A stretch of DNA of 43,870 bases from the NCBI GenBank assembly GCA_027729785.1, contig JAQCDY010000003.1, positions 1-43,870 of the forward strand, given 5' to 3'. This document shows positions 1 through 43,870 of the stretch, in pieces. Origin of the DNA: Actinomycetota bacterium (GTDB taxonomy: Bacteria > Actinomycetota > Acidimicrobiia > Acidimicrobiales > Ilumatobacteraceae). Position numbers and translations under genes: made by a program. The stretch's first letter is position 1, and every line of letters starts with the position of its first letter. The notes beneath the pieces were generated by a model, which was not told the DNA's origin, did no database searches, and saw only the letters and a program-made list of their open reading frames with translations.

Positions 1-90
1 GAATTGTTGAATCAGTACTTTGGATAAACACAATTTTTGACCCTACACACATCGTTTGGGTTTGTCTACTGTCTGAGTGGTCAGCCAAAA

Positions 91-106
91 CTGACTCACG
101 AGTCAG
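91..106. promoter_or_regulatory. Perfect inverted repeat upstream of the helicase gene
   Basis: CTGACTC and GAGTCAG flank a 2-base centre, a near-perfect 16-bp dyad about 30 bases before the helicase start codon. A third related half (GAGTGGTCAG) lies just upstream and could pair with the first arm instead. This could be a repressor operator or part of a small leader hairpin. No known operator is recognised, and the first 136 bases of the window otherwise show no gene. Confidence 0.25.
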
Positions 107-136
107 CGAACTCGCGTTGGTAGGGTGAGAGTTCAA

Positions 137-1480
137 ATGTCTGAACCAAAATCGCGGCGCCGCGAGCCCAATGAGCGCCGCAGAGATGCAAACTCGCCTC
201 GTCGCCCAATGAATCCGCGTCGATCTGACGGCTCGGCAGGCGGCTCAAGAGACGATTCAACCGAGAATGCGAGTGGCAACATCGGTTCGAACACGAACAT
301 TCGCGAGGCAGTTTCAACTCCGACCCAGTTCGCCGCACTCGGCGTCAGCAGCCGAGTCGACGCTGGTCTGGCAAGCGCAGGGTTCGCCGCACCGTTTGCG
401 ATTCAGACCGAGGCGATACCCGTAGCACTGACCGGCGTCGACGTTTGTGGCCGTGCTCGCACTGGTTCAGGCAAGACGCTGGCTTTTGGTGTGCCGATGA
501 TCGAGCTGGTTACTGAAAAAGCCAGGCCCAACAAACCGCGCGGTGTCGTGCTTGTACCGACGCGCGAACTGGCTGTGCAGGTCACCGATGTTTTGGCGCC
601 GATCGCCCAACATTGTGATGTCCGCGTCGCCGCAATCTATGGTGGCGCCGCACGCGATAAACAAGTCGAACAACTCGTGCGTGGCGTCGAAATAATTATC
701 GCCACACCGTTGCGTCTAATTGACTTGATGAAAAATGGCGAAGCAGACTTGAGTGACATCGAAATGATCGTGCTCGATGAAGCAGATCGTATGGCCGACG
801 AAGGTTTCATGCCACAAGTCGAGTGGGTGTTGCGCCATGTCACGAAACAACATCAGACGATGTTGTTCTCGGCGACTCTCGATGGCCAAGTTGCGACTCT
901 GGTCAAGCGCTACATGAAGTCGCCACAAGAAATCAGCATTGATGCACCCACCGACACGGTCGGCACGATGCGACATTTATTTTTGGGCGTACACCATATG
1001 GATAAAAACCGTGTGATCGCGGCAATGGCTCGTGCAGGCGGGCAAACCGTCGTCTTTTGCGACACGAAACGCGCATGCGACAAAGTTGCCGACGATCTCG
1101 CCAGTCTTGGCGAAAAAGTTTCTGCGCTACATGGCGACATGGCACAGGGTGCGCGCGAACGATCGCTGCGCAAATTCGCTCAACGCGAACTCAATATTCT
1201 TGTATGCACAGATGTCGCCGCACGTGGCATCGACATCGATGATGTCGGTATCGTCGTGCACTATGTGCCACCGCTAGAAGTTAAAACTTATTTGCACCGT
1301 TCGGGTCGCACTGCACGAGCCGGCAAAGACGGTTGGGCTGTGACTCTGGCTGAATACAACCAGCACACGACTTGTCGAATAATTCAGCGCGGTTTGAAAC
1401 TTGAGGCACAAGCACCAATCGAAGTGTTTTCAAACGACAAGCGTCTTGCCGATCTTGGTTCGTTTTTTATAGCTAGCTAA
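137..1480 (+). CDS. DEAD-box ATP-dependent RNA helicase
   Basis: ATP-dependent RNA unwinding enzyme of superfamily 2, probably acting in ribosome assembly or mRNA decay. In the numbering of the ORF track, the Q-motif region is at about 69-95, Walker A ARTGSGKT at 111-118, PTRELA at 145-150, DEAD at 218-221, SAT at 249-251, the motif V region DVAARGID at 363-370 and motif VI HRSGRTARAG at 391-400, so both RecA-like lobes are complete. The first 60 residues are arginine-rich and disordered-looking, and there is almost no C-terminal extension. I start at ATG 137 rather than the GTG at 125, because AGGGTGAG sits at ribosome-binding distance before the ATG. The motif normally read TPGR is TPLR here. 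The gene converges on leuD with a 6-base gap. Which cellular helicase (RhlE, DeaD or other) it corresponds to cannot be settled by eye. Confidence 0.93.
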   Translation: MSEPKSRRREPNERRRDANSPRRPMNPRRSDGSAGGSRDDSTENASGNIGSNTNIREAVSTPTQFAALGVSSRVDAGLASAGFAAPFAIQTEAIPVALTGVDVCGRARTGSGKTLAFGVPMIELVTEKARPNKPRGVVLVPTRELAVQVTDVLAPIAQHCDVRVAAIYGGAARDKQVEQLVRGVEIIIATPLRLIDLMKNGEADLSDIEMIVLDEADRMADEGFMPQVEWVLRHVTKQHQTMLFSATLDGQVATLVKRYMKSPQEISIDAPTDTVGTMRHLFLGVHHMDKNRVIAAMARAGGQTVVFCDTKRACDKVADDLASLGEKVSALHGDMAQGARERSLRKFAQRELNILVCTDVAARGIDIDDVGIVVHYVPPLEVKTYLHRSGRTARAGKDGWAVTLAEYNQHTTCRIIQRGLKLEAQAPIEVFSNDKRLADLGSFFIAS

Positions 1481-1486
1481 AACCAA

Positions 1487-2068
1487 CTAAAACCAGCTGG
1501 GTCGGGTTTTTTCGAATTGCGAAATTGCGTCGACATATTGCAATGAAATCGCAATGTCGTCGAGACCGTTTAAAAATCGATTCTGTGTGTCTGGGTTCAT
1601 CGCAAACTTTTCGCTGATGCCACAACTCGGCACTTCAACTGTCAGCCGCTCGACATCGACCGTGATTTCGGTCTGTGGGTCGCTTTCGATGATCTGCCAC
1701 AACTTGGCAACTGTTTCTTCGCTCAACTCGACGACGATTAAACCGTTCTTGCCGCAGTTGTTACGAAAGATGTCGCTGAAACTCGGCGCGATTACGGCGT
1801 CAAAACCGCCCTGTTGAATCGCCCAGACGGCGTGTTCACGCGACGAACCAACACCAAAACTTTTTCCGGCGACCAAGATTGATGCACCCGCATAACGCTC
1901 GTCGTTGAGCACGAAGTTGCGATCGTCGCGCCAAGTCGAGAACAAACCCTTTTCAAAACCAGTGCGCTCGACGCGCTTCAACCACTCAGCCGGAATAATC
2001 TGATCGGTATCAACATCGCTGCGCTTCAACGGCACGCCGCGACCAGAAATCACGCGAACTGTTTTCAT
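1487..2068 (-). CDS. leuD: 3-isopropylmalate dehydratase small subunit
   Basis: Small swivel-domain subunit of isopropylmalate isomerase, which with LeuC interconverts 2- and 3-isopropylmalate in leucine synthesis and, in citramalate-using organisms, citramalate and 3-methylmalate for isoleucine. Seen: the LeuD signature from [15 protein letters not shown] near residues 19-33, then [17 protein letters not shown] and a [10 protein letters not shown] segment. The length of 193 residues is normal for bacterial LeuD. Its ATG overlaps the leuC stop by 4 bases, so the pair is translationally coupled. A citramalate synthase and leuB lie 5-7 kb downstream on the other strand, so the two small clusters should work in one pathway. 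Confidence 0.96.
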
Positions 2069-3471
2069 CGCAGGTCTTCTGGTGAGGCGAAATGCCCCGC
2101 GACAGCAGTTGCGGCTGCAACAGCGGGAGAGACCAGGTGAGTGCGACCGCCGCGACCTTGTCGACCTTCAAAGTTGCGATTCGAGGTGCTTGCGGCGCGT
2201 TCTTGCGGCGCGAGTTTGTCGGGGTTCATCGCCAAACACATTGAGCACCCAGGTTCTCGCCAATCGATGCCCGCATTAATGAAAACTTTGTCGAGTCCTT
2301 CGGCTTGCGCCTGCAATTTTACGGCGTGACTGCCAGGCACGACCATCACTCGCTTCACAGAAACTTTTCGCCCCCGCACGACATTGGCCGCTGCGCGCAG
2401 GTCTTCGATACGCGAGTTGGTGCATGATCCGATAAACACTGTGTCGACTTTGATGTCGCGAATCGCGGTACCCGCTTGCAGGCCCATATATTCGAGCGCA
2501 CGCGTCACGCTGTCGCGCTCGGTTGCGTCGCTGAAGTCGCTCGGTGTCGGCACGCGACCATTGAGCGCGACAACTTGTGCCGGGTTCGTGCCCCAAGTTA
2601 CGTGCGGTGAAAGTTTGCTCGCATCAATCGTGACCTGTTTGTCGAACACGGCGTCGTCATCGGTGCGCAGCGTCTTCCAGTCGGCGAGTGCCGCGTCAAA
2701 TTGCGCACCCTTTGGTGCGAACTCGCGACCGCGCAAATAATTGAAAGTCGTTTCGTCTGGTGCGACAAGACCTGCGCGTGCGCCAGCCTCGATCGACATA
2801 TTGCAAACCGTCATCCGCCCTTCCATTGACAACGCGCGAATCGCCGCACCGCGATATTCGATCACATGCCCGATGCCACCACCCGTGCCGATTTGGCCGA
2901 TGACGGCGAGGATGATGTCCTTGGCCGTTACTCCACTCGGCGCTTCACCTTCAACATTCACACTCATCCACTTGGGTCGTGCCTGAGGCAAAGTTTGCGT
3001 GGCCAAAACATGTTCGACTTCGCTGGTGCCGATGCCAAACGCGAGTGCGCCGAACGCGCCGTGTGTTGCGGTGTGGCTGTCGCCGCAAACAATCGTCATG
3101 CCCGGCAACGTGCGACCTTGCTCTGGGCCGATCACATGCACGATGCCTTGACCAGGGTCACCCATTGGGTAGAGCGTGATCTTGAATTCTTTGGCGTTGC
3201 GGCGCATTACTTCGATTTGTTTTGCTGATATTTCGTCGGTGATCGGCAGGTGAATATTTTCGGTGGGCACATTGTGGTCTTCGGTCGCCACGGTGAGATC
3301 TGGTCGACGAACCGTGCGCTGTGCCAAACGCAGACCGTCGAACGCCTGTGGACTCGTCACTTCGTGCACGAGATGCAAATCGATATATATAAGGTCTGGC
3401 TGGTTCGCTCCAGAACTGACCACGTGGCGATCCCAAATCTTTTGCGCCAGGGTCTTTGGTTGCGAACTCAC
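2065..3471 (-). CDS. leuC: 3-isopropylmalate dehydratase large subunit
   Basis: Aconitase-superfamily large subunit carrying the 4Fe-4S cluster of isopropylmalate isomerase. The three expected cluster ligands are present: Cys350 in FIGSCTNSR and Cys409/Cys412 in [29 protein letters not shown] near 129-148 is the usual active-site stretch. The 468 residues match the family. The start is GTG at 3471; a nearby in-frame ATG is not available. It is coupled to leuD by a 4-base overlap. About 30 bases separate it from the preceding gene on the same strand, so it may have its own promoter (a CAGAAT box sits close to the GTG) or be read through from upstream. Confidence 0.96.
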
Positions 3472-3501
3472 CGTTCTATTCTGCCTGTTTAATTCGGCGA
3501 C

Positions 3502-4974
3502 TCAACCCGTTTGCGCAGTCTCTTTATCTGTCGCGAGGTAAAGAGTTGTGGAAAGTACCAGTAGCGCGGTTGCGAGTGCGATTAGTGAGCCAGCAATACC
3601 GAGCGGTGGCTGCCAAACAGGTCGAAAAAACATTTCAAAAAAGTTGAATTGTTTCACTCCGACGCTGTACCTGCGAAGGGCGACCAAGCCGGATAAAAAG
3701 AAGCAGAGCGACCAGGCCGATAGAAACAGCTTTTTGGTGCTCGTTGATGGCATCCACAGCGCGCCACCCACTATCGGAATTCCTGCGATTAGCGGTGTTA
3801 AGTGACGGCCCTGAACACCGTAGTTTCCTCCGTATTTTTGTGTATTCCAATTTAAATAAGTCATAATTAAAAAAATAATCATCGGTAGAACAGAAACTGC
3901 GACTCGGTGACGAATGCTCATGTGATGCCATGTGCGGAATGCTGCAAGTACCGCAAAAACCACGAAGGACCAGACAACAATTGTTGGCGCTGGCGTATCG
4001 AGCCAACCAAAGTTTCCAATTGACTCTGCGATTTTTCTTGATATATCATTTAGAGATTGGTCAGATATTTCAAAAAGACTCGGTAGTTTTTCGTCGACGT
4101 AGCTTTTTTCTAAATTATGCGAGTAAATTAAAAATTGCCAGACCGCCGCAAGCAACGTTGCAATTCCTGTCACAAGCAAAATTTTGTGACTTCGTTTTGC
4201 GAACGACTTGAAACTCTCATTTAATGGCGTTGCAAGCAGGACTATCAATATCGCAAGCAGTAGGTAAATTGGCCCCGTAGGTCGGGCAAGCGCAAGCACG
4301 ACGCCCGATGCCATAGTTGAATAGGCATTCAATTTTGAGTCGTGCTTTATCCACGCCGAGAATGAAGCCCACAGGCAAATTGACGACGAGACTTCAATTG
4401 CGCTTGCACTGATTACCGAACTTGCGAAAACTGCACCTGGAGTAATCGCAGCCAAAATGGCGAACGGTGATCGACCAATGCTAAGCCAAGTGCTGCAGGC
4501 AAGTGCGAAGAAAATTGCTGCGATTAATGCGTTCATCAGACGGCTCAGGTATACAGAGTTATCGGTCGCCCCAATCAAAGAGCCAATTCCGCTAAAAATG
4601 TATCCAGTGGGTGGATATCTTCCCATGTCTGTTCGTGGCTCTTCAACCGGGGTGAGAGTCTCGAGTGGAAGCGAACATGCTGGCATTTCTGGTTTGCCAA
4701 CAAAACACCATGGAACGAGTTGGGCTACACCAAATTGCTGAGGAATATCAACATAGGTCGACCAATACCCAGTGGTCTCACTTGGGGCAATATCGGTGCC
4801 AGTCATTTCTCCTCGGACTAAGGCTGCACCTCGGATATAACTAGCGGGCTCGTCTGGACCAGAAAAAAGCGGTGTCAATGTTGACCACACGGCAATTAAC
4901 AAGAAGAAACTAATGAATAGTGATGCCAGTTGATGCGACTGGATCCAAAGTTTTAGTTTTGTATTTGTACCCAT
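3502..4974 (-). CDS. DUF2142-type polytopic membrane protein
   Basis: A 490-residue integral membrane protein with many hydrophobic helices spread over its whole length. After the first helix it carries FSGPDEPASYIRGAALVRGE, resembling the conserved PDEPaH region that opens DUF2142 proteins. Members are often found near cell-surface polysaccharide genes and resemble GT-C glycosyltransferases, but no activity is proven. An AGGA ribosome-binding site 7 bases before the ATG supports the start. The gene is visibly AT-richer than its neighbours (one 60-base line counts 30 percent GC against about 53 percent in cimA), which may mean transfer or just relaxed membrane-protein codon use. It precedes leuC on the same strand without an obvious metabolic link. 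Confidence 0.72.
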   Translation of the reverse strand: MGTNTKLKLWIQSHQLASLFISFFLLIAVWSTLTPLFSGPDEPASYIRGAALVRGEMTGTDIAPSETTGYWSTYVDIPQQFGVAQLVPWCFVGKPEMPACSLPLETLTPVEEPRTDMGRYPPTGYIFSGIGSLIGATDNSVYLSRLMNALIAAIFFALACSTWLSIGRSPFAILAAITPGAVFASSVISASAIEVSSSICLWASFSAWIKHDSKLNAYSTMASGVVLALARPTGPIYLLLAILIVLLATPLNESFKSFAKRSHKILLVTGIATLLAAVWQFLIYSHNLEKSYVDEKLPSLFEISDQSLNDISRKIAESIGNFGWLDTPAPTIVVWSFVVFAVLAAFRTWHHMSIRHRVAVSVLPMIIFLIMTYLNWNTQKYGGNYGVQGRHLTPLIAGIPIVGGALWMPSTSTKKLFLSAWSLCFFLSGLVALRRYSVGVKQFNFFEMFFRPVWQPPLGIAGSLIALATALLVLSTTLYLATDKETAQTG

Positions 4975-5044
4975 TATTTAATCCTGACACAATTGAAAGC
5001 ATGAATTGGCGAGCCGAGATTGTGCGAGTGGCACACATTCGGAC

Positions 5045-5563
5045 ATGCAAAAACAACTCGAACCAATCGACCTAGCCACCTGCGTTGAATCCAGCCTGCA
5101 TACGTCACTCGACGGCTTTGACTTGCCGCGTGCCCGTCTGTATGGCGTCAGCATCGTCGACCCCGAGGGTGTGCGCTCAAATCAAAACGGTGCATTGCGC
5201 ATCAGTTTTCTAGCCGAGCACGGCGATGTCTACGAGTTGCTCGACGCACCAAGCAGCGCGATTGCTCGCATGTTCGACGCTGCAGTTGTTCTAACTTGTG
5301 GATGGGCTGCGCCGATCGACCGCGACGAAAGCCCCGAGCACGAGGATTCGAGCGAGGTGCCACCGAGTCAGCACCCGCAGCGTCGACGAGTGCGTCTAGT
5401 CGTCAGCGTTTGCGATAATGGTGTGGCGTCGGTGTTGCGATTCGCCGACACGCCCGATGACATAGTCACTGATGCGGGTTCGGCGCGGGGCAGTTTGGCT
5501 GACGCGGTCAACAACTTGTGGTGCGACCCAAAAGTCGTCGTCAGTCGCGAAACCGTCGAATAA
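5045..5563 (+). CDS. Hypothetical protein, about 172 residues
   Basis: I do not recognise the family. The protein is soluble, acidic in its middle (DRDESPEHEDSSEVPPSQHP, probably a flexible linker near residue 105) with two alpha/beta-looking halves: an N-terminal part with ARLYGVSIVDPEGVRSN and a C-terminal part with RRRVRLVVSVCDNGVASVLRF. The codon use matches the surrounding housekeeping genes, which supports it as real. The start is uncertain: the ORF opens at TTG 5006, preceded by GAAAG, while ATG 5045 lacks a clear ribosome-binding site. It is divergent from the DUF2142 gene and convergent with the alpha/beta hydrolase. Confidence 0.6.
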   Translation: MQKQLEPIDLATCVESSLHTSLDGFDLPRARLYGVSIVDPEGVRSNQNGALRISFLAEHGDVYELLDAPSSAIARMFDAAVVLTCGWAAPIDRDESPEHEDSSEVPPSQHPQRRRVRLVVSVCDNGVASVLRFADTPDDIVTDAGSARGSLADAVNNLWCDPKVVVSRETVE

Positions 5564-5588
5564 AAGTATTGGCTTGCGTCAGCTTGCG

Positions 5589-6449
5589 CTAGCGCGACGA
5601 ACGAAGATAAACCGACATGCACGCTTCAACGAGTGTCGGCACAAAAATCTCTTTTTTCGCAAATACTGCGTTGTGGCCACCGTGCACTTCGAAAACTTCG
5701 ACATCTTTTAACAGCCGATAAAGCTCGGTTTGTCGCTCTGGTGCGACGACGCCATCTTCGGTGGTAATTACAACGGCAGCCGGCTCGTCAAACTTCGGCA
5801 ACCACTCACGCGAGTCGAAGTTGCCGATCGCACTGCCTGCCTCGAGAATATGACGCCAATCGTGTGATGCGATTTGGTGCACTGCCCATGGTGCTAATCC
5901 GTTTGACTTGCGCTGCAAATAAAGTTGGTCGGTCAGCCATGTGCGCGCTTGTGCCGAGGTCAATCGTGACAGCGCGGCAAGACCAGTGAGGCCGAAGAAG
6001 CTGAGTTTTTCTTCGCGCGATTTCGCAAAGTGACTTGCTGTGCTGCACAGCACGACACCGCGCACGCGCTGTTCATGTCGTTGCCACAACAATTGTGCGA
6101 CTGTGCCACCCATTGAATAGCCGACCGGAATAAAAGTTGAAATGCCGAGCACATCGGCGAGCGCGGCGACATCGTCGGCGCAGTCTTCGAGCTTGAAATT
6201 TGTTTTTGTGCGAATACCCCGACCGTGCCCACGCAAGTCGAGCGCCACGACATTGAAGTTTTCGCTCAGCGCCTCGAAGCACGTAAACCAGTTCAAGTCA
6301 GCCGTGGCTGTCCAGCCGTGCAACAACATCAGAGTCGGCGCACCGGCAGGACCTTTTTTTTCGCGATAAAAAGTTTTTCCGCGGCCGGGTAGTTCGACTT
6401 CAAAACCTAAAGGCAGACCAGGTAGCTGTGCCACCGATTGAGTCGTCAC
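5589..6449 (-). CDS. Alpha/beta-hydrolase fold protein
   Basis: Serine hydrolase of the alpha/beta superfamily, substrate unknown. Seen: oxyanion-hole region LLHGW at 42-46, nucleophile elbow GYSMGG with Ser112, probable acid Asp232 in TTEDGVVAP, and His259 in VHGGHNAVF, so the triad is complete. The central cap region is short and rich in aromatic and Ser/Lys residues. No signal peptide is seen, so it is probably cytoplasmic. Its ATG overlaps the greA stop by 4 bases, indicating one transcript. This pairing suggests co-expression with a housekeeping gene rather than a shared pathway. Possible roles include esterase or lactonase; the sequence does not decide. Confidence 0.85.
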   Translation of the reverse strand: MTTQSVAQLPGLPLGFEVELPGRGKTFYREKKGPAGAPTLMLLHGWTATADLNWFTCFEALSENFNVVALDLRGHGRGIRTKTNFKLEDCADDVAALADVLGISTFIPVGYSMGGTVAQLLWQRHEQRVRGVVLCSTASHFAKSREEKLSFFGLTGLAALSRLTSAQARTWLTDQLYLQRKSNGLAPWAVHQIASHDWRHILEAGSAIGNFDSREWLPKFDEPAAVVITTEDGVVAPERQTELYRLLKDVEVFEVHGGHNAVFAKKEIFVPTLVEACMSVYLRSSR

Positions 6450-6913
6450 TGCGGTTGCGTCTCTAAAACTTTGACTTTCAGTTTGCCGTTGGGTGCGGCG
6501 TATTCGACGACATCGCCGGGTTTCGCGCCGAGCAAAGCCGAACCGAGTGGAGAAGTCGGGCTCATCACGGCAGAATCGCTGATCTCTTCGATGTGTCCAA
6601 TCAAATAACTTTCGGCCATTGACTCGTCGTCGCCGTCATAAAGCACCTTTACGACCATGCCAACACCAACGGTGCCATCTGTTGAGGGCTCGACAATTTC
6701 GACATTTTCAAGAATTGATTCAAGTTGACGAATACGACCTTCCATATGGCCGTGCTCATCTTTTGCCGCGTGATAGTCACCGTTTTCCTTTAGATCGCCA
6801 TGCTCACGGGCGCGAGCAATTTTCTCGGCGGCGACGATGCGACCACGAGTAGTCAGGTCGGCATGTTCCTGGCGCAATCTTTCATGGGTTTTTCGCGACA
6901 GCTTGTGGATCAT
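6446..6913 (-). CDS. greA: Transcription elongation factor GreA
   Basis: Rescues backtracked RNA polymerase by stimulating transcript cleavage through the secondary channel. The N-terminal coiled coil (about 1-75) contains the tip HGDLKENGDYHAAKDEHG with the acidic residues Asp40 and Glu43 that position the catalytic metal. The C-terminal FKBP-like domain has SPTSPLGSALLGAKPGDVVE. The 155 residues match the family. The ATG lies 10 bases after a TAGCAT box on the minus strand (6924-6929), implying a very short 5 prime leader. It is divergent from leuB and leads the greA-hydrolase pair. Confidence 0.95.
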   Translation of the reverse strand: MIHKLSRKTHERLRQEHADLTTRGRIVAAEKIARAREHGDLKENGDYHAAKDEHGHMEGRIRQLESILENVEIVEPSTDGTVGVGMVVKVLYDGDDESMAESYLIGHIEEISDSAVMSPTSPLGSALLGAKPGDVVEYAAPNGKLKVKVLETQPQ

Positions 6914-6958
6914 GACCCCAAAAATGCTATCTAGAAGGCGCCAAGTTATTAGTCGGTT

Positions 6959-6986
6959 TTGGCGTATGTTTGCGCCGTACGATTAA
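6959..6986 (+). promoter_or_regulatory. Candidate promoter of leuB-ilvE-cimA
   Basis: TTGGCG (6959-6964) and GATTAA (6981-6986) are separated by 16 bases and would start RNA about 30 bases before the leuB ATG. This is a reasonable but weak sigma-A-like match. The 110-base intergenic region also has to hold the greA promoter in the opposite direction. Confidence 0.3.
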
Positions 6987-7024
6987 CGGCATGGTTTCGC
7001 AAAAATCAAACGACAAGTCGAGAA

Positions 7025-8041
7025 ATGGCGAATAATTCTGTGGCAGGTCATCGCGTCGCTGTCATCGGTGGCGACGGCATCGGGCCCGAAGTTTTGGCCG
7101 AAGCATTAAAAGTTGTCAACGCAGCCGGCGTAAAACTCGCGATAACTAATTACGATCTGGGCGGCGCGCGATATTTGCGCGACGGCGAAGTTTTGTCAGA
7201 TGCGACTCTTGCCGAGTTGCGCAAGTTTGACGCCATATTGCTCGGTGCCGTCGGCACACCTGGTGTGCCGCCTGGTGTGATCGAACGTGGCTTGCTGCTG
7301 AAGATGCGTTTCGAGTTAGACCTGTACATAAATCGTCGACCGTTTATTGGTACTGCGCCAGGGCATGTCAAGCCGCACGACTTTGTCGTGATTCGCGAAA
7401 ACACCGAGGGCCCATATGTTGGTGAAGGAGGTGTGTCACGTCGTGGCACACCAGACGAAGTCGCAACACAAGGCAGCGTCAACACGGCAAAAGGTGTCGA
7501 GCGCTGTGTGCGCTATGCGTTCGAACTCGCATGCACTCGCAGTCGCAAACATTTGACGTTGGTGCACAAGACGAATGTTTTAACTTTTGCTGGCGACTTG
7601 TGGCAACGCACATTTGATCGCGTGGCCAAAGAATATAGCGATGTTGCAACCGCATACAACCATGTTGATGCGGCATGTATTTATTTTGTACAAGATCCGC
7701 ATCGTTATGATGTCATCGTCACCGACAACTTGTTCGGTGACATTCTCACCGATTTGGGCGGTGCGGTTTCTGGTGGCATCGGCGTAGCTTCATCGGCGAA
7801 TTTGAATCCGACTCGCAGTGGTCCATCGATGTTCGAACCAGTTCATGGTTCAGCCCCTGATATCGCGGGCAAAGGCATGGCAAACCCCATCGCGGCCATT
7901 TTGTCGGCGGCGCACATGCTCGAATTTCTTGGTGAAGTCAAATCTGCCACAGCGTTGCGAGATGCTTGTGTTGAGCCTGTTTCTGGCTCAACTGTCGCAG
8001 TTGGCGACGAAATCGCACGGCGCGTCAAGGCGAATATTTAA
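7025..8041 (+). CDS. leuB: 3-isopropylmalate dehydrogenase
   Basis: NAD-dependent oxidative decarboxylase that makes 2-ketoisocaproate for leucine, and likely 2-ketobutyrate from 3-methylmalate in the citramalate route to isoleucine. Seen: [13 protein letters not shown] at the N-terminus, the active-site loop VGEGG, catalytic Lys in [12 protein letters not shown], metal-binding Asp residues in [15 protein letters not shown], and the NAD-binding [20 protein letters not shown] choose ATG 7025 (338 residues) because the track ORF begins 22 codons earlier at a TTG inside the probable promoter and those residues are not family-like. ilvE follows after 42 bases and citramalate synthase after that. 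Confidence 0.94.
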
Positions 8042-8073
8042 AGCATCACTCGTAGACTGAATTCAGAAAAATC

Positions 8074-8078
8074 AGGAG
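8074..8078 (+). promoter_or_regulatory. Strong ribosome-binding site of ilvE
   Basis: AGGAG, 5 bases before the ilvE ATG. It stands out because most other genes in this window lack such a strong Shine-Dalgarno sequence and appear leaderless or coupled. Confidence 0.7.
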
Positions 8079-8083
8079 ACTAA

Positions 8084-9001
8084 ATGCCAATCACAACCAC
8101 GCCAAAAATTTGGATGAATGGTTCGCTCGTCAATTGGGACGACGCGAAGGTGCACGTGCTGACACATACTTTGCATTACGGCACTGGTGTCTTCGAGGGC
8201 ATCCGCGCATATGAAACCAAAAATGGTCCAGCGGTTTTTCGTCTGACGGATCACATCAAGCGTCTGCATAACAGCGCGCAAATCATGGGCATGGAAATGC
8301 CATATTCAGTCGAAGAGCTTGTCGAAGCAGTCAAGCAGACGGTTGTGTCAACCGGCTTGTCGTCTTGTTACGTGCGTCCACTGGCTTATTACGGATACGG
8401 AGAAATGGGATTAAACACTTTGCCATGCAAAGTTGATGTCGCGATCGCATGTTGGCCATGGGGCGCCTATCTCGGCGATGACGCGGTCGATAAAGGTGTA
8501 CGGATGAAGATTTCTTCATGGACCCGTCACGATCACAACACGATGCCACCGGCTGCAAAAACAGTCGGCAACTATGTCAACTCGTCACTCGCAAAAGTTG
8601 AAGCACTCAAAGCGGGCTACGACGAAGCGATCATGCTTTCACCGAATGGATTAGTTGCAGAATGCACAGGCGAAAATATTTTCTGTGTGCGCAACGGAAT
8701 AATCCTGACGCCACCACTTTCGGCTGGCGCGCTTGAGGGAATCACACAGTCGAGTGTCACGAAAATCGCGCGCGACTTGGGTTATGACCTTCGTGTTGAC
8801 AATATTGCCCGAAGTGATTTGTATATCGCCGACGAAATCTTCGTCTGCGGCACCGCTGCCGAAGTTGGTTCTGTAAGTTCGGTTGACGATCGAAAAGTTC
8901 CTTGTCCAGGACCGATGACCAAGGCAATCGCCACAACCTATGCCAAAGCCGTGCGTGGTCAAGATGACCGCTACAAGCAATGGTGCGAGTTGGCTAAGTA
9001 G
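8084..9001 (+). CDS. ilvE: Branched-chain amino acid aminotransferase
   Basis: PLP enzyme (fold type IV) that makes leucine, isoleucine and valine from their keto acids using glutamate. Seen: LHYGTGVFEGIRAY near 30-43, the catalytic Lys159 in AAKTVGNYVNSSLAK, conserved Glu193 in VAECTGENIF, and the phosphate-binding loops LEGITQSSV and CGTAAEV. The 305 residues are typical of the E. coli IlvE type. Start ATG 8084 has an AGGAG 5 bases upstream. It sits between leuB and citramalate synthase, with only 5 bases to the next gene, so the three form an operon for branched-chain amino acids. D-amino-acid transaminases share the fold, but the context favours IlvE. Confidence 0.94.
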   Translation: MPITTTPKIWMNGSLVNWDDAKVHVLTHTLHYGTGVFEGIRAYETKNGPAVFRLTDHIKRLHNSAQIMGMEMPYSVEELVEAVKQTVVSTGLSSCYVRPLAYYGYGEMGLNTLPCKVDVAIACWPWGAYLGDDAVDKGVRMKISSWTRHDHNTMPPAAKTVGNYVNSSLAKVEALKAGYDEAIMLSPNGLVAECTGENIFCVRNGIILTPPLSAGALEGITQSSVTKIARDLGYDLRVDNIARSDLYIADEIFVCGTAAEVGSVSSVDDRKVPCPGPMTKAIATTYAKAVRGQDDRYKQWCELAK

Positions 9002-9006
9002 AACTC

Positions 9007-10587
9007 ATGTCACAAAATCGCGAACTCGTTGAAGTCTTCGATACAACGTTGCGTGACGGCATGCAGGTCGAAGGCGTTTCGGCGAGCGTGCAAGACAAAC
9101 TTCGTATCGCCGAACAACTTGATTTTCTTGGCGTGCACTACATCGAAGGCGGTTGGCCAGGCGCCAACCCGAAAGACATCGAGTTTTTTGCTCGCGCTCG
9201 AACCGAATTGAGTCTGAAAACTTCGACGCTGGTCGCATTCGGTTCGACACGTCGACCATTGGGCAAAGTCGACGATGACCCGACTCTGCGCAATTTGATC
9301 GAAGCCGAGACGAGTGCGGTTTGCATCGTCGCCAAATGTTCCGACTACCACGTTGAACAGGCGCTTCAAACCACGCTCGATGAGGGCGTGGCGATGGTCA
9401 GCGATTCGGTCAAATATTTGGTTGCCAACAACCGTCGCGTGCTCGTGGATATGGAGCATTTTTTTGACGGCTACAAGCACAACGCCGAGTTCTCACTGCG
9501 CGTGCTCGAGGCGGCAGTCATTGGCGGTGCAACACACTTGGTGCTTTGCGACACAAATGGTGGCTCATTGCCAAATGAAGTAGAAAAAATCGTCGCCGAT
9601 GTTCGTCGCCACATCGGCAACGACGTCATAATCGGCATTCATTGTCACGATGACACAGGTTGCGCCGTTGCTAACTCGCTAGCCGCCGTGCAAAGTGGTG
9701 CGCGACATGTGCAGGGCACGCTCAACGGTTTGGGCGAGCGCACCGGCAATACAAACTTGACGACGGTTATTCCTAACTTGCAATTAAAACTTGGTTACGA
9801 GTGTTTGCCCGACGGTCATCTCGAGCGTCTAACGCAAGTCAGCAATCATGTCGCCGAAGTTTTGAACCGTCCGATGAACCCGCAAGCACCATATGTGGGT
9901 GTCTCGGCCTTCGCCCACAAAGCCGGCTTGCATGTTTCGGCAATCGCTCGGGCCAAAGATGCCTACGAACATGTTTCGCCAGAACTCGTCGGCAATGGCA
10001 CGCGCTTTTTGGTCTCAGAAATGGCTGGCCGGGCAACGATCACGATGAAAGCAAAAGAGTTGGGTTTGAATCTTGATGGCCAGGCGATCGGTCAAGTGCT
10101 CGACGACCTTAAACGACTTGAGTTCGAGGGCTACCACTTTGAAGCCGCCGATGCCTCGCTCGAGTTGCTGATGCGTCGTGCTTCTGGTTGGGATCAATCG
10201 TTCTTCAAAGTCGAGTCAATGCGTGTGATCACCGATGAAGCCGCAACGGGCACTTTCACGACTGAAGCAACTGTCAAAGTTTGGGTCGGCGACGATCGAA
10301 ATGTTTATACATCTGAAGGTAATGGACCGGTAAATGCAATCGACACCGCGTTGCGTGAAGCACTTCGGGCAAGTTATCCGCAATTAGAGCGTGTGCATCT
10401 CACCGACTATAAAGTGCGAATTCTCGACTCTGGTTCGGCGACTGGTGCTGTCACTCGCGTTTTGATCGACGCAACTGACGGCGAACGCACTTGGACAACA
10501 ATCGGCGTGTCGGCGAACATCATCGAAGCATCGTGGCGCGCTCTTGAAGAGTCGCTCGTGTTTGGTTTGTTGCATTTGCAATCGTGA
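9007..10587 (+). CDS. cimA: (R)-citramalate synthase
   Basis: Condenses pyruvate with acetyl-CoA to citramalate, the first step of threonine-independent isoleucine synthesis; LeuCD and LeuB then give 2-ketobutyrate. Seen: FDTTLRDG at 11-18 with metal-binding Asp12, IGIHCHDDTGCAVAN with His212 and His214, the GLGERTGNTNL loop, then AFAHKAGLHVSA and SEMAGRATI, followed from about 390 by a C-terminal LeuA-type allosteric domain. The length of 526 and the FDTTLRDGMQVEGVSAS opening fit the long citramalate-synthase group rather than 2-isopropylmalate synthase, from which it must be separated by family modelling. It starts 5 bases after ilvE without a ribosome-binding site, so it is probably translationally coupled. 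No leuA is in the window. Confidence 0.88.
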   Translation: MSQNRELVEVFDTTLRDGMQVEGVSASVQDKLRIAEQLDFLGVHYIEGGWPGANPKDIEFFARARTELSLKTSTLVAFGSTRRPLGKVDDDPTLRNLIEAETSAVCIVAKCSDYHVEQALQTTLDEGVAMVSDSVKYLVANNRRVLVDMEHFFDGYKHNAEFSLRVLEAAVIGGATHLVLCDTNGGSLPNEVEKIVADVRRHIGNDVIIGIHCHDDTGCAVANSLAAVQSGARHVQGTLNGLGERTGNTNLTTVIPNLQLKLGYECLPDGHLERLTQVSNHVAEVLNRPMNPQAPYVGVSAFAHKAGLHVSAIARAKDAYEHVSPELVGNGTRFLVSEMAGRATITMKAKELGLNLDGQAIGQVLDDLKRLEFEGYHFEAADASLELLMRRASGWDQSFFKVESMRVITDEAATGTFTTEATVKVWVGDDRNVYTSEGNGPVNAIDTALREALRASYPQLERVHLTDYKVRILDSGSATGAVTRVLIDATDGERTWTTIGVSANIIEASWRALEESLVFGLLHLQS

Positions 10588-10604
10588 CATCGCGTTAAAT
10601 GTTC

Positions 10605-10610
10605 TAGGCT
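10605..10610 (+). promoter_or_regulatory. -10 box TAGGCT before the 10620 gene
   Basis: TAGGCT in the context CTAGGCTGGG lies 9 bases before the ATG; the same ten bases precede tldD. The predicted transcript would have a leader of only a few bases. No good -35 element is seen. Confidence 0.45.
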
Positions 10611-10619
10611 GGGCGCGTC

Positions 10620-11144
10620 ATGGCGGCACCAAAGTTCACACCTGTAGATCCGACTGATCGTCCACGAACATATTCGTCGCCCGAACATGTGCCAACACCT
10701 TGGCGCAACGACAAACCCGCGGCAATCGTGACTAGGCAACCCAAAGGTCAAAAACTCGGGCATCAGGGCCCAGACCAGGGTTATGCGCTCAAACTTGCCG
10801 AAGGTTTGCGCGACTCGATCGTGTTGCAACCAGGCGAGTCAGCCGACGATGCAATTCGAGGTGTGCTTGCAATCGCACTGCGTCGGGCCTCAAAATATGG
10901 AAGAGCGCCGGTGATTTACGATCTCACAGTTGCTTTTGGCATTTGGGGTTTCATGTTGCTCGACCCACCAGCAGATCTTTTGGCGCGTCGCAAAGAGTTG
11001 TTCACCGGTTTGGGTGATGCGGCTCATCATTATTCAGAACTGCGTGAACTTGTTGACATGGTGCCTGAGAGCACGATGCTGATGACGCCTGAGCAGGTTC
11101 GTACCGGCATGCCCGGTAGTTGGCGCGCACTAACTGGCGCCTAA
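10620..11144 (+). CDS. Conserved actinobacterial protein of unknown function
   Basis: A 174-residue soluble protein. The N-terminal 50 residues are proline- and charge-rich (TDRPRTYSSPEHVPTPWRND, then QPKGQKLGHQGPDQGYALKLA). The C-terminal part is helical with RRASKYGRAPVIYDLTVAFG and a MTPEQVRTGMPGSWRAL ending. The layout matches a family I remember from actinobacteria that has no assigned role; I cannot propose one from sequence. Start ATG 10620 follows a TAGGCT box closely. It is convergent with the DUF2237 gene, with only 3 bases between the two stops. Confidence 0.75.
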   Translation: MAAPKFTPVDPTDRPRTYSSPEHVPTPWRNDKPAAIVTRQPKGQKLGHQGPDQGYALKLAEGLRDSIVLQPGESADDAIRGVLAIALRRASKYGRAPVIYDLTVAFGIWGFMLLDPPADLLARRKELFTGLGDAAHHYSELRELVDMVPESTMLMTPEQVRTGMPGSWRALTGA

Positions 11145-11147
11145 AAA

Positions 11148-11522
11148 TTATTTATCGACGGCGTGTGCTTCGAGGTCTTTAAGCGAAACGAATTCAAGCG
11201 TCAGCGTGTGAGTTGAACGCAATTTGACTTTCGGCGCTTTGCCAGCTTCAAAGGCCTCTTGCCAACGTGGCGCACAAAGACACCACTGATCGCCAGGTTT
11301 GAGACCAGCAAAACCATATTGAGGCATCGGAGTCGACAGATCGTTGCCGACCGATTTTGAATATTCAAGAAACTCTGCGGTCATGATTGCGCAAACCGTG
11401 TGCACACCACTGTCGTCGCCGCCCGTTTCGCAACAACCAGTGCGATAATAACCAGTTATGGGGTCGAAGTTGCACGGCTCAATCGACTCGCCGTAGACAT
11501 TTGTTTGCTGCCCAATCGTCAT
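11148..11522 (-). CDS. DUF2237 family protein
   Basis: Small cysteine-rich cytoplasmic protein of the DUF2237 family, function unknown. The match covers the full length: an opening of NVYGESIEPCNFDPITGYYR, then GCCETGGDDSGVHTVCAIMT, GNDLSTPMPQYGFAGLKPGD and WCLCAPRWQEAFEAG. Cysteines at the conserved positions (EPC, GCC, TVC, WCLC) suggest a metal or redox role, but this is not established. At 124 residues it has family length. It lies 15 bases from the transporter gene on the same strand and could be co-transcribed with it. Confidence 0.88.
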   Translation of the reverse strand: MTIGQQTNVYGESIEPCNFDPITGYYRTGCCETGGDDSGVHTVCAIMTAEFLEYSKSVGNDLSTPMPQYGFAGLKPGDQWCLCAPRWQEAFEAGKAPKVKLRSTHTLTLEFVSLKDLEAHAVDK

Positions 11523-11537
11523 TGTTCGTGCAGCCTA

Positions 11538-12296
11538 TTAGTTGATTGAGACGCCGACGAGGCGACCGATCACATATGTCACGCCGACTGCAAGCAACAT
11601 GATCGCAACTTGACGCACTGCGCTCAAAACTTTTGATCGCTCAGCCTGTTGCCCGATCGCATAACCAGCCACAGCCGCAGCGATTACGGCAACGATCACT
11701 GACGCATACTTTGCAGAGTTGCCGCTACTAAAAATCCATGGCACAACTGGCAACATCGCACCAGTCAAAAAAGTGAGCAGAGAAATTAATCCAATTTGAA
11801 TTGGGTTGGGCAAGTTTCCGGCGTCAAGTCCGAACTCTTCGCGCGCGTGCACGATAACTGCGCGCTCCGGGTCACGCATCACTTCTTTGGCCGACGCAGC
11901 GGCTTGTTCACGCGACATGCCGTGTTGGCGATACATCGCGGCCAATTCAGAAGTCTCTGCTTCAGGGTGAAGCTTGAGTTCGCGCAATTCGAGCGACATC
12001 TCGCGCTTAATTAGATCATTTTGCGCGCTGATCGATACCCACTCGCCAGCAGCCATGCTGGCTGCGCCCGCAACTGCAGCAGCGATGCCAGCGAGTCGCA
12101 CAACGCTTGAATCAGCACCGCCAGCAGCGAAGCCGATGATCAACGAAACATTTGAAACTAGGCCATCACTGAAACCAAACACTCCGGCGCGCGCCGAACC
12201 TCCGGCAAGCGCACGATGGTCGGGGTGACCGTCATGTTCAAGAGTTTTATTTGCCACGGCTTCAACGATAGTTCTGTCTCGGGCGACAACGCTCAC
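11538..12296 (-). CDS. VIT1/CCC1 family membrane protein
   Basis: Predicted iron or manganese transporter of the vacuolar iron transporter family, placed in the cytoplasmic membrane. Seen: FGFSDGLVSNVSLIIGFAAG near 40-60 as the first helix, then AAVAGAASMAAGEWVSISAQ with the family glutamate, a charged cytoplasmic metal-binding segment (about 90-160, many Glu and His), and three C-terminal hydrophobic helices. The 252 residues fit the family. The start is GTG 12296, only 19 bases from the divergent gltX ATG, so the two promoters must overlap the coding ends. The transported metal cannot be inferred from sequence alone. Confidence 0.85.
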   Translation of the reverse strand: MSVVARDRTIVEAVANKTLEHDGHPDHRALAGGSARAGVFGFSDGLVSNVSLIIGFAAGGADSSVVRLAGIAAAVAGAASMAAGEWVSISAQNDLIKREMSLELRELKLHPEAETSELAAMYRQHGMSREQAAASAKEVMRDPERAVIVHAREEFGLDAGNLPNPIQIGLISLLTFLTGAMLPVVPWIFSSGNSAKYASVIVAVIAAAVAGYAIGQQAERSKVLSAVRQVAIMLLAVGVTYVIGRLVGVSIN

Positions 12297-12301
12297 CGAG
12301 A

Positions 12302-12307
12302 TAGCCT
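12302..12307 (+). promoter_or_regulatory. -10 box TAGCCT before gltX
   Basis: TAGCCT is 8 bases before the gltX ATG, predicting a transcript that starts within a base or two of the start codon. It lies in the 19-base gap to the divergent transporter gene. Confidence 0.4.
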
Positions 12308-12315
12308 GATGACAG

Positions 12316-13725
12316 ATGGCACAGACACCGCGCTACCGATTTGCGCCGTCACCGACAGGTTATTTTCACGTCGGTGGTGCCCGAACTGCGCTCTATAACT
12401 GGATTCTTGCGCTACAAAACAACGGCGTTTTCGTTTTGCGGATAGAAGACACCGACGATTCAAGAAATAATCCGCAGTGGACGAAGGGCATTCTCGAAGC
12501 GCTTGCTTGGCTCGGCATTGACTCTTCAGATTCGCACTTTGAAGGGCCTTTGTTTCAGTCAGCGAACGCTGCTTTACATGTTGCGGCCGCCGAAAAACTT
12601 TTCGAACAGGGCAAGGCTTATTACTGCGATTTGTCCACAGAAGATATTCAAAAGCGCGCCAAAGAATCTGGCAAACAGGGCTATGACGGCTATTCGCGCG
12701 ATCGCGGTTTAGGGCCAGGCGAGGGGCGAGTCTTGCGCTTTCGCGTGCCCCAGAGCTTGACGATTGTTCAAGATGAAGTGCGGGGCAGCGTCGAGTTTGA
12801 TAATTCGACAATCGAAGATTTTGTGTTGTTACGTGGCAATGGTTCGCCCGTGTTCTTATTGGCAAATGTCGTCGACGACATAACGCAAGGTATAACTCAT
12901 GTTGTGCGCGCCGAAGAACACTTGCCCAATGCGCCGAAACAACAGATGATTTGGCAGGCTCTAGGAGTTACGCCACCGAGTTGGGCCCACGTGCCGGTGC
13001 TTGTTAATGAGCAACGCAAGAAACTGTCAAAGCGTCGTGACAAAGTCGCCGTCGAGCAATATCGCGAAGAGGGCGTTATCGCTGCGGCGATGAAAAATTA
13101 TTTGATGACGCTCGGTTGGGCGCCGACGGGCGATACGGAGATTGTTCCGTTCGAGAAAATCACTGCTGATTTTAAATTAGGCAGCGTCAATCACTCGCCG
13201 GCATTTTTTGACATCGTCAAGTTGCAGTCGTTCAACGCCGACTACATTCGTGCGATGACGGTCGATGAATTCATTCGCGCGTGCGAACCCTGGTTGGTGG
13301 GTGCGAAAGCGCCTTGGCAAGCCAGTGATTACGATGCCAAAGTTTTTGCCGAAGTTGCGCCGCTGGTGCAAACTCGAGTGCAGTTGTTGCAAGATGTGCC
13401 GAGCATGGTCGACTTTTTGTTCTGCGATTTGCCGACTATTGATGATGCTGCATTCACAAAGGCATTCGCGCCAGAGTGGGCGAGTTCGACGCTGATCGAG
13501 ATTCGTGAAGGTTTCACGACATGCGAGTTCACACCTGATGCTCTCAAAGCAGTTGTCGAAGCAGTTGGCGAGAAGCATTCTTTGAAACTGGGCAAATTGC
13601 AAGCACCTTTGCGGGTGGCTGTTACGGGGCGCAGTGTTGGTCCGCCATTGTTCGAGCCAATTGCGTTGCTGGGTCGAGACGCGACACTCAAGCGAATTGA
13701 TGTCGCAATTGCTAAGAAGGTTTAA
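12316..13725 (+). CDS. gltX: Glutamyl-tRNA synthetase
   Basis: Class I aminoacyl-tRNA synthetase charging tRNA with glutamate; in actinobacteria usually non-discriminating, also mischarging tRNA-Gln for the GatCAB amidotransferase. Seen: FAPSPTGYFHVGGARTAL at 9-26 (the HIGH-equivalent is HVGG), RIEDTDDSRNNPQ near 42-54, and KKLSKRRDKV around 235-244 in place of KMSKS. An anticodon-binding helical domain ends the 469-residue protein. The cysteine-type zinc ligands of some GluRS are not obvious. Start ATG 12316 follows a TAGCCT box. tRNA-Gln and tRNA-Glu genes lie 0.7-1 kb downstream, which fits its role. Confidence 0.96.
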   Translation: MAQTPRYRFAPSPTGYFHVGGARTALYNWILALQNNGVFVLRIEDTDDSRNNPQWTKGILEALAWLGIDSSDSHFEGPLFQSANAALHVAAAEKLFEQGKAYYCDLSTEDIQKRAKESGKQGYDGYSRDRGLGPGEGRVLRFRVPQSLTIVQDEVRGSVEFDNSTIEDFVLLRGNGSPVFLLANVVDDITQGITHVVRAEEHLPNAPKQQMIWQALGVTPPSWAHVPVLVNEQRKKLSKRRDKVAVEQYREEGVIAAAMKNYLMTLGWAPTGDTEIVPFEKITADFKLGSVNHSPAFFDIVKLQSFNADYIRAMTVDEFIRACEPWLVGAKAPWQASDYDAKVFAEVAPLVQTRVQLLQDVPSMVDFLFCDLPTIDDAAFTKAFAPEWASSTLIEIREGFTTCEFTPDALKAVVEAVGEKHSLKLGKLQAPLRVAVTGRSVGPPLFEPIALLGRDATLKRIDVAIAKKV

Positions 13726-13739
13726 GCGAGTTTGATTCA

Positions 13740-14351
13740 ATGAAATTGAGACGAGTACTTCTGTCACTAGGCGTGTTTATCGCAGTCGGTTTTGTTTATT
13801 TCTTAGTTTCGTTATTGCAAGTGTGGAATACCGGTCGCAGTGCTGATCGCCAACCCGTTGATGCGATAGTCGTGCTCGGTGCTGCTCAATATGACGGTCG
13901 GCCGTCACCGCAATTTCAAGCCCGACTCGATCATGTACTCGAATTATGGAACCTCAATTTGGCTTCATACATTGTTGTCACGGGCGGCAAGCAACAAGGT
14001 GATCGATTTACTGAGGCGGCGACGGCGCGCAAGTTTTTCGTGTTAAAAGGTGTTTCGAGTGATTTGATATTTGAAGAAAATTCTGGCACGACGACTTATG
14101 CATCGCTGCTGGCTGTTTCGCAGATTGCCTCGCAGAAAAAGATTACTCGCGTGTTGATTGTTAGTGACCCGTTTCATCTTTTGCGAGCGAAATTGATTGC
14201 CAAAGAAGTTGGTCTCGATGCGGGTTCGTCGTCGACCCGGTCGAGCGTGATTCAGGGCGGTGATGCATTTAAGCGCAATCTGCAGGAGGCAACAGGCGTC
14301 GCCGTCGGACGGATTGTTGGTTTTGATCGCGTTGATTCGTGGACTAATTAA
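13740..14351 (+). CDS. YdcF/SanA-like DUF218 protein
   Basis: Membrane-anchored DUF218 protein. One N-terminal helix (about 6-27, VLLSLGVFIAVGFVYFLVSLL) anchors a domain with DAIVVLGAAQYDGRPSPQFQARLDH, YIVVTGGKQQGDRFTEA, EENSGTTTYASL and VLIVSDPFHLLRAKLIAKE, which are the family's conserved blocks. Relatives (SanA, ElyC, YdcF) act in envelope integrity and may bind nucleotides or lipid carriers, but the reaction is not defined. It begins 14 bases after gltX and probably shares its transcript. The 203 residues agree with the family. Confidence 0.85.
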   Translation: MKLRRVLLSLGVFIAVGFVYFLVSLLQVWNTGRSADRQPVDAIVVLGAAQYDGRPSPQFQARLDHVLELWNLNLASYIVVTGGKQQGDRFTEAATARKFFVLKGVSSDLIFEENSGTTTYASLLAVSQIASQKKITRVLIVSDPFHLLRAKLIAKEVGLDAGSSSTRSSVIQGGDAFKRNLQEATGVAVGRIVGFDRVDSWTN

Positions 14352-14384
14352 TTAGATATTTGCGATATCGTAAAACCGTCACTC

Positions 14385-14456
14385 TGGGGAGTGGTGTAAC
14401 TGGCAACACAGCAGATTCTGGTTCTGTTATTCAGGGTTCGATTCCTTGCTCCCCAA
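14385..14456 (+). tRNA. tRNA-Gln (anticodon CTG)
   Basis: 72 nt cloverleaf: acceptor TGGGGAG/CTCCCCA, D stem GTGT/ACAC, anticodon stem GCAGA/TCTGT around loop TTCTGGT, T stem CAGGG/CCTTG with loop TTCGATT, discriminator A. The U1-A72 pair is the known glutamine-tRNA hallmark. CCA is not encoded. Confidence 0.92.
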
Positions 14457-14673
14457 CGTCGCAGCACTTCGTGCTGCTCTGCTAAAGCGCCGCAATTATC
14501 AGTGCAGAGCACTGAGGACTTGCTTTGCTTCGCGCCGCAAGGAGCAGTGCGAAGCACTGAACCTCGCGCTGTTGCTCGGCTTTGCCTCGTAGCGCCGAGC
14601 ACTCGTCTCTACGCTGCAATGCTTTACGTAGCCATAGCGCTATGTCAACACAGATAGCGTTGGAGACCTACTG
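14457..14673. repeat. Hairpin-rich spacer between tRNA-Gln and tRNA-Glu
   Basis: This gene-free stretch holds five perfect inverted repeats: GCAGCAC-TTC-GTGCTGC (14461-14477), CAGTGC-AGA-GCACTG (14500-14514), CAGTGC-GAA-GCACTG (14545-14559), GCTCGGC...GCCGAGC (14574-14600) and CATAGCGCTATG (14633-14644). The second and third have identical stems and differ only in the loop, 45 bases apart, and the first shares their GCAC/GTGC core. It could be a REP-like palindrome cluster, terminator and processing structures of the tRNA transcripts, or a degenerate element. The only ORF across it runs antisense over the tRNA and is not credible. Confidence 0.6.
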
Positions 14674-14746
14674 GGCCCCATCGTCTAGTGGACTAGGACA
14701 CCACCCTCTCAAGGTGGCGGCACGGGTTCGAATCCCGTTGGGGCTG
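14674..14746 (+). tRNA. tRNA-Glu (anticodon CTC)
   Basis: 73 nt cloverleaf: acceptor GGCCCCA/TGGGGCT, anticodon stem CCACC/GGTGG with loop CTCTCAA, T stem CGGGT-type arm GGGTTCGAATCCC, discriminator G. The next three bases are CCA (14747-14749), so the 3 prime CCA seems to be encoded here, unlike in the other two tRNAs. Confidence 0.93.
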
Positions 14747-14774
14747 CCAATCTATTAATGCCGAGAATTTTGCG

Positions 14775-15593
14775 CTATTTGCAGATCGCGATGTCGCCGA
14801 CGGCAATTTCGCCGGGCTGAGTGACCAAACAATAAACACGACTGACGGCACCAAGTTCGTGTGACAAGCGTTGGTAATCACCGTCGCTGAACCAGCGTGC
14901 GTTTTTCTTGCACGGAATTGCATATCCAGTGATTTGTGTTTTAACCGAACCGAATTCAAGCATCGCGCCAGGGCGAACTTTGGACCAGTCAAGTTGGCTG
15001 ACCGTAATGTTTTCTCCCGCACTGCCGCGTGCGATCGGGTGACCAGCACTCGCATGTTGAGCGATAACTTCGTCGCTCCAGATGCAAAGTGCTTGCCATG
15101 GGCGGCCATGATGCGTGCGAGCCATTTGGCGGTCGCCATCTAGGCCGTCGTAGTTGACAGCGCCATGGTTGATCGAGGTTTTAGGCACGCTGTTTGCCGA
15201 AACTTGAATTCCGACGATCGTGCCGACATTTTTGGTCTGTGTAGTTATCTCATCACGGTTTGCTGGTTCGTGGAGTTTCGCAAATGTTGGCCACAAGTTG
15301 CCGAGCCAAGTTACGAGTTTTTGCGAATCAATCTCGTCAATCTTGGATGCCGCCGACTCGCCAAGTTGCTCGAGCCTTGCGCCAAGTTCGTCGTCGGGGT
15401 TTTCGTCGCTGCGAAGCCCCATGAGCATCTCAAGACTTTGTGCGAGTTCGGCGCCGACTGTGGCGACTCGATTCGGATCGCGCTTGACATCGTGCATATG
15501 ATGTCGCCATAGCGAGCCGACACTCAGCAATGTGCGGTGCGCGTCTGTACCCGAATAATTATGGTTGCCGACGACTATTGCGGGGCGTGCCAT
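14775..15593 (-). CDS. MOSC domain protein with an unassigned N-terminal region
   Basis: Residues from about 124 to the end form a YiiM-type MOSC domain, predicted to bind molybdenum cofactor or move sulfur: GTIVGIQVSANSVPKTSI, GLDGDRQMARTHHGRPWQAL, GHPIARGSAGENITVSQLDW and the conserved Cys in GYAIPCKKNARWF. The first 120 residues (GNHNYSGTDAHRTLLSVGSL, then a helical acidic stretch) match nothing I recognise and seem to be an extra domain. The gene starts 2 bases after the aminotransferase stop and probably shares its transcript. The MOSC domain fits a window rich in molybdenum-cofactor genes. It converges on tRNA-Glu. Confidence 0.8.
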   Translation of the reverse strand: MARPAIVVGNHNYSGTDAHRTLLSVGSLWRHHMHDVKRDPNRVATVGAELAQSLEMLMGLRSDENPDDELGARLEQLGESAASKIDEIDSQKLVTWLGNLWPTFAKLHEPANRDEITTQTKNVGTIVGIQVSANSVPKTSINHGAVNYDGLDGDRQMARTHHGRPWQALCIWSDEVIAQHASAGHPIARGSAGENITVSQLDWSKVRPGAMLEFGSVKTQITGYAIPCKKNARWFSDGDYQRLSHELGAVSRVYCLVTQPGEIAVGDIAICK

Positions 15594-15595
15594 GG

Positions 15596-16753
15596 TTAAA
15601 GTTTGCTGACCAAATCAGGAACTTGTTTAAGTTTTTCGAAATCAGCTGGTTCGTTATAAATGAATGCTGAAAGTCGAACAAATGTTGCATCACCGGGCGA
15701 GACGATCACAGTTTCAGTTTTGAGTTCTTGACTAATTTTTAGCGTGAGCGCATCGCTTTGTGGCTTGGTGAGTTGTTTTTTGAGCGGCAGGCGAACGAGT
15801 CGCATCCATGGGCATGACATTTCGACGGGGACAACAGGTTCGGTACCCCAATGCTCGTGCAACATTGTCGCTACGTCGTCCAGAACTTCGCGATTGTGTT
15901 TGTCGAGTTTGTCAGCACCGATTGATTCGTGAAATTTAATTGCATTCGGTGTCGCAAGATAACTCGAATAATCATCAGTGCCTTGAGAGAAAAACGATTT
16001 TGGAAACCCGGATTCAAAATCCCATGATGGCGCGAGCGGCACCATCTGACTCGCAATTTCACTCGAGCGACAAACAAGGCCTGCAGATGCGCGCGGAGCG
16101 CATATCCACTTATGAAAGTTGCCGACCCACACATCAAAGTCTGTAGGTAGTGCTGGGGTCAGCATGCCTGGCCCGTGCGCACCGTCGATTACGACGCGGG
16201 CCTGCGGGGCGACACGACGAATTGTGCGCATGATTTGATCGACAGGCAATAGCAACGCCGTCTCAGAAGTGATTTGGTCGAGCACCACGAGATTCGTTTC
16301 GTTCGTCAGCGCGGCAAAAACGCTGTCGGCGATGTCGTCTGCGGTCTGCGCGCCACTCGCAAAATCAATTTCGGCTATTCGCAGAGTGCTTTGCGTGCGA
16401 CGGGCGATTTCAGCCAGTCCGTTCAACACGCCGCCATAGCCGAGGCTGGTGGCGACGATTTGTGAGCGCGGTTTCGAGATCAGCGCGCCAGCGGCAGTGA
16501 TAACGCCTTGCGACGCGTTGGGTACGAACGCGAAAAGTTCTGGTGTTGTGCCGAGCCACTTGGCAACGAACATGCGTGCTTCGTCGTGCAGTCTTGGCAG
16601 GGTGGTGCGAAAAAAGAGATTCGGATTGCTCTCGTCAAGTAGTTGAATCTCGCGCTGAGCCTCAGCGACGACTTTGGGCACCGAGCCAAATGAACCGTGA
16701 TTTAAATATGCAACTCGCGGGTCAAGGCTGAACTGCTCGCGATACTGATTCAC
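15596..16753 (-). CDS. Class V aminotransferase, isopenicillin-N-epimerase-like
   Basis: PLP-dependent enzyme of fold type I, class V. Seen: YLNHGSFGSVP at 16-26, the cofactor Asp190 and His193 in VVIDGAHGPGM, and the Schiff-base Lys215 in VGNFHKWICAP. Its 385 residues and the LNHGSFG opening resemble isopenicillin N epimerase and cysteine desulfurase-like relatives; the Cys needed for a desulfurase is not evident, so the reaction stays open (epimerase, lyase or transaminase). The start is GTG 16753, 7 bases behind a TAGCAT box on the minus strand. It is followed at 2 bases by the MOSC gene. Class V enzymes and MOSC domains also occur together in Moco sulfurases, an attractive but unproven parallel. 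Confidence 0.85.
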   Translation of the reverse strand: MNQYREQFSLDPRVAYLNHGSFGSVPKVVAEAQREIQLLDESNPNLFFRTTLPRLHDEARMFVAKWLGTTPELFAFVPNASQGVITAAGALISKPRSQIVATSLGYGGVLNGLAEIARRTQSTLRIAEIDFASGAQTADDIADSVFAALTNETNLVVLDQITSETALLLPVDQIMRTIRRVAPQARVVIDGAHGPGMLTPALPTDFDVWVGNFHKWICAPRASAGLVCRSSEIASQMVPLAPSWDFESGFPKSFFSQGTDDYSSYLATPNAIKFHESIGADKLDKHNREVLDDVATMLHEHWGTEPVVPVEMSCPWMRLVRLPLKKQLTKPQSDALTLKISQELKTETVIVSPGDATFVRLSAFIYNEPADFEKLKQVPDLVSKL

Positions 16754-16780
16754 CCCCGAGATGCTAATTGCTCGCTTTGA

Positions 16781-18502
16781 CTAGTTTTGTGGGCCGCGCA
16801 CGAGTTTGCCTGGCAGTTCGCCCGTGAACTCGTCGTGGTCGACTGTCTGCACACCATTGACCAGCGTCGCGCGGTATCCATGCGCAGTTTGCACGAGTCG
16901 ACGACCATTCGCCGGCAAGTCAAAAACAACTCTTGGATTATCAAAGCCAAGCGATTCGAAGTCGATCACATTGATGTCGGCGCGCAATCCCGGCACGATC
17001 GCACCACGATCAAGCAGACCATGTAATTCAGCCGTGTCACGAGTTTGACGTTTGACTATGTGTTCAAGTTCAAGTTTCGGGCCACGCTCACGATCGCGCA
17101 CCCAGTGCGTCAAGTTAAATGTCGGCATACCACCGTCGCAGATCACGCCGCAGTGGGCACCTGCATCGCTCAACCCATTGCGTGTATTCGGATGCTGCAA
17201 CAATTCGTGGGTCATTGAAAGATCGCCGTAGGCATAATTCAGAAACGGACGATAAATCATGCCCGTGCCGCCGTTTGCGAGCAAATGATCGACGACGACT
17301 TCAAATGGTCTGACGCCTGTGCGAGCAGAAATGCCCGCGACAGATTGTTCGAAAGTCGGCTCATAGTCAATGGTCTCCGAAGTAATCGGGAACATCGTCT
17401 GAAAATTGTCACCAACAAACTGATGAAAGAATTTATGCGAAGGTTGCTCGTCGAGTATTTGCTGTTTGCGTTGCGGCTCGCTAAGCGCTGCTGCTCGCTG
17501 CGCGATCGGCAGATGCACAACCTCGCGATATGCCTTGTGCATGATCAGCGGATGAATCGTGCCCTGCAAAAACATAATCAAGCCGATGCTGCGACCTGCA
17601 ACTTGCGCTTCAATTCGTTCGCCAAGTTTCGCCGACTCTTCAATTAATTCGAGCGTCTCGCGCCACAACTCTGGATCATCAGCAGGCTGATTTAAATTGA
17701 TGCTCATCTTCACGCCCGTGCGTCGCGTTAGTTCGCGCATCCATTGCCACTCTTCACCTGGCACGCGCCAATGTTCGGCTGCCATTTGAAAAATGCCGTG
17801 GCCCGCTCGACGAATTGCATCGGCGATGCCATACAACTCGTCTGGTTTTGCACTCGTGCCCGGCACGAACTCACCGTTTTTGCTTTTATGCAGCGATGTT
17901 CGCGATGTCGAAAACCCGAGCGCACCAGCCAATAGAGCCTGCTCGGTCAACATCGCCATCTGTTCGATGTCGTAGGCATTTGCATCTTCGTTGTTGGCGC
18001 CTCGATCACCCATGACGAATGCGCGCAAAGCGCCGTGGCCGATTTGTGCGCCGAGATCCAAGACGCGAGGCTTTCTCGCGAGCGCATCTAAATATTCGGG
18101 AAACGACTGCCACTCCCAATTGATGCCCTCTGTCATTGCCGCACCAGGAATATCTTCGACGCCCTCCATCAGTTCAATTAACCATTCGTGTCTGTCAGGT
18201 TGCGCAGGTGCAAAACCCACGCCGCAGTTTCCCATCACTGCAGTCGTCACACCGTGCCAGCTGCTCGGCGTCAACCATGGATCCCAAGTTGCTTGCGCGT
18301 CGTAGTGCGTGTGCACGTCAACCCAACCCGGCGCCACAAGCATCGAGTCGGCATTGATCACATGCGATGCATGAGCAGTGGATGCTTTGAGTGCGCCAGT
18401 AACTTCAACGATGCGCCCATCTTTGATCACGATGTCGGCCGGCCGTTGCGGTGCACCAGTGCCATCAACCAGCGATGCGTCGCGAATAACCGTGGTGGCC
18501 AT
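16781..18502 (-). CDS. N-acyl-D-amino-acid deacylase-like amidohydrolase
   Basis: Metal-dependent amidohydrolase (amidohydrolase 3 / D-aminoacylase group) expected to cleave an amide or cyclic amide. Seen: IKDGRIVEV in the N-terminal beta-sandwich, the metal site VDVHTHYDAQ near 61-70, GNCGVGFAP with the bridging-ligand Cys of D-aminoacylases, and the metal Asp in LSDAGAHCG near 470. The C-terminal sandwich carries GLRADINVIDFE. At 573 residues it belongs to the long actinobacterial group, whose true substrate is often unknown. The ATG stands exactly 6 bases behind a TAGGCT box, so the mRNA is probably leaderless. It is divergent from coxG with 45 bases between starts. Confidence 0.88.
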   Translation of the reverse strand: MATTVIRDASLVDGTGAPQRPADIVIKDGRIVEVTGALKASTAHASHVINADSMLVAPGWVDVHTHYDAQATWDPWLTPSSWHGVTTAVMGNCGVGFAPAQPDRHEWLIELMEGVEDIPGAAMTEGINWEWQSFPEYLDALARKPRVLDLGAQIGHGALRAFVMGDRGANNEDANAYDIEQMAMLTEQALLAGALGFSTSRTSLHKSKNGEFVPGTSAKPDELYGIADAIRRAGHGIFQMAAEHWRVPGEEWQWMRELTRRTGVKMSINLNQPADDPELWRETLELIEESAKLGERIEAQVAGRSIGLIMFLQGTIHPLIMHKAYREVVHLPIAQRAAALSEPQRKQQILDEQPSHKFFHQFVGDNFQTMFPITSETIDYEPTFEQSVAGISARTGVRPFEVVVDHLLANGGTGMIYRPFLNYAYGDLSMTHELLQHPNTRNGLSDAGAHCGVICDGGMPTFNLTHWVRDRERGPKLELEHIVKRQTRDTAELHGLLDRGAIVPGLRADINVIDFESLGFDNPRVVFDLPANGRRLVQTAHGYRATLVNGVQTVDHDEFTGELPGKLVRGPQN

Positions 18503-18508
18503 AACGCA

Positions 18509-18514
18509 AGCCTA
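18509..18514 (-). promoter_or_regulatory. -10 box TAGGCT of the amidohydrolase gene
   Basis: Minus strand TAGGCT followed by 6 bases and the ATG, predicting transcription from the A of the start codon. Same box and same spacing as tldD. It lies in the 45-base region shared with the coxG promoter. Confidence 0.5.
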
Positions 18515-18524
18515 GATGTACAAC

Positions 18525-18530
18525 TAGCAT
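18525..18530 (+). promoter_or_regulatory. -10 box TAGCAT of coxG
   Basis: TAGCAT is 17 bases before the proposed TTG start; a GAGGGG ribosome-binding site (18538-18543) lies between them. Unlike most neighbours, this gene therefore seems to have a short leader with a Shine-Dalgarno sequence. Confidence 0.4.
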
Positions 18531-18547
18531 CTAATACGAGGGGCAAT

Positions 18548-19222
18548 TTGGAAATCAACAATGCGTTTGAAGTTAAAGCGCCGATTGATGTTGCGTGGCA
18601 GACGCTGACAGATTTGGCACGTATCGCACCGTGCTTGCCTGGTGCGACGTTAACCAGCATTGAAGGTGACGTATACAAGGGTCATGTGACTGTCAAAGTT
18701 GGGCCGATCGTGGCCAAGTTTGGTGGGCAAGCGATCTTTCAAGAACGCAACGACGGTGCTCATCGCGCCGTGTTGAAAGGTGAGGGTCGGGACACCACTG
18801 GCAAGGGCAACGCTTCGGCGATTATCACGGCGCAACTTGAAGTCGTTGATGCATTGACGACCCGATGCACTGTGAATACTGATCTGACGATCACGGGCAA
18901 GATTGCGCAGTTCGGTCGCGGTGCGCTGGCCGATGTCAGCGACAAGTTATTAAAACAGTTTGTTGTCAATCTTGAGGCGACGGTGCTGGGGCAAGAAATT
19001 GGTAATGCGACGAGTTCGACAGCCACGGGTAGTGCGGGTGCAAATTCTGCTGTGACCGCAAGTTCGACCAGCGCTCAGCAAGCGAACACTGGCGCTCCAG
19101 TTGAAAACGCGCCGCTGAATTTGTTGGGCTCGACAGGTTTGTCTCTTGCGGCGCCGATTCTCAAGCGCGTTTTGCCTGTGCTTGCTGGGATCGTGGCAAT
19201 CGTCTGGTTTGTACTTCGCTAA
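18548..19222 (+). CDS. coxG: Carbon monoxide dehydrogenase subunit G-like protein
   Basis: CoxG-type SRPBCC protein; in aerobic CO oxidisers CoxG helps recruit CO dehydrogenase to the membrane. Residues 1-150 are the SRPBCC domain (FEVKAPIDVAWQTLTDLARIAPCLPGA style opening, GKGNASAIITAQL, GKIAQFGRGALADVSDKLL), then a Ser/Ala/Thr-rich linker and one C-terminal helix (LAAPILKRVLPVLAGIVAIVWFV) that would anchor it. The track ORF starts 120 codons too early, antisense over the amidohydrolase; TTG 18548 with GAGGGG in front gives the family N-terminus (224 residues). It is 23 kb from coxE/coxI, so it may serve that enzyme or another molybdenum hydroxylase. Confidence 0.85.
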   Translation: MEINNAFEVKAPIDVAWQTLTDLARIAPCLPGATLTSIEGDVYKGHVTVKVGPIVAKFGGQAIFQERNDGAHRAVLKGEGRDTTGKGNASAIITAQLEVVDALTTRCTVNTDLTITGKIAQFGRGALADVSDKLLKQFVVNLEATVLGQEIGNATSSTATGSAGANSAVTASSTSAQQANTGAPVENAPLNLLGSTGLSLAAPILKRVLPVLAGIVAIVWFVLR

Positions 19223-19242
19223 AAACTTACGAACGCTAAAAG

Positions 19243-20025
19243 TTATTGAGGCAGGTACGTGAGTGTTGCGTCGTGGAGCAGCGAGTTTGAACTGATCAGC
19301 GTGTTGGCACGCCAGTTTGCCGTGCCGAGTCTGTCGGTGCATCGGCCGCCGGCCTGTTGAACAATTGGCACGAGTGCGGCAATATCGTAAGGCGCCAAAC
19401 CGATCGAATCGATTGCAATATCAGCTGCACCTTGGGCTACGAGCATGTGTTGCCAAAAATCGCCGTAGCCTCGCACGCGTGAAACATCGCGCTGTAATTT
19501 TTCTAATGAGCGGTCAACATCGAGGTCACGCCAAGGCTTGTTGACTGTGATGCTTAAACTCGCGCGACGCAACTCGTCAATATTGCTGACGCTGATTTTT
19601 GCGCCATTTAAAAACGCGTCGCTCTCGATGTGTGCCCACCAACGCATGTTCATCGCCGGCGCCGAGACAACGCCAAGAACCGGCACGTCGTCGCAAACGA
19701 GCGCGATCAGCGACGCCCACACTGGCACACCGCGCACAAAGTTGCTTGTGCCATCAATCGGATCAATAACCCACTGAAACTTCGCATCGGCGGGCCCAAC
19801 GATGCCGTGCTCTTCGCCATAAACACTGTGCTCGGGTCTTTCGCTACGCAAAATATTTGTGATCGCAGTTTCAGTGGCACGATCAATTTCGGTGACTTCA
19901 CTTTTGTCGGCTTTGTGCATCACCGAAAAACTGCGCGAATTAAAACCAGCAAGACTCACAGCATCGGCGGCGTCGGCGACACGCAGCGCAAGCGACAAAT
20001 CACGATCGAGCGAAATTTGGCTCAT
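19243..20025 (-). CDS. hisN: Inositol-monophosphatase family phosphatase, HisN-like
   Basis: Mg-dependent phosphatase, most likely histidinol-phosphatase of the actinobacterial HisN type (penultimate part of histidine synthesis). Seen: EVTEIDRATE near 41-50, VYGEEHG near 67-73, WVIDPIDGTSNFVRGVPVWA near 85-104 and the closing APYDIAALVPIVQQAGG. RGYGDFWQHMLVAQGAADI in the middle is characteristic of the HisN group rather than SuhB. The 260 residues match. It starts 16 bases after dxs and could share that transcript. No other histidine genes are in the window, so inositol-1-phosphatase or another sugar phosphatase remains possible. Confidence 0.82.
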   Translation of the reverse strand: MSQISLDRDLSLALRVADAADAVSLAGFNSRSFSVMHKADKSEVTEIDRATETAITNILRSERPEHSVYGEEHGIVGPADAKFQWVIDPIDGTSNFVRGVPVWASLIALVCDDVPVLGVVSAPAMNMRWWAHIESDAFLNGAKISVSNIDELRRASLSITVNKPWRDLDVDRSLEKLQRDVSRVRGYGDFWQHMLVAQGAADIAIDSIGLAPYDIAALVPIVQQAGGRCTDRLGTANWRANTLISSNSLLHDATLTYLPQ

Positions 20026-20041
20026 CGCAGTAGCACCAAAA

Positions 20042-22021
20042 TTATTTTGGCTTGACTGTCGCTAGTTCGGCAAGCGTTGTTGCAAGCGACTCGGCATCAA
20101 GCCCCAGTTGCTTGAGAATCGCCGCAGGCTTGGCGTGAGGCATGAACTTCGTCGGCAAACCCAGCACTTCAACCCGCGGATGAACCGAGTCGGGGGCATT
20201 GGTCACCAAATCGGCGAGCATCATGCCGACACCACCATCACGAATGCCGTCTTCAATCGTTACGACGACGCAATGCCGCGCCGCATCGGTGATCATCAAT
20301 TCGTCGGCAGGCACGCAACTGCGAACATCGTAGAGAGTTATCTCGATGCCACGACTGGCAAGTGCGTCGACGGCGCTTTCGGCGGCAGCAACCATTTTGC
20401 CGATTGCCAATACGCAAACATTGGGCACAGATGAGTTGCGCAATTTACGCGCGTGCAAGCCGGAGCCAGTTTCGCGTTCACCAACTGAACGCGCCAAACC
20501 TTTCGGATATCGAATCGCAACAGGGCCAGTGTCGGCGAGCAACATTGCATCTTCAAGCATTTGCGCGAGGTCTTGTGCACTTGACGGCGCAAGCAACCGC
20601 ATGCCTGGCACCTTTGACAACAACGCCATATCGAAAATGCCGTTGTGGCTCGGGCCGTCGTCTCCGGTGATGCCGGCGCGGTCAAGGCAGAACACGACAG
20701 GCAAACGGTGCAGTGCAACATCGTAAACAAGTTGATCCCACGCACGATTCAAAAAAGTCGAATACAAAGCAACGATCGGTCGCAGACCACCCATCGCCAT
20801 GCCGGCTGCCGCCGTGACCGCGTGTTGCTCGGCGATGCCGACATCGATAAAACGATCAGGAAAGCGCAACTGAAACGGCAACAAACCAGTTGGTCCGGGC
20901 ATCGCTGCAGTGATCGCCATGATTCGCGAATCTTGTTCGGCGATTTTGATAATTGAATCTGCAAATGCCTGCGTGTAACCAGTTGGTACTGCTTTAGGTG
21001 GACCAGTAACCGGGTCAAACACTGGGGCGTCGTGGAGATTTTTTTCGTCGTCGTCTTCGGCAGGTGGGTAGCCACGACCTTTTTGAGTTATCACATGAAT
21101 CACGAGCGGACCTTCTTCGACGCGTTGTGACGCCGAATTAAGCGCATACTCAAGCGCTTCTTGATTGTGACCGTCGATTGGTCCGATATAACGCACGCCG
21201 AGCGCCTCGAAAAATGCGGTGGGCTGCAAATATTCGCGAATGCCAGCTTTGAAGGCTTCGATGCCGCGCTCGGCTTGCGGGCCGACTAGAGGCAAGTCAT
21301 ACAAAAACTTTTCAAGTTTGCGTTGACGACGCACATAAACAGGGTTGAGTCTGATGTCGGTGAGCGCACGCGAAAGCATCTTTGTGATTTTGTCTTGTGG
21401 TCTTGGCAACTCACCTGTTTCGTCGATTGCGCTTGGTGCAGTATTCAAATTTTTTGGACTCGTCACATTTGAAATTGTCGGCGCATAAGATCGTCCGTTG
21501 TCGTTGAGCACGATGATCACCCGCCGCCGTGAGTGACCAAGATTATTCAGTGCTTCATACGCCATGCCGCCGGTCAATGACCCGTCGCCGATCACCGCGA
21601 CGATATGGCGACGATCAGAATTCGGATCTTGATCGCGGGCGACTGCTAATCCGTATGCATAACTTAAAACAGTTGAAGCGTGACTGTTTTCGATGAAGTC
21701 GTGCACGCTTTCTTCACGGCTCGGGTAGCCCGAGATGCCGCCGGCTTGACGCAAGTTGGTAAAGCCACCACGACGACCAGTAACAATCTTGTGTACATAC
21801 GACTGGTGGCCCGTGTCCCACAAAATCGCGTCGCGCGGTGATTCAAAAACTCTGTGCAGTGCCAGTGTCAATTCGACGGCGCCAAGATTCGAACCGAGGT
21901 GTCCGCTGTTTTTGGCAACCGAGTCGACGATGAAGTCGCGAATTTCGCCCGACAACTCGGCGAGTTGTTCGTAGCTCAACTTCGCGAGATCGCTCGGTTG
22001 GCGGATATCTGAAAGCGCCAT
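20042..22021 (-). CDS. dxs: 1-deoxy-D-xylulose-5-phosphate synthase
   Basis: Thiamine-diphosphate enzyme joining pyruvate and glyceraldehyde 3-phosphate, first step of the MEP isoprenoid pathway. Seen: KNSGHLGSNLGAVELT near 37-52, WDTGHQSYVHK near 68-78, the ThDP motif GDGSLTGGMAYEALNN with the NDNGRSYAPT that completes it, and the catalytic Glu region DVGIAEQHAVTAAAGMA near 390. The C-terminal transketolase domain is complete. The 659 residues are slightly long but normal for actinobacteria. A TAGCGT box is 10 bases before the ATG. HisN-like phosphatase follows; PAP2 precedes with 13 bases between. Isoprenoid precursors connect it loosely to uppP nearby. Confidence 0.96.
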   Translation of the reverse strand: MALSDIRQPSDLAKLSYEQLAELSGEIRDFIVDSVAKNSGHLGSNLGAVELTLALHRVFESPRDAILWDTGHQSYVHKIVTGRRGGFTNLRQAGGISGYPSREESVHDFIENSHASTVLSYAYGLAVARDQDPNSDRRHIVAVIGDGSLTGGMAYEALNNLGHSRRRVIIVLNDNGRSYAPTISNVTSPKNLNTAPSAIDETGELPRPQDKITKMLSRALTDIRLNPVYVRRQRKLEKFLYDLPLVGPQAERGIEAFKAGIREYLQPTAFFEALGVRYIGPIDGHNQEALEYALNSASQRVEEGPLVIHVITQKGRGYPPAEDDDEKNLHDAPVFDPVTGPPKAVPTGYTQAFADSIIKIAEQDSRIMAITAAMPGPTGLLPFQLRFPDRFIDVGIAEQHAVTAAAGMAMGGLRPIVALYSTFLNRAWDQLVYDVALHRLPVVFCLDRAGITGDDGPSHNGIFDMALLSKVPGMRLLAPSSAQDLAQMLEDAMLLADTGPVAIRYPKGLARSVGERETGSGLHARKLRNSSVPNVCVLAIGKMVAAAESAVDALASRGIEITLYDVRSCVPADELMITDAARHCVVVTIEDGIRDGGVGMMLADLVTNAPDSVHPRVEVLGLPTKFMPHAKPAAILKQLGLDAESLATTLAELATVKPK

Positions 22022-22034
22022 AGCGCCTATAACG

Positions 22035-22937
22035 CTAGCCTCGCGCGCTGGGATGGTTCTCAGTGAGTTTTGTTACGAGTCGGCGATGATTCCAGTAATG
22101 GATTTCGGTGCCAATGAAATATGCCACAGCGAACGCCAAAATTCCGCCGATGGCGTCGATCCAAAAGTGATTGCCTGTGACGATGATGCAGAATGTCGAG
22201 ACAGCCGGATAGAGCAGAAGCGCGAGACGCATCCATAATTTTCGCGCGAGAGGCCACAAAGCAAATGCGCACCAAGTTGACCAGCCGATGTGCAGCGACG
22301 GCATCGCGGCATATTGATTTGATACTTTGCTGCCAGGACCACGATCGAATGCCCATGGCCCGCCATATTCTCGAATCGTGTCGACGAAGCCGAAATTTTC
22401 AGCATCGTTGAAATTTCGATACTCACTTTCGATGCATGCTGCTCCGTAACCTTCGTCGGGGCATGGTGCGTCGAGCAATCGTGGTGGCATCAGCGGAAAA
22501 AGTGAAAAGCCGATGATCGCCAGCGCCGTCATCATCGCCAGCGTGTTTCTCCACTGACCAAAAACGTTTGGACGAAGTTTGTAGAGTGCGATAAAAACGC
22601 CGAGTGTGACAAAGAAATGTGCGGTGCCATAGAACACATTCATCGTCTCAATGAACCAGACATGTGGCAAAAACCAATCTTGCAAAGTTTCTTCGTGATA
22701 TAGGCCGATCCATCTTTCGAATCGAATCACGCGAATCGCATTTGTGAACGCGTGATTTGGTACCGAGACACCGTCGACGAGCGTTGAACCAAATTGATTG
22801 CGAACCAGCGTGTACAACGAATAGAAAATGCCGACGATCAGAACTTCTTTCCACCAGATCATGCGGTGTTCGAAGTCGATTGGCAATGCGGGGCGACGCC
22901 CGGACTTCTGCGCGGTGCTTGCGCCCTTGTTACCCAC
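22035..22937 (-). CDS. PAP2-superfamily membrane enzyme (AUR1/inositolphosphotransferase-like)
   Basis: Polytopic membrane protein with a PAP2 phosphatase/transferase core. About six hydrophobic helices; conserved blocks are FSLFPLMPPRL near 153-163, AAMPSLHIGWSTW near 220-232 and VTGNHFWIDAIGG near 260-272, which together carry the His and Asp catalytic residues on the outer face. This subgroup is related to inositol phosphorylceramide synthases; in actinobacteria members are suggested to act in phosphoinositide-type lipid or phosphatase chemistry, but the substrate here is unknown. The start is GTG 22937, exactly 6 bases behind a TAATAT box, so leaderless. It ends 13 bases from dxs and is divergent from tldD. 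Confidence 0.82.
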   Translation of the reverse strand: MGNKGASTAQKSGRRPALPIDFEHRMIWWKEVLIVGIFYSLYTLVRNQFGSTLVDGVSVPNHAFTNAIRVIRFERWIGLYHEETLQDWFLPHVWFIETMNVFYGTAHFFVTLGVFIALYKLRPNVFGQWRNTLAMMTALAIIGFSLFPLMPPRLLDAPCPDEGYGAACIESEYRNFNDAENFGFVDTIREYGGPWAFDRGPGSKVSNQYAAMPSLHIGWSTWCAFALWPLARKLWMRLALLLYPAVSTFCIIVTGNHFWIDAIGGILAFAVAYFIGTEIHYWNHRRLVTKLTENHPSARG

Positions 22938-22943
22938 CTATAA

Positions 22944-22949
22944 ATATTA
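22944..22949 (-). promoter_or_regulatory. -10 box TAATAT of the PAP2 gene
   Basis: Near-consensus TAATAT on the minus strand, followed by 6 bases and GTG. The spacing predicts initiation at the first base of the start codon and supports GTG 22937 as the true start. Confidence 0.5.
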
Positions 22950-22985
22950 CGGCAGCACAACAAGTTGCTACATGGCATACGCGCC

Positions 22986-22991
22986 TAGGCT
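22986..22991 (+). promoter_or_regulatory. -10 box TAGGCT of tldD-tldE-uppP
   Basis: TAGGCT followed by 6 bases and the tldD ATG. A TTGCTA hexamer lies 15 bases upstream and may act as a -35 element, though the spacing is short. Confidence 0.5.
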
Positions 22992-22997
22992 GGGAAA

Positions 22998-24416
22998 ATG
23001 ACAAAAACCCAAACAGTAGAACCACTCGTTGCGCCCGATGTTTTAGAGCGAGTGCTGGCCAAGGGTCGCAGCACGGGTGCCGATTTTTCTGAGATCTATA
23101 TAGAAGACAAACGTTCGACTTCGGCTGGTCTTGACGACGGCAAAGTCGAGCAAGTTACCTCGGGGCGCGATCGCGGTGCAGGAATTCGCGTCGTCTCTGG
23201 TGAAACCACGGGTTTTGCTCACACTTCAGATTTGTCGGAGCGTGGTTTATTGGCCGCAGCGCAGGCTGCAGCACTTGCTGCGAAACAGGGAGATGGCGGC
23301 GTACACAAGGTGCAACTTGGTGATGTTTTGCGTCATTCGGTGAACACGGTCAAACTTTCGCCCGACGTCGTTGAAAAGTCGCGCAAAGTTGAACTGCTCA
23401 AGCGAGTTGATGCAGCGGCGCGTGCGGTGAACGCCTCGATCGTGCAAGTATCGGCTGGCTACGGCGACTCACGCAAGCGAATTTTGATCGCCAACAGCAA
23501 TGGAGTATTTAGCGCCGACGAACAAGTACGCACCCTGTTGCGAGTCAGCGTTGTCGCCACGGGCGACGGTGGCATGCAAACCGGTTACGACTCACTCGGT
23601 CACACGATTGGTTTCGAAATGTTCGACGAAAATGATGTCGAAGAGTTGGCAATTCGTGCGGCCAAACAGGCAGTAACAAAACTCAGCGCACGACCTGCAC
23701 CCTCTGGTGCGATGCCAGTAGTTATCAAGCGTGGAAGCGGTGGCGTTTTGTTTCACGAAGCGTGTGGTCACGGTCTCGAAGCTGACCTTGTCGGCAAAAG
23801 CGCGAGCGTTTATCGCGGCAAGATGGGTGAACTTGTTGCGTCACCATTAGTCACGCTCGTTGACGACGGCACGATGACTGCCGAGTGGGGCGCGATTGGT
23901 ATTGACGACGAGGGTCATCCGTCGCAGCGCAACACGCTGATCAAAGATGGTGTGCTCACCGACTATATGTGGGATTACTTGCGTGCGCGCAAAGAAGGTC
24001 GCGCGCAAAGTGGCAACGGTCGGCGTCAGAGTTATCAACACTTGCCGATGGTGCGAATGACAAATACTTTCGTGCTCAATGGCAAGGAAGACCCTGATGA
24101 CATCGTGCGTGACACGAAGCAGGGTGTTTATATCGCCAAACTTGGTGGCGGACAAGTCGACACAGCGAGCGGTGATTTCGTGTTCGGAATGGCCGAGGCT
24201 TACTTGATCGAAAACGGCGAGATCACCGAACCATTGCGTGAAAGCAATTTGATCGGCAACGGACCCGAAGTTTTGAAAGATATCGACCTGCTCGGCAACG
24301 ATTTTGCGATGGGCAACCCCGGCACTTGCGGCAAAGACGGCCAAGGCGTGCCAGTGGGTGACGGTCAACCGACATTGCGCGTGCGATCGCTGACGATTGG
24401 TGGCACTGCAGCATGA
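22998..24416 (+). CDS. tldD: Metalloprotease TldD
   Basis: Catalytic subunit of the TldD/TldE (PmbA) peptidase, which digests unfolded peptides and in some bacteria matures ribosomally made peptides such as microcin B17. Seen: the zinc motif HEACGH with His253, Glu254 and His258, followed by GLEADLVGKSASVYRGKMGE, and the C-terminal VYIAKLGGGQVDTASGDF plus PGTCGKDGQGVPVGDGQPTL. The 472 residues are typical. ATG 22998 lies exactly 6 bases behind TAGGCT. The gene overlaps tldE by 4 bases. No candidate precursor peptide is visible beside it, so a general proteolytic role is more likely. Confidence 0.95.
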   Translation: MTKTQTVEPLVAPDVLERVLAKGRSTGADFSEIYIEDKRSTSAGLDDGKVEQVTSGRDRGAGIRVVSGETTGFAHTSDLSERGLLAAAQAAALAAKQGDGGVHKVQLGDVLRHSVNTVKLSPDVVEKSRKVELLKRVDAAARAVNASIVQVSAGYGDSRKRILIANSNGVFSADEQVRTLLRVSVVATGDGGMQTGYDSLGHTIGFEMFDENDVEELAIRAAKQAVTKLSARPAPSGAMPVVIKRGSGGVLFHEACGHGLEADLVGKSASVYRGKMGELVASPLVTLVDDGTMTAEWGAIGIDDEGHPSQRNTLIKDGVLTDYMWDYLRARKEGRAQSGNGRRQSYQHLPMVRMTNTFVLNGKEDPDDIVRDTKQGVYIAKLGGGQVDTASGDFVFGMAEAYLIENGEITEPLRESNLIGNGPEVLKDIDLLGNDFAMGNPGTCGKDGQGVPVGDGQPTLRVRSLTIGGTAA

Positions 24417-25765
24417 GTGTTGGTGTGCCAGAGTTGCAATCTCTCGCAGACTCGGTTGTTGAGCAAGCAAAACCTGGCGAACATATTGAGGCTTATGTTT
24501 CGCGGGGCGGCGAAACTTCAGTGCGTGTCTATGAAGGCGAACTCGAGCACTTTGTTTCGGCTCAAAGCGAGGGCGTCGGCATTCGCATCATCAAAGACGG
24601 TCGCACGGGTTTTGCGTATGCGGGCACACTCGAACCGTCGGCGATCGCCGAAGTTCTGGCCGAGGCCCGCGACAACATTCAGTTCGGCACGGTTGATCAG
24701 TGGGCGGGTCTTGCCGAGCCAGACGGCGTCGCGCAAATTCCACAAAAGTTTTGGGACGAAGAACTCGCAAACTATCCGACCGATAAAAAAATTGAGATCA
24801 CCAAAGAGTTAGAGAAACTCACGCTTGCAGCTGATTCGCGCGTGCGCGCCGAGCAATCAAATTATGAAGACGGCTGGGCAGAAACTGCCGTCTCGACGAC
24901 CACGGGCATTCGCGAAAGCGGACGAGGCAACTCGTGCTACGTCTCGGTGGCGACCTTGGCTGACGACGGCGACGAAGCGCAAACTGGTTTTGGCTTTTCG
25001 GTTGGTGACTCGCCAAAAGAATTCGATCTCAAAAAAGCGGCGCGCGAGGCAGCCGATCGTGCAACTCGTTTGCTCGGTGCGACAAAACCTGCGAGCAAAA
25101 GTGTGACGATTATTTTAGATCCATATGTAACTTCGCAATTCGTCAGCATTTTGTCAAGTGCATTGAACGGTGAGAATCTGGCGAAAGGCCGCAGTTTGTT
25201 CGCCGATCGTTTGAACGAGCAAGTTGCTGATCCACGATTCACGCTTGTCGATGATCCGACTAATGAACTGGCGTACACGGCAACCGACATCGACGGCGAA
25301 GGTTTGGCGGCACGGCGCAATATCTTGATCGAAAACGGCGTACTCAAAAAATTTGTGCACTCGAGCTACAGCGCACGACGAATGAACACCAAGAGCACAG
25401 GCAACGCAACACGTGGCGGTTTTTCTGGCGGCCCAGGCGTTGGTTGTCTGGCAATGCAAGTTCAGCCAGGCAATAAAACCCAAGCCGAATTGATTGCTGC
25501 GATCGATGATGGTGTGTTGATTCAAGATGTTTCTGGAATGCATAGCGGCGTGAACACGATCTCTGGTGATTTTTCAACCGGCGCATCGGGCATCGTGATC
25601 AAGAACGGCACGCTGGGTGCACCGATTCGCGAATTTACAATTGCATCAACACTGCAAAAAATGTTGCTGAACATTCTCGACCTCGGCAACGACATTGATT
25701 GGTTGCCGATGCGTGCGGTCGGGCTTTCATTGGTAATCAGCGACGTAATGATGAGTGGTTCATAA
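24413..25765 (+). CDS. tldE: TldE/PmbA, partner of TldD
   Basis: Non-metal subunit of the TldD/TldE peptidase heterodimer; it has the same beta-barrel fold but lacks the HExxxH zinc site, as expected. Seen: FVSAQSEGVGIRIIKDGRTGFAYAG near 45-69, SSALNGENLAKGRSLFADRL, DGEGLAARRNILIENGVL, and the closing SGVNTISGDFSTGASGIVIKNG with MLLNILDLGNDIDWLP. The 450 residues are normal. Its ATG overlaps the tldD stop by 4 bases, ensuring equimolar synthesis. The uppP gene follows after 5 bases, so the unit is tldD-tldE-uppP. Confidence 0.94.
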   Translation: MSVGVPELQSLADSVVEQAKPGEHIEAYVSRGGETSVRVYEGELEHFVSAQSEGVGIRIIKDGRTGFAYAGTLEPSAIAEVLAEARDNIQFGTVDQWAGLAEPDGVAQIPQKFWDEELANYPTDKKIEITKELEKLTLAADSRVRAEQSNYEDGWAETAVSTTTGIRESGRGNSCYVSVATLADDGDEAQTGFGFSVGDSPKEFDLKKAAREAADRATRLLGATKPASKSVTIILDPYVTSQFVSILSSALNGENLAKGRSLFADRLNEQVADPRFTLVDDPTNELAYTATDIDGEGLAARRNILIENGVLKKFVHSSYSARRMNTKSTGNATRGGFSGGPGVGCLAMQVQPGNKTQAELIAAIDDGVLIQDVSGMHSGVNTISGDFSTGASGIVIKNGTLGAPIREFTIASTLQKMLLNILDLGNDIDWLPMRAVGLSLVISDVMMSGS

Positions 25766-25770
25766 CCAGC

Positions 25771-26613
25771 ATGTCAATTTTGCACGCCATCGTGCTGGGC
25801 ATCGTGCAAGGTTTAACCGAGTTTCTACCGATTTCTTCGAGCGGACACTTAGAAATAGTTCCATGGCTGTTCAACTGGAATGACTACGACACGCCGGCAA
25901 CAGCGAAAGCCTTCGATACAGCGTTGCATCTCGGCACGCTCGTCGCGGTTTTTGTCTTCCTGCGTCGCGAACTTGTTGTTTATCTTCGTGCAGGTGTGCA
26001 GTTCGCATTCCGACGCGAGAGTTCAACGACGATGGTGGGCAAGCAGGCATGGTTTTTAGTCGCTTCGGCGATTCCTGCTGGCATTGTCGGTGCGATTTTT
26101 GAAGAGTCAATCACCGAACGACTTGGCACGCCAAACTTGATTGCCGTCAGTTTGATTGTTTTTGGCTTGTTGCTCGTGTGGGCTGATAAGCGAGCAACGA
26201 CTGCGCAAAATTCGCGAGATGTCACAAATTTTTCGTTGCGGGATGCATTAATCATTGGCATGGCACAAGTTTTGGCACTGAACCCTGGCACTTCGCGCTC
26301 GGGTATCACGATTACTGCAGCACGATTGACGGGCTATTCGCGCGATGCCGCGGTACGACTTTCATTTTTGATGAGCGTGCCGATTATCGGTGGTGCGGTG
26401 GTATTTAAACTCGCCCAACTTTGGCGCGACGGCATACCTGAAGGTTTGGGGGTGCCAATTATGGTCGGCATTGTGAGCGCCGGCATTTCTGGGTGGGTTG
26501 CAATGTGGTCGATTATTCGGCTCGTTCGCACAAAAAGCTTTTCGCCGTATGTTATTTATCGGGTTGCGTTTGGCACGGCAATTTTGTTGCTCGTCGCCAC
26601 GAACTTTCGCTAA
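25771..26613 (+). CDS. uppP: Undecaprenyl-diphosphatase
   Basis: Membrane phosphatase (BacA family) that regenerates undecaprenyl phosphate, the lipid carrier for peptidoglycan and other wall polymers. Seen: GIVQGLTEFLPISSSGHLEI near 9-28 and the second signature ALNPGTSRSGITITAARLTG with PGTSRSG, separated by hydrophobic helices; about eight in all. I start at ATG 25771 (280 residues); the track ORF begins 24 codons earlier within tldE and those residues are not family-like. It is the third gene of the tldD-tldE-uppP unit, 5 bases behind tldE. It converges on the CpaB/SAF-like gene. Confidence 0.94.
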   Translation: MSILHAIVLGIVQGLTEFLPISSSGHLEIVPWLFNWNDYDTPATAKAFDTALHLGTLVAVFVFLRRELVVYLRAGVQFAFRRESSTTMVGKQAWFLVASAIPAGIVGAIFEESITERLGTPNLIAVSLIVFGLLLVWADKRATTAQNSRDVTNFSLRDALIIGMAQVLALNPGTSRSGITITAARLTGYSRDAAVRLSFLMSVPIIGGAVVFKLAQLWRDGIPEGLGVPIMVGIVSAGISGWVAMWSIIRLVRTKSFSPYVIYRVAFGTAILLLVATNFR

Positions 26614-26620
26614 TTGATTT

Positions 26621-27037
26621 CTAGCCGACCAATACGAGGCTGACCACGCCTAGCGAGGCGGCATTGGCGACCATTGCTACTTCGGTCATCGGCACGGCCA
26701 AGACGACTGTTGTCTGCCGATTTGGCAGATCAATCACATCAAAAACCAGAACTCGCTCAAGAGATATCGCCGAATCGATGATCACATCGACATAGTCACC
26801 TGAGTGAATTTCTGGCAGTGGCCCGGCACTTTGCATCGCCACTGCACGAAACCCAAAAGGTATTTTGTGGCGACTCGCACCCTGCAGGTCGCTTGTTGCG
26901 ACATCGTTGTCGTGAAACGACACCGCAGAAACCATAAAGAGAAGGGCACAGATAACGGATAATGAAACGACAACAATTCGCTGTCGTGTGGCGTCACGGC
27001 AAAGTTCATACCAAGACTCGAGAAGTTTTGTTTTCAT
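26621..27037 (-). CDS. Membrane-anchored CpaB/SAF-like protein
   Basis: A 138-residue protein with a cytoplasmic N-terminus, one helix (about 21-39, IVVVSLSVICALLFMVSAV) and an extracytoplasmic domain. The stretch RHKIPFGFRAVAMQSAGPLP...IHSGDYVDVIID resembles the RcpC/CpaB segment of Flp-pilus assembly proteins (G-RAVA then PGD-VDV), but no pilus genes are nearby. The track ORF extends 95 residues upstream through the low-complexity tail of fmdB in another frame; that part is rejected, and ATG 27037 gives a plausible start. The two genes are 22 bases apart and probably co-transcribed. Confidence 0.65.
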   Translation of the reverse strand: MKTKLLESWYELCRDATRQRIVVVSLSVICALLFMVSAVSFHDNDVATSDLQGASRHKIPFGFRAVAMQSAGPLPEIHSGDYVDVIIDSAISLERVLVFDVIDLPNRQTTVVLAVPMTEVAMVANAASLGVVSLVLVG

Positions 27038-27059
27038 GGCTGAATGCCATGTGTGCCGC

Positions 27060-27461
27060 TTAAGAATTAGTGGCTGGGGCTGGTTTCGTCTCAGTTTTTG
27101 TCGGTGATGCTGCATCGCTCGAACTAGTCGAACTAGTCGTGCTGGTCGTGCCTGAAGTAGTACTTGAGTCTGAACCCGCGCCTGTCGTTGAACTCGTGCC
27201 TGCAGTTGAACCCGCGCCTGCAGTTTCACTCGGCTTGCCTGTTGATGAGCCTGAAGTGGCGGTCTTGCCTGAGGCTGCACTATCGGTCTTGTAGAAACCT
27301 CCACCCTTGAAAGTGACGCCAACCGGTGTGAACACTTTTTTCACTGGGCGCGGCTTGCCGTCTGCTGGGTGCGGCGCCTCGGTCAGCGCATCATCGCTAA
27401 ATGCCTGATAGATCTCAATGGTCTCTCCCGAGTCAATGAACTTGTAGACATAAGTCGGCAT
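27060..27461 (-). CDS. FmdB-like protein lacking the zinc-ribbon cysteines
   Basis: The first 60 residues align with FmdB-family zinc ribbons: MPTYVYKF at the start, then YQAFSDDALTEAPHP and KKVFTPVGVTFKGGGFYKTDS. The two CxxC pairs expected at the positions of FIDSGE and APHPAD are absent; the whole protein contains no cysteine, so it cannot bind zinc in the usual way. Residues 65-133 are a Ser/Thr/Gly/Ala low-complexity tail ending TKPAPATNS. FmdB proteins are small and poorly understood, often annotated as regulators. In actinobacteria the gene commonly neighbours galU and folate genes, as here (divergent from galU, 26 bases between starts). Confidence 0.8.
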   Translation of the reverse strand: MPTYVYKFIDSGETIEIYQAFSDDALTEAPHPADGKPRPVKKVFTPVGVTFKGGGFYKTDSAASGKTATSGSSTGKPSETAGAGSTAGTSSTTGAGSDSSTTSGTTSTTSSTSSSDAASPTKTETKPAPATNS

Positions 27462-27475
27462 AGGGCTTTTGATTC

Positions 27476-27481
27476 TAGGAT
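27476..27481 (+). promoter_or_regulatory. -10 box TAGGAT of galU
   Basis: TAGGAT followed by 6 bases and the GTG start of galU, the same geometry as at tldD and the amidohydrolase gene. Supports GTG 27488 as the first codon of a leaderless message. Confidence 0.5.
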
Positions 27482-27487
27482 GATTGT

Positions 27488-28297
27488 GTGGCTGTGCGCA
27501 CTGCTGTTATTCCCGCGGCCGGAATGGGCACACGCTTCTTGCCCGCGACCCGCGCCACGCCCAAAGAATTGCTACCTATATATGACACCCCGGCGCTGCA
27601 GTTCGTGATCGATGAGGCGGCGCAGGCGGGTTGCACGCGTGTTGTGATCGTCACCAGTCGAGCCAAGCCGTCGATCGAGAGCTATGCCTCGGCTGCCAGC
27701 ACCGACAAAGTCGCGGTCAGTGTCGTGTACCAAGACTCGCCGTTAGGTTTAGGCCACGCGGTGAGTTGCGCGCGACAAGTGGTGGGCGACGAGCCGTTTG
27801 TGGTGATGTTGCCCGACGAAATAATGGGCGACGCATCGCTGACGAAACAACTTGTGGCGCTCCATGAAAAATCTGGCAAAAGCAGCATTGGATTAAAACG
27901 AGTTGCGGCTACTGAAGTCTCGAGCTATGGCAACGTCAAAGTCGCCGTTTACAAAAGCGACACAGAAGATGCAGTTGAAATTTTGCAAGTTGTTGAAAAA
28001 CCAAAACCAGCAGATGCCGTCAGCGACATCGTGATTATTGGTCGTTATGTGTTTTCACCAAATATTTTTGACAAACTCGAACAGATAAAGCCGAGCGCTA
28101 ACGGCGAACTGCAGTTGACCGATGCGCTGGAAATGTTGGCAAACGAGCGCGCCTTGTTGGGCGTTGTCAGCGAAATAACTCGATACGACACTGGCACGCC
28201 GATGGGGCTTTTGCGCGCAGTCATTGAGATTGCTCTTGAGCGCAAAGATGTTGGTCAGCAATTGAACTCTTGGCTTAAAGAAAAATTCAACAAATAG
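27488..28297 (+). CDS. galU: UTP-glucose-1-phosphate uridylyltransferase
   Basis: Makes UDP-glucose from UTP and glucose 1-phosphate for wall polysaccharides and glycolipids. Seen: the nucleotide-binding start AVIPAAGMGTRFLPATRATPKELLPI near 6-31 with the signature Arg and Lys, then QDSPLGLGHAVSCAR near 82-96, PDEIMGD, EKPKP and the late GRYVFSPNIFDKLE. The 269 residues are a little short, lacking some C-terminal extension of E. coli GalU. It starts with GTG 6 bases behind TAGGAT. In mycobacteria and corynebacteria galU sits beside the moeA-like glp gene; here that order holds with two extra genes in between. Confidence 0.94.
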   Translation: MAVRTAVIPAAGMGTRFLPATRATPKELLPIYDTPALQFVIDEAAQAGCTRVVIVTSRAKPSIESYASAASTDKVAVSVVYQDSPLGLGHAVSCARQVVGDEPFVVMLPDEIMGDASLTKQLVALHEKSGKSSIGLKRVAATEVSSYGNVKVAVYKSDTEDAVEILQVVEKPKPADAVSDIVIIGRYVFSPNIFDKLEQIKPSANGELQLTDALEMLANERALLGVVSEITRYDTGTPMGLLRAVIEIALERKDVGQQLNSWLKEKFNK

Positions 28298-28313
28298 ATT
28301 AAAGTCGGCAGTT

Positions 28314-29552
28314 ATGGCTAAAAATTTTGGGGCAACAATTGATGCCAAAGAAGTCGGTCTTGACTCGACGCGACTAAAAAATATCGATAAGCATTTCAAT
28401 CGCTATGTCGACGAAGGTCGATTGGCTGGCTACGCGGTTGCCGTTGCGCGACACGGCAAAGTTGCACACTTTGGCATGTATGGCCACAAAGATTCTGAAT
28501 CTGGCACGCCGATTACCGACGACACGATATACCGCATTTTTTCGATGACCAAGCCGATTACCTCGATCGCATTGATGATGTTGGTCGAGCGTGGCTTGCT
28601 GCAACTCACCGACCCAGTCAGCAAGTTCATACCATCATTTGGCGAAACCCGAGTTTGGAATACGGGCACGGTATTAAAGCCACTGACAAATGCGTTGACC
28701 GAGCCGATTCGCATTTGGCATCTGTTGACCCACACCGCAGGCATGACATACGGCTGGATGTATTCAGATCTTGTAGACGACATGTATCGTCGCGCCGGCT
28801 TCGAAGCAGGCGTGGCCTATAAAGATTCGCTCGAAGTCGTCTGCGATAAATACGCGGCGTTGCCACTTTTATTTCAGCCAGGTTCAAGTTGGAACTACAG
28901 CGTCGCCACCGACATTGTTGGCCGAGTAGTTGAAGTTGTTGGCAAGATGCCACTTGACGAGTTCTTTGAAAAAAATATTTTTCAACCACTTGAGATGCAT
29001 GACACTGCATTCTGGGTGTCGAATGATAAGCACGACCGAGTCGCATCACTTTACCGTTACGACGAGGTAACACACAGAAAGACAAAACTCGATAGTTTTG
29101 GAAACAACGCACTTGAAAAGCCAGCGTTTCTGTCGGGCGGCGGCGGCCTGGTTTCAACTGCCAGTGATTACTTTAAGTTCATCCGCATGCTCGAAGGTCG
29201 TGGTAAATCAGGCGATGTGCAACTGCTTTCGTCGCGCACTTTCGAAATGATGGTGATGAACCATCTGCCGAACAACGCCGACATCTCAACATTCGGTCGA
29301 CCACTCGGCGAAGAAATTTTTTATGACGGTTTGGGTTTTGGTTTCGGGTTCTCTGTAGTTGTTGATCAGGCCAAAACTCGTGTGGCTTGCCCAAACGGCA
29401 CATTCAGTTGGGGTGGCATGGCCAGCACCGCGTTTTGGGTAGACCCAGTCAACGAGATCAGCGCGATGTTCTTCACGCAGTTGATTCCGTCGAGCACATA
29501 TCCGATACGCCCGTATTTGCGCTCGCTGGTTTACGCCGCCGTCACCGACTAG
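28314..29552 (+). CDS. Beta-lactamase-fold serine hydrolase (esterase-like)
   Basis: Member of the class C beta-lactamase/penicillin-binding superfamily used by EstB-type esterases. Seen: catalytic Ser77 and Lys80 in FSMTKPITS, Tyr195 in WNYSVATDIVGRV, and a C-terminal FSWGGMAST where true beta-lactamases have KTG. This pattern favours an esterase or peptidase over antibiotic resistance. No signal peptide is seen, so it is probably cytoplasmic. The 412 residues fit the family. It begins 16 bases after galU, behind TAGATT or TAAAGT boxes that could give it its own promoter. It converges on the glycolipid-binding-like gene. Confidence 0.85.
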   Translation: MAKNFGATIDAKEVGLDSTRLKNIDKHFNRYVDEGRLAGYAVAVARHGKVAHFGMYGHKDSESGTPITDDTIYRIFSMTKPITSIALMMLVERGLLQLTDPVSKFIPSFGETRVWNTGTVLKPLTNALTEPIRIWHLLTHTAGMTYGWMYSDLVDDMYRRAGFEAGVAYKDSLEVVCDKYAALPLLFQPGSSWNYSVATDIVGRVVEVVGKMPLDEFFEKNIFQPLEMHDTAFWVSNDKHDRVASLYRYDEVTHRKTKLDSFGNNALEKPAFLSGGGGLVSTASDYFKFIRMLEGRGKSGDVQLLSSRTFEMMVMNHLPNNADISTFGRPLGEEIFYDGLGFGFGFSVVVDQAKTRVACPNGTFSWGGMASTAFWVDPVNEISAMFFTQLIPSSTYPIRPYLRSLVYAAVTD

Positions 29553-29570
29553 TTCGAGCTCGCGCAAAAA

Positions 29571-30149
29571 CTATGCGATGCGCTTGAATTGACTCGGTTC
29601 GTCAAGAATGAATCCGAACTCATCGACTGTTGCTTCAACTTCACAGTTTGAATAACTGCTTGTAAATCTCCAGATGTTTTGAGAAACTTTCGTGTATTGG
29701 TGTGTCTGTTTGGTGATGCCGAGTGTCTCAACATCGATGACTGCAACGCTGATAGTTGCGCTGTGTCCAACGAGCAGAGGTAGTCGCCGCATCGGAATGC
29801 AATTAGTGAACGGCGTATTGACGAAATCGATATCGGTGCAGCCATCTAACTCGGTGCGATGCGCGCCGTTGACTTCACCCCAGCGACCGTGGGTGTCGGT
29901 GCCGAGCCAAAGGTCAGGTTCTTCAAGATCGCGAAACAACAGGCACTGTTGAATTGTCCAGCCAGCCGAAATACGCAACACAAATTGGGCACTGGCGGCA
30001 CCGAGCGTGCCTTCGGCTGTCCAACCTTCATTCTCCCAGCGCAACTTCACTTGGCTCGTCGCACTATTGAGCGCTGGGGTAACGTTCTGCCAAACCAGCG
30101 TGTGGCCCGATGCTGAAAGCGATTGAAAGCCGTTCATAACTATGAGCAT
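29571..30149 (-). CDS. Putative glycolipid-binding domain protein (PF06475-like)
   Basis: A soluble protein resembling the putative glycolipid-binding family known from mycobacteria and other bacteria. Seen: GWTAEGTLG, then RWGEVNGAHRTELDGCTDID, TPFTNCIPMRRLPL near 118-131, the QTHQYTKV segment and a final VDEFGFILDEPSQF, which follow the family's order along the full length. The ligand and the role are unproven. The start is uncertain between ATG 30149 and ATG 30137 (192 or 188 residues), with no clear ribosome-binding site. It is divergent from moeA (32 bases) and convergent with the serine hydrolase; its position between galU and moeA is unusual. Confidence 0.75.
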   Translation of the reverse strand: MLIVMNGFQSLSASGHTLVWQNVTPALNSATSQVKLRWENEGWTAEGTLGAASAQFVLRISAGWTIQQCLLFRDLEEPDLWLGTDTHGRWGEVNGAHRTELDGCTDIDFVNTPFTNCIPMRRLPLLVGHSATISVAVIDVETLGITKQTHQYTKVSQNIWRFTSSYSNCEVEATVDEFGFILDEPSQFKRIA

Positions 30150-30168
30150 GCCACCATATCTGGGGCGA

Positions 30169-30174
30169 TACCGT
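30169..30174 (+). promoter_or_regulatory. -10 box TACCGT of moeA
   Basis: TACCGT lies 7 bases before the GTG start of moeA, close to the spacing seen at other leaderless genes. Weak by itself; supported by the repeated geometry. Confidence 0.3.
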
Positions 30175-30181
30175 CAGCGCT

Positions 30182-31399
30182 GTGATTTCTTTGGTCGAAG
30201 CGCAGCAGATCGTGATCGGTGGATGCGAACCAGCCGCACCGGTGCTGGTCGACTGTGAGTCGATGTCGGGGCGAGTAGTGGCGCAAGAAATTGTGTCGAC
30301 AGAATTTATTCCTCCGTTTGCCAACACTGCAGTCGACGGCTTTGCCGTGCGTGCGCAAGACGTGACGACTGCTGGCGTCGAACTTGAAGTGCTTGGCGTT
30401 ATCGGCGCTGGTCATGTTGCCGACTATGAAATTGGCGCGGGTCAGGCTGCACGAATTATGACCGGCGCGCCGATGCCGCAGGGCGCCGATGCCGTGGTGA
30501 TGATCGAAGATGTGACCGAACTAAGCAAGTCACGTGTGCGATGCAACAAGCCGGCCAAAGTTGGCGATGCAATTCGCAATATTGGCGAAGATGTGCGAGC
30601 AGGCGAGGTGGTGTTCAAATCGGGTTCGCTGATTAACGCCGCAGGCATTGGAGTATTGGCAGGCATTAACGCGCGAAGAGTTTTGTCGTATCCACGTTTG
30701 CGCGTGGCGATGCTTTCGACTGGCGATGAGCTCGTGATTGACGGATCAGACCTGAAGCCGGGGCAGATTCGCGAGAGCAACTTGACGATGCTGGCAGCCA
30801 TGATCAGCGCGACAGGCTGTGAAGTGATAAATCTTGGCATTGTCGCCGACGACGAGGCAGTTCTTGAAAGCAAACTGCGCGAGGTCGCGACACGGTGTGA
30901 TGCGGTCGTCACGAGTGGCGGCGTTGGTCAGGGAGACTTTGATGTTGTAAAAATTGTTTTGTCACGCATCGCCGACATGAAGTGGATGCAGATGGCAATC
31001 AAGCCCGCGAAACCTTTTGCTTTTGGCAAACTAACAACAAGCGACTTGCGAGTGATCCCTATTTTTGGTTTGCCGGGCAACCCCGTGTCGTCGATGATCA
31101 GTTTTGAATTGTTGGCGCGACCCGCTTTGCGCAAAATGATGGGGCACACGCAAAATTTGATGCGACCGACTGTGCGCGCGGTTGTCGATGCGCCGTTGAA
31201 GCGCAAGCAAGACGGCAAAATTCATTTCATGCGAGTGTTCGGCGAGTTCGCCGAGGATGGGCGACTGCATATTCGCGACACGGGGCCGCAGGGTAGCCAT
31301 CAACTTGCAGCCACGGCGCAGGCCAACGGTCTGGCGATGGTGCCCGACGGTCAAGGGTTGGCACTTGGCGCCGAAGTAGAAGTGATGATGCTTGCGTAA
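30182..31399 (+). CDS. moeA: MoeA/gephyrin-like molybdopterin molybdenumtransferase
   Basis: Inserts molybdate into adenylated molybdopterin, the last step of molybdenum cofactor synthesis. Active-site elements are intact: NTAVDGFAVR with Asp52, NIGEDVRAGE with Asp137, STGDEL with Asp182, SGGVGQGDFDVVK, IKPAKPFAFG and GLPGNPVSS. The 405 residues include all four MoeA domains. The start is GTG 30182. Followed by moaA and moaC, it is clearly a cofactor gene. In corynebacteria a homologue (Glp) has been recruited to cell division through a membrane receptor, GlpR; a receptor-like gene lies 1.7 kb downstream here, so a double role is possible. Sequence alone cannot separate the two functions. Confidence 0.92.
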   Translation: MISLVEAQQIVIGGCEPAAPVLVDCESMSGRVVAQEIVSTEFIPPFANTAVDGFAVRAQDVTTAGVELEVLGVIGAGHVADYEIGAGQAARIMTGAPMPQGADAVVMIEDVTELSKSRVRCNKPAKVGDAIRNIGEDVRAGEVVFKSGSLINAAGIGVLAGINARRVLSYPRLRVAMLSTGDELVIDGSDLKPGQIRESNLTMLAAMISATGCEVINLGIVADDEAVLESKLREVATRCDAVVTSGGVGQGDFDVVKIVLSRIADMKWMQMAIKPAKPFAFGKLTTSDLRVIPIFGLPGNPVSSMISFELLARPALRKMMGHTQNLMRPTVRAVVDAPLKRKQDGKIHFMRVFGEFAEDGRLHIRDTGPQGSHQLAATAQANGLAMVPDGQGLALGAEVEVMMLA

Positions 31400-31425
31400 T
31401 ATGCTCAATCTATGGAAATGCGATC

Positions 31426-32445
31426 ATGGAATTAGTTGACCCGTTCGGGCGAACTGTCCGCGACTTGCGAATTTCGATCACCGATCGCTGCAATTTTCGT
31501 TGTACCTATTGCATGCCAGAAGAAGGATTGGCGTGGCTCGACCGTAAAGACATTTTAAGTTTCGAAGAAATCGAACGATTGGCGACGATTTGTGTGCATC
31601 GATTCGATGTCGACAGCATTCGTTTGACGGGTGGCGAGCCGACGGTGCGGGCTCACTTGCCGATGCTGGTCGAAAAACTCGCGCAACTGAAAGTGCCGAG
31701 CACCGCCAAGTCGCCCATGGCGGGCAGAAATATCGATCTGGCACTGACGACAAACGGCGCAACATTGCGTTTGCTCGCCGATGATCTCAAATCTGCGGGA
31801 TTGTCGCGGATCAACATCAGCCTCGACACGCTGCAAAGCGAAAGGTTTCTCAAGATCACCCGTCGCGATCACTTAGCAAATGTCCTGGACGGAATTGATT
31901 CGGCGATTCAAGCCGGTTTTGCACCAGTCAAAATCAACGCTGTTATTCAGCGCGGTGTAAACGACGATGAAATTTTGGCACTTGCCAGTTTTGGGCGCGA
32001 CAAAAAAGTTGAGGTGCGATTCATTGAGTTCATGCCACTCGACGCACAAGGTCAGTGGCAACGCAACGATGTAGTCGGTCAAGATGAGATCGTGGCGACG
32101 ATCAACAATGTCTATCCACTTGAGCAAGTTGCAGCGCGTGGCGCAGCACCCGCAGATCGCTGGCGGTATCTTGACGGCGCAGGCACAATTGGCGTGATTC
32201 CGTCGGTGACAAAGCCGTTTTGCGGTGACTGCGATCGTGTGCGACTGACTGCGGAAGGGCAATTTCGCACTTGTTTGTTCTCGACGACCGAGTTTGACCT
32301 GCGGGTGATGCTGCGGGGCGGTGCGACCGACGACGCGATCGCATCTGAAATTGCCCGAGCAGTCGGCACCAAGTGGGCGGGACACGCGATCGGCAACGTC
32401 ACATTCGTGCGACCTAAGCGCTCGATGAGTCAGATCGGCGGCTAG
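31426..32445 (+). CDS. moaA: GTP 3',8-cyclase MoaA
   Basis: Radical-SAM enzyme that begins molybdenum cofactor synthesis by rearranging GTP. Seen: the SAM-cluster motif CNFRCTYC with Cys22, Cys26 and Cys29, SIRLTGGEPTVR near 63-74, the C-terminal cluster FCGDCDRVRLTAEGQFRTCLF (three cysteines) and the terminal double glycine of MSQIGG that is essential for catalysis. The 339 residues match the family. It starts 26 bases after moeA, and moaC follows after 18 bases, so moeA-moaA-moaC form one transcription unit. MoaC is its direct partner in making cyclic pyranopterin. Confidence 0.96.
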   Translation: MELVDPFGRTVRDLRISITDRCNFRCTYCMPEEGLAWLDRKDILSFEEIERLATICVHRFDVDSIRLTGGEPTVRAHLPMLVEKLAQLKVPSTAKSPMAGRNIDLALTTNGATLRLLADDLKSAGLSRINISLDTLQSERFLKITRRDHLANVLDGIDSAIQAGFAPVKINAVIQRGVNDDEILALASFGRDKKVEVRFIEFMPLDAQGQWQRNDVVGQDEIVATINNVYPLEQVAARGAAPADRWRYLDGAGTIGVIPSVTKPFCGDCDRVRLTAEGQFRTCLFSTTEFDLRVMLRGGATDDAIASEIARAVGTKWAGHAIGNVTFVRPKRSMSQIGG

Positions 32446-32463
32446 TCATGTCGTTGAAAAATC

Positions 32464-32943
32464 ATGTCTGACCTGAATTTTTCGCATCTCGACCCGATGG
32501 GTCGAGCCCGCATGGTTGATGTAACGCCAAAAGAACCGACGCATCGTCGCGCGGTGGCTAGGTGCAAAGTTTTTATGAAACCCGAAACAACGGCGGCGAT
32601 TGTTAATCGTGAAGTGAAAAAGGGTGATGTGCTCGCCGTTGCTCGCGTCGCGGGCATTCAGGCGTCAAAGCGCACGGCCGAGATGATTCCGCTATGTCAT
32701 CCGCTGTTGGTTGGTGCGGTACATATCAACTTTGAATTCGGCGACGACCACATTGCGGTTGAGGCGCAAGTCGACACGGTCGACCGCACAGGCGTCGAAA
32801 TGGAAGCGCTGCATGCTTGCTCGGTCGCCGCGCTGACGATCTACGACATGTGCAAGAGCGCCGACCGCGCGATGGTCATTGGCGAACTCACTTTGTGGGA
32901 GAAGTCGGGTGGGCGACAGGGCACCTATCGGCGCGAGGCGTGA
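32464..32943 (+). CDS. moaC: Cyclic pyranopterin monophosphate synthase MoaC
   Basis: Converts the MoaA product to cyclic pyranopterin monophosphate. Seen: ARMVDVTPKEPTHRRAVARC near the start, VARVAGIQASKRTAEMIPLCHPL near 61-81, VDRTGVEMEALHACSVAALTIYDMCKS (active-site region) and the ending EKSGGRQGTY. The 159 residues are normal. It is the last gene of moeA-moaA-moaC. MoaD and MoaE (molybdopterin synthase) are not in the window and must lie elsewhere. Confidence 0.96.
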   Translation: MSDLNFSHLDPMGRARMVDVTPKEPTHRRAVARCKVFMKPETTAAIVNREVKKGDVLAVARVAGIQASKRTAEMIPLCHPLLVGAVHINFEFGDDHIAVEAQVDTVDRTGVEMEALHACSVAALTIYDMCKSADRAMVIGELTLWEKSGGRQGTYRREA

Positions 32944-33037
32944 GGTTCGGGTGCTAGTACATCCATTAATTTTTCTTGGCGGTTCCCATAGTTTTAGGGC
33001 TTTGAGAGGCTTGGGTAGTGATTTGGTCAACCCGTAA

Positions 33038-33043
33038 TACACT
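33038..33043 (+). promoter_or_regulatory. -10 box TACACT of the GlpR/SepX-like gene
   Basis: TACACT lies 11 bases before the ATG, with AGAAG between as a possible weak ribosome-binding site. It suggests that the membrane-protein gene has its own promoter in the 111-base gap after moaC, which otherwise holds nothing recognisable. Confidence 0.35.
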
Positions 33044-33054
33044 TAGAAGACCCC

Positions 33055-33579
33055 ATGAGCAAGTTAATACTTCTGATCGTTGGTGCCGCTTGGCTGGCAG
33101 TTCTTTTGCCACCCCTAGTCCGAGCCCGAATAAACAAATCACCGACAATTTCGGTGAGCCATTTTCGTCGTCACCTCTCGACTTTGCAGAACTCTAATCT
33201 GCGCCATCCGCAGGGGCAATTGCGAGGCATGTCTCGCGAACTGGCGCCAAACCAGAGCCGTTCACGTCAGGTGAGTCATTTATCGCATCTAACCGGCCCG
33301 ATTTTGCGACCACAAGGCACCCGCTCGCATCAGCCGCGCTCGGGCGATTTTTACGCTCGCGAACTTGTTCGTCAGCGCCGTCAACATACGGTTGTAGGTC
33401 TGGCTACGGCAGCGGTGGTTTCGTTGTTCTTGGCGTTCACGACTGGCTCGATTGTTTTGGTTTATGCGTTTACGCTGAGCCTGATCGCATTGCTCGGCTA
33501 TTGCTATTGGCTGGTGCAACTTCGCTTGCAGCGCGATAGCACGCGCTATATGCGTCAGTTTCGTAACCGCGCCGCCTAA
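33055..33579 (+). CDS. Small three-helix membrane protein, GlpR/SepX-like
   Basis: A 174-residue protein with one N-terminal helix (about 3-22) running into LLPPLVRARINKSP, then TISVSHFRRHLSTLQ, a basic, Ser/Gln-rich cytoplasmic linker (45-110), and a C-terminal pair of helices (112-129 and 132-154) followed by a basic tail. This 1+2 helix plan and the PPLVRxRxxxSPTISVSxFRRxLSTL block match what I remember of actinobacterial SepX/GlpR, membrane partners of the gephyrin-like Glp in cell division. The position behind moeA-moaA-moaC and near galU and rimJ supports this. The assignment is from memory and context; sequence similarity must be tested. No function is shown. Confidence 0.6.
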   Translation: MSKLILLIVGAAWLAVLLPPLVRARINKSPTISVSHFRRHLSTLQNSNLRHPQGQLRGMSRELAPNQSRSRQVSHLSHLTGPILRPQGTRSHQPRSGDFYARELVRQRRQHTVVGLATAAVVSLFLAFTTGSIVLVYAFTLSLIALLGYCYWLVQLRLQRDSTRYMRQFRNRAA

Positions 33580-33613
33580 CTAGCCAAACTCGCCAAACAA
33601 TTCAACGCAATTC

Positions 33614-33686
33614 GGGGCTGTAGCTCAGTTGGTAGAGCGGTACGTTCGCAATGTACAGGCCAGGGGTTCAATTCCCCTCAGCTCCA
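33614..33686 (+). tRNA. tRNA-Ala (anticodon CGC)
   Basis: 73 nt cloverleaf: acceptor GGGGCTG/CAGCTCC including the G3-U70 pair that identifies alanine tRNA, D arm GCTCAGTTGGTAGAGC, anticodon stem GTACG/TGTAC around TTCGCAA, T arm AGGGGTTCAATTCCCCT, discriminator A. CCA is not encoded. Confidence 0.95.
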
Positions 33687-33779
33687 CAATTCACGGTTAG
33701 GCGGAGAACACGGCCGAGTGGCACAATATCGGAGTACCAAAATGGTCGACTATTCAAAAAGCAGGGTGGGGCTTCGCAA

Positions 33780-35498
33780 ATGACAATGACTTGGACCGAG
33801 GCGAATCTTGCTGTTACTGCACCTGGACAAATTTTTGAACTGATAGATGCTGAGGTGTTTGGCGTCAAGATGCAGGTGTTCAAGAATGCACCAGCGCATC
33901 TGGGTCAGGTTTTTGCGGGTGCGCGTGGCCATGGTGACAAGACGTTTCTCGTGTATGAGGGCGAGACATACACATTCACCCAAGCCATGGATCAAATTGA
34001 TGCACTGTCAAATCTGCTCGTAAACAGTTATGGCGTCAAGAAGGGCGACCGAGTTGCGGTCGCGATGCGCAATTATCCCGAATGGGTGATGTCGTTTGCA
34101 GCGATCATCTCGGTTGGCGCCATCTCCGTGTCGATGAATTCGTGGTGGGTCGAAGACGAAGTAGATTTCGCGTTGCAAGACTCTGGTGCAACGGTCTTGA
34201 TTTGCGATCAACAACGTTTTGACGTCGCCGCGCAATGTTGCAAGAAACTCGGCGTCAAAGTTTTGGTTGTGCGAGCCGAAAAGCCGCTGCCAAGTGGTGT
34301 CGACAAGTGGCAAGATGCTTTGGCGCCGCACTTGAAAGCGGCGTTGAAATGTCCGGTTGTTGACATCAAGTCTGACGATGACGCGACAATTTTGTACACC
34401 TCGGGTACGACTGGTCGACCCAAGGGTGCAGTGTCGACACATCGCGCGATTATTTCTTCGTTGATGGCCTTCTCGTCGCGCAACGCAATTCTCACAATGT
34501 CGGGCACGAAACTCAAGGAAGTAACTGGCCCGGAAGTACCGACTTCGTTTATTTTGATCGTGCCCCTGTTTCATGTCACTGGTTGCGTGCCAGTGATGAT
34601 GAGTTGCTTCATCGCCGGCTTGAAACTGGCGATTATGTACAAGTGGGATGCCGAAAAGGCTCTCGAAATGATCGAGCGTGAGCAGATTACGAATTTTGTT
34701 GGCGTGCCGACGCAAAGTTGGGATCTCGTCAATTCGTCGGTATTCGACAAATACGACACGACGAGTTTGCGCGCAGTGGGCGGCGGCGGCGCACCATCGC
34801 CAACTTCGCTTGTTGGCAAAGTCAACGACAAGGTCAAAAATGGCAACCCGCAACTGGGTTACGGCATGACCGAAACAAACGCGTTCGGCCCCGCCATCAC
34901 TGGTTCTGATTATTTGGCGCATCCGACCAGCACAGGTCGCGCAGTGGTGCCGATGCGTGTCGAAGTGCGTGACGAAAATCTAAAACCCTTGCCAACCGGC
35001 GAAGCGGGCGAGATTTGGTTCTTTGGTCCGATGTTGATTCGTGGATATTGGAAACGCCCCGAAGCCAATGCCGAGACGATTGTCGACGGCTGGCTGCGCT
35101 CGGGTGACATCGGCCGGATTGACGCCGAGGGTTTTGTATACGTCGAAGACCGCGTCAAAGACATGATTCTTCGGGCAGGTGAAAACATTTACGGCGCCGA
35201 GGTTGAGAGCGCGATCTACGATCACCCAGCTGTGCACGAGGCCGCGGTTTTTGGCGTGCCTCACGAGCGCCTAGGTGAAGAAGTTGGCGTGGCGATTTTG
35301 CCCAAAGCCGGCGTGGTTCTTGATCCACAAGATTTGTGGAAGTTTCTTGAAGGCAAAATCGCAGCATTCAAAGTGCCGGTGCATGTCGTTGTGATGCAAG
35401 AGCCGTTGCCGCGCAACGCCGCCGGCAAGTTTTTGAAGCGCGAACTTCAACAGCGCTTGACCAAGGGCGAACTTACAGCGATTTCTCGCACGAGTTAG
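33780..35498 (+). CDS. Acyl-CoA ligase (AMP-forming, FadD-like)
   Basis: ANL-superfamily adenylating enzyme that activates a carboxylic acid with ATP and CoA. Seen: ATP loop ILYTSGTTGRPKGAVSTHRA, YGMTETNA, the hinge region GWLRSGDIGRIDAEGF, VEDRVKDMILRAGENIYGAEVE and the C-terminal catalytic Lys in NAAGKFLKREL. I start at ATG 33780 (572 residues); the track ORF begins inside tRNA-Ala. GGGTGGGG upstream could be a ribosome-binding site. A fatty-acid or aromatic/alicyclic acid substrate is likely; a PfkB kinase and an enoyl-CoA hydratase nearby give only a weak hint at acyl-CoA catabolism. Confidence 0.9.
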   Translation: MTMTWTEANLAVTAPGQIFELIDAEVFGVKMQVFKNAPAHLGQVFAGARGHGDKTFLVYEGETYTFTQAMDQIDALSNLLVNSYGVKKGDRVAVAMRNYPEWVMSFAAIISVGAISVSMNSWWVEDEVDFALQDSGATVLICDQQRFDVAAQCCKKLGVKVLVVRAEKPLPSGVDKWQDALAPHLKAALKCPVVDIKSDDDATILYTSGTTGRPKGAVSTHRAIISSLMAFSSRNAILTMSGTKLKEVTGPEVPTSFILIVPLFHVTGCVPVMMSCFIAGLKLAIMYKWDAEKALEMIEREQITNFVGVPTQSWDLVNSSVFDKYDTTSLRAVGGGGAPSPTSLVGKVNDKVKNGNPQLGYGMTETNAFGPAITGSDYLAHPTSTGRAVVPMRVEVRDENLKPLPTGEAGEIWFFGPMLIRGYWKRPEANAETIVDGWLRSGDIGRIDAEGFVYVEDRVKDMILRAGENIYGAEVESAIYDHPAVHEAAVFGVPHERLGEEVGVAILPKAGVVLDPQDLWKFLEGKIAAFKVPVHVVVMQEPLPRNAAGKFLKRELQQRLTKGELTAISRTS

Positions 35499-35505
35499 TT
35501 TTCGC

Positions 35506-36528
35506 GTGCCCCCAGTAAATCTCACGACAGTCGATGGTGTGAGTCTTGATGCGTTGACGATTGGCAATGCGTTGGTCGATGTTTTGGCGACGGTTGACGA
35601 AAGTTTTTTGGTGCGCGAAAAAATCGTCAAAGGTTCGATGAACCTTGTCGACATTCAGCGCTCGAAACATTTGCATTCGCTGGTGCACTCGCGCACCGAG
35701 ATGAGTGGCGGCTCGGCGGCCAATACGGCCTATGGGTTGGCCAGCCTGGGTGGTAAGGCTGGGTTCATCGGCAAGATTTCTGCAGACCGTCTCGGTGATG
35801 CTTTCAAGCATGACCTTGACACTGTGGGCGTGAGGTTCTTTCCGGGCGCGACTTGCACGAGTGAAGACACTGGTCGGTGTTTGATCGTCGTCACGCCGGA
35901 CGGCAATCGCACGATGAACACATTCTTGGGTGCAGCCTCGTTGCTCGACGCCGCAGATATTTCTAAATCTGCCGTACAGAGTGCTGCGGTCGTGTTTCTT
36001 GAGGGCTATCTGTTCGACAGAGAAGCGGCTAAAGATGCTTTTCGAACCGCGGCCGAGTTTGCACATGCGGCAGGGCGCAGGGTTGCGCTCACGCTTTCAG
36101 ATTCTTTTTGCGTAGACCGTCATCGCGCAGACTTTTTGTCGTTGGTTAAAAATGACATCGACATTTTGTTTTCGAACGAAGACGAACTCAAGGCGCTATA
36201 CCAAGTCGAGTCAATCAACGATGGGCTACATCAGTTGCGCGAGGATTGCGAATTTGCCGCCGTCACGCGCAACGAGCATGGGTCAGTCGTGATCGACGGT
36301 GAAGAGGTCGTGATTATCGACGCTGAGCCAGTTGACAGCGTGGTTGACGCCACCGGGGCAGGCGACATGTATGCAGCCGGTTTTCTTTACGGCTTCGTGC
36401 GCGGCAAATCAATCGAGCAATGTGGCAAGATCGCCTCACTAGTCGCCTCAGAAGTCATCTCGCACATGGGGCCGCGACCGCTCGTGTCGTTAGCAACCGT
36501 CGTACCGAAAGATTTGTTGCTTTCTTAA
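35506..36528 (+). CDS. PfkB-family sugar or nucleoside kinase
   Basis: Ribokinase-fold ATP-dependent kinase. Seen: IGNALVDVLATVDE near 19-32, MSGGSAANTAYGLASLGGKAGFIG near 66-89 (substrate and anion site), FSNEDELKAL and the catalytic signature VDATGAGDMYAAGFLYG with the base Asp in GAGD. The 340 residues and the opening resemble adenosine-kinase-like actinobacterial members, but the substrate (adenosine, ribose or other) is not determined. The start is GTG 35506, 7 bases after the acyl-CoA ligase, so the two genes are coupled. Its 3 prime end overlaps the convergent hypothetical gene by 4 bases. Confidence 0.88.
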   Translation: MPPVNLTTVDGVSLDALTIGNALVDVLATVDESFLVREKIVKGSMNLVDIQRSKHLHSLVHSRTEMSGGSAANTAYGLASLGGKAGFIGKISADRLGDAFKHDLDTVGVRFFPGATCTSEDTGRCLIVVTPDGNRTMNTFLGAASLLDAADISKSAVQSAAVVFLEGYLFDREAAKDAFRTAAEFAHAAGRRVALTLSDSFCVDRHRADFLSLVKNDIDILFSNEDELKALYQVESINDGLHQLREDCEFAAVTRNEHGSVVIDGEEVVIIDAEPVDSVVDATGAGDMYAAGFLYGFVRGKSIEQCGKIASLVASEVISHMGPRPLVSLATVVPKDLLLS

Positions 36529-37142
36529 ACTTCGTCGGCTGGAAAGAAAGTTAGTTTGAGGTCGCCAAGGCGCACGAGTGTTGTCGCAATCCAACCGCCG
36601 AGGCTGCCAAAATTTTCATCCAGCAATTTGCTCGTGCCGTCTTGCAGGGTTTCTTCGGCGAGTTCATAGCTGCCTTCGTATGTCACTTCGATTGCATAGT
36701 CGAGTCGATCAGCAGATTTCTTGTCCGTCTGTGTTGGATGATTTATTTCAACCGTGATGCCCTCGCGATCCAATTTGCCCTTGCCAATCTGTGGGCTTTT
36801 AATCGGTGCGATACTTTCAATAAGGTTTGCGTCGGGCTGCGTCGTGAGACGCTGCATGCGAAACACTATTTGCATTTCAATCTCTGGCGCTTCATGAAAA
36901 ATTTCTTCGGTATACCATGCACGATAAATTGCCTGGCTCCAACTCGGCCAAGTCAGCGTGACATGGGCAATGACTCGTGGCGGTCGACCTTCGCCAGGCA
37001 GGCCGTAGCTCGTCTCCCAGACAAGATCGCCAAGCAAGACATCTGACTGAAAATGTTCGTCAAACGCTTGGCGTTCAAGAAACGCATTTGAAAAGGCGTC
37101 GCGCAAGGCGCTAATCGCATCAGTAAAGACATGGTCCAACAT
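36525..37142 (-). CDS. Hypothetical protein, 205 residues
   Basis: I do not recognise the family. It is a soluble acidic protein with LVWETSYGLPGEGRPPRVIAH near 42-62, aromatic-rich TWPSWSQAIYRAWYTEEIFHE, and a beta-rich second half ending DLKLTFFPADEV. Codon use matches neighbours, and its ATG starts 32 bases from the divergent enoyl-CoA hydratase gene, which supports a genuine gene. It overlaps the stop of the PfkB kinase by 4 bases. No catalytic motif, signal peptide or membrane helix is visible. Confidence 0.65.
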   Translation of the reverse strand: MLDHVFTDAISALRDAFSNAFLERQAFDEHFQSDVLLGDLVWETSYGLPGEGRPPRVIAHVTLTWPSWSQAIYRAWYTEEIFHEAPEIEMQIVFRMQRLTTQPDANLIESIAPIKSPQIGKGKLDREGITVEINHPTQTDKKSADRLDYAIEVTYEGSYELAEETLQDGTSKLLDENFGSLGGWIATTLVRLGDLKLTFFPADEV

Positions 37143-37174
37143 GCAGTACTCACGCTAACAATGTGCCAAACTAA

Positions 37175-37930
37175 ATGCTCATGAGTCTTGTGCAGGTTGA
37201 GCGAAAAGATGGTGTGGCGACACTGACGCTAAATAACCCAGCAGAGCGCAACACGATGACTGCCGAGATGGTCGCTGATATTTCGGCCGCGATGAACGAT
37301 ATCGAAGCTGATCAAAGAGTCGGTGCGCTTGTCGTCACCGGTGCGGCACCCGCTTTTTGCGCAGGTGCGAACCTCGGCAATTTGGCCGAGGCCGACGGTG
37401 CATCACTGACGAAGATCTATGAAGGCTTTTTGCGTATCGCACGCACACCATTGCCGACGATCGCCGCGGTAAATGGTGCCGCAGTTGGCGCCGGCATGAA
37501 CTTGGCGTTGTGTTGTGATGTGCGCATCGCCGCTGCTCGCGCAAAGTTTGACACGCGATTTTTGCAGATCGGTTTGCACCCGGGTGGCGGCCACACTTGG
37601 ATGTTTCGCAATATTGTGGGCCCGCAAGCCACGATGGCTGCAGTTATTTTCGGCGAGATTCTCGACGGTGTCGAAGCCGAGCGCGTTGGCTTGGTTTATA
37701 AATGTGTGCCGGATGACGAGTTGATGTCGGTTGCACACGCCATGGCGATGCGCGCCGCCAGCGCGCCACGCGAACTAGCGATTCTCACAAAGCGCACGAT
37801 TCAAGAAATGGCAAATGTTGCAACCCACGAACAAGCAGTCGCCAAAGAACTCGAGCCACAAGTGTGGACAACGCGCCAACCTTGGTTCGCCGAGCGCCTC
37901 GCCACCCTGCAATCTCGCCTCAAAAAATAA
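37175..37930 (+). CDS. Enoyl-CoA hydratase/isomerase family protein
   Basis: Crotonase-fold enzyme acting on acyl-CoA thioesters. Seen: the oxyanion hole CAGANLG near 66-72 and AAVNGAAVGAGMNLALCCDVRIA near 97-119, then FDTRFLQIGLHPGGGHTWMF, where one of the usual catalytic Glu positions is replaced (LHPGGG), so a standard hydratase reaction is not certain. At 251 residues the length fits. Start ATG 37175 or ATG 37181 (two residues shorter); neither has a clear ribosome-binding site. It could work with the acyl-CoA ligase 2 kb upstream. It converges on rimJ with a 3-base gap. Confidence 0.88.
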   Translation: MLMSLVQVERKDGVATLTLNNPAERNTMTAEMVADISAAMNDIEADQRVGALVVTGAAPAFCAGANLGNLAEADGASLTKIYEGFLRIARTPLPTIAAVNGAAVGAGMNLALCCDVRIAAARAKFDTRFLQIGLHPGGGHTWMFRNIVGPQATMAAVIFGEILDGVEAERVGLVYKCVPDDELMSVAHAMAMRAASAPRELAILTKRTIQEMANVATHEQAVAKELEPQVWTTRQPWFAERLATLQSRLKK

Positions 37931-37933
37931 AAA

Positions 37934-38596
37934 TTACTTGCGGATTACGAGCCACTGGTGGGTGAGGGCATCATGGCGCTCGTGCCACTCTTCAGAAGTG
38001 ATCGCATAACGCAAGTGATCTTCCCAGACGCCATTGATTTCGAGAAAGCGCTCGGCTAAACCTTCGAGGCGCAGCCCCAACTTCTCGGCGATTCTCTTGC
38101 TATTTGTATTGCGCGGGATTATGCACACTTCAAGGCGATGCAGGTTCAATTCATCAAAGGCGAATTTCATGATTGCCACTACACCTTCGGCGACGTAACC
38201 GTTGCCCGCATGTTTGCGGTCAATCCAATAACCGATCGTGCCCGTCTGCATCGCCCCGCGCACGACATTGTTGATGTTGACCTCGCCAACCAGCAAGTTG
38301 TTCAAAAATAAACCAAGCGCGTATGCCGAACCATTTTGTCGCTCGCGGTCACGCGCCACACAACGGCGCTCAAATGCGTCACGGTCAGTAGCCGGATCGG
38401 CCAAAAACTCTGAACGGCGGGGCTCCCAAACATTCAGCCACTCGACATTGCGCAGTCGCACCTCGCTCCAGGCTTCAAAGTCGTGGGTGACCAGCGGTCG
38501 CATCATGATTCTTTGACCATAAAGACGCGGCGGCGCGACCGGCGTACCAGCAGGATGCAAAAACCTTTTCGGTGAAGTGTTCGACAAGTGACTCAA
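37934..38596 (-). CDS. RimJ/RimL-type N-acetyltransferase
   Basis: GNAT-fold acetyltransferase. Residues 30-215 form the domain: GQRIMMRPLVTHDFEAWSEVR, then LVGEVNINNVVRGAMQTGTIGYWI, the acetyl-CoA loop RKHAGNGYVAEGV, and LHRLEVCIIPRNTNSKRIAEKLG with the RimJ-type NxxS region. Relatives acetylate ribosomal protein N-termini, but the substrate here is not known. Its ATG overlaps the ppx stop by 4 bases. In mycobacteria a rimJ-like gene sits between the moeA-like glp and the glpR-like gene; here it is 4.4 kb from the GlpR-like gene, on the opposite strand. Confidence 0.87.
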   Translation of the reverse strand: MSHLSNTSPKRFLHPAGTPVAPPRLYGQRIMMRPLVTHDFEAWSEVRLRNVEWLNVWEPRRSEFLADPATDRDAFERRCVARDRERQNGSAYALGLFLNNLLVGEVNINNVVRGAMQTGTIGYWIDRKHAGNGYVAEGVVAIMKFAFDELNLHRLEVCIIPRNTNSKRIAEKLGLRLEGLAERFLEINGVWEDHLRYAITSEEWHERHDALTHQWLVIRK

Positions 38597-39519
38597 GATA
38601 TTTTCTTTCGCAGTTCAGAGATTAGCCCGTCAAGCAGATTGTATTGGCTGACGACCATCTCAGAAATTTGTAGCCGTCGCATCACGGCAACAAGCACACA
38701 ACAGCCCCCGACGATGATGTCGGCACGGTCACGGGGTAGACCGGGGTTGAACACACGATCACGCAGTGGTTCTGTGGCCAGCGTGCGAAAAACATCTTCA
38801 GCCGCGTCACGCGAAAGTTTCAACTCGTGCAGCATCGCCGGGTCAAAAGTTTTTTGGCCAACCTCGACGGCAGCAACAGTGACGATCGTTCCGGCGACAC
38901 CAACGACTCGATCTACTTGACGAACAAGTGGATAGTTATGTGCGACATCATCAACTGCATCGGACACCAAAGAAATCGCATTCGTGAGTTCTTCGGGTCG
39001 CGGCGGGTCACGATGCAACTCTGCTTCGGTGATGTTCACCGCACCAAACGGCAAACTGACGGCGAAATCCAAACTTTTCGTGCCGACCATAAGTTCGGTC
39101 GAAGCCCCACCGATATCGACGACAAGAGTAGATTTTTCGTCTTTGAATGAACTTGTGGCGCCCATAAATGACAACAAGCCTTCAATTTCGCCCGAGATCA
39201 ATTCGGGTTCGGCACCAGAGATTTTTTTGACATCCGCAAAAAACTCACTCGTATTTTTTGCGGCCCGGCACGCGGCGGTCGCCACGGTGCGGCGGTGAGA
39301 GACATTGTGTTGTTTGATCAACAACTCGTATTGATGTAAGCACTCAAGGGTTCGTCGCATCGAATCTGCGCTAAGCACCCCTGTCGTGTCGATGTTTGCA
39401 CCAAGCCGCGTTGAGCGCACAATTCGCTCGAGTGTTTTGCCGTCTCGGTCGACGATCAGCAAATTTGTCGAGTTGCTGCCGATGTCGATTGCCGCTAGCG
39501 CTACGGGTGCATTATCCAT
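38593..39519 (-). CDS. ppx: Exopolyphosphatase / guanosine pentaphosphatase (Ppx/GppA)
   Basis: Actin-fold ATPase-family phosphatase that trims polyphosphate or converts pppGpp to ppGpp. Seen: AAIDIGSNSTNLLIVD near 9-24 (phosphate 1), the RLGANIDTTGVLS segment, STLVVDIGGASTELMVG (phosphate 2) and VVGVAGTIVTVAA (adenosine). At 308 residues it is the short actinobacterial Ppx without the C-terminal HD region of E. coli Ppx. It lies in the minus-strand unit HTH-mocA-DUF501-ppx-rimJ, 25 bases after DUF501, the common actinobacterial partner. Confidence 0.92.
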   Translation of the reverse strand: MDNAPVALAAIDIGSNSTNLLIVDRDGKTLERIVRSTRLGANIDTTGVLSADSMRRTLECLHQYELLIKQHNVSHRRTVATAACRAAKNTSEFFADVKKISGAEPELISGEIEGLLSFMGATSSFKDEKSTLVVDIGGASTELMVGTKSLDFAVSLPFGAVNITEAELHRDPPRPEELTNAISLVSDAVDDVAHNYPLVRQVDRVVGVAGTIVTVAAVEVGQKTFDPAMLHELKLSRDAAEDVFRTLATEPLRDRVFNPGLPRDRADIIVGGCCVLVAVMRRLQISEMVVSQYNLLDGLISELRKKIS

Positions 39520-39544
39520 TAATTACGCACACTAGTAAGTGTTG

Positions 39545-39997
39545 TCAGTCTTGCCGAAGTCGCTTGTCCACCCATTGGCCAACGACATCAGTGTTATCGA
39601 CCAACCAGTTTGCATAATGCGCGTGCAGGCATTTGACGCCGATTCGGGTGCCAGCAACACCGCCATGGGGTCGTGGGCCCGAGTATTGCGCAGGTATTGC
39701 GCTATCGCGTTCGGTGGCGTATCGCTCGTGTGTTAGTCGTAATGCTTCGGGATCAATTTCGCTCTCTGCAATGTCGATGCAACCAGCAGACTCCAAGCGA
39801 CTCACCGCGATGTGTTCTTGCGCGCCGACAAGCCAGTAGCGAGTTGGCATCGGTGTGCCATCGAACAGCAGCGGCTCGTTTTTGACAACAACCGGTTCGC
39901 CATTTTTGTCACGCACGACGACTTCAAATTCTCCCTGTGGTTTGCGGCCGAGAAGTTGCGTAACACGAGCGATATCTTGCGCTGAAGCCTTGCTCAT
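39545..39997 (-). CDS. DUF501 family protein
   Basis: Conserved actinobacterial protein of unknown function. Seen: LLGRKPQGEFEVVVRD near 15-30, PLLFDGTPMPTRYWLVG, SRLESAGCI and the family hallmark RPHGGVAGTRIGVKCLHAHYA near 108-128, whose His/Cys residues suggest a metal or catalytic site. The 150 residues are normal. In many actinobacteria it lies in the eno-ftsB-DUF501-ppx cluster; the DUF501-ppx order is kept here, while eno and ftsB are replaced by mocA and an HTH gene. Its ATG overlaps the mocA stop by 4 bases. Confidence 0.9.
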   Translation of the reverse strand: MSKASAQDIARVTQLLGRKPQGEFEVVVRDKNGEPVVVKNEPLLFDGTPMPTRYWLVGAQEHIAVSRLESAGCIDIAESEIDPEALRLTHERYATERDSAIPAQYSGPRPHGGVAGTRIGVKCLHAHYANWLVDNTDVVGQWVDKRLRQD

Positions 39998-40608
39998 TGG
40001 CTTAGCAACTTCGTCAGGCTGACGATGTCCTCGTTCGTGTCGAGATCATGCGACGATCCATCGCACGCAACTTCTTCGAGCAGATCTTTGTGCGACTTAA
40101 AAAGACTTCTTGCGCCTTCGTCGCCCGAAGTTGGCAGCAACGGCCAGAGTTCTGCGTGAACTCGCACTGGGTTGCCGCGCACGCCGCTGTAAGTAGCCAC
40201 AGCGAGTGGGGCAGTTGAGCGGGCAACGCGTTGCCAACTTTGGCCGACGATCGCCGGTTGATCGGCCAAACCGATCACGACGGCATCGGCACCCAGTCGC
40301 TGCGCTTCAGCGAGCCCACATTGCAGACTGCTGGCCATTCCAGATTGCCAATTTTTGTTATGCGCGACGATCAAATTCGCGCCAGAAATTTGCGCGCCAG
40401 AAATTTGTGATGACAAGTCAACTGCACCTGTGACGATAATGATGTTGCGGAACCGAGCTTCGGCGAGATGTTTGACCGACCAGGCAAAAACGCTTCGACC
40501 AAGAATTTGGGTCAGTAATTTATGCTGGCTACCTAAAAATCTTGATCCGCTTCCCGCGGCCAACAGAACCGCAGTTGCTGTCGAGTTATTTTTTTGTTCT
40601 GCGACCAC
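39994..40608 (-). CDS. mocA: MocA-like molybdenum cofactor nucleotidyltransferase
   Basis: NTP-transferase fold enzyme that attaches CMP (or GMP) to molybdenum cofactor, giving the dinucleotide form used by CO dehydrogenase and other xanthine-oxidase-family enzymes. Seen: VLLAAGSGSRFLGSQHKLL near 14-32, GLADQPAI with the metal Asp, RGNPVRVHAELWPLL, GDEGARSLF and the late DLDTNED. It resembles MocA more than MobA because of the RGNPV and GDEGAR blocks. The start is GTG 40608, 23 bases inside the upstream HTH gene. A 15-base tandem duplication adds a QISGA copy near residue 73. It fits the molybdenum hydroxylase accessory genes at the right edge. Confidence 0.87.
   Translation of the reverse strand: MVAEQKNNSTATAVLLAAGSGSRFLGSQHKLLTQILGRSVFAWSVKHLAEARFRNIIIVTGAVDLSSQISGAQISGANLIVAHNKNWQSGMASSLQCGLAEAQRLGADAVVIGLADQPAIVGQSWQRVARSTAPLAVATYSGVRGNPVRVHAELWPLLPTSGDEGARSLFKSHKDLLEEVACDGSSHDLDTNEDIVSLTKLLSQ
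40379..40408. repeat. 15-bp tandem duplication inside mocA
   Basis: GCGCCAGAAATTTGC is followed directly by GCGCCAGAAATTTGT (14 of 15 identical). It is in frame and duplicates five residues (ISGAQ ISGAN) in a surface-loop position of the MocA-like protein. Confidence 0.85.
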
Positions 40609-40846
40609 TACCCAATAAAGTACCTGGGGTGATCCTAAGCACGAGGCTTAATCGCGTAATCGTGTCTAAAGTTGGCGAAAAATGCCCGTTTTCAATGCGG
40701 TTAATTGTCTTGCGATCGATACCGGCGCGAGTAGCGAGTTCGTCTTGACTGAGGTCAGACTTGATTCTGAGTTTGCGCAATTCTTTGGCAACAACTTTTT
40801 GTTGAGTTGAACTTTTTGACGAGAGAGTTTTTTGCGAAATCTTCAT
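40586..40846 (-). CDS. XRE-family helix-turn-helix regulator
   Basis: An 86-residue DNA-binding protein. Residues 20-75 are a Cro/C1-type domain: ELRKLRIKSDLSQDELATRAG, the recognition helix DRKTINRIENGHFSPTLDTI and LVLRITPGTLLG. A basic N-terminal tail precedes it. It has no effector domain, so it may sense no ligand or act with a partner. The ATG is exactly 6 bases behind a TACACT box (leaderless). Its stop lies 23 bases inside mocA, so it is co-transcribed with, and translationally linked to, the molybdenum-cofactor and ppx unit. Autoregulation is possible, but no operator is identified. Confidence 0.88.
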   Translation of the reverse strand: MKISQKTLSSKSSTQQKVVAKELRKLRIKSDLSQDELATRAGIDRKTINRIENGHFSPTLDTITRLSLVLRITPGTLLGSGRRTKK

Positions 40847-40852
40847 GCCATT

Positions 40853-40858
40853 AGTGTA
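40853..40858 (-). promoter_or_regulatory. -10 box TACACT of the HTH-mocA-DUF501-ppx-rimJ unit
   Basis: Minus-strand TACACT, then 6 bases and the ATG of the HTH gene, the geometry of leaderless genes in this window. No convincing -35 element. Confidence 0.45.
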
Positions 40859-40940
40859 AAACTTTTTGGATCAAAACAGCCAACTGTGACGCGAAATAAG
40901 TTAAAGCAAAAATATTTGATAAGTGCTTTTAGTGACAAGT

Positions 40941-40970
40941 GTTACATCTCAGTTACTGGGCAGTCGTTAC
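40941..40970 (+). promoter_or_regulatory. Three GTTAC direct repeats upstream of the NlpC/P60 gene
   Basis: GTTAC occurs at 40941-40945, 40952-40956 and 40966-40970, the first two one helical turn apart, and the stretch is framed by GTGACA and TGTCAC. It may be a binding site for a regulator of the NlpC/P60 gene or of the divergent HTH gene. No known site is recognised. Confidence 0.25.
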
Positions 40971-41012
40971 CCTGTCACATGGCTTGTTTAAAGTAATCAC
41001 AAGCAATTAGTA

Positions 41013-41089
41013 AGGCGCGAACTGGGGTTCTCTGTGGCGGAGACCGTTCAACAGTCGAATGCCTGCCAACTTGGCGGGTCCGAAAGGAC
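41013..41089 (+). ncRNA. Candidate structured leader RNA of the NlpC/P60 gene
   Basis: Nested complementary segments are seen: AGGC/GCCT (41013-41016 with 41061-41064), ACTG/CAGT (41021-41024 with 41052-41055) and GGTTCTC/GAGACC (41026-41032 with 41040-41045). Downstream, CCTGCC/GGCGGG (41062-41067 with 41073-41078) competes with the first pairing, and GTCC-GAAA-GGAC (41078-41089) closes a GNRA tetraloop around AAAGGA, the likely ribosome-binding site 9 bases before the ATG. Mutually exclusive stems next to a sequestered start suggest a switch. In actinobacteria cell-wall hydrolases often carry ydaO (c-di-AMP) riboswitches, but I cannot match the ydaO consensus here. Confidence 0.35.
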
Positions 41090-41097
41090 AACAAAAC

Positions 41098-41790
41098 ATG
41101 ACACACCGAGTTTCGTATTACCCGAAGTCAGTCAAAGTAACGCTGCGCGCGTTGTTGCTAGCCGGTCTGCTTTCATTGGGCCTGGTGCCAAGCTTGTCGA
41201 TCTTTGGCGTGCTGCACGTTGAAACTGTCGCAGCCAAGCCGATGCCAGCTATTGAGTCGGCGTGGGTGGCGATGCAGGCACAAATCGCATTTGACGCGCT
41301 CGACGCCGCAAGCGAGCTCAGTGCCATTAAGCAACGCGATGTCGCCTCACGCTTGATAAAAAGCATTGCCGTGATCGTGGCTGAGCATCTTGAAATCAGC
41401 AACAAAGAGTTGGAGCGTGCATGGTTGCAGTCGGATCACACGCGACAAAAAGTGCTGTTCGCCGCGTTGACGCAACTGGGTGTGCCATATAAAACAAACG
41501 CCGATCAACCCGGCAAAGCCCTGGACTGCTCGGCGCTGATTAAGTTTGCATGGTCGGGCGCAGGCGTCAATATGCCTCGCGGTTCAGCACAACAATTTGC
41601 GTTCAGTGAACGCATCAAATCAAGCGAGGTGCGTCTTGGCGACTTGGCGTGGTATCCAGGGCACATTTCAATGTCGCTTGGTCTTGAAAATATCGTGATT
41701 CAAGCACCGGCAAGTGGTCGCAACGTTGAGGTGCATCAAATTGACGAGTCACGAGTCAACTGGATACGTTGGGCCGACCCGACTGCATAA
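41098..41790 (+). CDS. Secreted NlpC/P60 family cell-wall hydrolase
   Basis: Cysteine peptidase that cuts peptidoglycan stem peptides. Residues 1-47 look like a long signal peptide (basic start, then LRALLLAGLLSLGLVPSLSIFG, and a VAAKP cleavage-like end). A helical segment (50-115) precedes the catalytic domain at about 116-230: LTQLGVPYKTNADQPGKALD, Cys144 in DCSALIKFAW and His189 in WYPGHISMSLG. The domain lacks an SH3 or other wall-binding module. I use ATG 41098 with AAAGGA upstream; the track start at 41059 lies in the structured leader. The 230 residues are compact. It is divergent from the HTH unit and convergent with the CoxI-type gene. Confidence 0.9.
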   Translation: MTHRVSYYPKSVKVTLRALLLAGLLSLGLVPSLSIFGVLHVETVAAKPMPAIESAWVAMQAQIAFDALDAASELSAIKQRDVASRLIKSIAVIVAEHLEISNKELERAWLQSDHTRQKVLFAALTQLGVPYKTNADQPGKALDCSALIKFAWSGAGVNMPRGSAQQFAFSERIKSSEVRLGDLAWYPGHISMSLGLENIVIQAPASGRNVEVHQIDESRVNWIRWADPTA

Positions 41791-41806
41791 TTTTTTGAAA
41801 CGAAAG

Positions 41807-42607
41807 TTACTTGTGAATTGGACCTTCACTGTTGGCGAGCGACGGAACATTTCGACCAACACGCTTGCCGATGATTTCGGCGCAAATTGAGATCGCCGTT
41901 TCTTCGGGTGTACGCGAACCAATATCTAAACCGATCGGTGACATCAAGCGCGCGAGATCTTGCGATTTCGTCACGCCAACTTCGGCCAGACGCTCAAGTC
42001 GCTTGGCATGAGTCTTGCGACTGCCCATCACGCCGATGTAGCCAACCGAGGTTGCGAGTGCACCTTGTATCGCGGGCACATCGAATTTTGGATCATGCGT
42101 CAAAATGCAGATCGCGTCTCGTGCACCAAGATCGGGGCCGCGCTCTGTTAGCACTGGCGTTGGCCAAGTGACGAGCACTTCGTCTGCCATCGGAAACCTG
42201 CGATGTGTGGCAAACACTTCGCGTGCATCGCAGACCACGACGTAGTAGCCAAGAACTTTTGCCACGCGGGCGAGTGCGGCCGTGAAATCAACCGCTCCAA
42301 AAATAAGCATTTGTGGTGGTGGTGAAAATGATTCGACAAAAACTCGCACCACTGGCGTGTCTTGCAGGTCTTCTGGTGTGACCTGACCCGACGGGCCATA
42401 GTTGCGCACGCTGGTGCGACCCGCTTCGAGTTCGCCAAGTGCATCGCGCGACGAAACCCGGTCAAGTTCTTGGTCGCCAAGAGTGCCAATATTTTCGACG
42501 TTGGGCGAAGTCAACAGGGTTGCACCAAGATTTGGTCCGTCAATCACGGTGAGCAACGCCACAGGTTTGTTTTTACGAATACGATCAGCGAGCGTTGGGT
42601 AAATCAT
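41807..42607 (-). CDS. XdhC/CoxI family protein with Rossmann domain
   Basis: Accessory protein that helps insert sulfurated molybdenum cofactor into xanthine-dehydrogenase-family enzymes such as CO dehydrogenase. Residues 1-65 have a diverged XdhC/CoxI N-terminal region; about 95-245 is the XdhC Rossmann domain (PPPQMLIFGAVDFTAALARVA, VVVCDAREVFATHRRFP, ILTHDPKFDVPAIQGAL, VGYIGVMGSRKTHAKR and the LDIGSRTPEETAISICAEI end). It follows the shorter CoxI-type gene by 10 bases, so two separate genes share what single XdhC proteins combine. Naming them coxF or coxI needs a family comparison. Confidence 0.87.
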   Translation of the reverse strand: MIYPTLADRIRKNKPVALLTVIDGPNLGATLLTSPNVENIGTLGDQELDRVSSRDALGELEAGRTSVRNYGPSGQVTPEDLQDTPVVRVFVESFSPPPQMLIFGAVDFTAALARVAKVLGYYVVVCDAREVFATHRRFPMADEVLVTWPTPVLTERGPDLGARDAICILTHDPKFDVPAIQGALATSVGYIGVMGSRKTHAKRLERLAEVGVTKSQDLARLMSPIGLDIGSRTPEETAISICAEIIGKRVGRNVPSLANSEGPIHK

Positions 42608-42617
42608 TATTTCTCGG

Positions 42618-42935
42618 TCACCAACTCAAAGGCTGAATAAATAGATGCACAACGCCACCGCAAGTTAAGCCAACCGCGAACGCTTCATCGTCTGAATAGC
42701 CGAACTTAACCAGTCGCCCAGGGCTGTCGTTTTTCAAAATTTCTAACGCTTCAGCCACGACGGCACCTTCGACACAGCCACCAGAAACCGAACCGCATAC
42801 TTCGCCGTCTTCGTTGACCGCCATCGCCGCACCAGGGTCGCGTGGCCCCGAGCCTTCGATGTCGACAACCCTTGCCACGGCGATGCGTTTGTGTTGAGCC
42901 CGCCAGCGATCGATGTCACCCAAAATTTCACGCAT
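42618..42935 (-). CDS. Short XdhC/CoxI N-terminal-domain protein
   Basis: A 105-residue protein made of just the XdhC/CoxI domain: VARVVDIEGSGPRDPGAAMAV near 21-41, GSVSGGCVEGAVVAEAL near 48-64 and a GLTCGGVVHLFIQP ending. These Cys-containing blocks (SGGCVEG, LTCGG) form the conserved core associated with cofactor handling. It overlaps the coxE stop region by 8 bases and is followed by the longer XdhC gene, giving coxE - short XdhC - long XdhC. Split XdhC genes are usual in actinobacterial CO-dehydrogenase clusters. Confidence 0.88.
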   Translation of the reverse strand: MREILGDIDRWRAQHKRIAVARVVDIEGSGPRDPGAAMAVNEDGEVCGSVSGGCVEGAVVAEALEILKNDSPGRLVKFGYSDDEAFAVGLTCGGVVHLFIQPLSW

Positions 42936-43851
42936 GTGTAACTGTCTTTCGTCTTTCGTTTGATTCTTTTGAAATCACTTCGGTCAATTCGCGCAGTGCC
43001 TCAAGTGAGTGCCCTTCAACGAAGTCATCAATGTATGGCATCGCCGCCGCCATGCCGCGAGCCAGAGGTGCATAGCCAGGGCTAACTTTCAGCGGATTAA
43101 CCCAGATCACGCGATATGCCACACGTTGCAATCGCAACATTTGTTCTGCTAAAACTTTTGGCTCGCCGCGATCCCAACCATCGGACAGAATCACAAAAAT
43201 TGAACCTCGTGCCAACGAGCCAACGCCCCAGTTGTCGTTGAAGTTTTGCAAGCATTCTCCGAGTCGAGTACCGCCACTCCAGTCTGCAACTTGGGCCGAA
43301 GTTTGGGCGAGAGCACGGTCTGGGTCGCGACTGGTGAGTTCGCGTGTGATCCGAGTCAGGCGAGTGCCGAGTGTGAACGCTTCAACTCGCTGTCTGCCAA
43401 CCACGGCGGCGTGCATAAATCGCAACAGTGCCCGCGCGTATGGTTCCATCGACCCTGAGATATCGAGCAACACAACCAGTCGACGCAATTTGGTGCTCGG
43501 CTCGCGCCAATATCTTTCGATTGGCTCGCCATCGTTTTGTAGCACCGCGCGCATCGTGCGACGAATGTCGTGTCGTGCGCCCTTGCGATTTGTCTTTTGC
43601 AGTCGCAACGACCGCTTTGGTGGCCCCGCGAGTTTCAAACTCGACATAAATTGTTCTGCTTCGCGCAATTCTGTGTCGGTGTATGCGGCGAAATCTTTTT
43701 CGCGCAGTGTTTCAATATTTGAAAAGCGCAAGGCGATCGTATTTTCATCTTCGTTGAGTGTTTCAGTGCTTGAGTCGTCGCTGTTTTCTTCTTCGCTGTC
43801 GATTAATAGTGTCACTGACTCGGTCTGTTGTTCATAACTTGTTGTGTCCAC
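42928..43851 (-). CDS. coxE: CoxE-like protein with von Willebrand A domain
   Basis: Maturation factor of aerobic CO dehydrogenase; CoxE with the AAA+ ATPase CoxD is thought to help assemble the active-site copper-molybdenum centre. The first 70 residues are very acidic. The VWA domain (about 124-300) has the metal-ion site LLDISGSM at 128-135, then SGGTRLGECLQNF and VILSDGWDRGEPKVL, all conserved in CoxE. The start is taken as GTG 43851, but the frame stays open to the right edge, so the gene may begin outside the window. CoxD, and the structural genes coxM, coxS and coxL, are expected beyond the edge. It overlaps the next gene by 8 bases. Confidence 0.87.
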   Translation of the reverse strand: MDTTSYEQQTESVTLLIDSEEENSDDSSTETLNEDENTIALRFSNIETLREKDFAAYTDTELREAEQFMSSLKLAGPPKRSLRLQKTNRKGARHDIRRTMRAVLQNDGEPIERYWREPSTKLRRLVVLLDISGSMEPYARALLRFMHAAVVGRQRVEAFTLGTRLTRITRELTSRDPDRALAQTSAQVADWSGGTRLGECLQNFNDNWGVGSLARGSIFVILSDGWDRGEPKVLAEQMLRLQRVAYRVIWVNPLKVSPGYAPLARGMAAAMPYIDDFVEGHSLEALRELTEVISKESNERRKTVTHA

Positions 43852-43870
43852 GGCGATTAGTTGATCCCAG

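Follow-up and report, generated by a model that had tools for sequence, protein, structure and literature searches.

In the Acidimicrobiia, a protein of the SepX/GlpR family is encoded beside a single, catalytically intact MoeA, and it is also found in lineages without MoeA, which suggests an order in which the receptor preceded the recruitment of Glp. The explanation favoured here, with moderate confidence, is that galU-moeA-(moaA)-moaC-glpR is an ancestral cluster, that GlpR acts without MoeA, and that the recruitment of Glp took place in the Actinomycetes. The locus lies in a stretch of 43,870 nucleotides (hereafter, the window) from a MAG of a freshwater actinobacterium, which is 86% complete (missing share, 14%).

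According to this proposal, MoeA would be the only Mo-insertase of the cell and, together with MoaA, MoaC and MoaE, would make the molybdenum cofactor for the molybdoenzymes of the genome. The 174-aa product of glpR would be a short SepX/GlpR-family protein, in which one N-terminal helix is followed by a basic, disordered stretch in the cytoplasm, a hairpin of helices and, finally, a short basic tail. It would most likely serve as a small scaffold at the septum or in the envelope, like SepX and GlpR, without MoeA. We infer for it a role in the divisome, and contact between MoeA and GlpR would be absent in the source organism. The Corynebacterium-type partnership would have appeared later, after a duplication of moeA in the Actinomycetes, with the catalytically decayed paralogue Glp bridging FtsZ and GlpR.

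Organization of the locus

The genes for GalU, MoeA, MoaA, MoaC, the 174-aa membrane protein and the RimJ-like protein are all found where the original prediction placed them (Table 1). Locus comparison revealed the FmdB-type gene in the same place in most homologous loci. The beta-lactamase/esterase-like gene is outside the ancestral cluster, and this insertion is present only in three loci from the same genus and close relatives. The uncharacterised ORF is kept across the family, with homologues in the same place in eleven other loci.

Table 1. Features of the window in and around the glpR cluster
Feature	Position	Strand	Evidence	Remarks
FmdB-type zinc-ribbon gene	27060..27461	-	TIGR02605, E=2e-3, below cut-off	Divergent; conserved left border
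galU, UTP-glucose-1-phosphate uridylyltransferase	27488..28297	+	TIGR01099, E=7e-74, below curated cut-off	First gene of the conserved cluster
Beta-lactamase/esterase-like gene	28314..29552	+	PF00144, E=8e-69	
Uncharacterised ORF	29571..30149	-		Between galU and moeA
moeA	30182..31399	+	Domains PF03453/PF00994/PF03454	
moaA, GTP 3',8-cyclase	31426..32445	+	TIGR02666, E=9e-111, above cut-off	
moaC, cyclic pyranopterin monophosphate synthase	32464..32943	+	TIGR00581, above cut-off	
glpR/sepX homologue, 174 aa	33055..33579	+		TM1, basic disordered stretch, TM2-TM3, short basic tail
tRNA-Ala(CGC)	33614..33687	+	ARAGORN	Just 3' of glpR, outside the module
RimJ-like GNAT N-acetyltransferase	37934..38596	-	PRK10809, E=7e-25, below cut-off	

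The RimJ-like acetyltransferase had also been proposed as a partner in the same locus, a part of the prediction that did not stand. The gene is on the strand opposite to the cluster. Among the Acidimicrobiia loci read, it appears only in a relative of the same genus and in the closest named MAG, and it was not found outside the genus, so that its match to mycobacterial rimJ is probably coincidental. This lack of conservation led to the rejection of rimJ as a member of the module in the Acidimicrobiia read.

Related loci were gathered by one profile scan of genome contigs with a MoeA alignment. The cluster FmdB< galU> moeA> (moaA>) moaC> (rimJ>) glpR>, of which glpR is the last gene in the window, occurs in Acidimicrobiia, Nitriliruptoria and Actinomycetes, and its gene order, including the place of glpR beside moeA, repeats, far beyond chance, in other classes and in the majority of some 25 further families of the order. 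The arrangement with either moeA or glp, FmdB< galU> moeA/glp> moaC> (rimJ>) glpR>, was seen in Nonomuraea, Streptosporangiales, Nitriliruptoria and Acidimicrobiia; Streptomyces-type genomes show galU-glp-moaC-rimJ, and the sole Mycobacterium-like locus that reaches glpR shows galU-glp-rimJ-glpR. Orthology of the window locus with the Glp/SepX locus of Actinomycetes is supported by this gene order.

A divergent SepX/GlpR homologue

The 174-aa protein matches the profiles SepX_GlpR_2 (E=1.9e-7, 31.3 bits against a curated cut-off of 150) and SepX_GlpR_4 (E=2.9e-6, 27.5 bits against 110), and its gene holds the conserved position adjoining galU and a MoeA homologue. Each of the 23 homologues sampled from Acidimicrobiia matches SepX_GlpR_2 (best E-value 1.9e-14, below the curated cut-off), and 22 of them match SepX_GlpR_1. 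Judging from profile significance and synteny, the protein is a divergent homologue of the SepX/GlpR family, the kinship that had been anticipated. Because its scores fall under the curated NCBIfam cut-offs, it has been filed as a homologue and not as a curated member, and represents a divergent branch that the current models do not cover.

The predicted topology of one N-terminal and two C-terminal membrane helices, separated by a disordered basic stretch, is supported both by hydropathy (peaks at 10-17 and 119-147) and by AlphaFold2, which places helices at 2-26, 96-130 and 133-173 in a low-confidence model (pLDDT<50 for residues 50-96). Both disordered stretches are basic (pI ~12), and the two oppositely charged disordered regions of Corynebacterium glutamicum GlpR were not found in the window protein. 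The PPLVRARINKSP / SVSHFRRHLSTL block noticed originally is real, since P19, P20, R23, P30, S33, F37, R38, L41 and L44 are either invariant or shared by no fewer than 90% of 23 homologues. Loss of the PP motif at the end of TM1 together with MoeA was considered and rejected, as two MoeA-bearing families (f19, f27) lack the motif too.

A single MoeA with the features of a Mo-insertase

For MoeA, the molybdopterin molybdotransferase, the MoeA_N profile gives a single match in the source genome, and neither a second MoeA nor a separate Glp was found in this 86% complete assembly. Of the 207 genomes with MoeA that were sampled across the class, 189 have exactly one copy. The window MoeA keeps 11 of the 12 active-site residues of Escherichia coli MoeA (D59, T100, R137, D142, E188, D228, D259, K279, P298, P301 and S371, in E. 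coli numbering), a nearly complete signature that bears out the claim of catalytic integrity. The exception is K275Q, common to most Acidimicrobiia MoeA, and the MoeA of the genus has GGVGQGD in place of GGVSxGD (Ser to Gly); these departures from the canonical sequence count against the favoured explanation.

The active site of C. glutamicum Glp carries D228G, D259A and K279H. Loss of K279 was rejected as a marker of Glp, given that Gln at this position is common to other Actinomycetes MoeA, and Glp-like decay of the active site was not found in the locus copies of Acidimicrobiia with extra MoeA copies. None of the curated equivalog models claims the window MoeA (PRK10680, 360/440 bits; MoeA_actino, 326/560; Glp model, 354/475). 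The source genome also encodes MoaE and Mo-enzyme domains of the XDH family and of the DMSOR type (molydop-binding), so MoeA is needed, and we infer that the window MoeA works as a Mo-insertase. Its AlphaFold2 monomer (pLDDT 94) has a TM-score of 0.95 to Cnx1E versus 0.70-0.73 to Glp (8BVE/8BVF), a predicted conformation of the Mo-insertase type and not of the Glp type, although such a model is weak evidence on dynamics.

The loop by which Glp binds FtsZ and GlpR, whose deletion abolishes the binding of both proteins (PMC10522489), is not conserved. At the FtsZ-contact positions of Glp (V338, L343, L360, M361, R362, Y369, L370 and F414) the window MoeA shows V, D, G, E, F, L, H and M, with only V338 matched (1/8), and both proline-rich hinges are unmatched (CEPAAPV for VAPRPV in hinge 1 and YPRLR for HPRPR in hinge 2).

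In the phylogenetic tree, the MoeA proteins of Acidimicrobiia form a separate clade, outside that of Glp, the other Actinomycetes MoeA and the MoeA of Nitriliruptoria loci. Glp arose within the Actinomycetes clade, and the window MoeA, being placed outside it, looks like a pre-duplication relative. The original prediction of a state preceding the dedication of Glp to division is upheld to this extent, but nothing suggests that MoeA was already doing the division job. A first AU test, with Acidimicrobiia and Actinomycetes MoeA constrained as one clade, gave p=0.0004 with a set that broke the Acidimicrobiia clade, as it left out a MAG titled Acidobacteria (L128) and forced the inclusion of two copies from outside that clade (L149 and L171). 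When L128 was included and L149 and L171 were left out, a grouping chosen after the tree was seen, the constrained tree had a higher likelihood (p 0.72), with which vertical descent of MoeA may be compatible.

GlpR and MoaC in the absence of MoeA

According to published work, glp and glpr are found together where they occur, the glp clade is largely confined to Actinomycetes, and bacteria with Glp carry two or more copies of moeA (PMC10522489, PMC11733289). Against co-dependence, we found a GlpR match in 26 of the 39 genomes of the class that lack MoeA (21 at E<1e-6; 12 of the matches were read in sequence), a new observation. Since GlpR is often kept where molybdenum-cofactor synthesis has been lost, it probably has a job of its own, independent of MoeA. 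In lineages without MoeA, GlpR is divergent and its function could be a different one, which weighs against the favoured explanation.

The original prediction held that a single MoeA does both jobs, as a Mo-insertase and as a moonlighting ancestor of Glp, with GlpR (and FtsZ) as its binding partners at the septum. This reading agrees with the single copy of MoeA, with the typical C-terminal tail peptide of the organism's own FtsZ (DDDLPSFLK), and with the location of moeA within 10 kb of glpR in 66 of 80 genomes, a linkage that persists in orders whose moaA has moved away. Nevertheless, it is unlikely in view of the unconserved Glp loop and contacts, the predicted conformation, the persistence of GlpR in many relatives without MoeA, and the fact that, on breakage of the locus, it is moaC rather than moeA that accompanies glpR. 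The strength of the moeA-glpR linkage hints at some coupling, a point against the favoured explanation.

The closest conserved neighbour of glpR is moaC, which lies within 3.1 kb of it in 61 of 62 genomes and still beside it in 11 of the 12 where moeA is elsewhere. MoaC, whose active site is intact in the window, is kept in at least 20 genomes without MoeA, MoaA and MoaE (the last absent from all 20), 18 of which have GlpR; the seven orphan proteins read keep K51, K131 and D128, and dN/dS is low (0.08, in the sole pair with usable dS). These data would fit MoaC being the real partner of GlpR, with another role at the membrane that does not depend on the cofactor, and with moeA linked only through the shared operon. 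However, we consider this improbable: genes next to each other should be the last to separate, so that adjacency alone is a weak argument, the loci read from f22 and f95 have the orphan moaC next to FmdB/PmbA and not to glpR, and seven MoeA-less genomes have GlpR without MoaC. To our knowledge, no contact between MoaC and GlpR has been described. That both proteins form a cofactor-independent unit in Acidimicrobiia is a doubtful proposition; if true, one ancestral operon would have supplied two cofactor enzymes, MoaC as well as MoeA (later Glp), to the same divisome membrane protein, and this would explain why an intact MoaC outlives its pathway and why moaC is the nearest conserved neighbour of glpR. 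The existence of orphan MoaC without MoaA, MoaE and MoeA is a separate puzzle, which points to an unrecognised role of this protein.

It is very improbable that the 174-aa protein belongs to the cofactor pathway (e.g., as a membrane anchor of MoeA or a molybdate-related factor) and not to division, as the position of glpR at the end of the moeA-moaA-moaC operon would suggest, because its homologues are kept in genomes without MoeA, MoaA and MoaE and it matches SepX/GlpR profiles.

Comparison with known systems

The window MoeA resembles E. coli MoeA and plant Cnx1E in nearly all active-site residues and, as regards Cnx1E, in predicted structure, and differs from them in K275Q, in the Ser to Gly change of the GGVS motif (in the genus) and in an operon that ends with glpR. 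With C. glutamicum Glp it shares the MoeA fold and the locus. In contrast to Glp, it has neither the FtsZ-binding loop nor the second proline-rich hinge, retains D228, D259 and K279, falls outside the Actinomycetes clade and is single-copy, with no further enzymatic MoeA beside it in the 86% complete genome.

C. glutamicum GlpR (Cgl0885, PMC10522489) has the same cluster position after galU and a MoeA homologue, as well as three predicted membrane helices and disordered cytoplasmic stretches. It is longer (~340 aa), whereas the window protein scores under the curated SepX/GlpR cut-offs and is encoded beside a catalytically intact MoeA. Moreover, the TM1-TM2 stretch (IDR1) of C. glutamicum GlpR is acidic (pI 4.05) and that of the window protein is basic, a difference that counts against the favoured explanation.

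SepX from Streptomyces venezuelae, whose partner is DynB (PMC8748795), is encoded in a locus that has rimJ, whereas that of Acidimicrobiia lacks rimJ and includes moaA. Nevertheless, the loci are homologous, and both proteins have three membrane segments and largely disordered loops, with no catalytic domain.

Conservation of the glpR locus

All the genes named in the original prediction are present where it placed them, and the homology that it proposed with the Glp/SepX division locus is real, with the same locus found across Acidimicrobiia, Nitriliruptoria and Actinomycetes. In relatives of the window (about 25 families of its order), FmdB, a zinc-ribbon gene, usually precedes galU, moeA, moaA, moaC and glpR, which lie on the opposite strand. 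Named Acidimicrobiia genomes exhibit this order again, the closest being the MAG Acidimicrobium sp. Baikal-G1, whose MoeA is 88% identical to that of the window. The locus lacks moaA in Nitriliruptoria (two loci) and in other orders of Acidimicrobiia, reads galU-moeA-moaC-rimJ-glpR in Nonomuraea and one Streptosporangiales genome, and galU-moeA-rimJ-glpR in one Mycobacterium-like genome. According to these orders, the published glp/glpr context is the same locus. According to positions copied by hand, in which some separations may correspond to contig breaks, moeA lies ≤10 kb from glpR in 66 of the 80 genomes with both positions printed and moaC ≤3.1 kb from it in 61/62, and where moeA is elsewhere, moaC still adjoins glpR (11 of 12 cases).

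Features of the locus in the window
Feature	Position	Strand	Remarks
Second ORF	26621-27322	-	Long low-complexity extension; true start probably further downstream
FmdB-like ORF	27060-27461	-	Overlaps the second ORF on the same strand (together 26621-27461)
galU	27488-28297	+	
moeA	30182-31399	+	
moaA	31426-32445	+	
moaC	32464-32943	+	
glpR homologue	33055-33579	+	174-aa membrane protein

Even though Pfam returned nothing informative for the membrane protein, NCBIfam related it to SepX_GlpR_2 (E=1.9e-7), SepX_GlpR_4 (2.9e-6) and SepX_GlpR_1 (8.8e-4), all three scores being under the curated cut-offs. Homologues are present in 46 of the 61 relatives searched. An alignment of 23 homologues revealed a conserved core, the TM1-PP-R...S..F R..L..L block; SepX_GlpR_2 is matched by all 23 (best 1.9e-14) and SepX_GlpR_1 by 22. 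Hydropathy and an AF2 model of low confidence (pLDDT 62) indicate a single N-terminal helix, followed by a disordered central stretch and then a helical hairpin.

Many GlpR/SepX proteins (sixteen listed loci and others) end in a similar short motif, such as LRRSAN, RRAAN and RRVAN in Acidimicrobiia or RRAVGD in Nonomuraea, a possible conserved binding peptide; those of the window's own family end differently, in FRNRAA.

A single MoeA with a nearly intact active site

The original prediction was right in its main feature, a single and functional-looking MoeA. The window genome holds one MoeA_N domain, and MoeA occurs in 207 of 246 Acidimicrobiia genomes (≥90% complete), exactly once in 189 of them. 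Alignment to E. coli MoeA and C. glutamicum Glp shows that the window protein retains D59, T100, R137, D142, E188, D228, D259, K279, P298, P301 and S371, while K275 is replaced by Q, as in most Acidimicrobiia. MoaE and molybdoenzyme domains are also present in this genome, and MoeA is therefore needed for the cofactor.

Near the active site, GGVGQGD replaces the nearly universal GGVSxGD in the window's genus (the window and three other loci). In other orders, genomes that have additional MoeA copies (five listed) carry tandem MoeA pairs, apart from the galU-glpR locus, in which R137 is replaced by G, T or A; these are possibly of the archaeal two-copy type.

GlpR and MoaC in genomes lacking MoeA

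If GlpR required MoeA to function, the loss of MoeA should bring the loss of GlpR. A GlpR match was found in 26 of 39 MoeA-less Acidimicrobiia genomes (21 at E<1e-6), and the architecture is the same in the proteins read from 12 of them, which span several families (f19, f22, f28, f34 and f95 among them). MoaA is also absent from the genomes listed as MoeA-less. This retention of GlpR counts against both a role in the cofactor pathway and dependence on MoeA. A role in division is suggested by family membership, and persistence without MoeA does not prove it.

Unexpectedly, at least 20 MoeA-less Acidimicrobiia genomes (93-98% complete) keep MoaC in the absence of MoeA and MoaA. MoaE was found in none of these 20, and molydop-binding gave at most one weak match in a frame of ~630-1050 aa, probably NuoG. 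The seven orphan MoaC read, one from each of seven loci, have a largely intact catalytic site: all keep K51, K131, E112, E114 and D128, with H77R in one. The only pair with usable dS shows dN/dS of ~0.08 (0.15 vs 1.85), dS being saturated or high in the others. The gene still lies between galU and glpR in the f19 and f34 lineages read, and adjoins FmdB/PmbA in f22-type genomes. Beyond Acidimicrobiia, where only MoeA and MoaC were compared, MoaC also occurs in some genomes without a convincing MoeA match.

Comparison of the window MoeA with Glp

The MoeA tree places the Acidimicrobiia proteins in a separate clade, lying outside the one that holds Actinomycetes Glp, other Actinomycetes MoeA and the Nitriliruptoria locus MoeA. 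A tree uniting them with these groups was not rejected (p 0.72, after handling misplaced rows), this grouping having been chosen only once a previous one had failed the test. Since Acidimicrobiia MoeA lies outside the Glp-holding clade, the duplication that produced Glp appears to have occurred within Actinomycetes, after their split from the Acidimicrobiia lineage, a timing also inferred in PMC10522489. The MoeA of a MAG titled Acidobacteria (JAGXBH010000009.1) falls inside the Acidimicrobiia clade, which is mis-binning or transfer.

It had been proposed that one MoeA beside GlpR may still perform both the cofactor and the division jobs. Deletion of the FtsZ-contact loop of Glp abolishes its binding to FtsZ and GlpR (PMC10522489), and at the eight FtsZ-contact positions the window MoeA has V D G E F L H M. 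With this loop largely unmatched and GlpR kept without MoeA, the dual function is less likely; a GlpR that acts without MoeA, with Glp as a later recruit, fits the evidence better. We infer every function stated here for the window GlpR and MoeA.

The AF2 model of the window MoeA (pLDDT 94) resembles the Mo-insertase Cnx1E (TM 0.95) and E. coli MoeA chains (0.79-0.91), with 0.70-0.73 to Glp. Contrary to Glp of Corynebacterium and Mycobacterium-type genomes, which has lost D228, D259 and K279, the window MoeA keeps all three. The locus MoeA of Streptomyces, Nonomuraea and similar types (ten loci) retains D228 and D259 in E. coli numbering (E in a few) without the Corynebacterium FtsZ loop, and because of these copies, the complete decay of Glp may be a feature of Mycobacteriales only.
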